Source: Polynucleobacter necessarius (GTDB lineage Bacteria; Pseudomonadota; Gammaproteobacteria; Burkholderiales; Burkholderiaceae). Taken from it: a DNA stretch of 64,000 nucleotides. The stretch covers positions 1,227,915 through 1,291,914 of the forward strand of contig NZ_LT606948.1 in NCBI RefSeq assembly GCF_900095185.1, read 5' to 3'. The position numbers were made by a program, and so were the translations under genes. Below are positions 1 to 64,000 of this stretch, in pieces (the stretch's first letter is position 1; every line of letters starts with the position of its first letter). The notes below the pieces were generated by a model that saw nothing but the letters and a program-made list of their open reading frames with translations, was not told where the DNA came from and did not search any database.

Positions 1-628
1 TTACTTTTGATCCTGTAAAGGATTTCACCCCCATTAGTTTTTTAGCTAGCACACCCGATGTATTAATTGTTAGTAAGCAATGAGGTGTGACCAACCTAAA
101 TGAATTCATTGAATTGGCCAAAGCAAAACCAAATCAACTAACTTTTGATTCTTCTGGGGTCGAGACTTCCTTGTATATGTTTGGCGAACTTTTTAAAGAG
201 CTTGCAGGCGTTCAGATCCGACACATTCCCTATAAGGGACGGGCACAATCCTTGCCAGTTCTTGTGAGCGGACGAATCTCGATGCTATTTGATAATTGGT
301 CATCCTCGCTACCCTTGATCAAGGCGGGTGAAGTGCAGGCCTTAGGAGTTACCACCTTAAAACGCTCACATGCCGCCCCGGAGATCCTAGCTTTGGCTGA
401 GCAAGGCCTAGCGGGATTTGAGGCGGTGGATGGCGCGCCAGCGAAGCTTCCACCTAGCATCCAAAAACGTCTTACATCCAGAGGTAAAAGCGCGGCGCCG
501 GCTCTTGGCCCGGTGGCTTAGATCCTGCTCCAGGCGGTCCAAAAGAGCTTTCAAGGCTTATTGGCAGCAGAAGCGAGCAAATGTGGGGCAAAGTAGTCCA
601 GCAATCTGGCGCAACATTGGAGCAATAG
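1..628 (+). pseudogene. Bug/TctC-family tripartite tricarboxylate receptor, decayed and cut by the window edge
   Basis: The remnant encodes a periplasmic solute-binding protein of the Bug (TctC) family, which normally captures carboxylates for a TctAB-type transporter or for sensing. Typical segments are visible: TFDPVKDFTPISFLAS at the left edge, HIPYKG, and a C-terminal WGKVVQQSGATLEQ followed by a stop at 626. An in-frame TGA lies at 81-83. The reading frame is lost near 425-440, because the expected conserved block after GFEA is replaced by unrelated residues while the genuine C-terminus reappears in another frame. The 5' part lies outside the window. No TctAB gene is adjacent. Family assignment is firm; the ligand cannot be told. 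Confidence 0.85.
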
Positions 629-687
629 ACCAATATTCTTATCAGCCCAAGAATATATTTTCATGTGTTATAGGTATGAGACCCTGA

Positions 688-2407
688 ATGTTTGCAGTCA
701 TATACCTCCTTTTGCCAATCACTCCTAAATTTTCAGCATTAGACTTTTCTAACTTCGGAATCGTATTCGCGATGGTGATGCTGGTGGGATGTGCAACCGA
801 GACTCAACAAATCAAGATGAACGAATCTAAGGAGTCGTTTAAAAATGGTGACCTGCAAAATACCTCGGCAGTTATTGAAACTGCCTTCAAAGAGAAAAAG
901 ACACTTTATTATCTGGAGTTAGGCGGGGTGCAGAGATTGCAAAGCCCCTCCCAAATTCCAAGTAGTACGCAAAATCTATTAGCGGCAGATCAATTAGTTA
1001 GCTGATGGGAGATTACTACGAGCGATAAACTGAGACGCTCATTTTCAGGGACAAGTGCTTATGTGCTATCTGAGGGATTAAGCAGTAAATATGAGCCCAA
1101 ATCTTATGAAGTTAGTTTATTAAGTCAAACACTTGCCCTAAATCACCTTGCGCAAGGTCGGTGGAATGACGCAATGGTCGAAGCCAAAAAAATGGCGCAG
1201 CGTGAAAAAGTGATTGAGGAGTTAATTCAAAATCAGGTTGCTGCAGTAACAAAAACAGAGCGTGATCAGCAATCCAACCCAAATACCCAAGGTGTTACTA
1301 GTAGTATTGAAAATATTAATGGCTACCCAGTTAATTTGTTAGATAATGAAGAAACGCGTAGTCTCAAGAATGCCTATCAACATCCTGGAGCGTATTACTT
1401 ATCTGGGTTTATTCACGAGTCACAAGGGGAGGTCAGTCTAGCTGCTCCAGGGTATCGCCTTGCTATTGAGTTACGACCACAAGTCAATTTCTTCAAAACC
1501 AGTATTGCTAAGCTAGATGCCAATATTGCAAATCAAAGCAAAAAATCGTTTGCCGATACTTTGACTGTGATTGATACAGGGTATATGCCCAAAATTATTC
1601 CTTATCACATTAGCCAGCCTTTTAATGTAAGTGGTAATCCAAAATTGGTGACCCTGACTTTCCCTGTCATCGAAAAGTCGACTGAACGATTTGGGCCATC
1701 ACTTATTCAGTTGGGCGATCGGGTAGCTAACCCAGAGTTGGTAGCTCATATTGACTCCATGGCACGAAACAACTTGCGCGATGAGATGCCGGCCTATACG
1801 TTTTGAGGGCATCTTCAAGAGCGTTGGTATCGCTTGCTGCGCAATATGCTACAGACCGTATCGCTCAACAAGCAGTAAGTCGTAATCAAAACAATCAAAA
1901 TAATGATACTGCGGTACTCATTGGGGCAATCGCTGGAATGATTACAGGGTATGGATTACAGGCAATTAACGTTACCGATGTTCGCCATTGGTCTACATTG
2001 CCTGCGCAAACATATATGCCCAGAATGGGATTGCCAATTGGAGCTACCATTCTGAGATACACACTACCATCTGGGGTGATGACTGCTTCTCAAACGGTTA
2101 ATTTAGTTGGTGGCTATAACGTTGTCTATATTCGAATGTTCAGAAATAGGGCAACTGTACTGACCTCTAATGATCCCGCGGCCCTTCCTGTAAAGTCATC
2201 ACCAGTTCCAAAGGTATCAGCACACCGACTGGTGGGGTGTTAAGCCCAGCCCAAAACCCAGCTGAGGTACCAATTACAACGGTAACAGCGCCAGTAATTG
2301 CGCCGGCGTCAAGCGCTACTCTAAATTCTCCAAGCAGTAATATGGAAGGCATGAAACCCTACGAGCCTCCCAGGCTACTGAAAAGCCTGCAGCAGCTTTT
2401 GAATTAG
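688..2407 (+). pseudogene. COG3014-like lipoprotein, decayed
   Basis: This is a broken gene for a secreted lipoprotein of about 500 residues, resembling the COG3014 group of uncharacterised proteobacterial lipoproteins. An LVGC lipobox lies near codon 35. The frame from 688 is interrupted by TGA at 1003-1005 and then continues in the same frame to 1806, with TPR-like helical text (LNHLAQGRWNDAMVEAKKMA). At about 1800 the frame shifts, and a glycine-rich segment (AVLIGAIAGMITGYGLQ) follows. A further shift near 2220 is needed to reach a proline/alanine-rich tail ending at 2407. At least three lesions exclude function. It begins a run of four damaged lipoprotein genes on the same strand. Confidence 0.75.
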
Positions 2408-2418
2408 GAAAGACCTAG

Positions 2419-2777
2419 ATGAAAAAATACCTCGTAATCCTCATGGCATCGCTTGCATTAGCGGCGTGTAGTTCGATTTCATGGATGAAAGAGATGACCA
2501 TTCGAATGGGCGACACTGATAGCATTCAAATTACTGATATGCGCAGTTTAGTGCGCAATGGCGTATTAACAGTACAAGTTACTATTCAAAATAATAGTAA
2601 ATCCAATCTCGTGTCTTATCACTTCAAGTGGATTGGAGCCAATGGTATGGCCGTAACTGATGAAGAGTCTTGGAAGCCTGTGACCATAGGCAAAGGTCAG
2701 TCCACCATTATTATGGGAATTGTGCCCCTACACCAGATGCGACAGATGTCCGTTTTGAGTTAAACCAATACAAATAA
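2419..2777 (+). pseudogene. YcfL-like (DUF1425) lipoprotein, 3' frameshift
   Basis: The first 100 codons read as a normal small lipoprotein: signal peptide MKKYLVILMASLALAAC with an LAAC lipobox, then a single beta-rich domain with the YcfL-like segment SYHFKWIGANGMAVTDEESW. Near 2722-2730 the frame is wrong. The open frame ends at 2763 with VPLHQMRQMSVLS, but a neighbouring frame gives the expected family ending, APTPDATDVRFELNQYK, with TAA at 2775-2777. The gene sits directly upstream of lpoB, as ycfL does in Escherichia coli, which supports the call. A product could still be secreted with an altered last strand, so loss of function is likely but less certain than for its neighbours. Confidence 0.7.
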
Positions 2778-2808
2778 ACAACTGAATAGAAGATCTAAGG
2801 ACTGAGAT

Positions 2809-3400
2809 ATGAATATGAACACTCAAAGCATTTACTTATCTGCCATTTTTTTTAGCGGTAGCAACGCTGGCCGCATGCTCTGGACCTCAGATGTGGTATG
2901 GCGATGCCAAAGCAGTTGAAACAGTCAACGCAAACTATGGCTCTACTGATTTGCAGATGATTGCAGAAGCGATGACCAGATCATTGCTGCAGTCTAAGGC
3001 GATCTCTGGAAGTAAAGATGCTCCAATTATGACGCTAGCAGATGTGAAAAATAAGACTTCTGAATACATTGATACACGTGTCAATACCGATAAGATTCGC
3101 ACCCAGCTGATGAAGAGTGGGCAAGTTCGATTTGCAGTAAGCGTTTCAGAAATTCAAAATCAAACTGAAGAATTAAAGCGTCAGAACCAATCGGGTTTAT
3201 ATAAGAATAGTACTATTGCAAAAACGGGCAATATGCAAGGTGCTCAATATCGAATCGAGGGGTCAATTGCATCCATCGTGAACAATACCAAAGACGTAAA
3301 AGATGTTTACTACGTCTTTAATCTGAACCTCATTAATAACGAATCTAGTCTGCTCGCGTGGGCTGATGAAAAAGAGATTCGTAAGACTGCCACTCGCTAA
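2809..3400 (+). pseudogene. lpoB: penicillin-binding protein activator LpoB, signal-peptide frameshift
   Basis: LpoB is an outer-membrane lipoprotein that stimulates PBP1B-type peptidoglycan synthase. The body of the protein is open from 2891 to 3400 (GSTDLQMIAEAMTRSLLQS; AQYRIEGSIASI; NLINNESSLLAWADEKEIRK). The ATG at 2809 has a good ribosome site (AAGG). The signal peptide is broken at a run of eight T residues (2846-2853): the start codon is in one frame, and the correct continuation (FFLAVATLAACSGPQ, with an LAAC lipobox) is in the next. Removing one T restores the whole gene. It is therefore the least damaged of the lipoprotein block, and a homopolymer sequencing error must be excluded. 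Confidence 0.8.
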
Positions 3401-3430
3401 TAATGCTAAATTAATACAGCAAAGGATTAC

Positions 3431-4491
3431 ATGGCATCTATGAATAAAAGCTTTCTAGCATGTGCGGGCATCGGTCTCGCTATCCTGGCTGGTTGCGCTA
3501 GTAAGCCGCCTGTAAAGCCAGCCGAATCAGCGATTGTTGGGCAAGTTACCAGCAGATCCGCCTAAGAATCCTGTGATTAGCACGGAGGCTCTCAAAGCAG
3601 ACTCTAAATCTATTGCAGTCACCGATATCTATTTTAAAAGGGAAGGCAAGAATCTGACCTTTATTAAAGAAACTCGTACTGTTACTGATAAGAGTATTTC
3701 TTCCACAATTACGCCAAAGACAATTGAGGTGGATGCAGATAAGGCTGACGCTTCTGTGCTTACTGTGGCGGCACGAACTCTTCTGCATTTCCAGTCAAGT
3801 TCACTAACTTGGTTGAACTTAAGGCAACTAATCCTGAGGCTGCTAAGCCTTCAGCACCTGTTATTGATTCAGCCACTCCAAGCAACAGCTCATCTTCTGC
3901 CAATACACAGCGCCTGAAGAAGTCTGGTTATCAGACCAACAATGAGTATGTGGAATTACGCTACCTAACCAACCCGATTCGCGGCTTATTAATTAAGTCT
4001 TGATATAAAGTTGTGCAAGCTACAGCGAATGTAGCTACAGCTAATCAAGGTGATGAGTACTTTGATATCGTGAAGCGGATTAAGGCTGGCGATTTCGGCG
4101 ATGCGGATTACGTTCTGTATGGCGTTTTAACTGAAGTCTCTAGTACGGATAATGTGGCTGACATTTCAGGTACAAAATCTACCTCTCAAAGAATGACGCT
4201 TGAAGTCGCGGTGGACTTTCATATTGTTGTGATGCCAAGATTACACAAATTGTTGCTTCATTTGTCGCCTCTGGAGAGGGTAAGGATGTGCAAATTGATG
4301 GTCAGAATACTGCTTATGAATTTAGCATGGCAAAACTGATGAAGTTGGCTTCATTAGATTTGGCTGACGATGTTCGCAAACATCTGGCTGACCAGAACTT
4401 TATTACAAACAATCCCGGATCAGCAGGGCAAGTTCACAATCTCAAGAGGCGTCTAGATGATGATGCATCTACTGTGAAGGTATATAAGTAA
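3431..4491 (+). pseudogene. CsgG/LpoB-like lipoprotein, multiply disrupted
   Basis: A start at 3431 opens a lipoprotein signal peptide with an LAGC lipobox. The mature part resembles the CsgG/LpoB fold group: an N-terminal region (SIAVTDIYFKREGKNLTFIK), a linker rich in Pro/Ser/Ala, and a domain containing GDFGDADYVLYGVLTEVSS and, in another frame, DAKITQIVASFVASGEGKDV. Lesions are a frameshift near 3535, another near 3785, an in-frame TGA at 4001-4003, and a frameshift near 4230; the C-terminus then runs to TAA at 4489. It follows lpoB on the same strand and probably shared its transcript. The precise family role is unknown to me. Confidence 0.65.
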
Positions 4492-4537
4492 TCACAAAAA
4501 CGAAGCACGTGGACCAATCAGATTCAATCGACCGGTA

Positions 4538-5929
4538 TTACGCCTCTATAGGCGGATGCGTGCTTTCATAGTGCTCCGCCACTCTTCTAAATAGATAAAG
4601 CAAAAAGCACGCAGCTAAGGCTAGGCTAAGGCTATTGCTAGCCCAGAATCCATTGGCGCCTTGCAGGAATGTGGGTGTATTGCCTAGTACATTGAATCCC
4701 AATAGGTAGCCACCACCAAGTCCTACGCCCCACAGTGAGCCTGCGTAGATAACCATTGGCCAAAATGCGATGCGGTACGCGCGCAAAATAAATGCTGCAG
4801 CTACCTGCAGTGCATCGAATACTTGGTAAAACGCGATAAAAAGAAAGAGGGGAATAGAAAACGCTTTGACTTCCTCAGGTGGGTCATACAAGTCTAGCAA
4901 TTGCACTCTAAAGATCCAGACAGCAATGCCAATCGTGATGCAAAGCGCTGTAGTAAAAAATACCGAGGACCAACCAATCTCTTCGGCACGCTCGGGCTTA
5001 TTAGCGCCAATCGATTGGGATACCAGCGTCATCGTCGCAATCGAAAGTGACAAGGGCACCATATAAATGACGGTCCCCATATTGGCCACAATTTGGTGAC
5101 CGGCTAAGGCGGTTGTTCCGAGGCGAGCAATAAATAGGGACATGAAGGTAAAGGAGGTCACTTCAATTAAGTAGCTAAAGCCAATTGGCGTGCCCAGTTT
5201 TAATAGGGTCCAGATGCGATGCCAGTCTGGTAGACTAAAATGCGAAAAGATCTTAAATGGCCTATAAAAGCGATCGAACAGAACAAAGCCTAAAGTCATG
5301 AGTAGCCATAGCCAGTTAATGATGACGGTTGCTACTGCACAACCAGGTCCACCCATGCCTTCTATTCCTAAGCCGCCATAAATAAAGAGCAGATTGAGGG
5401 GTAATTTCAGGGCGAGACCAATAATCTGCACAACTGTAATTACGGTCGGGCGTGAAACGGCATTGTGTAATGCCATGAGGACGCGCATTGCCATGTTAGC
5501 AGGTAAGCCAATTGCTAAAATATTGAGGTATAGCTTTGCTTTGTCCTCAATGACTGAATTCATTTTTGCAATAGCTAATAAGTGATCCGCGTTAAGCAAA
5601 ATGAGGCAGCCCAAAATCGTTAGGCCGACGACTAGCCAGGTTGCTTGACGTACCTCTTCACCAATTTCTGAAAAGCGTTTGGCGCCGAAGAGTGGTCCCG
5701 CAATAGGTGCGAGGGCTGAAACTACGCCAGTTAAGCCAACGTAAATACTGATAAAGATCGCTGATGCCATTGCTAGTGCAGTTAAATCATCGGCAGAGTA
5801 ACGAGCTGTCATAGCTGTATCGAGTACACCAAAAGCAATTACCGCTAATTGACCAACTAATAAAGGACCAGCAAGTTTTAATAAGGAGGGAATATCCTCG
5901 CGCAGTCGCGACCACTTAAAGTGCAGCAC
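4538..5929 (-). CDS. MATE family multidrug/organic cation exporter
   Basis: This 463-residue polytopic inner-membrane protein has about twelve hydrophobic segments in two similar halves, which is the MATE (NorM-type) layout. The N-terminal half contains PLLVGQLAVIAFGVLDTAMTA, and the second half starts near residue 235 with GTPIGFSYLIEVTSFTF. Such transporters export cationic drugs or metabolites in exchange for Na+ or H+. The length is normal and the frame is undisturbed. Its start lies three bases after the stop of the glycosyltransferase gene upstream, so the two are probably co-transcribed from the right. Substrate unknown. Confidence 0.92.
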   Translation of the reverse strand: MLHFKWSRLREDIPSLLKLAGPLLVGQLAVIAFGVLDTAMTARYSADDLTALAMASAIFISIYVGLTGVVSALAPIAGPLFGAKRFSEIGEEVRQATWLVVGLTILGCLILLNADHLLAIAKMNSVIEDKAKLYLNILAIGLPANMAMRVLMALHNAVSRPTVITVVQIIGLALKLPLNLLFIYGGLGIEGMGGPGCAVATVIINWLWLLMTLGFVLFDRFYRPFKIFSHFSLPDWHRIWTLLKLGTPIGFSYLIEVTSFTFMSLFIARLGTTALAGHQIVANMGTVIYMVPLSLSIATMTLVSQSIGANKPERAEEIGWSSVFFTTALCITIGIAVWIFRVQLLDLYDPPEEVKAFSIPLFLFIAFYQVFDALQVAAAFILRAYRIAFWPMVIYAGSLWGVGLGGGYLLGFNVLGNTPTFLQGANGFWASNSLSLALAACFLLYLFRRVAEHYESTHPPIEA

Positions 5930-5932
5930 GAT

Positions 5933-7660
5933 TTATTCTGGGATAACTTCGTAGAGACGTAAACGTTCATCGCGGTCAGCCGGGCGACGATCTTCCCATA
6001 GAAGGGTGAGCTTTTTATTATTCAGTTTTGCGTACGCTTTTGCCTCTGATTGGCTGTGGGTGAGCATCCACCGGCAATGTGGATCATCACGTAAATTCAG
6101 CTTAGAGAAATATTCAAATGAGGCTAGCTGTGCAGAGCCTAAATTACTAGTATCGATACAGCCACCTCCCGAGGGGATTACCTTTACTAGGCGCGCAGAT
6201 ACATGATGATAGGTTTTCGCATAGTTGATAGTGGGTAACCAAAGGGTCATGAGTAATACCCACATCAATGTTGTGCCTGAGGCTGAAATAATGAGACAGC
6301 GCCAGATTTCTTTGGGGGCCCGTGACGTTCTCCAACGTACAACTGCTAGCCATAATCCAGTAATGACAAGTGCTACGATAAATGCCAGTACGTTAAATTG
6401 GCTTTCAAATCCCGGAAGTAGGCGAGCGATGTTGGCCGCGGTTGACTCCGGATAACCGGTAACTTTTGCAAGCCAAATAATCCAAATAGCAAGCGCGATG
6501 AGAGTGAAGCTAAACATCGCAAACCAATCAATAAAGCTGATAACGCTGCGCTTTAAAATCGGCAAACTAAATGCAGCAATAATAGAAAGGCTAGGAATCA
6601 AAATCATTAAATCATGTTCGTTAGCCTCGAGCCTAAACAGTACATAAATTAAGCATCCGATAAATAGGCTCAGCGGAATAGCAAGATGAGGTGCACGCAA
6701 TGCGCCGGATTCTTTTGTGCGACCCCAATGGGCGAGTGACACAATAGCTAGCGGCCAAATAGGCCAAGTGTAAGCCCAAAAGTTCACACTCAAAAAGCCT
6801 AAGGACTCAATAGAGGGGGTGGCACGCATTTCTGGCATGCTGCGCCAGCCTTCTTCCGCGATATGGCGCCAGTAAGGAGGTAAATCAGTCAAATACCAAA
6901 TCAGTGGCCAAAGCGCAAAGCCTATTAATCCCAAGATGGTGCTGGTTAGTGTCCAGCGAAAACGCAATTTGGCATTACTCGTAATCACTGCAATGATGGT
7001 GGATGTCACAACAATCAGGCTCAAGGTGAGATTGCTAGACAGGGCGACGATTGCAATACCAAGACCAGTCCACAGGCCACCTTGCCATGGTTTGTCTAAG
7101 TCACGTACGGTTCCATACAACACAATACTAATGCCCATGAGTTGCATCATCATCGGAGTAGTTTCGTGTGCGCGTTGTGCAAACCCAACGCATGCCAAGA
7201 AGATCAGGAGCGCACCATCAGCCAACGTCATGCCGTAACTCTTTAAATCTGGCTGACCACCAACTGCTAATGCCATTGGTTGCACTTCACGACGATGACC
7301 TAGCAAATAGGTCGCATACCAAATTGCAAGAGCAGCTGAGAAAAAGCAAATTGCAGAATACAAACGTGCTGCATTGGCGGCACCAATCAAGGGGCCAAAC
7401 CATTCAATCAGGGTGGCGCCCATCCAATAGGGGAGAGGCGTGCCCAACGAGATATCACGGCCTGCTAAGTGAGGTACAACCCAATCAAGAGAGTTGCCAC
7501 GAAACAATGTCCACATGCCACCAAAACCAATCGCATCTTCATTTTTCCAGGGATCCCGAAAGAAGAGGCCAGCAAAACCATAAACCAAGGTCAACGCAAA
7601 AATAATGATGCGCGGAATCGATTTAGTGGCGGCGGCGGTTAGTTTGACCATATGGGACAT
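5933..7660 (-). CDS. ArnT-like (GT39/GT83 type) membrane glycosyltransferase
   Basis: This 575-residue protein has many transmembrane helices and the early periplasmic-loop motif DPWKNEDAIGFG near residues 35-46, which matches the Asp/Glu-containing first loop of polyprenyl-phosphate-sugar-dependent glycosyltransferases (PMT, ArnT). It also has a smaller C-terminal soluble domain (SQSEAKAYAKLNNKKLTLLWE). These enzymes transfer sugars from a lipid carrier to lipid A or proteins on the periplasmic side. The acceptor cannot be inferred here. The ATG at 7660 is used; an internal ATG three codons later is also possible. It is followed after three bases by the MATE gene, and the frame is intact. 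Confidence 0.82.
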   Translation of the reverse strand: MSHMVKLTAAATKSIPRIIIFALTLVYGFAGLFFRDPWKNEDAIGFGGMWTLFRGNSLDWVVPHLAGRDISLGTPLPYWMGATLIEWFGPLIGAANAARLYSAICFFSAALAIWYATYLLGHRREVQPMALAVGGQPDLKSYGMTLADGALLIFLACVGFAQRAHETTPMMMQLMGISIVLYGTVRDLDKPWQGGLWTGLGIAIVALSSNLTLSLIVVTSTIIAVITSNAKLRFRWTLTSTILGLIGFALWPLIWYLTDLPPYWRHIAEEGWRSMPEMRATPSIESLGFLSVNFWAYTWPIWPLAIVSLAHWGRTKESGALRAPHLAIPLSLFIGCLIYVLFRLEANEHDLMILIPSLSIIAAFSLPILKRSVISFIDWFAMFSFTLIALAIWIIWLAKVTGYPESTAANIARLLPGFESQFNVLAFIVALVITGLWLAVVRWRTSRAPKEIWRCLIISASGTTLMWVLLMTLWLPTINYAKTYHHVSARLVKVIPSGGGCIDTSNLGSAQLASFEYFSKLNLRDDPHCRWMLTHSQSEAKAYAKLNNKKLTLLWEDRRPADRDERLRLYEVIPE

Positions 7661-7663
7661 TCA

Positions 7664-7699
7664 AAATAATCAAGGCAGCAAACGCTGCCTTGATTATTT
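7664..7699 (-). terminator. Rho-independent terminator after the L31 gene
   Basis: A perfect 16-bp inverted repeat (7664-7679 with 7684-7699) encloses the loop AAAC. The A/T-rich outer ends supply a U-rich tail on either strand, so it can act in both directions. It lies just beyond the stop of the L31 gene and upstream of the glycosyltransferase start at 7660. Confidence 0.85.
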
Positions 7700-7740
7700 C
7701 GCAGAGCAGGTATTTCGCATACCCTGCGAATAGAAATGAA

Positions 7741-8073
7741 TTAAGCCTTTTTCTTGGCTGCTGCTGCTGCAGCAGCAGCTTTTTTCTCAGCTGTTTTGGC
7801 AGCGCCATCACCAGAAGCCTTAGCAATAGCTTTGGTGCCAAACTTCTGATGGAATTTCTCAACACGACCGGCAGTATCCATAATCTTTTGGGTGCCTGTG
7901 TAGAAAGGATGTGATTCAGATGAAGTCTCGATCTTGGCTAATGGATATTCATTGCCATCATCCCACTTGATCGTCTCTTTAGTAGACATTGTGGAGCGAG
8001 TCTTAAAGCTGAAATTATTGGAAACGTCTACGAAGACGATTTCACGATATTCGGGGTGAATGCCAGGTTTCAT
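7741..8073 (-). CDS. rpmE2: 50S ribosomal protein L31 type B
   Basis: The protein starts [20 protein letters not shown], characteristic of L31, and has the type B features: no zinc-binding CxxC and the insertion typical of the zinc-independent paralogue. At 110 residues it is longer than most type B forms (about 85-90) because of a low-complexity C-terminal tail of alanine and lysine. Type B L31 supports translation when zinc is scarce, and in many betaproteobacteria it is the only copy. It is monocistronic between the rho terminator and its own terminator. Confidence 0.93.
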
Positions 8074-8217
8074 GTTGAGTCCTATGAGCGGGTAGCCGTT
8101 AAAGTCACATTGAGGTCAAGTTGATTTAAACACTTTCCCAGGCTTTAAAAGCATGTATGGGTGCAGTAAAAACCAAATTATGCCATGAAATCAATAACAA
8201 AGCGCTGTTTTGACAAG

Positions 8218-8246
8218 TAAAAAGGGGCTAAAACAGCCCCTTTTTA
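8218..8246 (-). terminator. Rho-independent terminator downstream of rho
   Basis: A perfect 12-bp stem, TAAAAAGGGGCT paired with AGCCCCTTTTTA, encloses a five-base loop. It lies 38 bases past the stop of rho and ahead of the L31 promoter region. GC-rich core plus A/T flanks fit an intrinsic terminator. Confidence 0.8.
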
Positions 8247-8283
8247 CATTAAAGGCCCTTTTGGGGCTTTAAAATGGTCTAAA

Positions 8284-9546
8284 TTATCCGCCGCGACGCA
8301 TTAGGTCGAAGAATTCACCATTATTTTTGGTGGATTTGAGCTTATCGACAATAAAGTTCATCGCCTCGATATCGTCCATATCGGCCAGCAATTTACGCAA
8401 TACCCAGATCTTTTGTAGGTTCTCAGCTTTAACCAAGAGCTCTTCGCGACGAGTGCCAGACTTATTGAGGTTAATCGAAGGATAAACACGACGCTCAGCC
8501 AAACGACGCTCAAGATGGACTTCCATATTGCCGGTACCTTTGAACTCTTCATAGATGAGGTCATCCATACGACTACCGGTTTCAATCAGGGCGGTAGCAA
8601 TGATGGTGAGCGAGCCGCCTTCTTCAATATTGCGGGCTGCGCCGAAAAAGCGTTTTGGGCGCTGCAAAGCATTCGCATCCACACCACCTGAAAGTACTTT
8701 GCCTGAAGAAGGGACGACGGTGTTGTATGCGCGAGCAAGACGAGTGATTGAGTCTAGCAAGATGATCACATCTTTACTCATCTCTACTAAACGTTTAGCT
8801 TTTTCAATCACCATCTCAGCAACCTGCACGTGGCGTACTGCTGGCTCATCAAAAGTAGACGCTACCACTTCACCGCGTACCGAGCGTTGCATTTCAGTGA
8901 CTTCCTCAGGGCGCTCATCTACAAGCAAGACAATCAGAATGGCATCAGGATTGTTGGCAGAAATTGCATGCGCTATGTGCTGCATCATCACTGTCTTACC
9001 GGACTTCGGTGATGCCACAATTAAGCCGCGTTGACCGTAACCAATAGGAGAGATCATGTCGATGATTCGACCGGTGAGGTTCTCTTCAGCTTTGATATCA
9101 CGCTCTAAGCCAATCACCCGATTAGGATGCAAAGGCGTTAAGTTCTCGAACATGATGCGATTCTTTAGGGCTTCAGGGGCTAAGCCGTTGATCTTATCTA
9201 CCTTGACCAAAGCAAAATATCGCTCACCATCTTTAGGGGTTCTGACTTCACCTTCAACGCTGTCACCGGTGTGTAAGTTAAAGCGACGAATCTGTGCTTG
9301 AGAAATATAAATATCGTCTGGAGAAGCCATGTAAGAAGCTTCCGGAGAGCGCAAGAATCCAAAGCTATCAGGCAATACTTCTAAGGTGCCGTCACCATAA
9401 ACGGTTTCACCAGCCTTAGCGCGTTTTTTTAGAATCGCAAACATCAATTCTTGTTTGCGCATCCGTTGGGTGTTTTCAATCTCCAAGCTAACTGCCATTT
9501 CGAGCAGAGCGGATACGTGGAGGCCTTTGAGTTCAGTTAATTGCAT
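8284..9546 (-). CDS. rho: transcription termination factor Rho
   Basis: Rho is the hexameric RNA-dependent ATPase helicase that ends transcription of untranslated RNA. At 420 residues the length is standard. The N-terminal domain (1-47) is followed by the cold-shock-like primary RNA-binding domain (about 48-125, with [18 protein letters not shown]). The RecA-like motor has Walker A ASPKSGKT (about 178-185), Walker [17 protein letters not shown], and the Q-loop region [11 protein letters not shown]. The frame is intact and the start ATG is clear. The 278 bases between rho and trxA hold no gene. Confidence 0.98.
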
Positions 9547-9824
9547 GTCGTTCTCGGGTGTTAATAAAAGGAAAAATCAATAGAAGATGAATTTGTTTTG
9601 AGGTATCGCTGTCTAGATGGAGATTAGACAAATGTAGAGAAACAGAATTTAGAAAGTTGCGAAAAGAAGGGGGGTAAATTACTAGAAAGAGGGCGCTAAT
9701 GGGAAATCGCAAAAGCGCTAAACTACTCTTAATTGCAATACTACACTAAAAAACGGGTGTGACAAGTGCCGGAAAATTGGTAAAAACCACAGGCTCAGCA
9801 GGTGAACCTATGATCTGAGGCTAT

Positions 9825-10151
9825 TTACAGATGACTATCAAGAAAAGCGGTCAGCTGAGATTTAGCCAGAGCGCCTACTTTTTGAGCAGCTACAGTGCCA
9901 TTTTTAAAGAGGATCAATGTTGGAATGCCGCGGATATTGAATTGGGCAGGAACGCCTTGGTTCTCATCCACATTCATTTTTGCAATCTGGATCTTGTCGC
10001 CATACTCACCAGCGAGCTCTTCCAGGATTGGTCCAATCATCTTGCAAGGACCACACCACTCAGCCCAGAAGTCGAGCAGAACAGGTTTATCGGACTTGAG
10101 GACGTCTTGTTCGAAAGAAGCGTCAGTTACATACTTAATGCCGGCACTCAT
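9825..10151 (-). CDS. trxA: thioredoxin
   Basis: This is a complete 108-residue cytoplasmic thioredoxin with the redox-active WCGPC at residues 32-36, the conserved cis-proline segment GIPTLILF, and the buried Asp in LLDFWAEW. It reduces protein disulfides using thioredoxin reductase. It lies upstream of rho on the same strand, an order common in betaproteobacteria. The gene diverges from the AddB-type gene; the 110-bp gap should carry promoters for both. Confidence 0.97.
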
Positions 10152-10261
10152 GAAAATTCCTTATTTAAACTTATATAGCGAGTTATTTACCTATGGCGTT
10201 ACAACGCTTATATTAGCAATAAGCGGCACGTTCTGCTCAAAATAGATAAAGTACGCCATTC

Positions 10262-13249
10262 ATGTCCCAGCCTTTCCCTACCATGTCAGAGCAAAAGCAT
10301 CCGCATGCATGGGCAATTACGCCGAATAGCCAAGCGCTGACCGAGTTAGCAAAAGGGATTTGGGATTGTGCGGTGCAAACCAAACAGCGCCCCTTAGTGG
10401 TGCTCAGTACTGCAGGCCCATTGATCGGGGTAAGAGCTGCTCTTGAAAAAAATCGACCCAAGAGCCTACCAAGCGATATTGCTTTTCTGCCGCAAGTAAT
10501 TAGTTTTGCTGACTGGTTGGAGGCAGCCCCAGGTACTTGGAAGCTTCCTAAGAAACAAAGTGATTTGGAGAGGTGGCTATCGGTTTATGTCAATTTGCGT
10601 AAACACCCCACACTGAAAACTTGGTTCAAGGCAGAGAGTGATTCGGGTGCATGGGGTCTTGCTAAATCGGTGATTGACGCATGCGATATTTTGTCTGAAG
10701 CCATCATTGCGCAATTGCATGACAAGTTAAGTTTTTTAATCCAGAGTGCCACTCTGGATTCGGAAGAATGGACTAAAAAATTAGAAGACCTATTGGATCA
10801 AACGATTGCATCGGTCTATCCAGAGCTTTCAAGAAAGGTCGTGGATCAAGAATCAAAAGTATTACTCACATTTTGGCGATATCTTAGTAGTGCTGGAGAT
10901 GCGGTCTTTCGTAAGCAATTTGCAATGGTAGCCCATTTAGATTTAGCTAAGGCAAACCAAGGTCAGTCGAGATCCTTGATTTGGGTGCAAACCGCCGATC
11001 CTAAGCCTGTAGATCACGAAGTCATTAGTAGGTATCTAGCTGATTATGCTCAGTACGCTCCTGTGCTTGGGGTCTCATTAGATTGGAGTGCAGTAGCTCT
11101 CTGGTCAGAAGCACTTGCTGGAGAAGATGCAGCAGGAGATTTATCTCCATTAACTGCTGAACAAGAAAAACAGCTCCAAAATAATATTAAGGCCGCACCA
11201 TACCCTAACTGGAATTTAATTTCCGCAAGACGTTTTGAAGAATTGGCTTGGGCAGTTACTAAATCAATCGAGACACATTTAATTGCTGGCAAGAAAAATA
11301 TTGCTTTGGTAGCGCAAGATCGTCTTGTGGCAAGAAGAGCAAGAGCATTATTCGCCCGTTTAGGCCCGTCACTAAATATTCGCGATGAAACTGGCTGGAA
11401 GTTGGATACCACTCGAGCGGCAGCAGCGTTGAATAGTTGGCTAGAGTTGATTCGTGCTCCCAAGGAAGGCCCAACAGCTGCCGTCTTATTGGAATTTTTA
11501 CAAAACCCATTCTTAAATATTCCTGGCTGTATTCAAAAAGCACCCGAGGTATGTATAGGACTTGTCGCTCAACTGGAAGACATCTTGGTCGCGAGCCAAG
11601 CAAAGTCTGGCTGGGAAACGTTTTACATGGCCGTTGAGCGGGCTAATGACTACGCATCAAGTCATGATGCCATCCCAAACGAGGCACTTTTAAAACTGCT
11701 GCAATTTGTGAGAGAGCGTCACCATGGTTGGCAAGAGCTTAATATGAACTGCTCCAGTGCTTATACGCTCTTGCACAAGAATTTGCAAGAAACCGGTATG
11801 GTCACGGCTCTGGAAGATGATGCAGCGGGAAGGCAATTGTTGGAGGTGGTGCAAACATTCGACCTAAAGTCTAGCTATCAAGATCTGGGTATGCGACTTC
11901 CAGAATGGATTAGCTTAATTAAATCGGTCATGGAGGAGGCTTCCTATGAAGAAGCCGGCAAGGAGTCGCAGGCCAATTTGAGTATCTTGCCGCTGAGCTC
12001 AACGCGGCTACGAATATTTGATGCGGTGGTAGTAGTCGGTTGTGATGAGCAGCAATTACCCGCTTTTTCCGAGCCGCCATTATTTTTTTCAGATGCGCTT
12101 AATCGCCTTCTGAAATCTTCAACGATGACTTCTCAATTCATTCAGCAAGCACGAGATTTCTCACAGCTATTAATTTCGTGTGCAAGTGTCGATTTGCTCT
12201 GGCAAAGTAAAAGTAAAAGTGGTGAACCTTTGAGGCCATCAGCCTGGATACAGCGCTTGCAGGCTGTGTTACCAAAATGGAAAGAAGTACTTGCTCAACC
12301 TCAATTGCACGAAGGTATAGCCAAGCCAATTCAGCAGGCAATCACGACTCTAGAGCATGATTTACCAATGCCTCTCTCAATGAGTCCTAGCGCCTATAAG
12401 GCTTTAAGAGATTGCCCTTATAAATACTACGTTCGAAGCCTATTGGGTCTGCGTGAGGCAAAAGAGTTTGAGGATGGTTTTGATGCTTCTTTAGCTGGAC
12501 AATCGCTACATGCTTTGCTACGTAACTTTTATCAAGCTCTCAAGACTGAAGAGCAAAAAGTAGACACGCAAATCATAGCTAATAAAAAAGCGCGTCGCCA
12601 ATGGATGGTGCAGCAATTAAATTCAATTTCTGAAAAAGAATTTAAACGCTTGATTGAGGGAGATAGTCGAGTTCTAGGAATCTTGCGTGATTGGCAAAAA
12701 CAAATCCCTAGTTTTGTTGATTGGCAATTGCTAAGAGAAGAAAGAGGCTGGCACTATCACAATGCTGAACATAAAGTAGGCTTCGATTTGCATTTTGAAG
12801 ATGCCAATGGAAAAAGTCGCATTATTCGCATTGAGGGCCGCGCAGATCGTTTTGATATCAACAACGAAGCTGGTCAGCAGGCTGAAGTAATTGAATATAA
12901 GAATCAGTCGGTAACTAAAATTAAAAAGCGTGCTGAACACCTTTTAGATGATCCGCAACTGCTTATTTATGCTCGCGCTGCCAATGAGTGCCCAGAAAAC
13001 GCTCGAATCCAGGGCTACCCAGTAAAACAAGCTGGGTGGGTCTCTTTGAAAGTTGATCTGAAGCGCGATAAAAAGTTACAGCGCTCCTTAGAGATTGGAG
13101 ATGTATCAGAATTAATGCCGGCATTGAATCAACAGTTGACGGAAGACATGCAAAAGCTATGGTCCGGCAACGAGCTCGCGGCATTCGCCCCTGATGGTGT
13201 TTGTAAATACTGCGAGGCGAGGGGTATTTGCAGGAAGGGGATGTGGTGA
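10262..13249 (+). CDS. addB: AddB-type PD-(D/E)XK nuclease subunit of a double-strand-break repair complex
   Basis: This 995-residue protein has a degenerate helicase-like N-terminal two thirds and a C-terminal RecB-type nuclease domain. The nuclease is introduced by PSAYKALRDCPYKYY (about 711-725) and carries the catalytic pattern ADRFD ... VIEYKNQ (about 858-880). A first cysteine in RDCPYKYY and three near the end (CKYCEARGIC, about 981-990) form the Fe-S staple known from AddB and related nucleases. It overlaps the following UvrD-like gene (TGATG), so the subunits are co-translated. Such pairs resect DNA ends for RecA loading. The frame is intact. It is diverged from Bacillus AddB, so the symbol is by analogy. 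Confidence 0.8.
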   Translation: MSQPFPTMSEQKHPHAWAITPNSQALTELAKGIWDCAVQTKQRPLVVLSTAGPLIGVRAALEKNRPKSLPSDIAFLPQVISFADWLEAAPGTWKLPKKQSDLERWLSVYVNLRKHPTLKTWFKAESDSGAWGLAKSVIDACDILSEAIIAQLHDKLSFLIQSATLDSEEWTKKLEDLLDQTIASVYPELSRKVVDQESKVLLTFWRYLSSAGDAVFRKQFAMVAHLDLAKANQGQSRSLIWVQTADPKPVDHEVISRYLADYAQYAPVLGVSLDWSAVALWSEALAGEDAAGDLSPLTAEQEKQLQNNIKAAPYPNWNLISARRFEELAWAVTKSIETHLIAGKKNIALVAQDRLVARRARALFARLGPSLNIRDETGWKLDTTRAAAALNSWLELIRAPKEGPTAAVLLEFLQNPFLNIPGCIQKAPEVCIGLVAQLEDILVASQAKSGWETFYMAVERANDYASSHDAIPNEALLKLLQFVRERHHGWQELNMNCSSAYTLLHKNLQETGMVTALEDDAAGRQLLEVVQTFDLKSSYQDLGMRLPEWISLIKSVMEEASYEEAGKESQANLSILPLSSTRLRIFDAVVVVGCDEQQLPAFSEPPLFFSDALNRLLKSSTMTSQFIQQARDFSQLLISCASVDLLWQSKSKSGEPLRPSAWIQRLQAVLPKWKEVLAQPQLHEGIAKPIQQAITTLEHDLPMPLSMSPSAYKALRDCPYKYYVRSLLGLREAKEFEDGFDASLAGQSLHALLRNFYQALKTEEQKVDTQIIANKKARRQWMVQQLNSISEKEFKRLIEGDSRVLGILRDWQKQIPSFVDWQLLREERGWHYHNAEHKVGFDLHFEDANGKSRIIRIEGRADRFDINNEAGQQAEVIEYKNQSVTKIKKRAEHLLDDPQLLIYARAANECPENARIQGYPVKQAGWVSLKVDLKRDKKLQRSLEIGDVSELMPALNQQLTEDMQKLWSGNELAAFAPDGVCKYCEARGICRKGMW

Positions 13250-16200
13250 TGAAGCAGTTCGATAACGCCATTGCATGCGATCCCCATCAATCAGTCATTG
13301 TGTCTGCATGCGCTGGTAGCGGTAAGACGTGGTTATTAGTTGCACGCATGATTCGTCTCTTGCTAGCCGGAGCAAAGCCGCATGAAATCCTGGCTTTAAC
13401 CTTTACCCGTAAAGCAGCGCAAGAGATGCGTGATCGTCTCTACGGTTTGCTTGAAGCATTTTCGACCGCAGACGATGCTACGCTCACGTGCGATTTGGAA
13501 AATCGAGGCCTTACTAAAGTGCAGGCCATTGCATTACTACCTCAGGCTAGAGCCCTGTATTTAAAGGTTTTGTCCAGCCCCCAATCGATTGTGATTGATA
13601 CCTTTCATGGCTGGTTCGGTAGGTTATTAAACGCTGCGCCGATTTCAGCAGAGGTTCAGCCGGGCTTTAGTTTGCGTGAGGATGGCAAACGACTCATAGA
13701 GGAATGTCTAGACGACTGGTGGGGAGATCTTCCTGCAGATTTAAAGACGCACTATGACGTTCTCTTAAATGAGTTGGGTGCAAGCAATACTCAAAAGTTT
13801 TTAATGGGTAACTATGGACTAATGAAGCAGCGTGGTGCTTGGACTTTCTTTGTTCAGGCATGCAAAGAAAATGGGATTGTACCGATTGAACATTTCAAGC
13901 AATTTTTACCAAAACTCAATACTGAAAATCCTTTGCTGCGCATGTGGAACGCGCCAAGGGCAAGAGCTGATTTTGAATTTCTTGTGCGTTGCTTTGCGCA
14001 TAGCAGTACTCAGGAGAGCGATTTCTTGCCACGCTTAGTTTTAGCCTTGGAATGTATGCAACGTGGCGGTGATGTCATGGATGTGGCCGCTGAGTTACAG
14101 CTTATATTTTTAAATGCAGATGGGATATCGCGATCAAATAATAATAAGGCCTTAGGCGCCGTCAAAACCTACCTGAAGAACGAGGGGCAAGCCCATTTAG
14201 AAGCGGATCATATTGTCTATAAACAGGCTTGGGCAGAGGCATTTGTCGAGTACTTGGATTGGCAGGCAGAAAAAACTGCATATGAATTAAATCGAGCTTG
14301 GTTTGCCATGAGTGAACGCATGATGGAGCACGTTGCTGCCGCTAAAGAGTCAATGCGCGTTCGTGACTTTGATGATTTAGAAATTGGCGTCAGCAAATTA
14401 ATGGCCGATTCTGCGAATGCTGCCTATTTACAAGCGCGCTTAGACGCTAAATACAAACATATCTTGCTTGATGAGTTTCAAGATACCAATCCATTGCAAT
14501 GGCAAATTTTGCGCTCTTGGTTTGAGGGCTATGGAGAAGATATTAATAAGCCGAGTGTCTTCATTGTTGGCGATCCGAAGCAATCTATTTATCGATTCCG
14601 TAGGGCAGACCCACGCTTATTTGCTAGCGCTAAAGAATTCTTGAGGGCGCAGATGGGCGCAGTAGCGCTTGATCAAGACACCACCAGGCGCAACGCACCT
14701 AAAATTAATTCGGCTGTGAACGAGACCTTTGTTCGCTCGCAATTGCCGCCAAGCTATGAATTTAATCGGCAAGAGACTCTGTGGAAGTCTTTAGAACAGG
14801 GTTTGCCTGACCAGATCTATGCCAAAGAAGGGGAGGCAGCATTATTGCCTCTAGTGCCTTATGTCAGAGCAGAGCTCATCTCTCGTGCTGGTAATGCATT
14901 TGCTTCTCCTATAACTGATGTGAACCAAACCATCGCTGTAACCCAGCGCTATGTTGAGGGTCAAGAAATGAGTAGGTTGATCCATGAGGTGATGGCAACG
15001 CATCAGGTGATGGATGAGCAAGATGGCAAGATGGTTTGGCGCGCAGCAAGAGAGAGCGATTTTCTATTGCTTGTAAAACGTCGCAAATATTTGCCCCAGT
15101 TTGAGAGGGCGCTGCGCGAGGCCAACCTAGCCTATGACAGCTCCCGAATGGGAGGCTTATTAAATACGCTCGAGATTGATGATTTAGTGGCTTTACTCAT
15201 AGTGCTACTCTCGCCGCGCCATGATTTACGGTTAGCACAAGTGCTCAGAAGCCCAATCTTTGGTTTTACAGATCAGCAAATGCAAAACCTCAGTACTACA
15301 AAGGCGAATCACCAATACCGTTCTTGGTGGGATGTATTGCAAGATAGCTCAGACGCTGCTGTACAGAAAGTGGCTCGTTTTTTGAAGCACTGGCGTGTGT
15401 TGGCGGAACGTCTTCCAGTGCACGATTTACTTGATCAGATCTATCAAGAAAGCAATTTGCGGATTCGGTATGCGACAAGTGCCCAGCCTTTGGCTCGTGC
15501 ACAGATAGTCGCTAACTTGGACGCCTTTTTAGAGTTGTCACTCAATCAAGATGGTGGCCGCTATCCAAGTTTGAGTCGTTTTATTCATGAGATTAATGCT
15601 ATGCGTCGAGGTGATGAAGATGAAACGCCTGACGAAGGCGATGTAGAAGCTGAAGCCGAGGTAGAGCTAGCCGAAATTGATGAAGATAGTGAAATGTCAG
15701 AAGAGGATAGACATAAGCGCGTCCGCATCATGACGATTCACGGGGCTAAGGGTCTTGAATCACCTTTTGTGATAATTCTGGACGCCAATCATACGGTGGG
15801 CGCCTCAGATCATTCTGGTGTGCTACTAGAGTGGTCGCCTAATGATCGCAGCCCATCACATCTATCGATCTATACCAAAGCAAACTTAACTGCTCCTCGT
15901 AGCAACATTCGAGAAGAAGAGCTCATTAGTCAAAATGAAAACTGGAACTTGCTCTACGTGGCAATGACTAGAGCAAAACAAGGTTTGTGGATCAGTGGCG
16001 TAGCCAAAGAACCTACGGCTAATAATCCAGAAGGTTTAGATCCAAAATCCTGGTACGCGAGAGTTCAGTTCGGTAAGTTGCCTACAGTTGAGCTTGGGGA
16101 ACGTATGCCGAGTGATGACATGAAACAGAGAGAGTCTGCTCTCGCAAGTTCCACAATCAATGAGCGCTTTTGCATCGAGGATTTGCAAGTGACTTGGGAG

Positions 16201-16761
16201 CAGGCAAAACTGTCTCAACAGCAACAGTTACTCGATATTGAGAGTGGTAAAACCACTCAATTTATTCAGACTGAAGAAGAAAAAACAGCCGACCCAGAAA
16301 TCCTAGAAGAGGGTATAAGCTTCCACAAGTTACTAGAGTTCTTAACACCAGACTCTGCCAATCAAACAAAGCCAGCCATGCCCAATGAGCAAGAGATCAT
16401 GAACTGGCTAGGCGTTGATCAAGTAGTTGCTAGCAAACTGATTGCACATACTCAAAAGGTATTAGCCACCCCTGAGCTTAAGCGCTATTTAATATCAGGC
16501 GAATGGATTGCTGCATGGAATGAACTGGATATTGCTAGTGAAGAAGGCAAGAGCTATCGTATAGATCGTCTAGTGGAGTTAGATGATTACTTGGCCATCA
16601 TCGATTACAAATTGACCATCCCAGAGGTGGGTAGTGAGAAATACGAAAAGTATCGCAAGCAATTACAGGGTTATCAATCTGAACTCACACGGATTAGAAA
16701 AGATAAGTCAAACAAAGCGTATCTGATTTCATCTAAGGGCGAGATAGTTGAGGTAAAGTAA
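13249..16761 (+). CDS. addA: AddA-type UvrD/Rep helicase-nuclease
   Basis: From the ATG at 13249 (overlapping the previous stop) the protein has 1170 residues; upstream non-ATG starts are less likely. SF1A helicase motifs are complete: SACAGSGKT (20-28), LLDEFQDTNPLQWQ (about 405), VGDPKQSIYRFRR, IHGAKGLESPFVIILD (about 828) and LLYVAMTRAKQG (about 900). A C-terminal PD-(D/E)XK nuclease has YRIDRLVELDDYLAIIDYK (about 1103-1121). An acidic stretch (about 785-820) separates motif regions. It would unwind and degrade broken DNA ends with its AddB-like partner. The frame is fully intact over 3.5 kb, a strong sign of selection in this decayed genome. Confidence 0.87.
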   Translation: MKQFDNAIACDPHQSVIVSACAGSGKTWLLVARMIRLLLAGAKPHEILALTFTRKAAQEMRDRLYGLLEAFSTADDATLTCDLENRGLTKVQAIALLPQARALYLKVLSSPQSIVIDTFHGWFGRLLNAAPISAEVQPGFSLREDGKRLIEECLDDWWGDLPADLKTHYDVLLNELGASNTQKFLMGNYGLMKQRGAWTFFVQACKENGIVPIEHFKQFLPKLNTENPLLRMWNAPRARADFEFLVRCFAHSSTQESDFLPRLVLALECMQRGGDVMDVAAELQLIFLNADGISRSNNNKALGAVKTYLKNEGQAHLEADHIVYKQAWAEAFVEYLDWQAEKTAYELNRAWFAMSERMMEHVAAAKESMRVRDFDDLEIGVSKLMADSANAAYLQARLDAKYKHILLDEFQDTNPLQWQILRSWFEGYGEDINKPSVFIVGDPKQSIYRFRRADPRLFASAKEFLRAQMGAVALDQDTTRRNAPKINSAVNETFVRSQLPPSYEFNRQETLWKSLEQGLPDQIYAKEGEAALLPLVPYVRAELISRAGNAFASPITDVNQTIAVTQRYVEGQEMSRLIHEVMATHQVMDEQDGKMVWRAARESDFLLLVKRRKYLPQFERALREANLAYDSSRMGGLLNTLEIDDLVALLIVLLSPRHDLRLAQVLRSPIFGFTDQQMQNLSTTKANHQYRSWWDVLQDSSDAAVQKVARFLKHWRVLAERLPVHDLLDQIYQESNLRIRYATSAQPLARAQIVANLDAFLELSLNQDGGRYPSLSRFIHEINAMRRGDEDETPDEGDVEAEAEVELAEIDEDSEMSEEDRHKRVRIMTIHGAKGLESPFVIILDANHTVGASDHSGVLLEWSPNDRSPSHLSIYTKANLTAPRSNIREEELISQNENWNLLYVAMTRAKQGLWISGVAKEPTANNPEGLDPKSWYARVQFGKLPTVELGERMPSDDMKQRESALASSTINERFCIEDLQVTWEQAKLSQQQQLLDIESGKTTQFIQTEEEKTADPEILEEGISFHKLLEFLTPDSANQTKPAMPNEQEIMNWLGVDQVVASKLIAHTQKVLATPELKRYLISGEWIAAWNELDIASEEGKSYRIDRLVELDDYLAIIDYKLTIPEVGSEKYEKYRKQLQGYQSELTRIRKDKSNKAYLISSKGEIVEVK

Positions 16762-16778
16762 GACATGAGCCACTCTCA

Positions 16779-17630
16779 TTAGTCTATGGAACGTTTCCCC
16801 ATCATCCTTGAGCTTGTAGAAACAGCGTCAAGGTTGGCCGTGGGCGCAATTCCTAAGCTGCCAGCTAGCGCTGCTGCTAAATCACTCAGAACATCTGCGT
16901 GTAAGTTAGTTGCCACGATAGTATCTAAAGATACTGGACGATTGATCATGCGTGCTGTGGCGGCATCGACCAATTCTTGATCCCAAGTGACATCAGGGAA
17001 ATCTTTGGCAACGATATTGGCAATCTCATCCCACATCACCATACCGTGACGCTGGGCATTCGACTTGGTGGACAGTGAGGTGTGTACGAGGGCGTGACTG
17101 CGCTAGCTTGAAAGCGAAACGCTGGACACGCTCAACCCCAACGCGGGTCGTGATGCTCATATCTGAAGCGACTTCAATCGGGTGCCCTTGGTGCACTCTA
17201 CCGCCTACACCATAGTACTCGCCTTCAGAGTTCTCGCGCACGATGACCCAATCGAGTTGACCTGGTTTGCAATTGCACAGTGGCGTTTCAATACCGGGGA
17301 GAATGCGTGTAGGACGCACGTTCGCATATTGATCAAATCCTTGACAGTTTTTGAGACGCAAACCCCATAAAGTAATGTAATCAGGAAAGTTGGGGTCACC
17401 AGCTTAGCCAAACAAAATGGCATCTTTAGAACGTAAAGGTTCTAGACCATCGTGGGGCATCATGATGCCTTGCTTACGGTAGTAATCGCCACCCCAATCA
17501 AAGTACTCGAATTCAAAAGCGACTTTAGGATGTTTTTTGCTTAAGGCATTTAATACCTTTTCGCATTCTGGGATAACTTCTTTTATATGAGCTATGTCTA
17601 GCATCAGTATGCAATTCGTTCGACCCTCAT
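16779..17630 (-). pseudogene. tartrate/isopropylmalate dehydrogenase family (TtuC-like), decayed
   Basis: The remnant matches NAD-dependent tartrate dehydrogenase/decarboxylase of the isocitrate/isopropylmalate dehydrogenase family: RPTRILPGIETPLCNCKPG, DWVIVRENSEGEYYGVGGR, then in another frame MVMWDEIANIVAKDFPDV and TIVATNLHADVLSDLAAALA. A start-like ATG at 17628-17630 is followed by frame loss in the nucleotide-binding start. A TAA at 17404-17406 interrupts FG*AGDPN. A frameshift near 17030-17100 separates the two blocks. The C-terminus after GIAPTANLD is missing (the expected FEPxHGSA is absent). The gene converges on the AddA-type gene, 17 bases away. Confidence 0.85.
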
Positions 17631-17735
17631 GGACGCAGGGGGGCGCTTGGGGTTTATGACTAGGAAGAGGGGATTGAGACCACTCATAGCCTTAAAACAA
17701 CAAACAGCCCTTCATTTTTGCGGTTTTTATATGTA

Positions 17736-17751
17736 CTGTATATGCATATAG
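17736..17751 (+). promoter_or_regulatory. LexA-like (SOS) box upstream of the umuDC remnant
   Basis: CTGTATATGCATATAG has the CTG-N10-TAG arrangement of a LexA site (consensus CTG-N10-CAG) with an A/T-rich, near-palindromic centre, 8 bases before the umuD ATG. This is where an SOS operator of umuDC is expected. Assignment rests on sequence resemblance and context. Confidence 0.6.
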
Positions 17752-17758
17752 TATATTA

Positions 17759-18625
17759 ATGACTATGACGCCAGTAATGAACCCCGCAAAAGCTACCTTA
17801 AGCCAGGCACCACAAGCCTTGGCAGGGCATTTTGCTGCCTATGAGCTCAAGCTTCTGAGTCACTGGATTTCGGCGGGTTTGCCTGGTCCGGTGGCAGATT
17901 ACGCTGAAGATGGTCTCGACCTGAACCACTACTTGGTGCAGAACAAGCCGGCCACATTCATGTTCACCGTCAATGGTGATTCGATGCTTGGCGCTGGGAT
18001 TTGCGATGGCGACAAAGTTGTTGTCGATAAAGCTTTACTCGAGGTGTATAGCATTGACGAGAGTTTCTTACAAATCGAGACCGTCTTAAAGCGCTACCAA
18101 AACACCAGCGAGTTAGGTCAGAAAATTAAACAAGAAGTGAAAGGCACTACTGGCTTGCCAGTTTGCGTCGGTATTGGTTCCAGTAAGACCCTGGCTAAGT
18201 TAGTCAATCACTTGACTAAAAAAACACCAACAGTTTGCTGGCGTATGCGATGTAAACGCGCTGGCAAAAGAAGAGCTCTATCAGTGGATAAGTGAGACCG
18301 AGGTAAGTGAGGTCTGGGGGTGTTGGTAAACAAATTGCCAAAAAACTCAAAGCCCAGCTCATCCTGAGCATATTGGATTTATTGCAAGCTTCACCACAAG
18401 CCATGCGCCAGCAGTTTGGTGTTGTGATGGAGTGCCTTTTTTTGCTATGAGCTACGCGGTACGGCCAAAGAGGAGAAACATATAAACGCTATCAGCGACT
18501 GGATGAATAACTTTAACGGGATCTCATTAACCATCATCATGGTTTTGTCTTACTGCACTGTGTTGAAAAACACTAAGCGTCACGAAAGCGAAACAAAGCG
18601 AGTATTTAATCGGAATTACCAGTAA
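17759..18625 (+). pseudogene. umuD::umuC deletion chimera
   Basis: The open frame from 17759 starts as UmuD, the LexA-like auto-cleaved subunit of DNA polymerase V, with VNGDSMLGAGICDGDKVVVD containing the catalytic serine. At about codon 98 it passes directly into mid UmuC, with EVYSIDESFLQIE and VCVGIGSSKTLAKLVNH (Y-family polymerase palm). The UmuD catalytic lysine region and the UmuC start are deleted. After about 18230 the frame is lost; further UmuC text (FAGVCDVNALAKEELYQWIS; GKQIAKKLKAQLILSI; QASPQAMRQQFGVVME) continues in other frames to about 18600. The result cannot be a working polymerase. The upstream LexA-like box is retained. The 3' limit is approximate. Confidence 0.88.
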
Positions 18626-18793
18626 TTGAGTTGCTGGTAAAAGCAGTAAACAGCAGTAAAAATGCAGTAGGCCTGGAAGGGGAATGAAGAAATCACGGAT
18701 TCTTTATTCCCTACTAAGGGCTATCTAGAGCAGTTAAATTCCCCTATATTTGCTAAGTCTTTTCCGACGTAGAAAAGTGGTTAATATTCCTCT

Positions 18794-19336
18794 ATGACTG
18801 AAGATAAGCAAACCTTCCTAGACAAGAAACTACGGCCCTTGCCACGCTGGATATTTATGTCCCGCTGGTTACAGGCACCTTTATATCTTGGACTGATCGT
18901 TGCTCAAGGCGTCTACGTATGGCAGTTTTGGGTTGAGCTGATTCATCTAGTAGAGATGATGGCTAATAAGAGTATGACTGAGACTGCTTTGATGTTGGTG
19001 GTCTTGGGGCTCATTGACGTTGTCATGATCTCCAATTTATTAGTGATGGTGATCGTGGGTGGTTGGGAAACATTTGTGTCGCGCTTAGAGTTGGAAAATC
19101 ATCCAGACCAACCGGAGTGGCTATCGCATGTCAATGCGGGCGTACTCAAAGTGAAGTTGGCAACAGCCATTATTGGCATTTCATCAATCCATTTATTAAA
19201 GACGTTTATCAATGCGGCATCCTATGATGAAAAGACCTTGATGTGGCAAACCTTAATTCATGTCACATTCGTCTTGTCTGCTCTGGCAATTGCTTATACA
19301 GAAAAAATAGTTACAGCCGCTCATAAGCCACATTAA
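18794..19336 (+). CDS. yqhA: YqhA/UPF0114 family membrane protein
   Basis: This 180-residue protein has about four transmembrane helices (roughly residues 30-50, 65-87, 118-138, 148-166) and the YqhA signature region [22 protein letters not shown] followed by [20 protein letters not shown]. The family is uncharacterised and sits in the inner membrane. Length and frame are normal, and it is the only intact gene between 16.8 and 22.2 kb. The 170 bases upstream contain no other gene. Confidence 0.85.
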
Positions 19337-19379
19337 AGAGTGGATATCAATACTGCAATTCAAGGCAGAACACTAAACC

Positions 19380-19719
19380 ATGAGCATGATGAGCATTGAG
19401 AGTGTGAACCCTTGTTTTGAATGTGGCATGTCTTGCCAGCATTTCCGAGTCAGTTTCTACCATGGAGAAACTGAGGGTAACGGCACTGGAGTGGTTCCAG
19501 CAGAACTTACAAGTAAGCTCAACGCGCACCTAGCTTGTATGAATGGGTACCGAGAAGGGTAGCGGCGCTTCGTAGCCCTACTAAAAGCATAGCGTAGAAA
19601 AAGGTTGGCGCTGCTCGATTTATGAACAAAGACCGAGCCCATACCGAGAATTTAATATTCTCAATGACGATGGCACTCCGAACCTGGATTGCCAAAAACT
19701 ACAGCTCGTTGCCAAGTAA
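19380..19719 (+). pseudogene. YkgJ family cysteine-cluster protein, frameshifted
   Basis: The first 50 codons show the zinc/iron-type cysteine cluster protein start: NPCFECGMSCQHFRVSFYHGE, then GTGVVPAELTSKLNAHLACM. The frame ends with TAG at 19560-19562. Downstream, the expected C-terminal text (CSIYEQRPSPYREFN and DDGTPNLDCQKLQ) appears in another frame, ending with TAA at 19717-19719. The piece between the two is partly unrecognisable, so at least two lesions are present. Function of the family is unknown. Confidence 0.72.
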
Positions 19720-19762
19720 AAAACGCAGCAAACCAGTTCAAGCACCGGACTCATTAAGCATC

Positions 19763-20425
19763 TTATTTAGCTTCTAAAGCTTTGCGTAAATAACCAGATA
19801 CATTGTCTTGGCGCAGTAACCATTGCTTATAGTCACCTGGTATTTGGCTAATGAGTTCGCCCTTATGTTTGCCATACGGCATGATTGTCGGTATGCGGGC
19901 TTTTTCGGACATCTCCCATAAAGCCTCTTCTAGAGAGACAGGGTGTAGATTATTAATCATTTGCCCAACAATCTTGGAGCAAATCCATACATCAGCTAAG
20001 GCACTATGGGTATTACGCAATTGCCCCTTAGCGGTATTCCGCTCAAAGTCATAGAGTAAAGCGCTTTGGGTATGACTATCTAGTTCTGGCTAAAGACTGC
20101 GTGCAAGTGCCAAAGTGCAAATGCGTTTGACTTCAGGACTACCGATTGCAACCCAATCAAAATCAATGTTGTGACCAATTAAGTATTTAGTGCCAGCAGG
20201 CAATTGAAAAGAGCTGCTCGCTGGGCAGTTCACCAACTCTTCATCCATGATGTGATGAGTCGCCAGAGCACCTAAACTGATCTGCTTGCCTGGGTTGTAA
20301 CGCTGCACCCAAGGATTGTCCACTGCAAATGGATTGAGAGAGGTGACATCGAGAGAGGCTGCTTCAATAATGACAGCATCGTTCTTATCAGTTGCTTCAA
20401 CATCAAAAATAATGGCTTGGGACAT
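19763..20425 (-). pseudogene. DEDD 3'-5' exonuclease (DNA polymerase III epsilon/ExoX-like), nonsense mutation
   Basis: The reading frame encodes a 220-residue DEDD-family exonuclease: Exo I motif IIFDVEATDK, Exo II region LIGHNIDFDW, and Exo III-like region AKGQLRNTHSALADV. A C-terminal segment (GKHKGELISQIPGDYKQWLLRQ) is typical of ExoX-like proteins. The only visible lesion is TAG at 20090-20092 (ARSL*PELDSHTQ), probably a former TGG. The same frame continues intact to 19763. Loss appears recent, or the stop is an error. Everything needed for catalysis would be present if the stop were read through. Confidence 0.8.
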
Positions 20426-20542
20426 GGGAGCTTTATGGGTTAATTATTTCTATTGTGCCTGCAGTGGTTATGAGCTTACATCTAAATCATCTTAGTGTTC
20501 TATTCATTAGCAACTTATACCTCTACGTTCAAATCTTCAAAA

Positions 20543-21072
20543 ATGGAGATTAATCTTTATTCTGAGTGTAATTAGTTCGCAAGTATGCGCTCAGGATAGT
20601 GACAACCCTTTCAATGTTCAGGGAAATATCAAGCGTGCCAGTGGCCGCTTGCATATTAATACTAATTACACCGTTCCCATTCAGCCCTGTAATGCATATG
20701 CTTTTTTAATTGACTATGAAGCTTCTCAAAATATTGCAGGAGTAGTCGATGTCAAAATTCTTTCTCGATCTGCTAATAAAGTAAGCATAAGCAGAGTTCT
20801 AGAGGAAGAAATCCTCTTTTTTCATGTTGAGCTCAAAACCGTAGTGGAATACACCGAAGTGCCATATAACCTTCTGAGCTTTGAGCAAGTCGGTGGCGAT
20901 GCAAAGTACTTATAAGGGTACTTGGAAAGATGATGCTGCGGTAGGCCTTGATTCGGTAGTGCCAATGGCGGTCATCGCGTATTTTATGAAAAACAATTTC
21001 AATGACCGGCTCGAGTCGATGGCCCAAAAAGCAGTGCAATATAAACCCCTAACAGTATTGGCCTGTAAGTAA
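20543..21072 (+). pseudogene. secreted SRPBCC (START-like) domain protein, decayed
   Basis: An exported SRPBCC-fold protein can be pieced together. After ATG at 20543, skipping one G gives a signal peptide (LIFILSVISSQVCAQ), followed in frame by NPFNVQGNIKRASGRLHINT and VPIQPCNAYAFLIDYEA. The frame ends at 20913, while the family C-terminus (QSTYKGTWK; SVVPMAVIAYFMKNNFNDRL) continues in a different frame to TAA at 21070. Part of the strand before SVVPMA also looks shortened. Lesions near the start and near 20905 exclude normal expression. The ligand is unknown. Confidence 0.65.
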
Positions 21073-21162
21073 GTATCTCAGTCGGTATATTGGCAACAAG
21101 TCGCTATACACAAAAATAAAGTCTTGGTGTATTGTTAATTTCATTCGCCTTGAGGAGTTCGC

Positions 21163-22129
21163 ACGAAAACCATTCTCACAATCGTTTTAGTTTCCATTTT
21201 TTCAGTGACTTTTGCTCAGCAAAAATCTCCGATCATCCAAACAGAGCAGGTGCAACAAGCCATCGCTTGTGGTGTCATTGTTTGTTTGGGATGTGCGCGA
21301 TACCAAAAGTTATTTAGATGGCCACATATCGGGAGCCATCAATATTGGCGGCGTGCTGCGTGACCCGAATAAGGAAGACTATATTTCTACAGATTAAATT
21401 CAGAAGATCTTTCATGCTGCTCGTTTGGATGTCAATCAAGATATTGTGGTCTATGGCGCACGTGGCAATCCTTATACCTATTTTGGGCTGTACACCATCA
21501 ATTATTTTGCTGGAAAAAATGCGCAGATTTACCATGATGGTATTGATGGCTCGAAACAGGCGGGCCTGCCGATTCAAAAAGAGCGCCAAACTTTGCCCCC
21601 CGTTTCTGTGACGCTGGTTCCTCAATCGCAATGAGTGGTGAGTAATGAGGAGATGCTAAAGCTCGTTTAATCAAAGTCGGTACAAATAATTGATGTCCGC
21701 ACTTCTGATGAATATTCGGGCAAGGATGTCCGTACGCTTCGCGGTGGCCATATTCCCTATGAGGGTAATTGGCAAGATCTAGCCACTGCAATCAAATTAG
21801 GCAAGAAACAAGTGGCTGATAACCCAAGTATGTCTCTTAAAAATCAAACGGATCTCAAGCAACTATATGCCAAGCTCGATCCCGAGAAAGAGACTGTGGC
21901 CTATTGTCAAAGCGGTATGCGAGCCTCAGAGACTGCTACAGTTCTCAAGATATTAGGTTTGAAGAAGGTCAAAGTATATGACTCGTCATGGCTGGGCTGG
22001 GGCAACAATCTTAAAGCGCCAGTAGCAGATGAGACCTTCTTGAATGTGGGTGCGCTGAATGCCAAGATGACGGCCATGCAAAATAACATCAATCAACTTG
22101 AAGAGGCTCTAAAACATAAAAGTAACTGA
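21163..22129 (+). pseudogene. periplasmic tandem rhodanese-like sulfurtransferase, decayed
   Basis: Two rhodanese domains are recognisable. The first has WDVRDTKSYLDGHISGAINI; the second has IIDVRTSDEYSGKD and the active-site loop CQSGMRASETA. A signal peptide (TILTIVLVSIFSVTFAQ) precedes them. The likely start codon at 21163 is ACG, with a GAGGAG ribosome site upstream, suggesting a mutated ATG. Frameshifts occur near 21270 and after codons at 21395, further stops lie near 21632-21670, and the second domain is open only from about 21690 to 22129. Such proteins transfer sulfur or act on thiols in the periplasm. Confidence 0.78.
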
Positions 22130-22261
22130 TGAATTGGCTGTGTGAACCTCTGAAATTATTAGTTAATGCTTCTAGGTGACACAGCTAACTGACACAAATC
22201 GCTGTTTTAAGGATTTCACAAAATTTAATCCATTAACAAACAACAACTTGCAGAATAGGGT

Positions 22262-22359
22262 GGATGAGCCAAACCCCCGGCACTGGCAGAAATTGGGTTT
22301 GGCTGCTTCGTTCCCGACCTGACCAGGTTATCCAGCCCACCATGCGGGGAGGCCCATCC
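22262..22359 (-). ncRNA. ffs: 4.5S signal recognition particle RNA
   Basis: On the minus strand this about 98-nt segment contains the SRP core GGTCAGGTCGGGAACGAAGC followed by AGCC, close to the invariant loop of bacterial 4.5S RNA that binds Ffh. The ends pair (GGATGGGCC with GGCTCATCC), giving the expected long hairpin. A -10-like TAAAAT (22366-22371 on the plus strand as ATTTTA) lies about 6 bases before the 5' end. The gene is divergent from dnaX, with about 31 bp between them. Confidence 0.93.
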
Positions 22360-22390
22360 AATTCCATTTTAGCTTGTTAGAATGTAAGAC

Positions 22391-24019
22391 ATGACAGCAT
22401 TGGCATTAGCCCGTTCGTGGCGCCCCAAAAACTTCTCTGAGTTAGTAGGACAAGACCATGTGGTTAAGGCCTTAACCCATGCTTTGGATCAGGGTCGCCT
22501 ACACCATGCATGGCTCTTTACGGGAACCCGTGGAGTAGGCAAGACCACCATTGCGAGAATTATGGCTAAAGCCCTTAATTGCACTGGATCTGATGGTTCG
22601 GGCAAGATGACTTCAGAGCCTTGTGGCAAATGTCCAGTTTGTCTGGAAATCGATGCCGGTCGTTTTGTTGACTATATCGAGATGGATGCTGCTAGTAATC
22701 GTGGCGTTGATGATATTGCCGCACTATTAGAAAAGGCAGCTTACGCACCAAGTAATGGTCGTTATAAGGTTTACATGATTGACGAGGTACACATGCTCAC
22801 CAATCATGCTTTTAATGCTATGCTCAAAACATTAGAAGAGCCACCAGAGCACGTCAAATTTATTCTGGCGACAACCGATCCCCAAAAGATCCCCGTCACT
22901 ATTCTGTCGCGTTGCTTGCAGTTCAACCTCAAGCAGATGCCTGTACCCCTGATTGTTGAGCATCTAGAGAAAGTCCTTGCTTCTGAAAAGGTGGGCTACG
23001 AAGCCAATGCCTTGCGGGTTTTAGCAAAGGCAGCTCAAGGATCGATGCGCGACGCTTTATCGCTCACCGATCAAGCAATTGCCTATGCTGCTGGCAAAGT
23101 CAGCGAAGAATCGGTGCGTGGCATGCTTGGTACATTAGATGATGCCTACCTCATTCGTATTTTGGATTGCTTAATTGCTAAAGACGGTGCAAGTCTTTTA
23201 GCGGTGGCAAACGAAATGGGTGAGCGCAGCATGTCTTTCGCATTAGCGTTGCAAGATCTCTCTAGCCTCTTGCAAAAAATTGCAGCAGCACAAGTGGTCC
23301 CTCAATCAGTATTAGATGATTGGCCAGAAGCCGGTGAGATTCGTCGTCTTGCTACACAGCTGACGAAAGAAGAGGCGCAACTCTTCTACCAAATCACCAT
23401 TACTAGCCGTCCCGATTTATCGCTGGCACCAGATGAGCAAACTGGCTTTGCTATGACGCTCTTGCGGATGTTGGCGTTTCGTCCAGGTAACAGCAATAGC
23501 AGTGGAGGCGGTAGTGCTGCACCCTCCGCTCCACTCCTTAATGCTGCTCGTCCTGCAGCTTCAGCAGCCCCAAGAGCATCTGCTCCTGCAGCTAAATCAG
23601 TAGCTACTGCAGCAAATCCAGCTGGTAATTCTGCCGAGCGCCCAGACTGGCATGCCTTGATGCGTCAGTTACCCGTCAAAGGCTTGGTGCAGCAGTTAGC
23701 GTTTCAGACTGAGTTGCAAGATTGGAATGATGCCGCTACTGGCGTGCGCGCGACGATTGTCACGCCGATGCCGCAATTGCTTTCAGAGGCTTCAGTGGCT
23801 CGTTTAGCTGATGCATTGACTGCACACTTTGGTAAATCTGTGAAGCTCGTGATTGAAAAGGGTGAAGTGGAGGGTAAGACCATAGCAAAGGTTGATGCTC
23901 AAGTTCATCAAGAGAAGAAAATGAATGCGGAGCAATTGATTGCGGCTGATCCGTTTATTCAGCAACTGGAAAAAGAGTTTGGCGCTAAGGTGGTCGGTGG
24001 TTCGGTCAGGCCGCTGTAA
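22391..24019 (+). CDS. dnaX: DNA polymerase III subunits gamma/tau
   Basis: This is the clamp-loader ATPase of the replisome, 542 residues. Walker A GTRGVGKT is at 45-52, the zinc module has Cys64, Cys78, Cys81 and Cys84 (CGKCPVC), Walker B is VYMIDEVHML, and the SRC sensor is LSRCLQFNLK. A Ser/Ala/Pro-rich linker (about 370-412) precedes the C-terminal tau-like domain (about 415-542). No clear A-rich slippery signal for programmed gamma production was noticed. It is followed by ybaB and recR as in most proteobacteria. Confidence 0.97.
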   Translation: MTALALARSWRPKNFSELVGQDHVVKALTHALDQGRLHHAWLFTGTRGVGKTTIARIMAKALNCTGSDGSGKMTSEPCGKCPVCLEIDAGRFVDYIEMDAASNRGVDDIAALLEKAAYAPSNGRYKVYMIDEVHMLTNHAFNAMLKTLEEPPEHVKFILATTDPQKIPVTILSRCLQFNLKQMPVPLIVEHLEKVLASEKVGYEANALRVLAKAAQGSMRDALSLTDQAIAYAAGKVSEESVRGMLGTLDDAYLIRILDCLIAKDGASLLAVANEMGERSMSFALALQDLSSLLQKIAAAQVVPQSVLDDWPEAGEIRRLATQLTKEEAQLFYQITITSRPDLSLAPDEQTGFAMTLLRMLAFRPGNSNSSGGGSAAPSAPLLNAARPAASAAPRASAPAAKSVATAANPAGNSAERPDWHALMRQLPVKGLVQQLAFQTELQDWNDAATGVRATIVTPMPQLLSEASVARLADALTAHFGKSVKLVIEKGEVEGKTIAKVDAQVHQEKKMNAEQLIAADPFIQQLEKEFGAKVVGGSVRPL

Positions 24020-24114
24020 TCAAGCTAGATTGATGCAGCCAACCTGATAAAGCAAGATTAATAGAGCACATTCATTGACATTTATTAATTTATAAGCACT
24101 AAGGAAATCAAGCG

Positions 24115-24438
24115 ATGATGAAAGGTGGACTTGCTGGCCTCATGAAACAGGCTCAGCAGATGCAAGAGAAGATGAAGTTAGCGCAAGAGCAGTTGACTGC
24201 GCTTGAAGTGACTGGTCAAGCTGCTGGTGGCTTAGTCAAAGTGACCATCTCAGGTAAGTTTGAACTCAAACGGGTGCAGATTGACCCAGGTGCTATGGAT
24301 GATCGTGAGATGTTGGAAGATCTGATCGGGATAGCTTATACAGAAGCATTCAAACAAGTAGAAGCAGCGAGTGCCCAGCTGATGTCTGGTGCAACAGCGG
24401 GTATGCCAATGCCCTCTGGCTTTAAGCTGCCTTTCTAA
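24115..24438 (+). CDS. ybaB: YbaB/EbfC nucleoid-associated protein
   Basis: This 107-residue protein has the family start MKGGLAGLMKQAQQMQEKM (a helical arm rich in Met/Gln/Lys), VKVTISGKFELKRVQIDP, and a glycine/methionine-rich tail. It binds DNA as a dimer and is usually encoded between dnaX and recR, as here. A tandem ATG-ATG start follows AAGGAAA. The frame is intact and 22 bases separate it from recR. Confidence 0.95.
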   Translation: MMKGGLAGLMKQAQQMQEKMKLAQEQLTALEVTGQAAGGLVKVTISGKFELKRVQIDPGAMDDREMLEDLIGIAYTEAFKQVEAASAQLMSGATAGMPMPSGFKLPF

Positions 24439-24460
24439 ATTTATCTAAGTTAGTTATCCG

Positions 24461-25075
24461 ATGGCACGTCATGAAGCACCTCAAGATGCCCTTGGCCGTT
24501 TGATCGAGGCATTGCGAGTATTGCCTGGAGTAGGCCCCAGGTCTGCTCAGCGCATGGCGTTTTATTTATTGCAGCATGATCGCAATGGAGCTGCCGAACT
24601 TGCTCAATCACTAGGCGAAGCAGTAGAAACGGTTGGTCACTGTGCGCGTTGCAATACTTTCTCGAAAACACAGATCTGTAGCACCTGCTCTGATGAGCAT
24701 CGTGACCCATCTTTGCTGTGTATTGTAGAAACCCCTGCTGATCAAGTGATGGTGGAGCAGACCCTGAGCTTCAGAGGCAATTACTTTGTCCTCATGGGAC
24801 GCCTTTCACCACTTGATGGCATGGGTCCAAATGAAGTCGGCTTTGATCGTTTGCTCATTCGTATTGAAACCCCAGATACTGGTGTACCAATTCGGGAAGT
24901 AGTACTTGCAACCAATTTCACTAGTGAAGGTGAGGCTACTGCTCACTACATAGGTGAAGTCCTCAAAGCCAAAGGTATCAAGGTCACCCGCATTGCTCAC
25001 GGTATTCCCGTGGGTGGTGAGCTAGAGTATGTCGATGCGGGTACATTGGCTCGCGCCTTAATGGATCGCCGTTAA
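24461..25075 (+). CDS. recR: recombination mediator RecR
   Basis: RecR (204 residues) acts with RecO/RecF to load RecA on gapped DNA. The helix-hairpin-helix segment [17 protein letters not shown] is followed by the C4 zinc finger (Cys61, Cys64, Cys73, Cys76; [16 protein letters not shown]), a Toprim domain starting at [16 protein letters not shown], and the C-terminal Walker-like [18 protein letters not shown]. All expected parts are present. It ends the dnaX-ybaB-recR operon. Confidence 0.97.
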
Positions 25076-25305
25076 TCTTTCTGACTTTCCTCTGAGTTGT
25101 TTTCAGGGTATACGCATAGCCTTATCTGGCAGTGATTTTTCTTGCCCCTGTCATCTAGACGACATAAAGACTAGATAAATTACTCTTTATTGGGGATAAT
25201 TTTGTCTGCGCCACCCTTGGGCTTCAATCCCAAGCTGTGTTTGCTTAGTTTTCTTCATCGGCATGTTGTCAATGCATCATGCTGACAACCTCATTAGAAA
25301 TTGAG

Positions 25306-26265
25306 AATGACCCGCAAGATTTATTTACTCCTCCTGCTTGGTATTCTTTGCACATTCTTTGGTACTTCTGCCTGTGCGCAGAGGGCAGGATCCGGCGCGG
25401 ATCAAATTGCCAGTCAATATTCACGGCCAAATTACCTATATTCATCAGCGATACAACAATTTCACCTCTAGCTATTCTGGTGAAAATAGTTTGTCTGCTT
25501 TGAAGTCCATGAGTTATGCCTGGTCAGGCACTTTGTTCTTTGGTGCACGCTTAGCGCCGCATACTGATATTTCTTTCAATCCTGAAGTAGTATCTGGCGT
25601 TCCGTTTTCTGATCTTGTCGGCCTTGGTGGATTTACTAACGGTGAGGCCACTAAAGCTGCGGGACTCAACGCAAAGTTCTATTCTGTAAGAGCATTTTTG
25701 CGCCAAACTTTTAATCAGGAAGGCGATAAAGTTGTTATTGAAAACGACGCCAATCAAATTACCCAAACGGTGCGCAGTAATCGCGTCGTCATTACTGCTG
25801 GACAGTTTTCTACATTGGATATAATTGAAGTAGAGCGTCAGCATCAGATTGCCGATTTGCCTGGCAAGGTGAGTGTGCTCGCTTATCATAAGCGGATGAG
25901 CTTGTACAGAGACGATGTCTTTTACTGAGGCAGATAATTCTATCTCAGAAGGTATGGGCATGAATGGCACAAGCTGGAGTTGTCCAAATGACACGCTTGG
26001 ACTTGCGATGATGCAAAACGGCTTATCGAGTTATCGCAGAAATTATTTGCAAGCAGGTGGTGTGTCTTACTTTATTGGTGACTATGCAGGTCCTCACCAA
26101 ACCATTTCGTATCGCCCTGAGCGTATTGGTGAGATCCAATACAACGCCCTGATTGTCAAGAATGTACTGGCTGGCTTGAATTTTCAGCACATTAATAATC
26201 CTGCTTACAACTCTGCCCGTGGCCCTGTAAATATCGTTTCATTTAGGGTGCATGCTGAGTTTTAA
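25306..26265 (+). pseudogene. OprB-family carbohydrate porin, frameshifted and internally deleted
   Basis: A signal peptide from ATG 25306 (IYLLLLLGILCTFFGTSACA) runs out of frame after about 30 codons. The neighbouring frame then gives hallmark carbohydrate-porin text: NIHGQITYIHQRYNNF, SYSGENSLSALKSM, PEVVSGVPFSDLVGLGGFTN and ITAGQFSTLDI. The segment that should follow (about 150 residues of barrel) is missing; the sequence jumps at about 25830 to near the C-terminus (LADLPGKVSV ... YLQAGGVSYFIGDY ... NPAYNSARGPVNIVSFRVHA), with another frame change near 25915. The ending resembles an outer-membrane barrel with a final aromatic residue. Sugar uptake through this porin is lost. Confidence 0.82.
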
Positions 26266-26501
26266 CGGCTTTACTGAAGTCAGTCCTACTTAAAATCTTT
26301 ATAATCAATGACTTAGATAATCCAAATGCTCAGGTCTTTCATTTTTGTCCCCTATAATCTGTAAAATCACCAGAAGTGGGCATGGATTTGATTTAAATCT
26401 GTAGCTGGGGCTATAAAAAACAGCTTTTTAGATTTTGGGGTGATCGCATTTGTTAATTCTTGGCGAAGATAAATCGGGTGTAGCAAAACTATTGATGAGT
26501 A
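26266..26501. other. gene-free stretch between porin and TolC-like remnants
   Basis: I see no open gene, RNA or repeat here. The last 60 bases may hold the worn 5' end of the TolC-like gene, because the recognisable protein begins after its expected signal peptide. Confidence 0.4.
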
Positions 26502-27439
26502 TTGCTCCGTTATGAACTCAAGATGAATAATCCGCAGCTCTCTTCACTGCGTGAGTCCTACTTATCTGCCAAGACAATAGTGCCGCAAATTAATGCACCG
26601 GCTAATCCACAAGTTGGATTAGCGTGGTCTGGTATGCTAGTGCACTGGCCATTTGCTTTGGGTGGTGCTAACGCGCCGTCTCAGCAATATTCTGGTGGTA
26701 TTTGTAGTAATAACTCGATTTCAGTAGCGCAACCTTTTCAGTTTCCAGGTACGAAAAGTCTGGTAGTCGATATTGCGGATACCAATGCCGAGGCCTTATT
26801 GTCTCGTGAAAAATTAGTATTGCGCGGTGATGTACGTCGTGCCATGACGGCTGTTCCTACATTCATCGAGCTAGAGGAGTACGCTGAAAATAGTTATCCC
26901 TCTTTGAAAAGCTCTGCCTTGCAACTCGATGCTGCAGGCAAAGGGGTTGATCTAGCGAAGAAAGCCTACTTACCAGATTTCCAAGTCATTGGATCTTCCT
27001 ACACACTACGGGGCCCATTCTCTGCTAACAACGGTGCACTCTTTTATCAATTTGAGTTAGACCTCATTATTCCTTTGTATTTTTTCGCTAAGGAAAAATA
27101 TGGGGTAGAGCAGGCGCAACGTAACCAAGCCGCAGCAGAGGTGGGATATATTTCTATATCGTCAACAAATCGTATTGGCTGTCAATACTGCCTATGCAAC
27201 TTATGAGCAGGCTATACGGCTCAGGCCCAGTTTTTAAAAGATCGCCAAGTGCCCCACAAGCCGATGCAGCGTATAAGATAGGCTTGACACAGTATTCAAA
27301 TAATGGCCAGGGCTTTAATGACTTATTGACTGCGCAAACACAATTGCGTAACTTGGAAGTTGCTTTGGCTCAGGCAGAGAGCAAGTTATTACAGGCACAA
27401 GCCGTATTGCTCGTATCCGCTGGTAAAGAGCCTTTTTAA
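26502..27439 (+). pseudogene. TolC/CzcC-type outer-membrane efflux protein, decayed
   Basis: The remnant belongs to the outer-membrane factor of heavy-metal RND systems (CzcC/CusC type): NNPQLSSLRESYLSAKT, GLAWSGM, SVAQPFQFPGTKSLVV, ADTNAEALLSREKLVLRGDV, DAAGKGVDLAKKAYLPDFQV and, at the end, DLLTAQTQLRNLEVALAQAE. The signal peptide and first helix are absent. The frame breaks near 27160 and again near 27230, because the middle helices are split over frames. It is directly followed by the adaptor gene remnant, the usual order for such operons. Confidence 0.8.
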
Positions 27440-27442
27440 GGA

Positions 27443-28229
27443 GTGGTTTTGAAAGACAAATTGCATTCGTTTCTAAAGCGTGTTTCAGAAAAGACGCAGC
27501 CAATTTTGGACAAGGGCGCCCATCATGGTGCGCAACATGCTAAAGCAGCAGCTGCTGGCCTAGCAGGGTTGTATTGGAATCTCTCTCCACAAAACCGCTA
27601 TCGCATTCGTCTAGCTGTTTTTGCGTTTGCTTTTGCTATTTTGTCTTTGGGTATTGTTGTAGGGTGCGTGACCAATGTCAATCGTGCAGTCAAGATTGAG
27701 GCATCCGACAAAGCGCTCAAAGTTGAAAGTAGCGGTATCTTGGAGTTAAATCTACCTGGGGTGACGCTCAATCCTGCGATTTATGTATTTCAGTCGGCTG
27801 AAAAAGTACAAGTGCCAGTTAATATCAAAGTACCTGGTCGTTTGGCATTTAATGCAGAAAAATCTAAAGTGTGATCAGTGCGCGCCCGGCCGAGTAGCAC
27901 GAATCTATGCATTTGACGGCGCGCAGGTAGAAATTGGTTCGCCCATCGTTGAGATGGGCAGTCCTGAATTTTTGTCTGCGCAGCAAGAATATTTGCTGTC
28001 TTCTAAAGCAGCTAAGGTTCTTGAGTCCAATAAATCGATGGGGGATTTATTGGGTGATGCTCGCATTCCTCAGCAAGTTGCGGTAAATCGGATGCGTAAC
28101 CTCGGTGCTGGTGATATTAAGAATATAGAGATTACCGACAAGACCGCTAGCAATTTAATTATGCGCTCCCCTTTGAGGGGCGTGGTTGTTAAGCGGGGTA
28201 TCGAGCCAGGTGCTGTGGTGAACGCATGA
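27443..28229 (+). pseudogene. RND efflux periplasmic adaptor (CzcB-type), frameshifted and truncated
   Basis: The N-terminus has a cytoplasmic helical tail and one membrane anchor (AVFAFAFAILSLGIVVGC), then the start of the adaptor domain (QVPVNIKVPGRLAFNAEKS). A frameshift near 27870 follows. The biotinyl-lipoyl/hairpin text continues in the next frame: GRVARIYAFDGAQVEIGSPI, SAQQEYLLSSKAAKVLE, SPLRGVVVKRGIEPGAVV. It stops at 28229, with the rest of the beta-barrel missing. No inner-membrane pump gene follows; surE begins 18 bases later. The whole metal-efflux operon is therefore a ruin. Confidence 0.8.
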
Positions 28230-28247
28230 TTAAGAAAGCATCAATAC

Positions 28248-29036
28248 ATGAGTGATCGTCAACTCCATATCTTGGTCTCCAATGATGATGGCTATTTAGC
28301 TCCTGGTCTTCTGGCATTAGTGAACGCGGTGCGTCCATTGGGTCGCATCACTGTAATAGCACCAGAGCAAAATCATAGTGGTGCTTCTAATTCGTTAACT
28401 CTCTCCAGGCCGCTCTCGATTCATCGGGTTGCTGATGGAGAGCGCGATGGTTTTTTCTTTATTAATGGCACGCCAACCGATTGTGTTCACGTAGCAATGA
28501 CGGGTTTCTTGGATGAGAAGCCTGATCTCGTGATCTCTGGAATGAATCAGGGTGAGAACATGGGTGAGGATACTCTGTACTCGGGTACAGTGGCTGCTGC
28601 GGTTGAGGGGGTAATGTTTGGCGTGCCAGGTATCGCATTCTCGCAAATTGATCGTGGTTGGAAGCGAATCGAAAATGCAGCCAAAGCCGCCCATGATGTA
28701 GTGGCGCAAATGTTGGTTTCCGCTTTAGTTCGTGGCGATGGAACTGCTACTCTACTCAACGTTAATATTCCGAATCGTCCTTATGCAGATCTGTATCGTT
28801 GGCGCGTGACTCGTCTGGGTAATCGCCATCATTCTCAACCTGTTGTTGAGCAAGATAGCCCACGTGGTGAGAAAATTTATTGGATTGGCGCAGCAGGCGA
28901 TGTGAAAGAGGGCTCTGAAGGTACTGACTTTCATGCGATTGCCGAAGGTTGTATTTCTATTACGCCAATGCAATTAGATTTAACACACCATGCGCGTTTA
29001 GCAGCAATGCGCGGTAATGGGTGGGACCGCGGTTGA
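28248..29036 (+). CDS. surE: 5'/3'-nucleotidase SurE
   Basis: SurE is a metal-dependent survival phosphatase acting on nucleoside monophosphates. The catalytic motif [13 protein letters not shown] (about residues 9-21, Asp13-Asp14) and the second site [14 protein letters not shown] ... [15 protein letters not shown] are intact. At 262 residues the length is normal. ATG is used, with the adaptor remnant just upstream. Its 3' end overlaps the start of the dead pcm gene by about 20 bases, the usual surE-pcm arrangement. Confidence 0.95.
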
Positions 29037-29692
29037 GAAGCTACCGACAGAGCGCTTTGCTGCCTATCGAAAGGCTCTAGCTGCCAAGGTGCATGCTAGC
29101 CGGTGTCACGCATGGTAAAACTTTAGAGGCAATTGCGACTGTGCCGCGCCATGCTTTTATGGATGCGGGTTTGCATGTGCAAGCTTATGAAGATACAGCG
29201 CTTCCAATTGGTCATGAGCAGACGATTTCTAAGCCATCAGTGGTTGATCGTATGATTGAGTTGTTACATAAACCGAAACACAAGCTTGGCAAGGTATTAG
29301 AGATTGGCACTGGTTGTGGTTATCAAGCGGCAGTGCTTAGTTTGCTGGCAGACGAAGTGTATTCGATTGAGCGGATTCGTCCACTTCATAACATGGCTAG
29401 AGCAAAGCTTCGCCCCTTTCGGGTTAATAATCTGCGCTTGATTTATGGCGACAGGATTTTGGGCCTACCTCAAGCAGCGCCTTTTGATGACATTATTCTG
29501 GCCGCTGCCGGATTAGGTATTCCAGATGCTTTATTGGATCAGTTATCGATTGGCGGTCGTCTGGTCGCTCCAGTTGCTAAAAATGACAAAGAGTAGCAAT
29601 TGATGAGGGTCGAGAAGACGAGCTCCCAGCGCTATTAAAGGACCGTACTAGACGGGGTCTTTTTTGTCCCCTTACAATCAGGGGTAGTATGA
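29017..29692 (+). pseudogene. pcm: protein-L-isoaspartate O-methyltransferase, decayed
   Basis: This enzyme repairs isoaspartate in aged proteins using SAM. From ATG 29017 the start reads [14 protein letters not shown], then shifts frame near 29095. The main body follows: [32 protein letters not shown], and the SAM motif [19 protein letters not shown]. In that frame TAG at 29594-29596 and TAA further on interrupt the C-terminus, which still reads QLMRVEKTSS and LDGVFFVPLQSGVV before its normal TGA at 29690. One frameshift and two nonsense codons make it inactive, although it sits between intact surE and nlpD. Confidence 0.9.
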
Positions 29693-29729
29693 GATTTAAG
29701 ATGAATTCATTAATTCAGAACCCAAATTG

Positions 29730-30491
29730 ATGCCACGTACATTATTTACACCCTTCCTGATTGCAATACTGACTGCGTCTTTGACCTTGGTAGTGGGTTG
29801 TTCTACACCACGCACTAAACCAGCAAGTGTGACAGATCGCACTACTAGTAGCAGCGTTGAATCAACACCGCCTGGTTATTACCGAGTGAAAAAAGGTGAC
29901 ACATTAGCGCGTATTGCATTGGATAACGGTCAAGCACCACGTGATGTGATTCAGCGGAACAAAGCAGCTAACCCGAGTTTTAACCCAAATATTATTGAAG
30001 TAGGTGACTTAATCATTATTAGAGCGCCTAGTGGATCCAAGTCAGCGCGAGTTGCCGAGAAAAAACCAGCTGCGGATAAGACGGATGCAACCACTGCTGA
30101 GCTAGCAAAAAAGCCAGAAGTTGTCGCTGAACCAGGCATTCGTTTATCTTGGCCCGCTAATGGCAAGGCCATCGCTGAATTTAGTGAAACCAATAAAGGT
30201 ATTGATATTGGCGGTAAGGTTGGAGAGCCCATCCTGGCTGCCTCTGACGGTAAGGTTGTCTATGCTGGCAATAGCTTGCGTGGCTACGGTAATCTCGTGA
30301 TTGTGAAGCATGACCATACCTATCTCACGGCCTATGCTCACAATAGTAAGCTCTTAGTAAAAGAGGGTGATGCCGTGCGTAAAGGCCAACGGATTGCAGA
30401 AATGGGTGATACCGATGCTAATGCAATTAAGCTGCACTTCGAGCTTCGTGTAAACGGTAAGCCAGTCAATCCAACACCGTATTTGCAGTAG
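29730..30491 (+). CDS. nlpD: NlpD-type murein hydrolase activator (LysM + degenerate M23)
   Basis: From ATG 29730 the 253-residue lipoprotein has a signal peptide ending in VVGC, a LysM peptidoglycan-binding domain (YYRVKKGDTLARIALDNG, about 50-95), a Lys/Ala-rich linker, and a LytM/M23 domain (about 133-253). The catalytic zinc ligands look degenerate: GIDIGG lacks the first His and KLHFELR replaces HxHFE. This is typical of NlpD/EnvC-type activators that switch on cell-wall amidases at the septum rather than cutting themselves. The genetic context surE-pcm-nlpD supports the call. No rpoS follows. Confidence 0.9.
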   Translation: MPRTLFTPFLIAILTASLTLVVGCSTPRTKPASVTDRTTSSSVESTPPGYYRVKKGDTLARIALDNGQAPRDVIQRNKAANPSFNPNIIEVGDLIIIRAPSGSKSARVAEKKPAADKTDATTAELAKKPEVVAEPGIRLSWPANGKAIAEFSETNKGIDIGGKVGEPILAASDGKVVYAGNSLRGYGNLVIVKHDHTYLTAYAHNSKLLVKEGDAVRKGQRIAEMGDTDANAIKLHFELRVNGKPVNPTPYLQ

Positions 30492-30509
30492 TGTTGCAGT
30501 AAGTCAGTA

Positions 30510-30845
30510 TGGCAACAGTACTCGTATTTGATATCGAAACGATTCCAGATGTTGTGGGGCTGCGCCGTCTAGAAGATTATCCCGATTTTCCATGAGTGAC
30601 TCGGGAGGACCAAGGACGGCTTGCCCCAAATCAAAGTAGGCACGCGAACCCCCCAGATGAAGAGAAGGTTTTAATACAAGCCTTTTTTGATCTGATTAAA
30701 AAATCTACTCCAGGCTCCGCGTTATTGGGAGATGGGTGAGAGCCAAGAATCTGATAGCCGAGAATTTAAATGGAATCACTACATCAATCGCTATCATATG
30801 CGTCATCTCGATATGATGGATTTATGAGCCAAATTTAATACACCA
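30510..30845 (+). pseudogene. PolB-like predicted 3'-5' exonuclease, 5' remnant
   Basis: ATG 30510 starts MATVLVFDIETIPDVVGLRR, the Exo I motif of the predicted exonuclease family related to DNA polymerase B (DNA_pol_B_exo2). The frame ends almost at once at TGA (about 30597). Later pieces of the family are visible in scattered frames (PPDEEKVLIQAFFDLIKK and HYINRYHMRHLDMMDL), and stop codons are frequent. The 3' half is missing and the sequence runs into rlmD. The limits at the 3' side are approximate. Confidence 0.7.
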
Positions 30846-30858
30846 TGGGATGATTAAA

Positions 30859-31737
30859 AAAGCACAGTATTAATTGGCTTTCATGAAGGTAAAAGTGGTT
30901 ATGTCGCTGATATGCTCGCCTGCGAAATCCTACCTAAGCATGTCTCAGATTTATTGCCCGAGATGCGCAAATTAGTAATGGGTTTATCGATTGTTGATCG
31001 CATGCCGCAAATATCTACAGCCTCTGACTACTCAGGACGAGCGCCTCTTGCGCGCGTTTGCAGATCACAGCATCAAGTCTGGATCTGGTTGCAGTCCAAT
31101 GGAATCGAGACCGTAGCACCGTTTTATCCAGAGACCGGAAAGCTTTTCTACCGTCTGCCTGAGTTTGAAAGTCAGATGCCATTCAAGCCAACCGATTTCA
31201 CTCAAGTCAACCATATGATGAACCGTGCATTGGTCAGTAGAGCGATTCGATTGCTGGAGGTTAACCCAGCAGATCACGTGCTCGATTTGTTTTGTGGGAT
31301 TGGTAACTTCACCTTACCACTTGCCAGAAAAGCAAAGCAGGTTTTAGGTATAGAGGGCTTGGCTAGTTTGACTGCTAGGGCAAAAGACAACGCTGAACAT
31401 AATGACCTAGTAAATAAAGTGAGTTTTATGCAAAGCGATTTGTTTAAAGCAATACCAGAGACAGTCGCATCCTGGGGAAAAGCAGACTGTTGGTTCATGG
31501 ATCCTCCACGAGACGGTGCGATGGCAATTTGTCAGGCGCTTGCAGAGTTGCACTGGCAACACAGTAAATTACTACCGCAAGCGCATCGTTTATGTTTCCT
31601 GTAATCCAAAGACCTTGGCAAGAGACGTGGAGATCCTTTGTCATCAGGCAGGTTATCGACTGAGTAGCGCCGGAATAATTCATATGTTCCCGCACACTTC
31701 CCACGTTGCGTCTATGTCGGTATTTGACCGCGTATAA
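30859..31737 (+). pseudogene. rlmD: 23S rRNA (uracil-5-)-methyltransferase RlmD, 5'-truncated and frameshifted
   Basis: RlmD methylates U1939 of 23S rRNA. The N-terminal TRAM domain is absent; recognisable text begins with VLIGFHEGKSGYVADML, after a TAA. It continues EILPKHVSDLLPEMRKL, then FKPTDFTQVNHMMNRALV, the SAM motif VLDLFCGIGNFTLPLA and [10 protein letters not shown] frameshift near 31580 moves the catalytic-cysteine motif ([12 protein letters not shown]) into another frame that ends at 31737. A shorter segment after DRMPQI also appears to be missing. The enzyme is dead, unlike rlmN and rlmB in this window. Confidence 0.85.
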
Positions 31738-31928
31738 ATCTCATAAACATCTGAAATAAATCGGTTTTCTAGCAAATTCTGCACAGGATGAGTGCGGTAA
31801 GTCTATTTAAGGTGCGTAGCTCATTCGCAATCATCTTCATGGAGAGTAGATTGAAAGTGTGCAGCCAACCAGCTTTGCACTTTAGAAGTGATGCTCAACA
31901 ATTTGTTATTTGCTCTTGGGGGTACATC

Positions 31929-32009
31929 ATGAAAGTCTCAGATAATTTTGCAATTCTCTTAATTTTGTTGGCACTCTCTTACGCTGTGAGTATGTTTGTG
32001 GCAGTTTAA
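31929..32009 (+). CDS. possible 26-residue membrane peptide
   Basis: ATG 31929 is preceded at a good distance by a strong GGGGGT ribosome-site-like run and opens 26 codons: charged start MKVSDNF, then an almost purely hydrophobic helix (AILLILLALSYAVSMFVAV) ending with TAA at 32007. One single-pass membrane peptide is predicted. The rest of 31738-32042 holds no recognised gene. I do not recognise a family; it may be a chance frame in decaying sequence. Confidence 0.3.
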   Translation: MKVSDNFAILLILLALSYAVSMFVAV

Positions 32010-32042
32010 TCTGCAGTAGGTATTTAATTCATCAGTGCTAAA

Positions 32043-32066
32043 GAAAAAGGCGCCCGCAGGCGCCCC
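32043..32066 (-). terminator. Rho-independent terminator of the Bax inhibitor-like gene
   Basis: On the minus strand the hairpin GGCGCC-TGCG-GGCGCC is followed by TTTTTCTTT, the classical intrinsic terminator. It lies about 40 bases past the stop at 32106. A second small hairpin (32077-32096, stem ATCACACT/AGTGTGAT) lies between without a T-run. Confidence 0.75.
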
Positions 32067-32105
32067 TTGAGTCACTATCACACTTGTTAGTGTGATCAAT
32101 CTTTC

Positions 32106-32807
32106 TTAATCTCTATTACCACCAACAATGCCTAACAAAGCGAGCAAGTTAGCAAAGACATTATACACATCCAAGTAGATAGCTAATGTAGCCATGATGT
32201 AGTTTGTCTCGCCACCATTGAGCACACGCTGAACGTCAACCAGGATGAAGGCAGAGAAGATTGCGATTGCTAATACCATCACAGTCAACATCAAAGCAGG
32301 CAATTGCAACCAGATGTTAGCGAATGAGGCAACAATCAAGAGCAACACACCTACCATTAACCACTTACCCATACCCGAAAAGTCGCTTTTGCTCACGCTT
32401 GCAATTGTTGCCATGGTGGCGAAGATTGCAGCTGTACCGCCAAAAGACAACATGATTAGGGTGGCGCCATTGCTGTAGCTATTTAAGGTAAAGCCCACTA
32501 AACGGGACATCATGATGCCCATGAAGAATGTAAAGCATAGAAGCAGCAGAACGCCTATGCCAGTATCTTTATTCTTTTCAATTGCCCAGAAGAAACCAAA
32601 GGCAACTGCCATGAACACAATAAAGCCAATAAATGGGCTGCCAGCGAAAAAGTCCAGACCCATTGCTACGCCAAGCCAGGCGCCAATGACAGTCGGAACC
32701 ATCGATAGCGCTAATAAAGCATAGGTATTGCGCAGTACGCGGTTGCGTATCTGGACGGTACTAGTTGAGCCGGTTTGGCCAAAGCCGTAAGAGTTCAGAT
32801 CACTCAT
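32106..32807 (-). CDS. Bax inhibitor-1/YccA family membrane protein
   Basis: This 233-residue protein has seven predicted transmembrane helices, an N-terminal cytoplasmic leader (SYGFGQTGSTSTVQIRNRVL), and BI-1 features such as TYALLALSMVPTVIGAWLGV and a final YLDVYNVFANLLALLGI. In bacteria the family includes YccA, which modulates FtsH proteolysis, and YbhL-type proteins. That link to the hflKC genes further right is suggestive only. The frame is intact and the start has AGGAG upstream. It diverges from ndk with about 260 bases between. Confidence 0.93.
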   Translation of the reverse strand: MSDLNSYGFGQTGSTSTVQIRNRVLRNTYALLALSMVPTVIGAWLGVAMGLDFFAGSPFIGFIVFMAVAFGFFWAIEKNKDTGIGVLLLLCFTFFMGIMMSRLVGFTLNSYSNGATLIMLSFGGTAAIFATMATIASVSKSDFSGMGKWLMVGVLLLIVASFANIWLQLPALMLTVMVLAIAIFSAFILVDVQRVLNGGETNYIMATLAIYLDVYNVFANLLALLGIVGGNRD

Positions 32808-33070
32808 ATTGACTCCTTTTTTTCATAGTTATTACATGAGCCCATGAAGGACTGTTGACAGTAATTATAGACAAAATGCCCAAATTTCAAGCCCCCCTAT
32901 AAAAGACCTACAAATTAAGAGCTTATACCCTGTAAATTCCAGGGCTTAGCCCTACGAGCATATGGGTAAATACGGTCAGGCAATGTATAATTTGGGGGTC
33001 GCTGGGGTGCAAAGGCCTATTTGGCTCTTCTACTTGGCAAATATCTTTGAAATCACTACTGGAGTCTTGC

Positions 33071-33496
33071 ATGGCAATTGAACGGACCCTTTCTATTATC
33101 AAACCTGATGCTGTCGCTAAAAACGTCATCGGCAAAATCTATGACCGTTTTGAATCAGCTGGTTTGAAGATCGTTGCTTCCAAAATGGCGTATTTGTCAC
33201 AATCTGAAGCAGAGCAGTTCTATACCGTTCACAAAGATCGTCCTTTCTTTAAAGATTTGGTGAATTTCATGATCTCTGGTCCTGTAATGATTCAAGTGCT
33301 GCAAGGCGAAGGCGCAATTGCGAAGAATCGTGACTTAATGGGTGCTACTGATCCTAAGAAAGCAGATAAAGGCACTATTCGTTCTGTCTTTGCAGACAGC
33401 ATTGATGCGAACGCAGTTCATGGTTCTGATGCTCCAGAAACTGCTGCTGTGGAAGTGGCATTTTTCTTCCCAGGTATGAATGTTTTTAATCGTTAG
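33071..33496 (+). CDS. ndk: nucleoside diphosphate kinase
   Basis: Ndk equilibrates nucleoside triphosphates through a phosphohistidine. The canonical start [15 protein letters not shown] fixes the ATG at 33071 rather than a non-ATG start eight codons earlier. The catalytic histidine lies in [13 protein letters not shown], and the C-terminal [11 protein letters not shown] is standard. 141 residues, intact. It starts the ndk-to-purA housekeeping run. Confidence 0.98.
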
Positions 33497-33543
33497 TCAA
33501 CGATTAAAAACAGACAACCTATTGAAATATATAGGTAGGCGCA

Positions 33544-34734
33544 TTGACCTCTCCGCGCGTAAATCTCTTAGATTTTGACGCCGACCAAATGGCGGCGTAT
33601 GTCGCGAGGTTGAATGAAAAGCCCTTTAGGGCAAAACAATTCATGCAGTGGATACACCAACGCGGTGTAGCTGATATCAATGACATGAGTGATTTGGCAA
33701 AAAGCTTTCGAGCCACTTTGCTAGATAAAGCAGAAGTATTTTCTCTTCCTGTTATCAAAGATGAACAGGCCGCAGATGGTACTCGTAAGTGGTTGCTGGA
33801 CGTGGGCGCTGGTAATGCGGTGGAGTCCGTCTTTATTCCTGAGGATAACCGTGGCACTTTGTGCATTTCATCCCAGGCAGGCTGTGCGGTCAATTGCCGT
33901 TTTTGCTCTACTGGACATCAAGGCTTTTCGCGCAACCTCACTTCCGGTGAAATCATCGGGCAGCTTTGGTTTGCAGAGCATCTATTGCGTAATGATCCTG
34001 AGGCGATTCGGAGAATTGAAAAGTTCCCCGCTCCTGGTTGGAAGCATACAGGTCGTGTAATTTCGAATGTAGTGATGATGGGCATGGGTGAGCCACTGCT
34101 CAACTATGACAATGTGGTTTCAGCATTACGATTGATGCTTGATGATCGTGCTTATGGCTTATCACGTCGTCGTGTAACGGTGTCTACATCGGGTGTCGTG
34201 CCAATTATTGATCGGCTTGCGCAAGATTGCCCAGTAGCATTAGCGGTTTCTTTGCATGCGCCAAATGACGCATTGCGTGATCAATTGGTGCCACTCAATC
34301 AAAAATATCCGCTACGCGAGTTGCTAGATGCGTGTGAGCGTTATTTGCCGTTTGCTCCCAGAGATTTTTTAACTTTTGAATACTGCATGCTTGACGGTGT
34401 AAATGATTCAGATATTCAGGCAAAAGAACTGGTTCATTTACTGAAAAACATTAAGTGCAAGATTAATTTAATTCCATTTAATTCTTTCCCGGAGTCAGGG
34501 CTGAAGTGTTCACCAGCTCAGTATGTTAAGGCCTTTGCAAGCATTTTGTTGGATGCCGGTATGGTAGCAACTGTACGTAAGACCCGAGGCGACGATATAA
34601 CTGCTGCTTGTGGTCAATTAGCAGGAGACGTAGTGGATCGCACAAAAGTACGCGAGCGTGCTGTGCACAAAGCTGAAATTGAAGTTGCTGAAGTGGAGTC
34701 CAGCAATGAGGCTGATGCGCACCCTATCGAATGA
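33544..34734 (+). CDS. rlmN: 23S rRNA/tRNA (adenine-C2)-methyltransferase RlmN
   Basis: RlmN is a radical-SAM enzyme that methylates A2503 of 23S rRNA and A37 of some tRNAs. It reads from a TTG start at 33544 (396 residues). The 4Fe-4S motif CX3CX2C is at Cys114, Cys118 and Cys121 (CAVNCRFC). [12 protein letters not shown] and the C-terminal catalytic-cysteine region ([13 protein letters not shown]) are present. A stretch of 15-20 extra acidic residues ends the protein. It is intact and lies 47 bases after ndk. An overlapping ATGA at its end is described separately. Confidence 0.96.
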
Positions 34735-34823
34735 CTCAAAAAATTAAATTAATTACTAGCTTATTGCCACCCAATTCCTATGAGCTCTCATCATTCATTG
34801 CCACCATTACCGCTAGGACCTAG
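34731..34823 (+). pseudogene. possible 5' stub of a deleted gene between rlmN and ispG
   Basis: An ATG overlaps the rlmN stop as ATGA and opens 30 codons starting [12 protein letters not shown], which looks like the positively charged, hydrophobic beginning of an exported protein. It then runs into the ispG start region out of frame. In many Burkholderiales a TPR pilotin gene (pilF/pilW) and rodZ lie between rlmN and ispG; here both are absent. The stub may mark the left end of that deletion. Evidence is indirect. Confidence 0.35.
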
Positions 34824-36048
34824 TCCAAAGCGTGCAACTCGTCAAGCAACGATTGCTTGGAAGACCAACATCATTACCGTAGGTGGTGATGCGCCCGTGC
34901 GCGTGCAATCGATGACGAATACTGACACAGCAGATGCTGTGGGAACTGCAATTCAAGTAAAAGAATTGGCTCGCGCAGGATCAGAGATGGTTCGCATTAC
35001 CGTAAATACCCCAGAAGCTGCCGCGGCAGTCCCCTATATTCGTGAACAGCTAGACAAGATGGATGTCTTGGTGCCATTGATTGGCGATTTCCATTACAAC
35101 GGCCATACTTTATTAAATGATTTTCCGGAGTGCGCCAAAGCACTCTCGAAGTATCGTATTAATCCAGGTAATGTCGGGAAGGGCGCCAAGCGCGATCCGC
35201 AGTTTACTCAGATGATTGAAGCGGCATGTAAGTACGAAAAGCCAATTCGCATTGGCGTGAATTGGGGGAGCTTTGATCAAGATCTTCTCGCATCGCTTAT
35301 GGATGCCAACGCTGCATTAGCAGTTCCGAAAACGGCGCAAGAAGTCATGATTGAGGCATTAATTCAGTCAGCTTTGCAGTCTGCAGAAAAAGCGGTTGAG
35401 TTGAGTATGAATCCCAATCAAATTTTGCTTTCTTGCAAAGTGAGCAATGTCCAAGATTTAGTGGCGGTCTATCGCGACCTCGCACGTCGTTCAGACTATC
35501 CCTTGCACTTAGGTTTAACGGAAGCAGGCATGGGTAGCAAAGGGATGGTTTCCTCAACCGCAGCGATGGGCATTTTGCTGCAAGAGGGTATTGGCGATAC
35601 GATTCGCGTTTCACTTACGCCTGATCCCGGCGCACCCCGTGAAAACGAAGTGATTGTTGCCCAAGAAATATTACAAACCATGGGCTTGCGTAATTTCACA
35701 CCAATGGTAATTGCTTGCCCTGGTTGCGGTAGAACAACTAGCACCACTTTCCAAGAATTGGCTGCTGACATCCAGTCTTATTTACGTCAGCAAATGCCCG
35801 TATGGAAGAAAACCCATCCAGATGTTGCGAATATGAACGTCGCCATTATGGGCTGTATCGTCAATGGTCCTGGTGAGAGCAAACATGCCAATATCGGCAT
35901 TTCATTGCCGGGAACAGGCGAGAGCCCTGCAGCACCGGTGTTTGTGGATGGCGTTAAAGTCAAAACTCTGCGTGGTGAGAAAATTGCCGAAGAGTTTCAG
36001 GTCATTGTGGATGAGTATGTAAAGCAAAACTATGCACCCAAGGCTTAA
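34780..36048 (+). CDS. ispG: (E)-4-hydroxy-3-methylbut-2-enyl-diphosphate synthase (flavodoxin)
   Basis: IspG converts MEcPP to HMBPP in the MEP isoprenoid pathway using a 4Fe-4S cluster. The 422-residue protein shows the TIM-barrel start [44 protein letters not shown], and the cluster ligands CPGCGR (about 312) and [10 protein letters not shown] (about 357). The N-terminal extension is normal for betaproteobacteria. The frame is intact, showing that isoprenoid synthesis is retained. It is followed by hisS after 59 bases. Confidence 0.97.
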
Positions 36049-36107
36049 GAGATCTAGCAAGCTCACAGATAAAAAATCAACAAAACATTGATACCACAAT
36101 AATAAAA

Positions 36108-37448
36108 ATGACCGATCAAAGCCAAGACCAAAAATCACAAGCTCAGGCTCAGAAGATCCAAAAGATTAATGGCGTGCGCGGTATGAATGATTTATTGCCA
36201 GCGGATGCTGCACAATGGGCGCATTTGGAGTATGCCTTACGTGATTTAACCCGTGCTTATGGCTATGAGTTTTTGAGAACGCCAATTGTCGAAGCCACTG
36301 CAGTATTCCAGCGGGGTATTGGTGAGGTTACTGATATTGTTGAAAAGGAGATGTATTCTTTTGAAGATCGCTTGAATGGCGAGCAATTGACCTTGCGCCC
36401 TGAGGGTACTGCTGCTTTAGTGCGTTCCGTAATTGAAAACAACTTACTTTATGAAGGTCCAAAGCGCCTGTGGTATACCGGCCCCATGTTTCGTCACGAA
36501 CGTCCTCAGCGTGGACGCTATCGCCAGTTCCACCAGTTTGGGATTGAGGCACTTGGCTTTGCTGGTCCTGACATTGATGCAGAGATTATTTTGATGGGTC
36601 AGCGCTTGTGGGATGAGTTGGGTTTGAAGGGCGTGTGCTTAGAAATCAATTCTCTCGGGCAAGCGCCCGAGCGAGCAGAGCACCGCGTGGCACTCGTCAC
36701 ATACTTCGAAAAGAATAAACAGCAGTTAGATGAAGATTCGCAACGACGTTTGTTGACTAATCCATTGCGTATCTTGGATTCTAAAAACCCAGAGATGCAA
36801 GTCTTGATAGAAGATGCCCCAAAGCTCTTGGATTTTTTAGGTGAAGAATCGCTCAGGCATTTCAATGCAGTGCAGGATTTACTCAAGGCAAATAACATCT
36901 CCTGCAAGATCAATCCTCGGTTAGTTCGAGGCTTGGATTACTACAACCTCACAGTATTTGAATGGGTGACCGATGAGTTGGGTGCGCAGGGTACGATTGC
37001 AGGCGGTGGTCGCTACGATCCGTTGATCGAGCGCATGGGCGGAAAACCGGCGCCTGCTTGCGGTTGGGCAATGGGGATGGAGCGTGTCCTTGAATTGATG
37101 AAGGTTTCTGGATCTTTACCAGAGGCACAGGCTCAATGCGATATCTTTGTTTTGCACCAAGGTGGCGAGACTGTGATAACTGCCATGATCATTGCAGAGC
37201 GCTTACGAAGCGCTGGTATTGATACCATTCTGTTCTGCCCACCAGATGGGCAGGCGGCTAGTTTTAAGTCTCAAATGAAGAAGGCTGATAGCAGTGGCGC
37301 CGCCTTTGCGGTCATTATTGGCCCTGATGAGTTGGTCAAGAATGAGGCCCAACTGAAAGACCTACGTGGTACTGGCGAGCAACAGTCTATTCCGTTAGAT
37401 GATGTCTTGGGGACGGCAATTGACGCTCTTGTGGGCGCTAACGAATAG
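36108..37448 (+). CDS. hisS: histidine--tRNA ligase
   Basis: This class II aminoacyl-tRNA synthetase has 446 residues. It shows [20 protein letters not shown], motif 2 ([21 protein letters not shown]), the histidine-binding signatures [15 protein letters not shown] and [15 protein letters not shown], and a C-terminal anticodon-binding domain (about 345-446). All are intact. A short Gln/Lys-rich start ([16 protein letters not shown]) precedes the core. It lies between ispG and the YfgM-like gene as in related genomes. Confidence 0.98.
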
Positions 37449-37504
37449 AATGAAGCCAATACCTACAAATTACCGTGAATTTCTCTTAATGAATTTGGAT
37501 TGAC

Positions 37505-38161
37505 ATGCCTTTAGATTTAGAAGAACAAGAACAATTAGACCAATTCAAAGCGTTTTGGCAAAAATACCGCAACCTGATTACTAGTGTCATCACGGTCGTA
37601 TTGTTTGCTTACACTGTCTACAGTGGATATCAATGGTGGCGTAATAGTCAGGCGCTTGAGGCTTTCAAACTTTATGAAACGATGGTGGGGGCAATTGCTA
37701 AAGGCGATAAAGATCAAATCTTGCGTGCAGCAGATGATTTACAAAAGGATTTTGGTCGTACCCCTTACGCAGCAATGTCCAGTTTAATTGCTGCACGTAT
37801 TGTATCGGACGCTGGCGATAGCGCTAAGGCTTTGGATTATTTGCGTTGGGCTGCCAAAAATGCATCGAATGATGGTTATCTCGCTTTAGCAAAATTGCGT
37901 TTAGTTACTCAGCTAATTGAGCAGGGCGGTGAAAAAGATTTTGCAGAGGCTGATCAAATTTTGAACCAGAAGCCGATTATTGGTTTTGAATCATTATGGC
38001 TCGAGCGTCGTGGTGATTGGTATTTGGCGCAGAAAAAGAATGAACAGGCAAAACAAAGTTATCAAGAAGCTTGGAAAAAATTAGATCAAGCCCAAGAAGT
38101 TCCAGAAGAGGCACGTGGCCTCTTAAAGGTGAAGCTTGATGCGGTTGGAGGAGTTACTTAG
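37505..38161 (+). CDS. YfgM-like TPR membrane protein
   Basis: This 218-residue protein has a short cytoplasmic start (LDLEEQEQLDQFKAFW), one transmembrane helix (about residues 23-42, LITSVITVVLFAYTVYSGY), and a periplasmic TPR-like region. It matches the YfgM group, which associates with PpiD and the Sec translocon. Its stop overlaps the GTG/ATG region of bamB, so the pair is translationally coupled, an order conserved in proteobacteria. Intact. Confidence 0.9.
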   Translation: MPLDLEEQEQLDQFKAFWQKYRNLITSVITVVLFAYTVYSGYQWWRNSQALEAFKLYETMVGAIAKGDKDQILRAADDLQKDFGRTPYAAMSSLIAARIVSDAGDSAKALDYLRWAAKNASNDGYLALAKLRLVTQLIEQGGEKDFAEADQILNQKPIIGFESLWLERRGDWYLAQKKNEQAKQSYQEAWKKLDQAQEVPEEARGLLKVKLDAVGGVT

Positions 38162-39321
38162 TGATGACGAATAATATGAGAGGCTTGCCAGAACGCATCG
38201 GAGTAGCGTTGGTATTGGGTTCATTGGTGCTTGCTTTGATGGCTTGTTCTGGAAGCGCGAGAGTGAGAAAGCCTGCAGAGTTAGTGCCCGTGACGAATCA
38301 GTTTGATTTGCAGCCAGTCTGGGCAACTAGCATTGGCTCATCCGAAACTTTTAACTTTCATCCGGTTGTTGCTGGTGATGCAGTCTATGTTGCTTCTCAT
38401 CGTGGAAATTTGGCCAAGATTGATTTGGCATCAGGTAATAAAGTTTGGGAAGTATCCGTACCAGAGCGCTTATCCGTTGGTCCAGGTTCTGATGGTCGCA
38501 CAACTGTCGCCGTTACAACTAAAGGTACTGTGTATGTCTATGACGATACCGGCAAACCGATATGGAATTTTAAGGTTGGCAGCGAAGTGTTGAGTGAGCC
38601 ATTAGTGGCTGGGGGTGTAGTAATTGTCCGTGCCCTCGATAACCGTTTTATTGGCTTGGACGCGCAAACCGGTGCACGTAAGTGGACTTATCAGCGCCAG
38701 CCATCTGCCTTGGCATTAAGAGTGGGCTATGGAATGTTAGCTATTGGTAATGAGGCCATTGTTACTGGTTTTGCAGGTGGTCGCTTTGGCATGATTGCGG
38801 TTGCCAATGGGGGTTTAGTTTGGGAGACCACAGTTTCTTTTCCTAAGGGCTTCTCAGAGATCGAACGTTTGAATGATGTCACTGCAAAACCAAGTATGGA
38901 AGGTGAAATTATTTGCGCAGTTTCTTATCAGGGCCGCATCGGTTGTGGTCAGGCGCGCACAGGCAATCTCCTGTGGTTCAAAGATTACTCGAGTTACACT
39001 GGCACCTCGCAAAATTCTGACATGGTCTTTTCGGCTAATGACAAATCCTATGTCACGGCTTTTGCAACTAAAGATGGCACACAGGTTTGGGAAAACACAA
39101 AGCTGACTTTCCGTGATGTAGGCGAATCCCTTGCGGTTGGAAGGGTGCTCCTCATGGGCGATGCTCAGGGTTATATTCACGCATTTTCACAGGCGAATGG
39201 CGAGATGGTTGCGCGTATTCGTCACGACAGTAGTCCAATCTCGGCCGCTCCCATAGCGGTAGGTGGCCTCATCTTGGTTCAATCTCAAGGTGGAAAAATA
39301 GCGGCGTACAGTCCAAAATGA
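38161..39321 (+). CDS. bamB: outer-membrane assembly lipoprotein BamB
   Basis: BamB is the beta-propeller lipoprotein of the BAM complex that inserts outer-membrane proteins. A signal peptide ends in the lipobox LMAC. Repeated PQQ-like blades follow ([45 protein letters not shown]). The length is 386 residues. GTG 38161 overlaps the previous stop; ATG 38164 is the alternative start and seems equally good. It ends within the der start (ATGA). Intact. Confidence 0.95.
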
Positions 39322-40673
39322 ATCCAGTCATCACTATCGTTGGTCGTCCTAATGTCGGTAAGTCGACCCTCTTTAATCATTTAACGCGATCACGCGATGC
39401 ATTGGTGGCAGACTTTTCTGGTTTAACCCGAGATCGTCACTATGGCAAAGGACGTAGTGGCGATCGTCCGTTTATTTGTGTAGATACTGGTGGTTTTGAA
39501 CCTGTTGCCAAAACCGGGATTGTTGCTGAAATAGCAAAGCAGACTAAGCAGGCTGTTGCTGAATCTGACATTGTGATTTTCTTAGTCGATGGCCGCTTAG
39601 GAATGGCGCCACAAGATCGTGTGATTGCTGACTTTTTGCGCAAGACTGGCAGACCCGTTCTTTTGGCAGTGAATAAGACTGAAGGGATGCAAGCCGGTGT
39701 TGTTACGGCTGACTTCCATGAACTAGGTTTGGGTGAGCCTTTCCCAATCTCTTCTGCTCACGGCGATGGAGTGCGTAGTCTGATTGACGATGTTTTGGAT
39801 TCTCTTGGTATTGCAGAGCCTGATGAGGAAGCATTAGCGAATGATCCAAATCGTCCCATGAAGATTGCAGTTGTGGGTCGTCCTAACGTGGGTAAATCAA
39901 CATTGATCAATAAATTGATTGGTGAGGAGCGAGTGATTGCATTTGATATGCCCGGCACTACACGCGATGCAATTGAAGTCCCTTTTGAACGAAAGGGTAA
40001 ACCTTATATCTTGGTCGATACTGCAGGTTTGCGTCGTCGTGGCAAGGTATTTGAAGCCATTGAAAAGTTCTCAGTTGTTAAAACATTACAAGCGATTGCA
40101 GATTGCAACGTTGTGATTTTGATGTTGGATGCTCAGCAAGATATTTCTGAGCAAGACGCCCATATCGCTGGATTTATTGTCGAAGCTGGTCGCGCATTGG
40201 TAGTGGCGGTAAATAAGTGGGATGGGATTGATGCCTACGTTAAAGAGCGTGCTCGCCTAGAGATCGCACAAAAATTGCGCTTCTTGGACTTTGCTAACGT
40301 ACATCCGATCTCTGCCAAAAAAGGTACTGGACTCAAAGATCTATTTAAGGATATTGATGCTGCCTACGCCGCAGCGATGGCTAAACTTCCAACTCCGCGT
40401 TTAACCCGTATTTTGCAAGAAGCGATCGAGTATCAACAGCCTAAACGGGTTGGCATGGGACGTCCAAAATTACGTTATGCCCACCAAGGGGGTATGAATC
40501 CTCCAATTGTGGTGATTCATGGCACATCCTTAAGTGGGGTGACCGATAGCTACAAACGATATTTGGAAGGGCGTTTTAGGGATGTCTTCAAACTCCGTGG
40601 TACCCCTTTGCGGATTCAGATGAATACCGCCAAAAACCCTTACGTATATGCCGATAAGGGCAAAAAACGCTAA
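39318..40673 (+). CDS. der: ribosome biogenesis GTPase Der (EngA)
   Basis: Der has two tandem GTPase domains needed for 50S assembly. Both P-loops are GRPNVGKST (about residues 8-16 and 185-193). The partners DTGG/DTAG, NKTEG and NKWD are present, followed by a KH-like C-terminal domain (about 355-451, [14 protein letters not shown]). The ATG overlaps the bamB stop. 451 residues, normal length, intact. Confidence 0.98.
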
Positions 40674-40860
40674 TTTGGGCTAAGGTTTCGTGCTGAGGCA
40701 AAGTTGCGCTTGATTTTTTTGAAAATCAGCTCAACATAACAAGTTTAGTTAGTGCTTTATTGGTTGAAATACGGTGAGTATTTTGTAGTGATGGTTGAAA
40801 TTTAATTAAAAAAGCAAGACTCCCAAAAAAGTAGTTGTCAAAAGATAAATAAGGGGCAGT

Positions 40861-41103
40861 ATGCATAACAACAAAATTCAATTACTTCAGGACCCATTTC
40901 TCAATGCCTTGCGCAAAGAGCATGTTCCTGTCTCGATCTATCTCGTCAATGGTATTAAGTTGCAAGGCAATATTGAATCATTTGATCAATATGTTGTCCT
41001 TTTGCGTAATACCGTGACCCAGATGGTTTACAAGCATGCGATCTCAACGATTGTTCCTGCGCGTGCGATCGATTTCCGTTTAGAAGAAGCCAGCTCTGTA
41101 TAG
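40861..41103 (+). CDS. hfq: RNA chaperone Hfq
   Basis: Hfq is an Sm-like hexameric RNA chaperone that helps small RNAs pair with mRNAs. The 80-residue protein contains [39 protein letters not shown] and the Sm2 motif [17 protein letters not shown]-containing ribosome site lies just before the ATG. The 187 bases upstream are A/T-rich and should carry its promoter. Downstream hflX is dead, but hflKC follow. Confidence 0.98.
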
Positions 41104-42227
41104 CACTGGTGTAGATGCTGCTCGCGCCGTTCTTGTTGGGGTAGATACAGGACGCGAGGATTTTGCAGACAGTATGGCTGAGCTCAGTCTTCTGAGCTGA
41201 TAGTGCCGGCTCCATACCTGTGGCTAGTGTGATTGCCCGTAAGGGTAGAACTAACCCCGCTTTATTTATCGGTTCTGGCAAAGCGAATGAGCTCAAGTGG
41301 GTAATGGAGGAGCAAGGCGCGGAACTTGCGATCTTTAATCATCCACTTCTTTCTCCAACACAACAACGCAATTTGGAGCGTCATATGGGTTTGATTTTGG
41401 ATATCTTTAGTCAACGCGCACAAAGTCACATTGATAAGACGCAAGTTGAGCTTGCGCAAGTGCGTTATCGCATGTCTCGTTTGGTAAGAGCTTGGAGTCA
41501 CTTAGAGCGGCAACGAGGTGGCATTGGTGTGCATGGCGGACCTGGGTAAAACGCAGATGGAACAACTGGAGCGCCGGATGTTAGCTACTAAAGCCAAGCG
41601 TCTCGAAAATGAGCTGGAAAAGGTGCAGCGTCAGTAAAGAACCCAAAGAAGAGCCCGTAACCGTAAAGATGTATTTTCTGTTTCATTGGTGGGTTCCACC
41701 AATGCCGGCAAGTCGACTTTATTTAATACCCTTACAAAAGCAGGGACATATGCTGCAGACCAGCTATTTGCTACTTTGGATACCACCTCCAGAAAAGTTC
41801 ATTTGCATGGGGTGGGATCAATAGTAGTCTCAGATACGGTAGGCTTTATTAGGGAATTACCACACCAATTGGTGGAGGCTTTTAGGGCCACTTTGGATGA
41901 AACCATCCAGCTGACCTGATTGTGCATGTGATTGACGTCTGTAGCCCCGTTGCTAAAGAGCAAAAGGCTGAGGTAGAGGCTGTTTTGGCAGAAATTGGGT
42001 CTGACGACAGCCCTCGCGCGGATTGAGGTCATGAACAAAATTGACCAGACGCCCAAAACCTTTAGCCATGGAGCCATTTTAGAGCGAGATGGGCAGGGTA
42101 TGCCAAGTCAGATTTTTTCCTCTCGGCCAAGACGGACTTAGGCCTTGATTTGCTCCGTTCGGCCCTCGCTGAATGCGCTCAAATGACTGATAGAATAAGG
42201 GTCGAGCACAACCGAGCCAAGAAGTAA
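41103..42227 (+). pseudogene. hflX: ribosome-associated GTPase HflX, decayed
   Basis: HflX splits stalled ribosomes. The remains start right at the hfq stop ([20 protein letters not shown]) and shift frame near 41200. They continue through VIARKGRTNPALFIGSGKAN and RNLERHMGLILDIFSQRAQS to GGIGVHGGPG, and stop at 41547-41549. After further frame changes the G domain still reads [20 protein letters not shown] and [21 protein letters not shown] frame change near 41915 (VIDVCSPVAKEQKAEVEAV) leads to worn C-terminal text ending IRVEHNRAKK and TAA. At least four lesions are present. The cluster around it is intact. Confidence 0.92.
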
Positions 42228-42315
42228 TCGGCCCCGGATGAGTTTTTAGAGCCTTTGCCTGAACGACCAGAATCTTCTAAATTTAATCTGATTTCCAACC
42301 GAAGCTATTTTTCTA

Positions 42316-43821
42316 ATGATGCGTAAATTTCTAGAGCTGTTTTCGGTCAATGATCCCGGTTGGGGCAATAGCCACAACTCCGGTGGATCAAAAGACGCTA
42401 AGGATGGGCAGGGAAGTGATCAAGCCCCAAAAGGTGAGCCTGATATTAATAAGCCAACAGATGTTCAGTCAGGCAACTCTCCTAAAGGTCAGCCACAGAA
42501 GACAGATGGCCCTCCAGATTTAGATGAGCTATGGCGCGACTTCAATGACAGAATTGCGGGCATATTTGGTGGCAAGAAAAAACCTGGCGGCATGAGTGGA
42601 TCTATTAGTAGGCCTGCTAATAAACCCAATAGCACTGATATTCCCTCGCCTTCGCAGCGCGGTGGTAGTGGTGGTAATGGTGGATTTAGCGCACCGAATC
42701 TCAACTTTAATAATCCTTTTGGTTCTAAAGCGAGCTTTCTCATCGCGGGAGCGGTTGTTTTCTTTATGTGGGTATGTAGTGGTTTCTTTATTATTCAAGA
42801 GGGACAAGCTGGTGTTATCTTGACGTTTGGTAAATACGATTACACCGCTAAACCCGGTATTAATTGGCGTATGCCTTGGCCAATTCAGGCGGAAGAGACT
42901 GTCAATTTATCGGGTGTTCGGTCAGTTGAAGTGGGGCGTCCGGTATTAATCAAGGCGACTAATCAAAAAGATTCATCCATGCTCACCGAGGATGAAAACA
43001 TCATCGACGTGCGCTTTGCTGTGCAATATCGTCTCAAAGATCCTACTGATTATTTATTTAATAATCGTGATCCCGATGCTGCTGTTGTGCAAGCTGCTGA
43101 AACTGCTGTTCGTGAAATCGTCGCGCGCAGCAAGATGGATACAGTGTTGTACGAGGGTCGTGAAAAGATCGGTATTGATTTGGCTAATTCCATTCAGAAG
43201 ATTTTGGATAGCTATAAAACAGGCATCTATGTCACTAGTGTGACCGTGCAAAATGTGCAGCCTCCTGAACAAGTTCAGGCTGCTTTCGATGACGCAGTAA
43301 AAGCAGGTCAGGACCAAGAACGCTTGAAGAGCGAAGGCCAAGCTTATGCAAACGAAATTATTCCTCGCGCCAAGGGAACTGCTGAACGCCTTATTCAAGA
43401 GGCTGAGGGTTATAAAGCTCGGGTAGTAGCTACTGCAGAAGGTGATGCCACCCGCTTCAAACAAGTTTTAGTAGAGTATGCAAAAGCGCCTCAAGTGACA
43501 AAAGACCGTATGTATATCGATACCATGCGTGAGATGTATAACAACGTAACTAAGGTCTTGGTGGACAGGACAAAGAGCAATAGTCTGTTGTATCTTCCTC
43601 TTGATAAGATTGTTTCTCAGGTAACTGCTGAAAGTGCTCAAGCAGCCAGTACCCAAACTACACAGCCTGTAGCCACTACGCCAACTGGTAGTGTGTCTGT
43701 CGGTGGGGCCACTGGCGCAAGTGCGCCTGGCTCAAATACCTCAATACCAGCAATACCAGCATCTAACAGTGCTGCTGATAAACGCGATGGTCTTCGTAGT
43801 CGCGATAGGGAGGTTAGATAA
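42316..43821 (+). CDS. hflK: FtsH protease modulator HflK
   Basis: HflK is an SPFH/prohibitin-type membrane protein that forms a cage with HflC around FtsH. The 501-residue protein has a Gly/Asn/Ser/Pro-rich cytoplasmic N-terminus, a transmembrane helix near residues 139-160 (FLIAGAVVFFMWVCSGFFI), and the SPFH domain (IIQEGQAGVILTFGKYDYT, DEDNIIDVRFAVQYRL-like text near 235). A coiled-coil region and a Thr/Ala/Ser-rich tail follow. ATG 42316 or the next codon may be the start. The stop overlaps hflC (TAATG). Intact. Confidence 0.96.
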   Translation: MMRKFLELFSVNDPGWGNSHNSGGSKDAKDGQGSDQAPKGEPDINKPTDVQSGNSPKGQPQKTDGPPDLDELWRDFNDRIAGIFGGKKKPGGMSGSISRPANKPNSTDIPSPSQRGGSGGNGGFSAPNLNFNNPFGSKASFLIAGAVVFFMWVCSGFFIIQEGQAGVILTFGKYDYTAKPGINWRMPWPIQAEETVNLSGVRSVEVGRPVLIKATNQKDSSMLTEDENIIDVRFAVQYRLKDPTDYLFNNRDPDAAVVQAAETAVREIVARSKMDTVLYEGREKIGIDLANSIQKILDSYKTGIYVTSVTVQNVQPPEQVQAAFDDAVKAGQDQERLKSEGQAYANEIIPRAKGTAERLIQEAEGYKARVVATAEGDATRFKQVLVEYAKAPQVTKDRMYIDTMREMYNNVTKVLVDRTKSNSLLYLPLDKIVSQVTAESAQAASTQTTQPVATTPTGSVSVGGATGASAPGSNTSIPAIPASNSAADKRDGLRSRDREVR

Positions 43822-44690
43822 TGAATGCAAATCGTTTAATTGCAGTTGGTATCGGCTTTATTGCGCTGATATATGTGCTCTCCTCTAGTATTTTTGTAGT
43901 GGATCAGCGTCAGTTCGCCGTCGTATTTTCTTTTGGACAAATAGTGCGTGTAATTGAGAAGCCCGGAATTCGGGTGAAGCTACCAGCACCATTTGAGAGC
44001 GTACGTTTTTTTGATCGTCGCATATTGACGATCGATAATCCGGAAGCAGAGCGCTTTATTACTGCTGAGAAGAAAAACCTCTTGGTTGATTCTTATGTGA
44101 AATGGCGGATCATCGATCCACGTAAGTTCTTTATCAGCTTTAAAGGCGACGAGCGTTTAGCACAAGATCGCTTGACCCAATTGGTTCGTTCAGCCTTGAA
44201 TGAAGAATTTACTAAGCGCACTGTTCGCGAGCTGATCTCCGATCAGCGTGAAGAAGTTATGCAAGGGATCCGAAAGAAGGTGGCAGATGATGCTTCTGAT
44301 ATTGGGGTTGAAATCGTCGACGTTCGTTTAAAGCGTGTCGATCTTCTCGCAGAAATTAGTGACTCTGTATATCGCCGCATGGAAGCGGAGCGTAAGCGAG
44401 TCGCTAATGAACTTCGATCCACTGGTGCTGCTGAGTCTGATAAGATTCGGGCAAACGCAGAACGTCAACGCGACACGATATTGGCGGAAGCATATCGTGA
44501 TGCACAAAAAATTAAGGGAGCAGGAGACGCTAAAGCGACCGCCCTTTATGCCGAAGCATTTGGGCGCGACCCACAGTTTGCTCAGTTCTATCGCAGTCTT
44601 GAGGCTTATCGTAGCTCGTTCAAGGATAAGAAGGATGTGATGGTGGTTGAGCCAAATGGCGAGTTCTTCAAGTTCTTCAATAAAAAATAA
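43821..44690 (+). CDS. hflC: FtsH protease modulator HflC
   Basis: This partner of HflK has 289 residues, with an N-terminal membrane anchor (GIGFIALIYVLSSSIFVVD), an SPFH domain (QRQFAVVFSFGQIVRVIEKP; RRILTIDNPEAERFITAEKK), and a helical C-terminal half (MEAERKRVANELRSTGAAES; AQFYRSLEAYRSSF). It is translationally coupled to hflK and 20 bases ahead of hisZ. Intact, so FtsH control is kept even though hflX is lost. Confidence 0.97.
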   Translation: MNANRLIAVGIGFIALIYVLSSSIFVVDQRQFAVVFSFGQIVRVIEKPGIRVKLPAPFESVRFFDRRILTIDNPEAERFITAEKKNLLVDSYVKWRIIDPRKFFISFKGDERLAQDRLTQLVRSALNEEFTKRTVRELISDQREEVMQGIRKKVADDASDIGVEIVDVRLKRVDLLAEISDSVYRRMEAERKRVANELRSTGAAESDKIRANAERQRDTILAEAYRDAQKIKGAGDAKATALYAEAFGRDPQFAQFYRSLEAYRSSFKDKKDVMVVEPNGEFFKFFNKK

Positions 44691-44710
44691 GAAAGTAAAT
44701 AGCTCGCATC

Positions 44711-45874
44711 ATGAATCGATGGCTACTTCCTGAAGACATAGCAGACGTATTGCCTGCGGAAGCTCGCAAAGTAGAGTCTTTGCGTCGAGCTGTCTTAGAT
44801 TTATACCAATCGTATGGTTACGAATTAGTTGCTCCTCCCATCCTAGAGTTTTTAGATTCATTGTTGACTGGCACGGGATCCGATCTCAATCTGCAAACTT
44901 TTAAGTTGGTCGATCAATTGTCAGGTCGAACCTTAGGCTTGCGTGCGGATATGACTCCGCAAGTAGCACGTATTGATGCGCATCTTCTCAATCGTGCTGA
45001 AGTGACTCGCCTCTGCTACGTAGGCTCAGTTGCACACGCTCGGACACCAGTAGGTAGTTTTGCGCGTGAAGAATTGCAACTAGGCGCAGAGATCTACGGC
45101 TGTGCTGGTTGGGAAGCGGATTTAGAAGCAATCACTTTGCTATTCAAAACACTTTCTCTTGCTGGATTAGAGAAAGTCTATTCGGATTTTTCTCATGCAG
45201 GCATTTTGGCTGGCATTCTCGGTGACCAAAAATTGGATAAAGAAACCATTGAAGTTTTGTATGGCTTGTTGCAAAGCAAAGATCGCCCTCGTTTGATTCA
45301 ATGGTCTAACTGCTTTTCTCCAAAAGTGGCACAAGCTTTACTGGTATTGACCCAATTGAATGGACCTTGTGCTGAAGTGCTGGTGAGGGCTAAACAAGAA
45401 CTACCCAAACACCCAGCAATAGATCAGGCATTGACTGATCTCGAGCGTTTAGTTTCTGCTACTTCAAAGTTAGCAAGTAACCTCGATTTGAGTATAGATT
45501 TAGCTGATCTACGCGGCTATCAATATCACAGTGGTGTGATGTTTGCTGCTTACGTTGACCAATTACCGCAACCGATTGCAAGAGGCGGCCGCTATGATCA
45601 TGTTAGTCAAGCTTTTGGTCGCCCACGTCCTGCAACCGGTTTCTCGCTGGACCTCTTGATCTTGGCTAACTTATCTCCGCTAAATCCTCGCAAGTTGGCA
45701 GTTCAAGCGCCCTGGATTATCGATGTAGATTTGGAAAAGGCAATCGCCAGCTTGAGGGGTGACGGCGAAGTAGTGATTCAGGTTCCAGTTGGCACAACAA
45801 TCGAGGCTGCTGAGTATGAATGCGATCGTGAGTTGGTCAAGCGGGGAAATGCTTGGGAAGTGAAGAACAAGTAG
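44711..45874 (+). CDS. hisZ: ATP phosphoribosyltransferase regulatory subunit HisZ
   Basis: HisZ is a catalytically inert relative of HisS that pairs with short-form HisG in the first step of histidine synthesis. The 387-residue protein starts NRWLLPEDIADVLPAEARKV and has class II-like motifs (FKLVDQLSGRTLGLRADMTP, ARGGRYDHVSQAFGRPRPAT), but lacks the HisS anticodon-binding domain. The frame is intact. It follows hflC and precedes purA, the conserved betaproteobacterial order. Confidence 0.95.
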   Translation: MNRWLLPEDIADVLPAEARKVESLRRAVLDLYQSYGYELVAPPILEFLDSLLTGTGSDLNLQTFKLVDQLSGRTLGLRADMTPQVARIDAHLLNRAEVTRLCYVGSVAHARTPVGSFAREELQLGAEIYGCAGWEADLEAITLLFKTLSLAGLEKVYSDFSHAGILAGILGDQKLDKETIEVLYGLLQSKDRPRLIQWSNCFSPKVAQALLVLTQLNGPCAEVLVRAKQELPKHPAIDQALTDLERLVSATSKLASNLDLSIDLADLRGYQYHSGVMFAAYVDQLPQPIARGGRYDHVSQAFGRPRPATGFSLDLLILANLSPLNPRKLAVQAPWIIDVDLEKAIASLRGDGEVVIQVPVGTTIEAAEYECDRELVKRGNAWEVKNK

Positions 45875-45891
45875 AGCTGTAGGTCAAATAA

Positions 45892-47295
<1,404 letters not shown>

Positions 47296-47348
47296 TGGAA
47301 AATATTTGATTAACCCCATTTTTAACTTTTGTATAAGAAATTAACAAC

Positions 47349-48600
47349 ATGATTGCCCGTACTACCTGCAACAGCCTTCAAGTGGCAACCCCTCTCTATC
47401 GTTTTATCGAAGACAAAGTGCTTCTTGGAACTGGTATCAAAAGTGCCGACTTTTGGAAGGGTTTTGATGAGAACGTTAAATATTTTACCCCAAAAAATGA
47501 AGCTTTGCTCGCAAAGCGCGATCGTCTTCAGGCGGATATTGATAAATGGCATCAAGCAAATCCAGGCGCAATCAAGGATATACCTGCCTATCGCAAATAT
47601 TTGCAAGAAATTCGCTATATCGATGAAATCCCTACCAAAATTGTGGCCACCACTCAGAATGTGGATGATGAACTCGCTCTTCAAGCTGGACCTCAGCTTG
47701 TGGTTCCTGTCCTCAATGCGCGCGCTATGGCCTTGAATGCTGCCAATGCTCGTTTGTGCTTCCTTGTATGACGCTTTATACGGCATAGATGTTATCTCCG
47801 AAGAAGATGGAGCGACGGTGCCTACAACCCAATTCGTGGTGCAAAGGTAGTTGCTTATGTAGGTCATTTTTGGATAAAGCAATTCCATTAGCTAAAGCCT
47901 CATATAGTGATGAGGTCGCATACACGGTTGTCGATAAAAAACTTTCAGTTACGTTAAAAGACGTAAGTACTGCAGGGTTTAATCGACGAGAAACAGTTTG
48001 TTGGTTATCAAGGGGATGCCTCTGCGCCATCCTCTGTTTTATTGCGCAATCACGGCATGCATATTGATATCCAACTTGCATGCGATCTATTCACCAGGTC
48101 GATCTAGCAAGGATTCAAGAGGAAATGGAGAAGCAAGATACTGCAGCCGAGTATGAAGCTTTAACCAACGATCTCTTGACCGTACCACTTGCGCTTTATC
48201 CTGATTGGACTCAAGAAGAGATCCGCGAGGCGCTCAATAATAACTGCCAAGGTATTTTGGGATATGTGGTGCGCTGTATTGACCAAGGTGCCTGATATTT
48301 ATAATCTCGGCTTACTGGAAGACCGCGCAACTTTACGTATATCCAGTCAGCATATTGTAAACTGGTTGCTACATACATATGTAACCAAGGAAGAGGTAGG
48401 AGAAGCTTTGCACAGAATGGCAACGATGGTTGATGCATAAAATGCAGGCGATCCACTCTATAAGCCAATGATGCCGAACTACAATGACTCTTATGCCTAT
48501 AAAAAGCAGCAAGTGATTTGATTTTCAAAGGCCTTGAGCAGCCTACGAGCCGCTTTTGCACGCATGGCGTTTGGAAGTAAAGAAAGTGCAAGCTAAGTAA
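47349..48600 (+). pseudogene. glcB: malate synthase G, large internal deletion
   Basis: The first 135 codons read as malate synthase G ([40 protein letters not shown]), the glyoxylate + acetyl-CoA condensing enzyme. Frame is lost near 47750, with fragments such as [18 protein letters not shown] continuing in another frame. The central 350 or so residues of the barrel are missing. C-terminal text returns at about 48070 ([49 protein letters not shown]) over several frames and ends EVKKVQAK with TAA at 48598. A normal gene would be about 2.2 kb; 1.25 kb remains. Confidence 0.9.
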
Positions 48601-48621
48601 TTAGGATAGACCTGAAAATAG

Positions 48622-48660
48622 AAATGGATTTGTCGAGAGGCAAGTCCATTTTTTATTTTT
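48622..48660 (+). terminator. Rho-independent terminator after glcB remnant
   Basis: AAATGGATTTG pairs with CAAGTCCATTT (one G-U type mismatch) around a short loop and is followed by a T-rich run. It lies about 20 bases past the malate synthase stop and probably ended that transcript. Confidence 0.75.
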
Positions 48661-48737
48661 AACTGTAGGTTCACCGCAACATCTAATGTGTTTGCACTCT
48701 TAAATCTCTTTTCTCAGTCAGATCGAACGCATCTATT

Positions 48738-49130
48738 TTAGTTCAATGATGGCGGTAGAGGTGCAGCTGACTTTAAGGGTGGTACAGGTGATTGCGTGGT
48801 GAGATCTATCTGCTTGGCCTTGAGGGTCTGATGGGTTAATCTTTCAAAAATAGCGCTACCATGAAAAAGAAGCACTAGGATAAGTCCTAGTATCCCGATA
48901 AGCTCATCCCTTATTAGATGGAAGGGCGGTATGCCGGCGAGGGTGGATTGGGTCAGAACATTAAGTGGTAATCGACATAAATTGGATATGAATTCAAATA
49001 AATAGCAGTAGGCAAGTATTTCGTCACAGACGATAATGTCATCTTGAATGATCCAAGTAAAGCAAGCCCTTGAATAGTACCTCTTACACCGCTGAATCGA
49101 AGAAGCGAGAGCGCTTCTTTTTATTTGCAT
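48738..49130 (-). CDS. uncertain small membrane protein or remnant
   Basis: An open frame of 130 codons on the minus strand contains one clear hydrophobic helix (ELIGILGLILVLLFHGSAIF) and a Pro/Ser/Leu tail. The first 40 residues overlap the 5' end of the MFS remnant on the other strand and look random, so any real gene would start later, or this is the 3' part of a degraded gene. No family recognised. Kept because the helix and the tail look protein-like. Confidence 0.25.
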   Translation of the reverse strand: MQIKRSALASSIQRCKRYYSRACFTWIIQDDIIVCDEILAYCYLFEFISNLCRLPLNVLTQSTLAGIPPFHLIRDELIGILGLILVLLFHGSAIFERLTHQTLKAKQIDLTTQSPVPPLKSAAPLPPSLN

Positions 49131-49487
49131 TAGCAGGAATTCAGTGCACCCATATTCTCGATATTATGATCATGATGCCTTTGGGTCCGGACTTTATTCG
49201 GGTTCTCAATATCAATACCCATCAGTTTGGTTGGCCTATGTAGATCGATTTGAGCGAAGACAGCTCTTATGAAGCCTATATGCTTTTTTCATCATCACTA
49301 CGGTAGCGTATGGATTGGCTCCGAATTATGAAACTCTATTTTCTGAGGTTTGAAAATTCTTCCCATTACTTTAGGGGCGGTGATGTCTTTATTGGTAATT
49401 ACCGATCACCCATTTAAGGGTCAGAATTCTGTTCAGTCGGATGCTTTCTATAAATTCATCGAATCGATCAAAACTCGTAAAGAGTAA
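49070..49487 (+). pseudogene. MFS transporter, ends only
   Basis: The first 60 codons from TTG 49070 read as the N-terminal helix of a major facilitator transporter (ERFFLFALAGIQCTHILDIM; MMPLGPDFIRVLN), ending at TAG (about 49242). The last 45 codons in another frame look like the C-terminal end (LPITLGAVMSLLVITDHPFK, then SDAFYKFIESIKTRKE and TAA at 49485). Ten helices in between are missing. Substrate unknown. Confidence 0.72.
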
Positions 49488-49504
49488 TATTTTATTGAAT
49501 TACT

Positions 49505-50005
49505 ATGCACTTATTTCCTGAGAATCTTGCAGTAGAAATCTCTACTTATTACCGTAACCTGGCTTTAGGTCATGAGGTCATCCCAAAGGTATTTACTTTG
49601 GTGAATGGTGAAGGTGATCAATACCTTTTTTTCATAGATGACCTGCCCATTGAGAAAGAAGAGGAGAAGAATCAGTTTTTGACCTATATTGTTCAAGAGT
49701 ATGATGCAGTGTGCTATGCCCGCGGAACTCTGGTAATTGTTGAGAAGAATCAGCAATTTATTGAGTTTGCAGTGATTGAGCGAGATGATTCTGATGCCAT
49801 TATTTGTTCAGCTGAGCTAACAAGGGATATGGACGATAAGCCGATTGGTTTAGGTGAGTTTGAAAAGACTCTAGTTAAGAAGGGCACCATTATCTTTGGT
49901 GGTCTTTTTGAGACTATTCAATTATCCGAAGACAAAATCGAGGATTTTCATAGTCTTTGGGTGGAGATGAAATCCAAAATTTTGCATCGCTCAATGGGAC
50001 TTTAA
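49505..50005 (+). CDS. conserved-looking hypothetical protein of 166 residues
   Basis: This intact, soluble, acidic protein has no signal peptide or membrane helix. It begins MHLFPENLAVEISTYYRNLA and has alternating beta-like and charged segments (DQYLFFIDDLPIEKEEEKNQ; AICYA-like AVCYARGTLVIVEKNQ; GTIIFGGLFETIQLS). I do not recognise a family or catalytic motif. It lies 18 bases after the MFS remnant and 5 bases before a dead class II aldolase, yet has no lesion itself. Either it is still selected or it has escaped by chance. Confidence 0.7.
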   Translation: MHLFPENLAVEISTYYRNLALGHEVIPKVFTLVNGEGDQYLFFIDDLPIEKEEEKNQFLTYIVQEYDAVCYARGTLVIVEKNQQFIEFAVIERDDSDAIICSAELTRDMDDKPIGLGEFEKTLVKKGTIIFGGLFETIQLSEDKIEDFHSLWVEMKSKILHRSMGL

Positions 50006-50009
50006 TTTG

Positions 50010-50619
50010 ATGCCAAATAAAGCGATCGATTCAGGCTCATTGGAAAAAACTTTTAGTAAAGCCTCTGATAAAGCTACAGATAACATTCTTGATAATAGCG
50101 GTAAAATAAAAGGTTGGGATGATGGCATTTATACGCATATTGCAGCCTGCGTCCCACATGAAGAGGGTGCATATCTTATTAATCGGTTTGGGTTACGCTT
50201 TGATGAGGTAACCCCTGCAAACCTCGTAAAAGTTAACCTGCAAGGCGATGTTTTATGTGGTCTTGGTCCCCCGTGAATAAGTCGGGTGTTGCTATTCATG
50301 GAGCAGTGCATACTGCTAGACGTGACGCAGCGTGCGTAATGCACTTGCACGTGGATCCTGTAATCGCTGTTTCTGCACAAAAGCAGGGTTTACTGCCGAT
50401 CTGCACTTAGAAATAAAAAGGCATTGCTGTTACACAATCATGGCAGCATCGTCTGTGGTGTCAGCATTCAGCAAGCCTTTTATTTAATAGATGCTCTCGA
50501 TAAGGCTTGTAAAATTCAAGGCATAGCAGGCCGCAGGAGTTGGAGAATTAATCTTCCCTGATCCCTCGATTTGTATTGAGGGGCCCGCGTATCTTTCGTT
50601 GTTAGAAAATAGTCGATAG
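50010..50619 (+). pseudogene. class II aldolase/adducin family protein, decayed
   Basis: The 5' part gives GWDDGIYTHIAACVPHEEGA and FDEVTPANLVKVNLQGDVL, typical of class II aldolases that cleave or epimerise sugar phosphates or similar hydroxy compounds. After TGA at 50274 the text moves to other frames: VAIHGAVHTARRDAACVMHL with the zinc-binding HLH, then LLHNHGSIVCGVSIQQAFYL, and a last piece ending LLENSR with TAG. At least three lesions. Substrate unknown; context suggests acid/glyoxylate-related catabolism. Confidence 0.83.
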
Positions 50620-50720
50620 GAGATATAGGTGCCATTCATTCAAATTCAACTCTTCTCACAGTCAGATTCTTTAAGGATCACGCCCCTAATCAAAACTTTT
50701 TTATTCTTGGGGGGTTAATG

Positions 50721-51179
50721 ATGAAAGTCTGCGTAATAAGTGGTGGTGGCGCAATTGGTGGCTATTTAGCTACAAAACTGGCTAGAGCCGGAAATCAAGT
50801 GACCGTGGTTGCCAGGGGGAGTCACGTTAAACGCAATTCAGCAATATGGGCTTATGCTTCACATGGAAGACGAGCCAAGGCTAATCATCGCCAAGGTGAA
50901 AGCAGTAGAAAAAATGAGCGATGTCGAAATTCCAGACGTTGCGATCCTAGCGGTTAAGGCTCATCAAGCCTCGCCGATTGTGGACGATTTAGCTCAATTA
51001 ATGGGTCCAAATACTGCTTTAATTCCAATGCAAAATGGAATGCCATGGCGGTATTTCCAAGAGCAGCAAGGCCAATACCGTGATCATCTAGGAGAAACGG
51101 TTGATGCAGGTGGCGCCATTATGAAAAAATCAATCCTAAAAATATCATTGGATGCGTTGTCTATCCATACACATATTAG
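50721..51179 (+). pseudogene. ketopantoate reductase (PanE/ApbA) family protein, truncated
   Basis: The N-terminus shows the NADPH-binding fold VCVISGGGAIGGYLATKLARAG with GNQVTVVARG. Frame is lost near 50820. The next frame continues GVTLNAIQQYGLMLHMEDEP, DVAILAVKAHQASPIVDDLA and LIPMQNGMPWRYF. A further frame gives INPKNIIGCVVYPYTY and TAG at 51177. The C-terminal helical domain is absent. In this context it was probably a catabolic paralogue rather than the pantothenate enzyme itself, but that is a guess. Confidence 0.8.
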
Positions 51180-51189
51180 ACGGGCTTTT

Positions 51190-52118
51190 TTATTCTGTTT
51201 TACCTGCAGTAATTCCTGACCACCAGTCACCTTTGCATTGACCTTGAAGCCAATCAATACACTGACTGACTTTAGTGGGGACATGTTTTGGTGATGAATA
51301 AACCGCGTGAATTTCTTGGGCAGGTAGCGACCAGTCTTCCAGAACAGGTTGCAAAATACGATCCTTCACTGATTGGTGAGCCACATACCATGGAACTACG
51401 GCTAAACCCATGCCATTTCTAGCGGCAGCCAGAATTTGAGGATAAATTATTAGCAGTAAACAGGCCTTTCACCTCAATTATTTCGGTCTGATCTTGATCT
51501 TTTGTAAAGCTCCAGCGGTGATCATCTTGAGCGGTTGTGTAGATTCAGGCTTGGTGATTGCGAATATCCTCCGGCTTTTTTGGTGCTGGATGTTCTTTCA
51601 GGTATTTCGGGTTCGCTACGAGAACCCAGGGGTTTAAGCCTAAAAAACGATATCCTAGTGAGGAGTCTGGGAGTCGACGCATACGGATTGCCAGAGCTAC
51701 TCCTTGCTCAATCAGATTGATGTATCGGTCATCCATATTGAGATTAACCTCAAGCTCAGGATGGTGGGACATGAATTCCAAAATAGAGGGCATGAGAACG
51801 CGGCGCCCAAACGCTACAGAGGCACTAATCGTCAGTTCCCCCCCCCCGTACTTTTGATTGCATCAAAGAGGCTAGATCATCTACTTCTTCAATTTCTCGT
51901 GCAATGCCTTTGCGCTTTTCGTAATAAATCTTGCCAATTTCAGTAGGGGTCACACCCCTGGTACTGCGGTGCAGCAAAAGAGTTCCTAGGCGTTTTTCCA
52001 TGCTAGCTACAAATTTAGTGACGGTAGGCTGGGTAATACCCAAATCCTCTGCAGCCTTTCTAAATGAGCCTGTCTCAACGACCCGGATGAATAGAAAGAT
52101 GGCTTGAACGCGATCCAT
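51190..52118 (-). pseudogene. LysR-family transcriptional regulator, decayed
   Basis: The N-terminal helix-turn-helix is well preserved (MDRVQAIFLFIRVVETGSFR; DLGITQPTVTKFVASMEKRL). Frame is lost at a run of ten C residues (51838-51847, plus strand). The effector domain resumes in a second frame (MPSILEFMSHHPELEVNLNM) until a stop at about 51545, and the C-terminus in a third (VVPWYVAHQSVKDRILQPVL ... CIDWLQGQ). It is divergent from the gcl remnant, so it was probably the local activator of glyoxylate use. The convergent end lies 10 bases from the PanE-like remnant. Confidence 0.85.
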
Positions 52119-52251
52119 GATCCTTCTCTTTTGTAGCTATGAGGTCTTTTTACACTATTCCACCACGGAATACTAGATATAGATTTGCTGGTGTGCCCAA
52201 GTTGCCCGAATTTGAAGATCATTCTACTCATAGAAAAACGAGGAGACATGT

Positions 52252-52896
52252 ATGGCTAAGATGAAAGCAGCAATGGCAGCAGTTTTGGCGATGGAAAAAG
52301 AGGGTGTAACACAAGCCTTTGGCGTCCCGGGTGCCGCAATCAATCCTTTGTATGCACAAATGAGAGAACGTCAATCCATTGCGCATGTTTTAGCTAGACA
52401 CGAGATGTTGAAAAGGTGCTGTTTGGTGATAAAGGGGTTGCATCTGGATTATGAAAAGGCAAAACGGTGGTGGATATGAGCTCCATCTCGCCGATTGCCA
52501 CCAAAGAATTTGCTAAAAAGATTAATGATCTAGGTTGCTTGTATTTAGATGCTCCAGTATCGGGTGGTGAGGTAGGCGCTAAAAATGCGACGCTATCTAT
52601 CATGGTCGGCGGAGACGAGTCCGTATTCAATCAAGTAAAGTCGATATTTGATTTGATGTGTAAGAAAGAATATTAATTTGGTGGGTGGTAATGGCGATGG
52701 TCAAACCGCTAAAGTGGCGAACTAAATTATTGTGGCACTCAATATCGAGGCCATTGCCGAGGCACTTCTATTTGCTTCTAAAGCGGTCGCGGATCCAGCG
52801 AGAGTCCGTCAAGCATTGATGAGTGGCTTTTTTGCCAGCTCTAAGAGCTTAGACGTTCATGGAGACAATGGTGAAGGCCCTAGAAACCCTCGCTAA
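52252..52896 (+). pseudogene. gcl::glxR deletion scar (glyoxylate carboligase / tartronate semialdehyde reductase)
   Basis: The first 50 codons are the start of glyoxylate carboligase ([43 protein letters not shown]). Immediately after ARHE the sequence becomes the 3-hydroxyisobutyrate-dehydrogenase-like reductase Glx[11 protein letters not shown]-type text, then in other frames [40 protein letters not shown] and NIEAIAEALLFASKAVADPA. The catalytic lysine segment survives as GGNGDGQTAKVAN. About 90 % of gcl, any hyi gene, and the start of glxR were removed in one deletion. The C-terminus of GlxR is also missing. Confidence 0.88.
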
Positions 52897-52940
52897 TTTT
52901 GAAATAGGTCAAAAAAGCTAGAACTGTAATTTTAGAGATT

Positions 52941-52975
52941 CAAAGAAAGAACCGCCCACGGGCGATTTTTCTTTG
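52941..52975 (+). terminator. Rho-independent terminator between glxR remnant and tRNA-Leu
   Basis: CAAAGAAA and CGCC pair with GGCG and TTTCTTTG around the loop CACG, giving a two-part hairpin followed by moderate T content. It can serve the glxR side and the tRNA-Leu side, because both converge here. Confidence 0.65.
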
Positions 52976-53039
52976 AGAAATTGACAGTCTGTCATTGAAA
53001 AAAGAGCTTTTGGCCCCATATGAGACTTTGTAGAGTGTT

Positions 53040-53129
53040 TGGTGCCCAGGCAGGGACTCGACGACCCTCAACAACCTTGCGATCGCCAGCACCTGAAGCT
53101 GGCGCGTCTACCAATTTCCCCATCTGGGC
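53040..53129 (-). tRNA. tRNA-Leu (anticodon CAG)
   Basis: On the minus strand the 90-nt sequence begins GCCCAGATGGGGAAATTGGT and ends with CCTGGGCACCA, so the 3' CCA is encoded. The acceptor stem GCCCAGG/CCTGGGC closes with one mismatch. The anticodon arm CCAGC-TTCAGGT-GCTGG carries CAG, reading CUG. A long variable arm (a class II tRNA) and a T arm with GTCGAGTCC are present. Confidence 0.96.
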
Positions 53130-53284
53130 ATGCCTTTATTATAGAGGGATGGGCGTTTTTGGCTTATTTCTGCCATCATTCGGCTTTTTACCCTCAGACT
53201 TAGTGGTTTGATACAGTAGCCTTATTCATAACAAAAATAGATATCAGTAGATATATACAGGGCATGTATTGCCGAAGGGATTAA

Positions 53285-55621
53285 ATGCGTAAAGCAAAAA
53301 ACTTGATGCCACGTGAGGCTGACCGTTTAGGAACAGTTCAAGGGCATCGAGATGGGTTTGGTTTTGTAATCCCCGATGATGGTGGTGAAGATATTTTTCT
53401 CTCGGAAAGAGAGATGTCACGTGTGATGCATGGTGACAGCGTCCATGTCAGAGTCTTGGGAACTGATCGTCGTGGCCGTCCTGAAGGGCAAATCGTAGAG
53501 GTCGTTCTACACGCGAACAAGGTTGTGATTGGCCGCCTCTTGAATGAGAACGGCGTTCTGATTGTCGCACCTGAAGATAAGCGTATTGGCCATGACATCC
53601 CCATTCCACCAAAAGCACAGGGCAATGCAAAATTAGGCCAGGTCGTCAGCGTAGAGATCATTGATTACCCAGATAGTTCTCGTCAGGCCGTTGGTCGCGT
53701 GGTAGAGGTTCTAGGTGAGATTGATGATCCCGGTATGGAAATCGAAATTGCTGTTCGTAAGTACGGTGTACCTCATGAGTTTTCTGCGGCAGCGATGAAA
53801 GAGGCCGCTGCGCTGCCAGACTCAGTGCAGCAAGATGACCTAGAGGGTCGGGTTGATTTGCGGGATGTACCTCTTGTCACTATTGACGGCGCTGATGCGC
53901 GCGACTTTGATGATGCTGTGTACTGTGTGTCAGTGATGTATGGCAAGACAAAGGCATGGCGTTTGATTGTGGCAATTGCCGATGTATCGCATTACGTCAA
54001 GCCAGGTCATCCATTGGATGATGAGGGCTTATTACGAGCGACATCGGTGTATTTCCCGAGGCGAGTGATTCCGATGTTACCCGAGAAGATTTCAAATGGC
54101 CTGTGCTCGCTCAATCCAGGTGTAGACCGTCTATGTATGGTGTGTGACTCCGTAGTGGATAACAACGGCATTGTAGTGGCCTATCAGTTTTATCCAGCAG
54201 TAATGCATTCAGCGCAACGTTTTACCTATGAGACGGCTTGGAAGATCCTCTCCAATAGCAAGGGCCCCGAGGTCGCGCGCTTTGCACAGTTCCGCCCATT
54301 ACTTGCAAACCTCTATTCGCTTTATAAGATTTTGTTAACAGCTCGAGAGCAGCGTGGTGCTATTGAATTTGAAACTACTGAGACGCAAATCATTAGCAAC
54401 GAGCTTGGCAAAATTTTGCGCATTGAACCGCGTATTCGCAATGACGCACATCGCTTGATTGAAGAGTGCATGTTGACTGCTAACGTTTGTGCAGCTGACT
54501 TTATTGATAAGAACAAACACCTCAGTCTCTACCGTGTCCATGGCGAGCCATCAGAGGAGCAGTTGGTTACATTGCGCCAAGTGCTGAAAACTTCGGGCTT
54601 ATCCTTAGGCGGTGGTGAAAAACCAAAGCCGCGCGATTTTGCTAAATTGATTCGGGAGATTAAAGATCGCCCTGACGTCAATATGCTTCAATCTGTTGTG
54701 CTGCGCGCAATGCAGCAGGCGATGTATCAGCCAGATAATGAGGGCCATTTTGGCTTGGCTTACCCAGCATATTCACATTTCACTAGCCCAATTCGTCGTT
54801 ACCCTGATTTGCTGACGCATCGGGTGATTAAATCTATTCTGCAGAAAATACCTTATGTGCCAGTATTGTCGCCAAAGGTACCTCTGAATCTCACTCTGCC
54901 ACGCAAAGGGAAGGGTCGTGAGAATGCGGTTAATGCTAAGAAATCACAAAGCGATGCTAAGGCAGGTGTAGCGAAGGGCGCAAGCACACCGAAGGGTGCT
55001 AATGCTGCATTGCCTATCTGGGGTCAATTAGGGGTTCACTGCTCATCTAATGAGAGACGTGCTGATGAAGCATCGCGTGATGTGGAAGCTTGGCTGAAGT
55101 GTTACTACATGCGGGATCATCTTGGCCAGGAATATGCTGGCACGGTTACTGGCGTTGCTAGTTTTGGTTTATTCATACAGCTTGAGAATTTATTTGTTGA
55201 AGGCATGGTGCACGTCACCGAGCTAGGGGGAGATTGCTTCCAATACGACGAGGCTCGTCAAGAATTGCGTGGTGAGCGAACTGGGATTCGTTATCGTTTA
55301 GGTGATCGTTTGCATGTCTTGGTGAGTCGTGTGGATTTGGATGCTCGTAAGATCGAGTTCAGTCTTGTGAAGACTGTTGGCGCAGAGCCTGGCGCTTCTT
55401 CTAATCGTCGTCAATTATTATTGGCAACTGATACTGGCAGATCAAACAAGAAAGCGGCCTCGCAAAGAAATCGTCCCGATAGCAAGGTTCCACAAAAACC
55501 GAGCGGTATTATTAATGTGCACGTCGCTAAATCTGCTGGTACGAGTAAGCTAGGCCGATCTGTTGGTAGGCCAGCTGGAAGCAAGCCTTCGGTACGCAGC
55601 ACTAAAGCACGCCGCAAATAA
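53285..55621 (+). CDS. rnr: ribonuclease R
   Basis: RNase R is the 3'-5' exoribonuclease that degrades structured RNA. The 778-residue protein has cold-shock domains (GFGFVIPDDGGEDIFLSERE), the RNB catalytic domain with the Asp cluster VTIDGADARDFDDAVYC, and the FTSPIRRYPDLLTHR motif. An S1 domain (YAGTVTGVASFGLFIQLENL) and a basic C-terminal tail follow. An insertion of about 58 residues rich in Lys/Ala/Gly (about 520-577) splits the end of RNB just before GVHCSSNERRADEA. The frame is intact throughout. It probably starts an operon with rlmB. Confidence 0.96.
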   Translation: MRKAKNLMPREADRLGTVQGHRDGFGFVIPDDGGEDIFLSEREMSRVMHGDSVHVRVLGTDRRGRPEGQIVEVVLHANKVVIGRLLNENGVLIVAPEDKRIGHDIPIPPKAQGNAKLGQVVSVEIIDYPDSSRQAVGRVVEVLGEIDDPGMEIEIAVRKYGVPHEFSAAAMKEAAALPDSVQQDDLEGRVDLRDVPLVTIDGADARDFDDAVYCVSVMYGKTKAWRLIVAIADVSHYVKPGHPLDDEGLLRATSVYFPRRVIPMLPEKISNGLCSLNPGVDRLCMVCDSVVDNNGIVVAYQFYPAVMHSAQRFTYETAWKILSNSKGPEVARFAQFRPLLANLYSLYKILLTAREQRGAIEFETTETQIISNELGKILRIEPRIRNDAHRLIEECMLTANVCAADFIDKNKHLSLYRVHGEPSEEQLVTLRQVLKTSGLSLGGGEKPKPRDFAKLIREIKDRPDVNMLQSVVLRAMQQAMYQPDNEGHFGLAYPAYSHFTSPIRRYPDLLTHRVIKSILQKIPYVPVLSPKVPLNLTLPRKGKGRENAVNAKKSQSDAKAGVAKGASTPKGANAALPIWGQLGVHCSSNERRADEASRDVEAWLKCYYMRDHLGQEYAGTVTGVASFGLFIQLENLFVEGMVHVTELGGDCFQYDEARQELRGERTGIRYRLGDRLHVLVSRVDLDARKIEFSLVKTVGAEPGASSNRRQLLLATDTGRSNKKAASQRNRPDSKVPQKPSGIINVHVAKSAGTSKLGRSVGRPAGSKPSVRSTKARRK

Positions 55622-55640
55622 TAACTGAACAGAAAAGTTA

Positions 55641-56417
55641 ATGAAGCAAATATTGGTAGGGTTTCATGCGATTCAAGCGCGCTTGCGAGTAGATCCAGAT
55701 AGTTTGAAGTCGGTCTACTTTGATCCTAGTCGTCGTGATAGACGTATGGGCGCTTTTTTAAAGCAAGCCGAAGAGATTCTGGGTAAGCGCCTACATGCGG
55801 CTGATGCAGAGCGCTTACATAAATTAACTGGACATGATTGTCATCAAGGTGTAGTTGCGTTGGCAGAAAAAATGACCATTGCGCGTACCATCACTGAGGT
55901 GGTAGAGGATGTTGAGGATGCCCAGGAGAAGTCGCTATTCTTGGTCCTGGATGGCGTAACCGATCCCCATAACTTTGGCGCCTGTTTGCGCGTAGCGGAC
56001 GGCGCTGGAGTTGATGCGGTAGTTATTCCGAAAGATCGCTCTGCATCGATTAATGCAACCGTGAGTAGAATCTCTAGCGGTGCCTCAGAAGTGATGCCAG
56101 TGATCACCGTAACGAATCTCGTTCGTAGTATGAAAGAAATGCAAGAAGGGGGTGTTTGGCTGATTGGTACGGATGACGAAGCGACCAAATCTATCTATGA
56201 TATTGATCTGACGGGCTCCATTGGTATTGTGATGGGGGCCGAGGGTGAGGGAATGCGCCGTTTAACCCGTGAAAATTGCGATGAACTCGTTCGTATACCA
56301 ATGCAAGGCGTAGTTTCAAGTTTGAATATTTCAGTTGCAAGTGGCGTATGCTTATATGAGGCATTAAGGCAGCGCCTAGTGCAAGCATCTAAAAAGTTGC
56401 CAAGTAATTCACTTTAA
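55641..56417 (+). CDS. rlmB: 23S rRNA (guanosine-2'-O)-methyltransferase RlmB
   Basis: This SpoU-class knotted methyltransferase acts on G2251 of 23S rRNA. The N-terminal L30e-like domain (GFHAIQARLRVDPDSLKSVY) precedes the SPOUT domain with LVLDGVTDPHNFGACLRVAD (motif 1), GIVMGAEGEGM (motif 2) and IPMQGVVSSLNISVASGVCL (motif 3). 258 residues, intact. It starts 20 bases after rnr, as in many proteobacteria. Confidence 0.96.
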   Translation: MKQILVGFHAIQARLRVDPDSLKSVYFDPSRRDRRMGAFLKQAEEILGKRLHAADAERLHKLTGHDCHQGVVALAEKMTIARTITEVVEDVEDAQEKSLFLVLDGVTDPHNFGACLRVADGAGVDAVVIPKDRSASINATVSRISSGASEVMPVITVTNLVRSMKEMQEGGVWLIGTDDEATKSIYDIDLTGSIGIVMGAEGEGMRRLTRENCDELVRIPMQGVVSSLNISVASGVCLYEALRQRLVQASKKLPSNSL

Positions 56418-56429
56418 ATAAGGACTTCT

Positions 56430-56615
56430 ATGAAATGCAATATGGGACATACAGATCGCGTACTCCGAATGACTGTTGGAGTCACGCTGATGGGTTTGGC
56501 TGGTTTTGGTATCACTGGCCCATGGGCTTGGATTGGAGTCATTCCTGTATTGACTGGAATGATTGGTAACTGCCCCGCTTATTCAATCCTGGGTATTAAT
56601 ACTGGCAAGAAGTAA
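56430..56615 (+). CDS. small DUF2892 (YgaP-type) membrane protein
   Basis: This 61-residue protein has two short hydrophobic helices ([20 protein letters not shown] and [20 protein letters not shown]), with the NCPAYSxLGINT ending of the inner-membrane YgaP-like DUF2892 family. The start [14 protein letters not shown] is typical. It lies 12 bases after rlmB and is intact. Function unknown. Confidence 0.85.
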
Positions 56616-57392
56616 TTACTTCGTTAGGAAGTGCCTCTAGCTTTTCAGTATCCACACAGAAGTTCCGAATACCTTCGGCTAGTTTCTCAGTTGCCATTGC
56701 AACATTATTAAGTTGCAGGCGGAAATGAGATTCATCTAGCTTCAATAGTGAAATACCCTCAGCCTCCAAAGCAGCCTGAGCATTATCTGAGCTCAGTTTC
56801 TTCTCAAGAGAGGCATGGCTGCTTTGTAATTCAGCCAATAATTCTGGGCTGATCGTCAGCAGGTCTACACCTGCCAAGGTTAATATTTGGTTGGTATTGC
56901 GAATGCTAGCACCCATAATCTCAGTAGGAGTGCCAAAATACTTGTAGTAGTGGAAGATTCTTTTAACGGAAGTGACTCCTGGATCATTGGCGCCACCGTT
57001 AGTTCTATCACTCCAGCTTGTACCAAGCTTTGCCTTATACCAATCGATAATACGACCGACGAATGGTGAAATGAGTGTGGCATTGGCTGCTCCGCAAATC
57101 CACCTCAGTAGAGACACGTCCCGGAACGATCTTTAAAATTTCTAAGCCGAACGCAACCAAGATGTAATCAACTAAATCAGTTGGACTCATGCCTGGATGA
57201 GCTTCTTTTACGGTGCGAACTAGATCTTGGTAATTGCTTTGCTGCGCAGTTTTCAGAATAAGCGAAGGGTTTAGTAGTGGCATCTTGCGGTTGAAATGCA
57301 CGCATACGCTCAAAATCACCTGTATCAGCCACAACTGTGGTGAGTTTCTTGAGTTGCTCTAGTTGGCTCGTGGACGAAGAGACGTTGGTCAT
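56596..57392 (-). pseudogene. tal: transaldolase, active-site deletion
   Basis: Transaldolase exchanges three-carbon units in the non-oxidative pentose phosphate path. The N-terminus is found in two frames ([20 protein letters not shown] and ATTNPSL-like [20 protein letters not shown]), breaking near 57265. The stretch [20 protein letters not shown] is followed almost at once by [20 protein letters not shown]. The roughly 90-100 residues containing the Schiff-base lysine are deleted, and the frame changes there. The remaining C-terminus is open and ends over the 3' tip of the DUF2892 gene. Inactive. Confidence 0.92.
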
Positions 57393-57485
57393 AGACTTAA
57401 TCTTTGCTCTATAGTGGTTTTACGCTGAATATCATATGATAGATGGATTAATTACTCTGTTCCAGTAAAGGTATTTAGTAGGTAT

Positions 57486-58196
57486 ATGAATCAAGATCAA
57501 CTAAAGCAAATGGTAGGTGAAGCAGCTAGAGATGAAGTGCTTAAGCTGCCTTCTGGACAAGTTTTGGGGGTAGGCACTGGATCAACAGCAAATTGTTTTA
57601 TCGATGCGCTGGCTCCTCATAAAGAGCATTTTTCTGGCACTGTATCAAGCTCGAACGCTACTACCGAATGCTTACTAAAGCATGGATTCAAGGTTCTCGA
57701 TCCGAATGACGTGCAGGTCTTGCCCGCTTATGTCGATGGTGCCGATGAAATCGATCTTGCCGGTTATATGATTAAGGGCGGCGGCGGGGCGCTCACGAGA
57801 GAAAAAATTATTGCTGCTATGGCTCAGCAATTTATTTGTATTTGCGATTCATCAAAGCAAGTGCCTGTACTGGGTAATTTTGCCTTGCCTGTCGAGATTA
57901 TCCCACTCGCTCGGGGCGTTGTGAGTCGTGAATTAGAAAAGTTTGGCGGTAAGGTCGGTTTGCGCTTAGCAAAAAATATCCGCACTGACCTCAATCAAAC
58001 CCCCAGCGAGCCATTTGTGACTGACAATGGCGGCTGGATCTTGGATGTAGCCGGTTTGCAGATTAGCGACCCACTCACCATGGAAGCGCAAATCAATCAA
58101 ATTGCTGGCGTGATTACGGTTGGCTTATTTGCCAAAGAAAAGGCCAATATTTTGTTAGTCAGCAACGTATCTGACGTTGAGCGTATCGCTCTTTAA
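57486..58196 (+). CDS. rpiA: ribose-5-phosphate isomerase A
   Basis: RpiA interconverts ribose 5-phosphate and ribulose 5-phosphate. The 236-residue protein carries VLGVGTGSTANCFIDAL, SSNATTECLLKHGF, YVDGADEIDLAGYMIKGGGG with ALTREKI, and the C-terminal VGLFAKEKANILLV. All catalytic residues appear present. It diverges from the dead transaldolase and is intact. Nucleotide precursor supply through ribose 5-phosphate is therefore kept. Confidence 0.97.
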   Translation: MNQDQLKQMVGEAARDEVLKLPSGQVLGVGTGSTANCFIDALAPHKEHFSGTVSSSNATTECLLKHGFKVLDPNDVQVLPAYVDGADEIDLAGYMIKGGGGALTREKIIAAMAQQFICICDSSKQVPVLGNFALPVEIIPLARGVVSRELEKFGGKVGLRLAKNIRTDLNQTPSEPFVTDNGGWILDVAGLQISDPLTMEAQINQIAGVITVGLFAKEKANILLVSNVSDVERIAL

Positions 58197-58229
58197 TGAC
58201 AACAACCTCAGTTTTTAGTTTTAGACATT

Positions 58230-58250
58230 AAACAACCCATCGGGTTGTTT
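58230..58250 (+). terminator. Rho-independent terminator after rpiA
   Basis: A perfect 9-bp stem AAACAACCC/GGGTTGTTT encloses the loop ATC, 33 bases after the rpiA stop. The U-rich arm gives termination for rpiA, and the A-rich arm for anything on the opposite strand. Confidence 0.85.
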
Positions 58251-58251
58251 G

Positions 58252-58380
58252 CTATGGTTTGCATGGTGCAGACACTCGGAAGAGATTTAGTGCCTTATAG
58301 CCTATAAGCGCATAGATGAACGTATTCTCATAGTGGCTTTCGCCAATGTAGCGGGGCACTACCACTGCCTCACCACAACT
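58252..58380 (-). pseudogene. C-terminal fragment of an unidentified gene
   Basis: Between TAA (58381-58383) and TAG (58252-58254) the minus strand reads 42 codons of protein-like text (GEAVVVPRYIGESHYENTFI then YALIGYKALNLFRVSAPCKP). It has no start codon of its own, and the sequence up to yggX gives only short broken frames. It looks like the last exon-like scrap of a deleted gene sharing the rpiA terminator. Family not recognised. Confidence 0.35.
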
Positions 58381-58449
58381 TTATCCTATGCTTGTCATTT
58401 GGGTCTGTCAACACTCTAAATCAAGAGTTACTCAATATTTAGTCCGTAT

Positions 58450-58725
58450 TTATTCTGCAGTTGGTGGAACATAGCCCTGGGCAGTATCGGCGCCACCTTC
58501 AAAGAAGTACTTTTCTACCTGTTTTAAGAGGTATTGACGAGCTCTTGGATCAGCCATATTGAGGCGGTTCTCATTGATGAGCATCGTTTGCTGCTTTAGC
58601 CAGGCAGCCCAAGCCTCTTTGGAAACCTGATTCCATATTTTTTTGCCAAGCGCACCAGGAAGAGGTGCGAAATCCATTCCTTCAGCCTCTTTATTGAGTT
58701 TGATGCATTGAACCATGCGTGCCAT
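58450..58725 (-). CDS. yggX: YggX-type Fe(2+)-trafficking / oxidative damage protection protein
   Basis: This 91-residue protein begins [20 protein letters not shown] and continues [20 protein letters not shown], with the conserved cysteine at position 7 and the family pattern [19 protein letters not shown]. It supports iron-sulfur enzyme protection under oxidative stress. It follows argA by 23 bases and is likely in the same transcript. Intact. Confidence 0.96.
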
Positions 58726-58748
58726 CTGTAATGCCTTTCAAGTGCCCC

Positions 58749-60113
58749 TTATAAATCTTTAGTTAAAACCATGGACTTGCGGTCCCAATTATAAATTTGT
58801 TTTCTTTCTTCGGGTAAATCATCTACGGTTGCCCTTTTAAAGCCACGTTTCAAGAACCAATGTTCAGTTCTCGTAGTTAAAACAAATAATTTTTTAATAC
58901 CTTCTTGTTTAGCGCGCATTTCTACCCGCTTGAGGAGGCGTTCGCCATCTCCCGACCCCTGAACATCAGGGTCAACAGCAAGACAGGCTAATTCACCAAC
59001 ACCATTCGGGAATGGGAAGAGGGCAGCGCAACCAAAAAGAACGCGGTCATGCTCAATCACTGAGAAACGCTGAATGTCCCGCTCGATCACGTCTTGTCCG
59101 CGAGCCGCTAAGATACCTTCCTCTTCCAAGGGCATGGTCAATTGCAAAATGCCACCGACGTCATCTTGATTGGCTTCACGCAAGTTCTCAATATCGGAAG
59201 AGGCCAACATCATGCCGATGCCATCATGGGTGAAAAGCTCCTCTAAAAGAGCGCCATCCTGATTGCAGGGTAAGAAATGCACACGACTCACGCCATCTCG
59301 GATTGCTCTTCCGGCGATATTGAGCAGACTCTTTATGCCTAGATCCATCTCTTTGATCTGGGCAATATAGTCTGGCAGTTGTGGTATTGAGAGTTCAGTA
59401 ATGAGATCTCCCTCAGCATCTTTTAGGCCAGAGTAGGGGCTCAAGAAAATCAACTTATCTGCTTTGAGTGCAGCAGCAGTTGATGCAGCGATATCTTCAT
59501 AGGCAAGATTAAATGTCTGGCCAGTTGGTGAGAAACCTAAAGGCGAAAGTAAAACAATCTTATTGCTATCCAATGATTGACGAATGGATCCTGAGTCAAC
59601 TTTACGAACTAAACCCGTGTGAATGTAATCGATTCCCTCAACAACACCCACGGGCATTGCAGTGATGAAGTTTCCTGAGATCACCGAAATACGTGACCCT
59701 GCCATTGGAGTGTTGGGCAACCCTCTGCTAAAAGCTGCTTCAATATCAAGACGTAATTCACCAGCAGCTTCTTTGACGCACTCCAGCGCAGCTGCATCTG
59801 TGATCCGATAGCTATGCATGGTACTGTTACCAAACTTGCTTTTAATCTTGCGGAGCATGAGTTGCTCCTCAATCTGCGGGCGGATGCCGTGAACCAATAC
59901 GATGCGCATGCCCATGGCATGCAACATCGCGATATCTTCAATGAGGTTCTCAAGACCGATTTCTTGGGCAAGTTCACCAGCAAAGGCAATGACAAAGGTC
60001 TTTTCTCGAAAGTTATGAATGTATGGCGCAGCATCGCGCAACCAGCCCACAAAAGGGAAGTTAGAGGTGGTTTCTTCGGCAATTGAGGCCTGGTTTAGTG
60101 CATTTGTTGGCAT
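58749..60113 (-). CDS. argA: amino-acid N-acetyltransferase (N-acetylglutamate synthase)
   Basis: ArgA makes N-acetylglutamate, the first step of arginine synthesis. The 454-residue protein has an amino-acid-kinase-like regulatory domain (about 20-300; IVLVHGIRPQIEEQLMLR, IVLLSPLGFSPTGQTFNLAY) and a C-terminal GNAT domain (about 310-454; ACLAVDPDVQGSGDGERLLK; WFLKRGFKRATVDDLPEERK). Length and frame are normal. Its start is only 17 bases from the divergent start of the dead hrpA gene, so their promoters must overlap. Confidence 0.96.
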   Translation of the reverse strand: MPTNALNQASIAEETTSNFPFVGWLRDAAPYIHNFREKTFVIAFAGELAQEIGLENLIEDIAMLHAMGMRIVLVHGIRPQIEEQLMLRKIKSKFGNSTMHSYRITDAAALECVKEAAGELRLDIEAAFSRGLPNTPMAGSRISVISGNFITAMPVGVVEGIDYIHTGLVRKVDSGSIRQSLDSNKIVLLSPLGFSPTGQTFNLAYEDIAASTAAALKADKLIFLSPYSGLKDAEGDLITELSIPQLPDYIAQIKEMDLGIKSLLNIAGRAIRDGVSRVHFLPCNQDGALLEELFTHDGIGMMLASSDIENLREANQDDVGGILQLTMPLEEEGILAARGQDVIERDIQRFSVIEHDRVLFGCAALFPFPNGVGELACLAVDPDVQGSGDGERLLKRVEMRAKQEGIKKLFVLTTRTEHWFLKRGFKRATVDDLPEERKQIYNWDRKSMVLTKDL

Positions 60114-60130
60114 AGTGAGAAAATTATAGG

Positions 60131-63100
60131 GTGCAAGAGCCTATAAACCAACAAAAACCCAAAGCAATCCTCAGGCCTGCATCTGCTTCCAACACCCCGC
60201 GCAGGTTGGAGATTCGCTTTCCGGAGGAAAGGCCAGTCTCTGGTCAACGACAACTGATCAAGGATGCCTTGCACAGCCACCAGGTAGTCATCGTTTGTGG
60301 CGAGACGGGGTCGGGCAAGACCACTCAACTCCCCAAGATTTGTTTAGATTTGGGACGAGGTACGATCAATGGGGGCACATTGATTGGTCATACCCAGCCC
60401 CGCAGAATTGCAGCGACTGCCATAGCCAAAAGAATTGCTCTGGAGCTTGGCTCACCAATTGGATAGGATGTGGGCTACCAAGTTCGCTTTGCTGATAAAT
60501 CGAGCATTACTGTGTCTATCAAGTTAATGACCGATGGCATCTTACTGGCAGAGACTCAGCGTGAACCACGGTTACGCGCTTATGACACGCGCATCATTAC
60601 TTCAGCAACAATTGATGCGCAGCGATTTGCCGAGCACTTTGCTATCAATGGCAAGGTTGCCCCAGTGATAGAGGTGAGCGGGCGTTTGTTTCCGGTTGAG
60701 CAGCGCTGTGCACCGCTGGAGTCAGATATTAAACCTGATAGCAACAAAAGAATCAAAGACTGCTAAAGAGATTTCAGATGCTGTGGTTCAAGAGATTACG
60801 CAAAGATCATGTTTTGCAACAGCGCTTTCACCCTGAAGTTCTGAGTCTGTTTGCCCGTCAATCTGTCGTTGAGTGGGAAAGGGTGTTTAGTCCTGGTAAT
60901 GGACGCAGAATTATTCTGACAAAAAACGTTGCCGAAACGTCTTTAACAGTACCCAATATTCGTTGGGTTATCGATAGTGGTGTGACACGAGTAAAACGCT
61001 ACTCTTAGCGTAATAAGGTGGAGCAGCTTCAGATAGAACCTATCTCTCAGACAGCAGCCAATCAGAGAGCAGAACGCTGTGGTCATGTTTCAGATGGTAT
61101 TTGCGTGCGTCTAGATAGCGAGCAAGATTACCAGGGGCGCGCACAGTTTACCGACCCTGAAATATTGCGTAGCTCATTAGTGACAGTACTTTTACGCATG
61201 AGCTCATTGCGTTCACCAAAAATTCAGCATTTCCCATTTATAGATAAACCTCTGGGAAGAGCAATCGCGGATGGTATGCAATTGTTGGATGAGTTAGGTG
61301 CGCTAGGCGAGAAAGGTTGGAAAGAAAATGGCTTCGCTGCAACATATGAGCAAGTCCACCTAGCTTTATTAACCGGCTTATTAGGTTATGTAGCCAAAAA
61401 AGATGAAGATGAAAAATCTCAAGATCGAAATAGCAAAACTGGTGGTTATGTAGGTGCTCGTGGTATTCGCCCATTTATCTAGCCAGGTTCTACTATTGGC
61501 AAAAAAGCGGGAGCTTGGATATTGGCAGGAGAGCTACAAGAAACCAATCGTATGTACGCCAGAACAATTGCCAAGATTGTGAGCCGCAATGGGTTGAGAG
61601 GGTAGCCCGCCCATCGCCTTGTTAAATCCCTGAGCGATCCATTTTGGGATAACCGTCAAGGCGAGGTAATGGCTTTTGAACGAGGCACTTTGTACGGCTT
61701 ACTCATCTATCATGGTCGTCGTGTGCGTTATGAACCTCAAAAGCCTGAGAAAGCGATAGAGCTTTTTATTCGTCAGACGCTCGTTCAAGAGGAAATGTTT
61801 GGTTGCATGGATACCCCTGCACTCCAGCGTGAGACCGAGGCTGACGCAAAGAAAAAATACCCAAATACATTTGGATTTTTTTGGCATAACCGGCGCCTCA
61901 TCAAAAAAATTGAAGCCCTAGAGCATCGTTCGAATAGACCAGATGTACTGGTCGATGATGAATTGCTCTTTGCCTTTTATGAAGCACGCATTCCAAAGGC
62001 AGTTTGTAGTCGCGAAGGTCTTAAAGCCTGGCTCAGCAAAGATAAAGAGCTTGATGGCCAACTTCGCTTAGAAAAGGCTGATCTTATGTGCCACGAGGCA
62101 GCTGGGATTACAGTGGATTGTTATCCAAAAACCATGCTAGTCGGCGGCGCTCAGCCGAGGCTCACTGATCACTTTGAGCCTGGTAGCCCTAAAGACGGAG
62201 TGACTCTAGTTGTACCTTTGACGCAGTTAAACCAGGTAGATGGCCGCCGATGTGAGTGGTTAGTGCCTGGCTGGCATGTGCGAGGAAAAAGTCTTACTCC
62301 TTCTGAAGTCTTTACCGCAAAAATTGCGTTGCCACTGCGTACCTTTGCCTGACTATGCAAAGTTTTTCTTGGAGCGCAGGCTAGAAGAAAAACAATTTGG
62401 TGTGGATGATGTTTTGGATAGTCTTATCAGCGATATTCGTAAAGAGCGTGGTCTTGAAATTAAACGTACTGACTTTAGACCAGAGTCATTACCATTACAT
62501 TCTTCGATGAACTTTCGTCTGATTGATGAGTATGGTCGTCAGCTTGCAGTCGAACGGAACTTGCCTCGTTTAGGATCTGAGTATGGCCAGACTGCACGCA
62601 GCGCCTTCCAGGCGCTTGCCCAAGAGAGACTGCACAGGTAGAGCTTTGTATTGAGCTATTTGATAAAGAAAAGGCCAGTACCCCCCAGTACAAATAAAGG
62701 CGTCACAACTCGCAATATTGAGCAGGGCAGTTATCCTGCTCTGGTTGATCGTGGCGATTTCTGCGATCTCGAAGTTTTTGATGATTTAGAAGAAGCGCGT
62801 AAGCAGCAGGCTCTCGGGTTAAGGCGCTTATTTGCTTTAGGCAATAAAGATACTCTTAAAGCCTTGCAAAAGCAGTTACCTGGTATTCGCGAGCTCGGTT
62901 TGTTATATGTATTAATATCGGGTTAGTGGAGAGCCTCATTGAGCAAATTCTCAACTTGGCTCTAGAGAGGGCATTTATAATCGCGCCACTCTCTCAGTCA
63001 GCCCGAAGCAGTTTGCAGAGCGCTGGCAGGCTGGCAAACCTCGATTAGCGCTGATTATATTGCTCAAGAGATTTCTCGACATGCCTTAAATGCGCTACAA

Positions 63101-63550
63101 TCCTACGCAGATCTACAGAAAAAAGTAGCCAGTGCAAAAGCGGTTTCACCAAGTGCTTATGCTGATAAGCAATCCCAAATGCAGGGGTTGATATATGCAA
63201 AATTTATTGCTGACATACCTTATGCGCAAATAGTTCATTTGCCGCGCTACTTGAACGCGATTGCTCTGCAATTTGATAAATTACGCTCTAATACCAGTCG
63301 TGATGCGCAATGTCACAAGGTCTGGGAGACGGTGCCACGTCCTTGGCAAAAACCCCTTCAGGGCAGTAGGGGTTCATCTGCCGATACGCTTTCTGAAGAT
63401 CAAGCTCTGACGGATTTTCGTTGGCAGTTGGCAGAGTTGCGGGTGGCTTTATTTGCCCAGGAGCTGAAAACTCCAACCCCGATGTCCTTAAAGCACTTTG
63501 AAAAGGTTCTAGCAAGCTTGCGCCAAGTCAATTCGAAGCTAAATTCATAG
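60131..63550 (+). pseudogene. hrpA: ATP-dependent RNA helicase HrpA, decayed
   Basis: HrpA is a DEAH-box helicase of about 1300 residues. A GTG start at 60131 opens the N-terminal text with Walker [21 protein letters not shown] and [13 protein letters not shown] near 60464 stops it. The next frame has [20 protein letters not shown] and then jumps from RAYDT straight to [17 protein letters not shown]. This deletes about 25 residues including the DEAH motif. More stops and frame changes follow (60764, 61006, 61480, 61603, about 62350, 62639, 62924), though long parts remain readable (ERGTLYGLLIYHGRRVRYEP; TVDCYPKTMLVGGAQPRLTD). Dead beyond doubt. Confidence 0.95.
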
Positions 63551-63596
63551 GGACGCGGAGGGCTTTTTGACTGCTTCGATTGCTTACAATATAAGG

Positions 63597-64000
63597 ATGC
63601 ACACATTTATTAAGAATGGCGTTTTTCGCACAATTGCTTTCTCTGTTTCCATAGGCTTATTGCTAGTTAACCAAAGCACTTTTGCGCAGACTCCAAGCTC
63701 TACTGTTTCTTCCACAACATCTATGGCAAGTAATCAGCCCAAGTTGGCTGTGACTCTGAATGCAGGTGAGGCCTCAGTTAGTAAAGACGCCAAGTCATAT
63801 TGCCTTCACAGCAGATAGCAAAATTGCATTTAGACATCACTGGACTCCCGGCAGGTCCAGACGATATGGAAATTACTCCTGATGGCAAAACGCTTTGGGT
63901 GACCCTTCGCTTTTCTAAAAAAGTAGGGGGGATCGATATCCCAACCATGAAGTTGGTGACAGTGTTCTCCGTATTGCATGCGTGTTCTTGCTCGGCTGTT
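63597..64000 (+). pseudogene. YncE-like (YVTN) beta-propeller protein, frameshifted, cut by window edge
   Basis: The N-terminus from ATG 63597 is a signal peptide (TIAFSVSIGLLLVNQSTFAQ) and a Ser/Thr-rich leader. It ends at 63816-63818 with TAG. In another frame the text ITGLPAGPDDMEITPDGKTL, then WVTLRFSKKVGGIDIPTMKL, shows the YVTN/NHL-type blade found in YncE-like periplasmic proteins. The continuation lies beyond the window, so further state is unknown. Confidence 0.68.

Follow-up and report, generated by a model that had tools for sequence, protein, structure and literature searches.

The closest known counterpart of the locus analysed here is the umuDC operon of free-living Polynucleobacter, which encodes DNA polymerase V. 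In the aligned relatives, UmuD and UmuC are encoded by separate ORFs, and the best site upstream of umuD is of the form CTG-N10-CAG in 80 of 80 relative loci (one of them, L145, has just 59 bases upstream). All of these loci are from Polynucleobacter, and the named records among them include P. alcilacus, P. hirudinilacicola, P. yangtzensis and P. necessarius isolate PPGSP2. LexA operators of E. coli require both CTG motifs (PMC5999292). According to PMC5018217, P. necessarius lives as an obligate endosymbiont in Euplotes, and its genome of ~1.6 Mbp contains many pseudogenes. DNA repair genes are often missing in obligate mutualists (PMC4285135).

The window, i.e. the whole stretch of 64,000 nucleotides that was analysed, corresponds to positions 1227915–1291914 of the source genome (G000), which is a single contig of 1,655,757 bases. 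Comparison with the relatives indicated that the operon is represented in the window by two gene fragments joined in one frame, followed by a further umuC remnant. With high confidence, we regard this locus as a umuDC operon that was inactivated recently and is now a young pseudogene, in a Polynucleobacter that has undergone genome reduction. Its features are as follows:

16779–17604, minus strand: tartrate dehydrogenase-type (TTC family) pseudogene whose pieces lie in different frames; it immediately precedes the umuDC remnant and points away from it
17734–17753, plus strand: degenerate LexA operator, the 20-mer TACTGTATATGCATATAGTA, 5 bases before the ATG, identified by comparison with relatives
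17759–18037, plus strand: 5′ part of umuD, codons 1–93; Ser 75 is kept and the catalytic Lys, which the relatives have at residue 112, is missing
~18034–18040, plus strand: junction of deletion 1, from alignment to relatives; the deletion takes away the end of umuD, the spacer and the beginning of umuC
18041–18223, plus strand: umuC fragment in the hybrid frame (hybrid residues 95–155), including the SIDES motif, assigned by identity to G113 and by the PF00817 match (90–147 of 148)
18224–18295, plus strand: last 23 codons of the hybrid ORF and its stop, read out of frame following a frameshift in an A run
18224–18462, plus strand: umuC remnant beyond the hybrid frame with more frame changes, from alignment, three-frame translation and UmuC query pieces 154–195 and 187–228
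18462–18471, plus strand: junction of deletion 2, placed by blastn and by where the umuC stops lie; umuC is missing from about codon 235 onwards, stop included, along with some downstream bases

The hybrid frame and the lesions around it

The 178-codon ORF (17759–18295) has a start codon and is open throughout. It is composed of UmuD residues 1–93, one junction residue, ~61 UmuC residues and the 23 out-of-frame residues. In the profile search, hybrid residues 33–95 matched Peptidase_S24 (profile positions 3–62 of 116, E = 1.5e-11) and residues 93–150 matched IMS/UmuC (PF00817; positions 90–147 of 148, E = 1.2e-12), so that both matches, which are far above chance, share one frame. This is in agreement with the initial annotation, in which the ORF was read as an in-frame UmuD::UmuC fusion made by internal deletion, with a junction near 18045 that the comparison with umuDC of relatives now places at ~18034–18040. 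The catalytic serine that had been assigned to the UmuD part is present as well. The UmuC palm part holds insofar as the IMS match is in frame, but only ~61 UmuC residues share the hybrid frame and the last 23 residues of the ORF are read in another one. The umuD part is identical to UmuD of G113, a genome with both genes intact, in 84 of the 92 first residues, and the umuC part is identical to UmuC of G113 in 52 of 62 residues counted from EVYSIDE, the start of the fragment, which corresponds to UmuC residue 96 (numbered from LFAL).

The extent of deletion 1 is apparent from the spacing between VVVDKA of UmuD and EVYSIDE of UmuC, which is 535–562 bp in seven intact relatives (L035–L038 and L167–L169) and 6 bp in the window, corresponding to a net loss of 529–556 bp. 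No convincing direct repeat was found at the junction when the alignments with relatives were inspected for microhomology. Since a deletion leaves the frame open with a chance of ~1 in 3, selection is not required to account for the open hybrid frame. Similarity to umuC persists to ~18462, past the end of the hybrid ORF, and the frame of this region is changed by one extra base in an A run (~18223), one in a G run (~18316–18320) and four at a T run (~18437–18443). Deletion 2 follows, with a net loss of ~0.63–0.71 kb (626–708 bp) relative to L037, L038, L167, L168 and L169. When mapped on L167, its flanks lie at 4258 and 4893 and the umuC stop at 4839–4841, and the other four loci are alike; the deletion takes the 3′ 45% of umuC, which is cut at about codon 235 of its 427. 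Given this additional large deletion and more frameshifts in the same gene, the proposal that the hybrid had been kept is not supported. Homology to an intact operon at the same place, together with disabling lesions, marks the locus as a umuDC pseudogene.

The fragments lack residues that functional UmuD and UmuC need. UmuD has lost residues 94–166 of 166, i.e. 44% of its length, so of its Ser-Lys dyad Ser 75 is kept and Lys 112 is deleted, and the S24 domain is incomplete. Ser 75 and Lys 112 of the G113 UmuD correspond in the alignment to the serine in GDSM and the lysine in GEFTVKKL of E. coli UmuD, the catalytic pair Ser 60 and Lys 97; in the structures, the position of Lys 112 is occupied by the K of GEFTVKKL in 1umu and by A in 8gmt. 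UmuC has lost the first ~95 residues at its 5′ end, including Asp 6, while the Asp-Glu of SIDES is retained in the alignment with Y-family polymerases. Together these are the three catalytic acidic residues of UmuC, of which the fragment lacks one. Complete palm, thumb and little finger domains are likewise absent, given the partial IMS match, the frameshift and the deleted 3′ part.

The gene downstream of the remnant (18794–19336) belongs to the TIGR00645 family and has an open frame. Farther on, two overlapping ORFs on the minus strand (20425–19763) could be parts of a single frameshifted gene; one has an exonuclease-like start (by eye, with no Pfam match), and the other matches PF12843.

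The operator and the SOS genes of the source genome

The site upstream of the hybrid ORF has an intact left half, CTG (17736–17738), and a right half that reads TAG (17749–17751), giving CTG-N10-TAG. A LexA-like site is present, as proposed, at 17734–17753. However, it was described as an intact SOS-type operator, and this is wrong, since the right half-site is TAG, as opposed to CAG in all 80 relative loci, and both motifs are needed in E. coli, from whose LexA the requirement is taken. Some LexA binding at the changed operator may persist. A simple scan for one promoter type found 0 sigma-70-like promoters at the hybrid locus (1.3 expected by chance), and a simple terminator scan found 3 sites (0.9 expected).

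The regulators of the SOS response look intact elsewhere in the source genome. The proposal of a damage-inducible hybrid depended on lexA, and the gene is present, with a product of 262 aa that matches PF01726 (3–65 of 65) and PF00717 (1–116 of 116); loss of lexA from the source genome is thereby ruled out. The recA product is 363 aa long (PF00154, 1–262 of 262), and a LexA-like site, CTGTATATAAAAACAG, lies ~75 bases upstream of the gene. As both genes are complete, LexA and RecA are probably functional. The search for S24 domains in the source genome returned LexA and the umuD remnant, with no intact UmuD, and the IMS search returned no Y-family polymerase domain besides the umuC remnant. A further LexA-like site, CTGTTTATTAATACAG, was observed ~0.2 kb upstream of mraZ (L158, 1501–1516 and 1724–2164; G000:C1:787555). 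The genome contains 12 LexA-like sites of the CTGTTTATTAATACAG type and 6 of the reversed pattern, so the mraZ site could be due to chance.

Age of the decay and competing readings

Residues that are invariant among relatives were used to compare the fragments with the downstream neighbour. In the umuD part, 4 of 59 invariant residues (81 shared columns, 31 rows) are changed in the window; the corresponding numbers are 3 of 39 for the umuC part (32 rows, with L165, whose umuC is truncated and itself broken, left out) and 1 of 147 for the neighbour (15 rows). Taken together, 7 of 98 invariant residues are changed in the umuDC parts versus 1 of 147 in the neighbour (Fisher p = 0.008, with relatives that are not independent, several rows being the same genome under two ids). 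When relatives were left out one at a time, none had more than 2 private changes in the UmuD part or more than 2 in the UmuC part; in the neighbour the highest count was 8, reached by L041 alone, so that the contrast is modest. The dN/dS of the umuD part between the window and 31 relatives has a median of 0.039, and among the relatives the median is 0.027 and the maximum 0.130. Such a low value means that the inactivation was recent or that the fragment is still constrained. A recent inactivation of umuDC is a fair reading of these comparisons. Among the Polynucleobacter genomes listed, none besides the source genome had this junction.

The events behind the pseudogene can be outlined as follows. 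Deletion 1 cut out ~0.53–0.56 kb that ran from within umuD into umuC, and by chance left an open frame. Deletion 2 removed ~0.63–0.71 kb, including the 3′ 45% of umuC, small insertions shifted the frame of the remaining umuC, and of the CTG/CAG pair of the operator one motif was lost. Any hybrid product would be expected to be unstable or inactive, and the short hybrid frame very probably does nothing, the find being ordinary genome decay. The initial annotation had left open whether the product is inert or interferes with RecA or polymerase processivity; inertness is the best-supported part of that alternative, and interference found no support here. The loss of Lys 112, the frameshift within the hybrid ORF and deletion 2 had escaped that annotation.

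Interference would require transcription of the hybrid, either upon damage or, with the operator weakened, at all times; the UmuD-like N-terminus of the product would then bind RecA filaments and hamper LexA cleavage or recombination. The open 178-codon frame with a start codon near the old operator, the retained Ala-Gly of the cleavage site and Ser, and the intact lexA and recA are all compatible with such a role, but Lys 112 and residues 94–166 are gone, and the IMS and S24 searches indicate a genome without an intact UmuD or UmuC partner. Moreover, the four changed residues of the umuD part are invariant in 31 relatives, and three of them lie within AGFPSPA by the cleavage site; the simple scan of one promoter type, with 0 sigma-70-like sites against 1.3 expected, also speaks against this reading, which we consider very improbable. 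It is equally improbable that the hybrid is a newborn small protein which became constitutive after loss of the LexA half-site and tunes RecA or LexA without polymerase V.

There is likewise little chance that the junction and the frameshifts are assembly or sequencing artefacts and that umuDC is really intact. The small frame changes do sit at A, G and T runs, a common type of error, but two separate deletions of >0.5 kb with collinear flanks, as well as a changed operator and private replacements, are atypical of one artefact, and the IMS and S24 searches revealed no other umuDC copy in the single-contig genome. A natural, conserved lineage of UmuD-UmuC fusions in the genus would agree with the frame that is open across the junction and with the relatives that match hybrid residues 1–140 to 1–162 in one piece at 52–70% identity. 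When the hybrid was used as query, a match was obtained in 172 of 186 genus genomes (an IMS match over the cut-off was obtained in 173 of 186), but among the matches listed the window alone covers residues 1–178. The drop of identity in the long matches is read as the UmuD C-terminus overlaid on the UmuC part, G033, which has such a long match, encodes a separate complete IMS domain, and the aligned relatives have two ORFs, so neither these relatives nor the genus search (among the matches listed) supports a conserved fusion, and its probability is negligible.

The reduced genome size and the decay suggest that the source organism is an endosymbiont, and it would be expected to lack damage-induced mutagenesis by Pol V. 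The decay of umuDC may be attributed to relaxed selection in a host-bound lineage; genome reduction in Polynucleobacter symbionts was reportedly described by Boscaro and others in 2013 and 2017. Taken alone, the umuDC remnant is one more pseudogene.

Comparison with other Polynucleobacter genomes and known systems

Full UmuC and UmuD of G113 were run against 11 chosen genomes, G000 and G113 among them. This set is not a random sample, the genomes having been picked for weak, split or no matches in the genus-wide searches. Besides the source genome, it contains the following:

G113: umuD and umuC intact
G058 (L166): umuD uninterrupted, umuC in three pieces, perfect operator kept
G062 (L172/L186): umuD present, umuC split at about codon 75, perfect operator kept
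G063 (L165): umuD divided near residue 107, umuC interrupted by a stop and again by a split, perfect operator kept
G017 (L045): umuD scrap with most of the gene lost, umuC broken, right half of the operator lost
G060 and G090: no umuC match, and a LexA-like hit only for the UmuD query
G152 and G154: no umuC match, fragmented assemblies
G077: distant Y-family relative only

LexA (PF01726) and RecA (PF00154) without inner stops were found in all eight of G000, G017, G058, G060, G062, G063, G090 and G113. In G062, which has a complete lexA ORF, a second LexA-like repressor ORF (L196, 1345–1866) lies beside recombinase-like frames (by eye) and is probably part of a mobile element. In G017, the umuC scrap is flanked by a patchwork of pseudogenes (L017, 1–1500), in which helicase-, oxidoreductase- and solute-binding protein-like fragments (by eye) merge. 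Literature searches for umuC/umuD pseudogenes or fusions returned none, and nothing on topic was returned for Polynucleobacter and umuC.

Together, the umuDC remnant of the source genome and six other single-contig Polynucleobacter genomes (G017, G058, G062, G063, G060 and G090), in which umuDC is broken or absent and LexA and RecA are kept, suggest that damage-induced mutagenesis was lost repeatedly while the SOS regulators stayed. With the six genomes chosen for weak or no hits, this is a lead as to which components of the SOS system go first in decaying genomes.

When the umuDC remnants of G062, G017, G058 and G063 are compared with the window, it is apparent that an interrupted umuC with LexA and RecA kept is common to all of them. 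However, the positions of the breaks differ from those in the window and from each other, which points to independent losses of umuDC in several Polynucleobacter genomes. Compared with the UmuD/UmuD′ structures (PDB 1umu, 1i4v and 8gmt), the window fragment is similar in the Ser and in the segment after the cleavage site, both of which can be aligned, but unlike them it stops 19 residues short of the catalytic Lys. With the intact umuDC operon of free-living Polynucleobacter the window shares the place of the operator and the order of the genes, and the TIGR00645-family neighbour is found downstream, as in the window, in 15 of the 29 loci tried. In contrast to that operon, the window carries two large deletions, frame changes and a changed operator, and it encodes no complete UmuD or UmuC.
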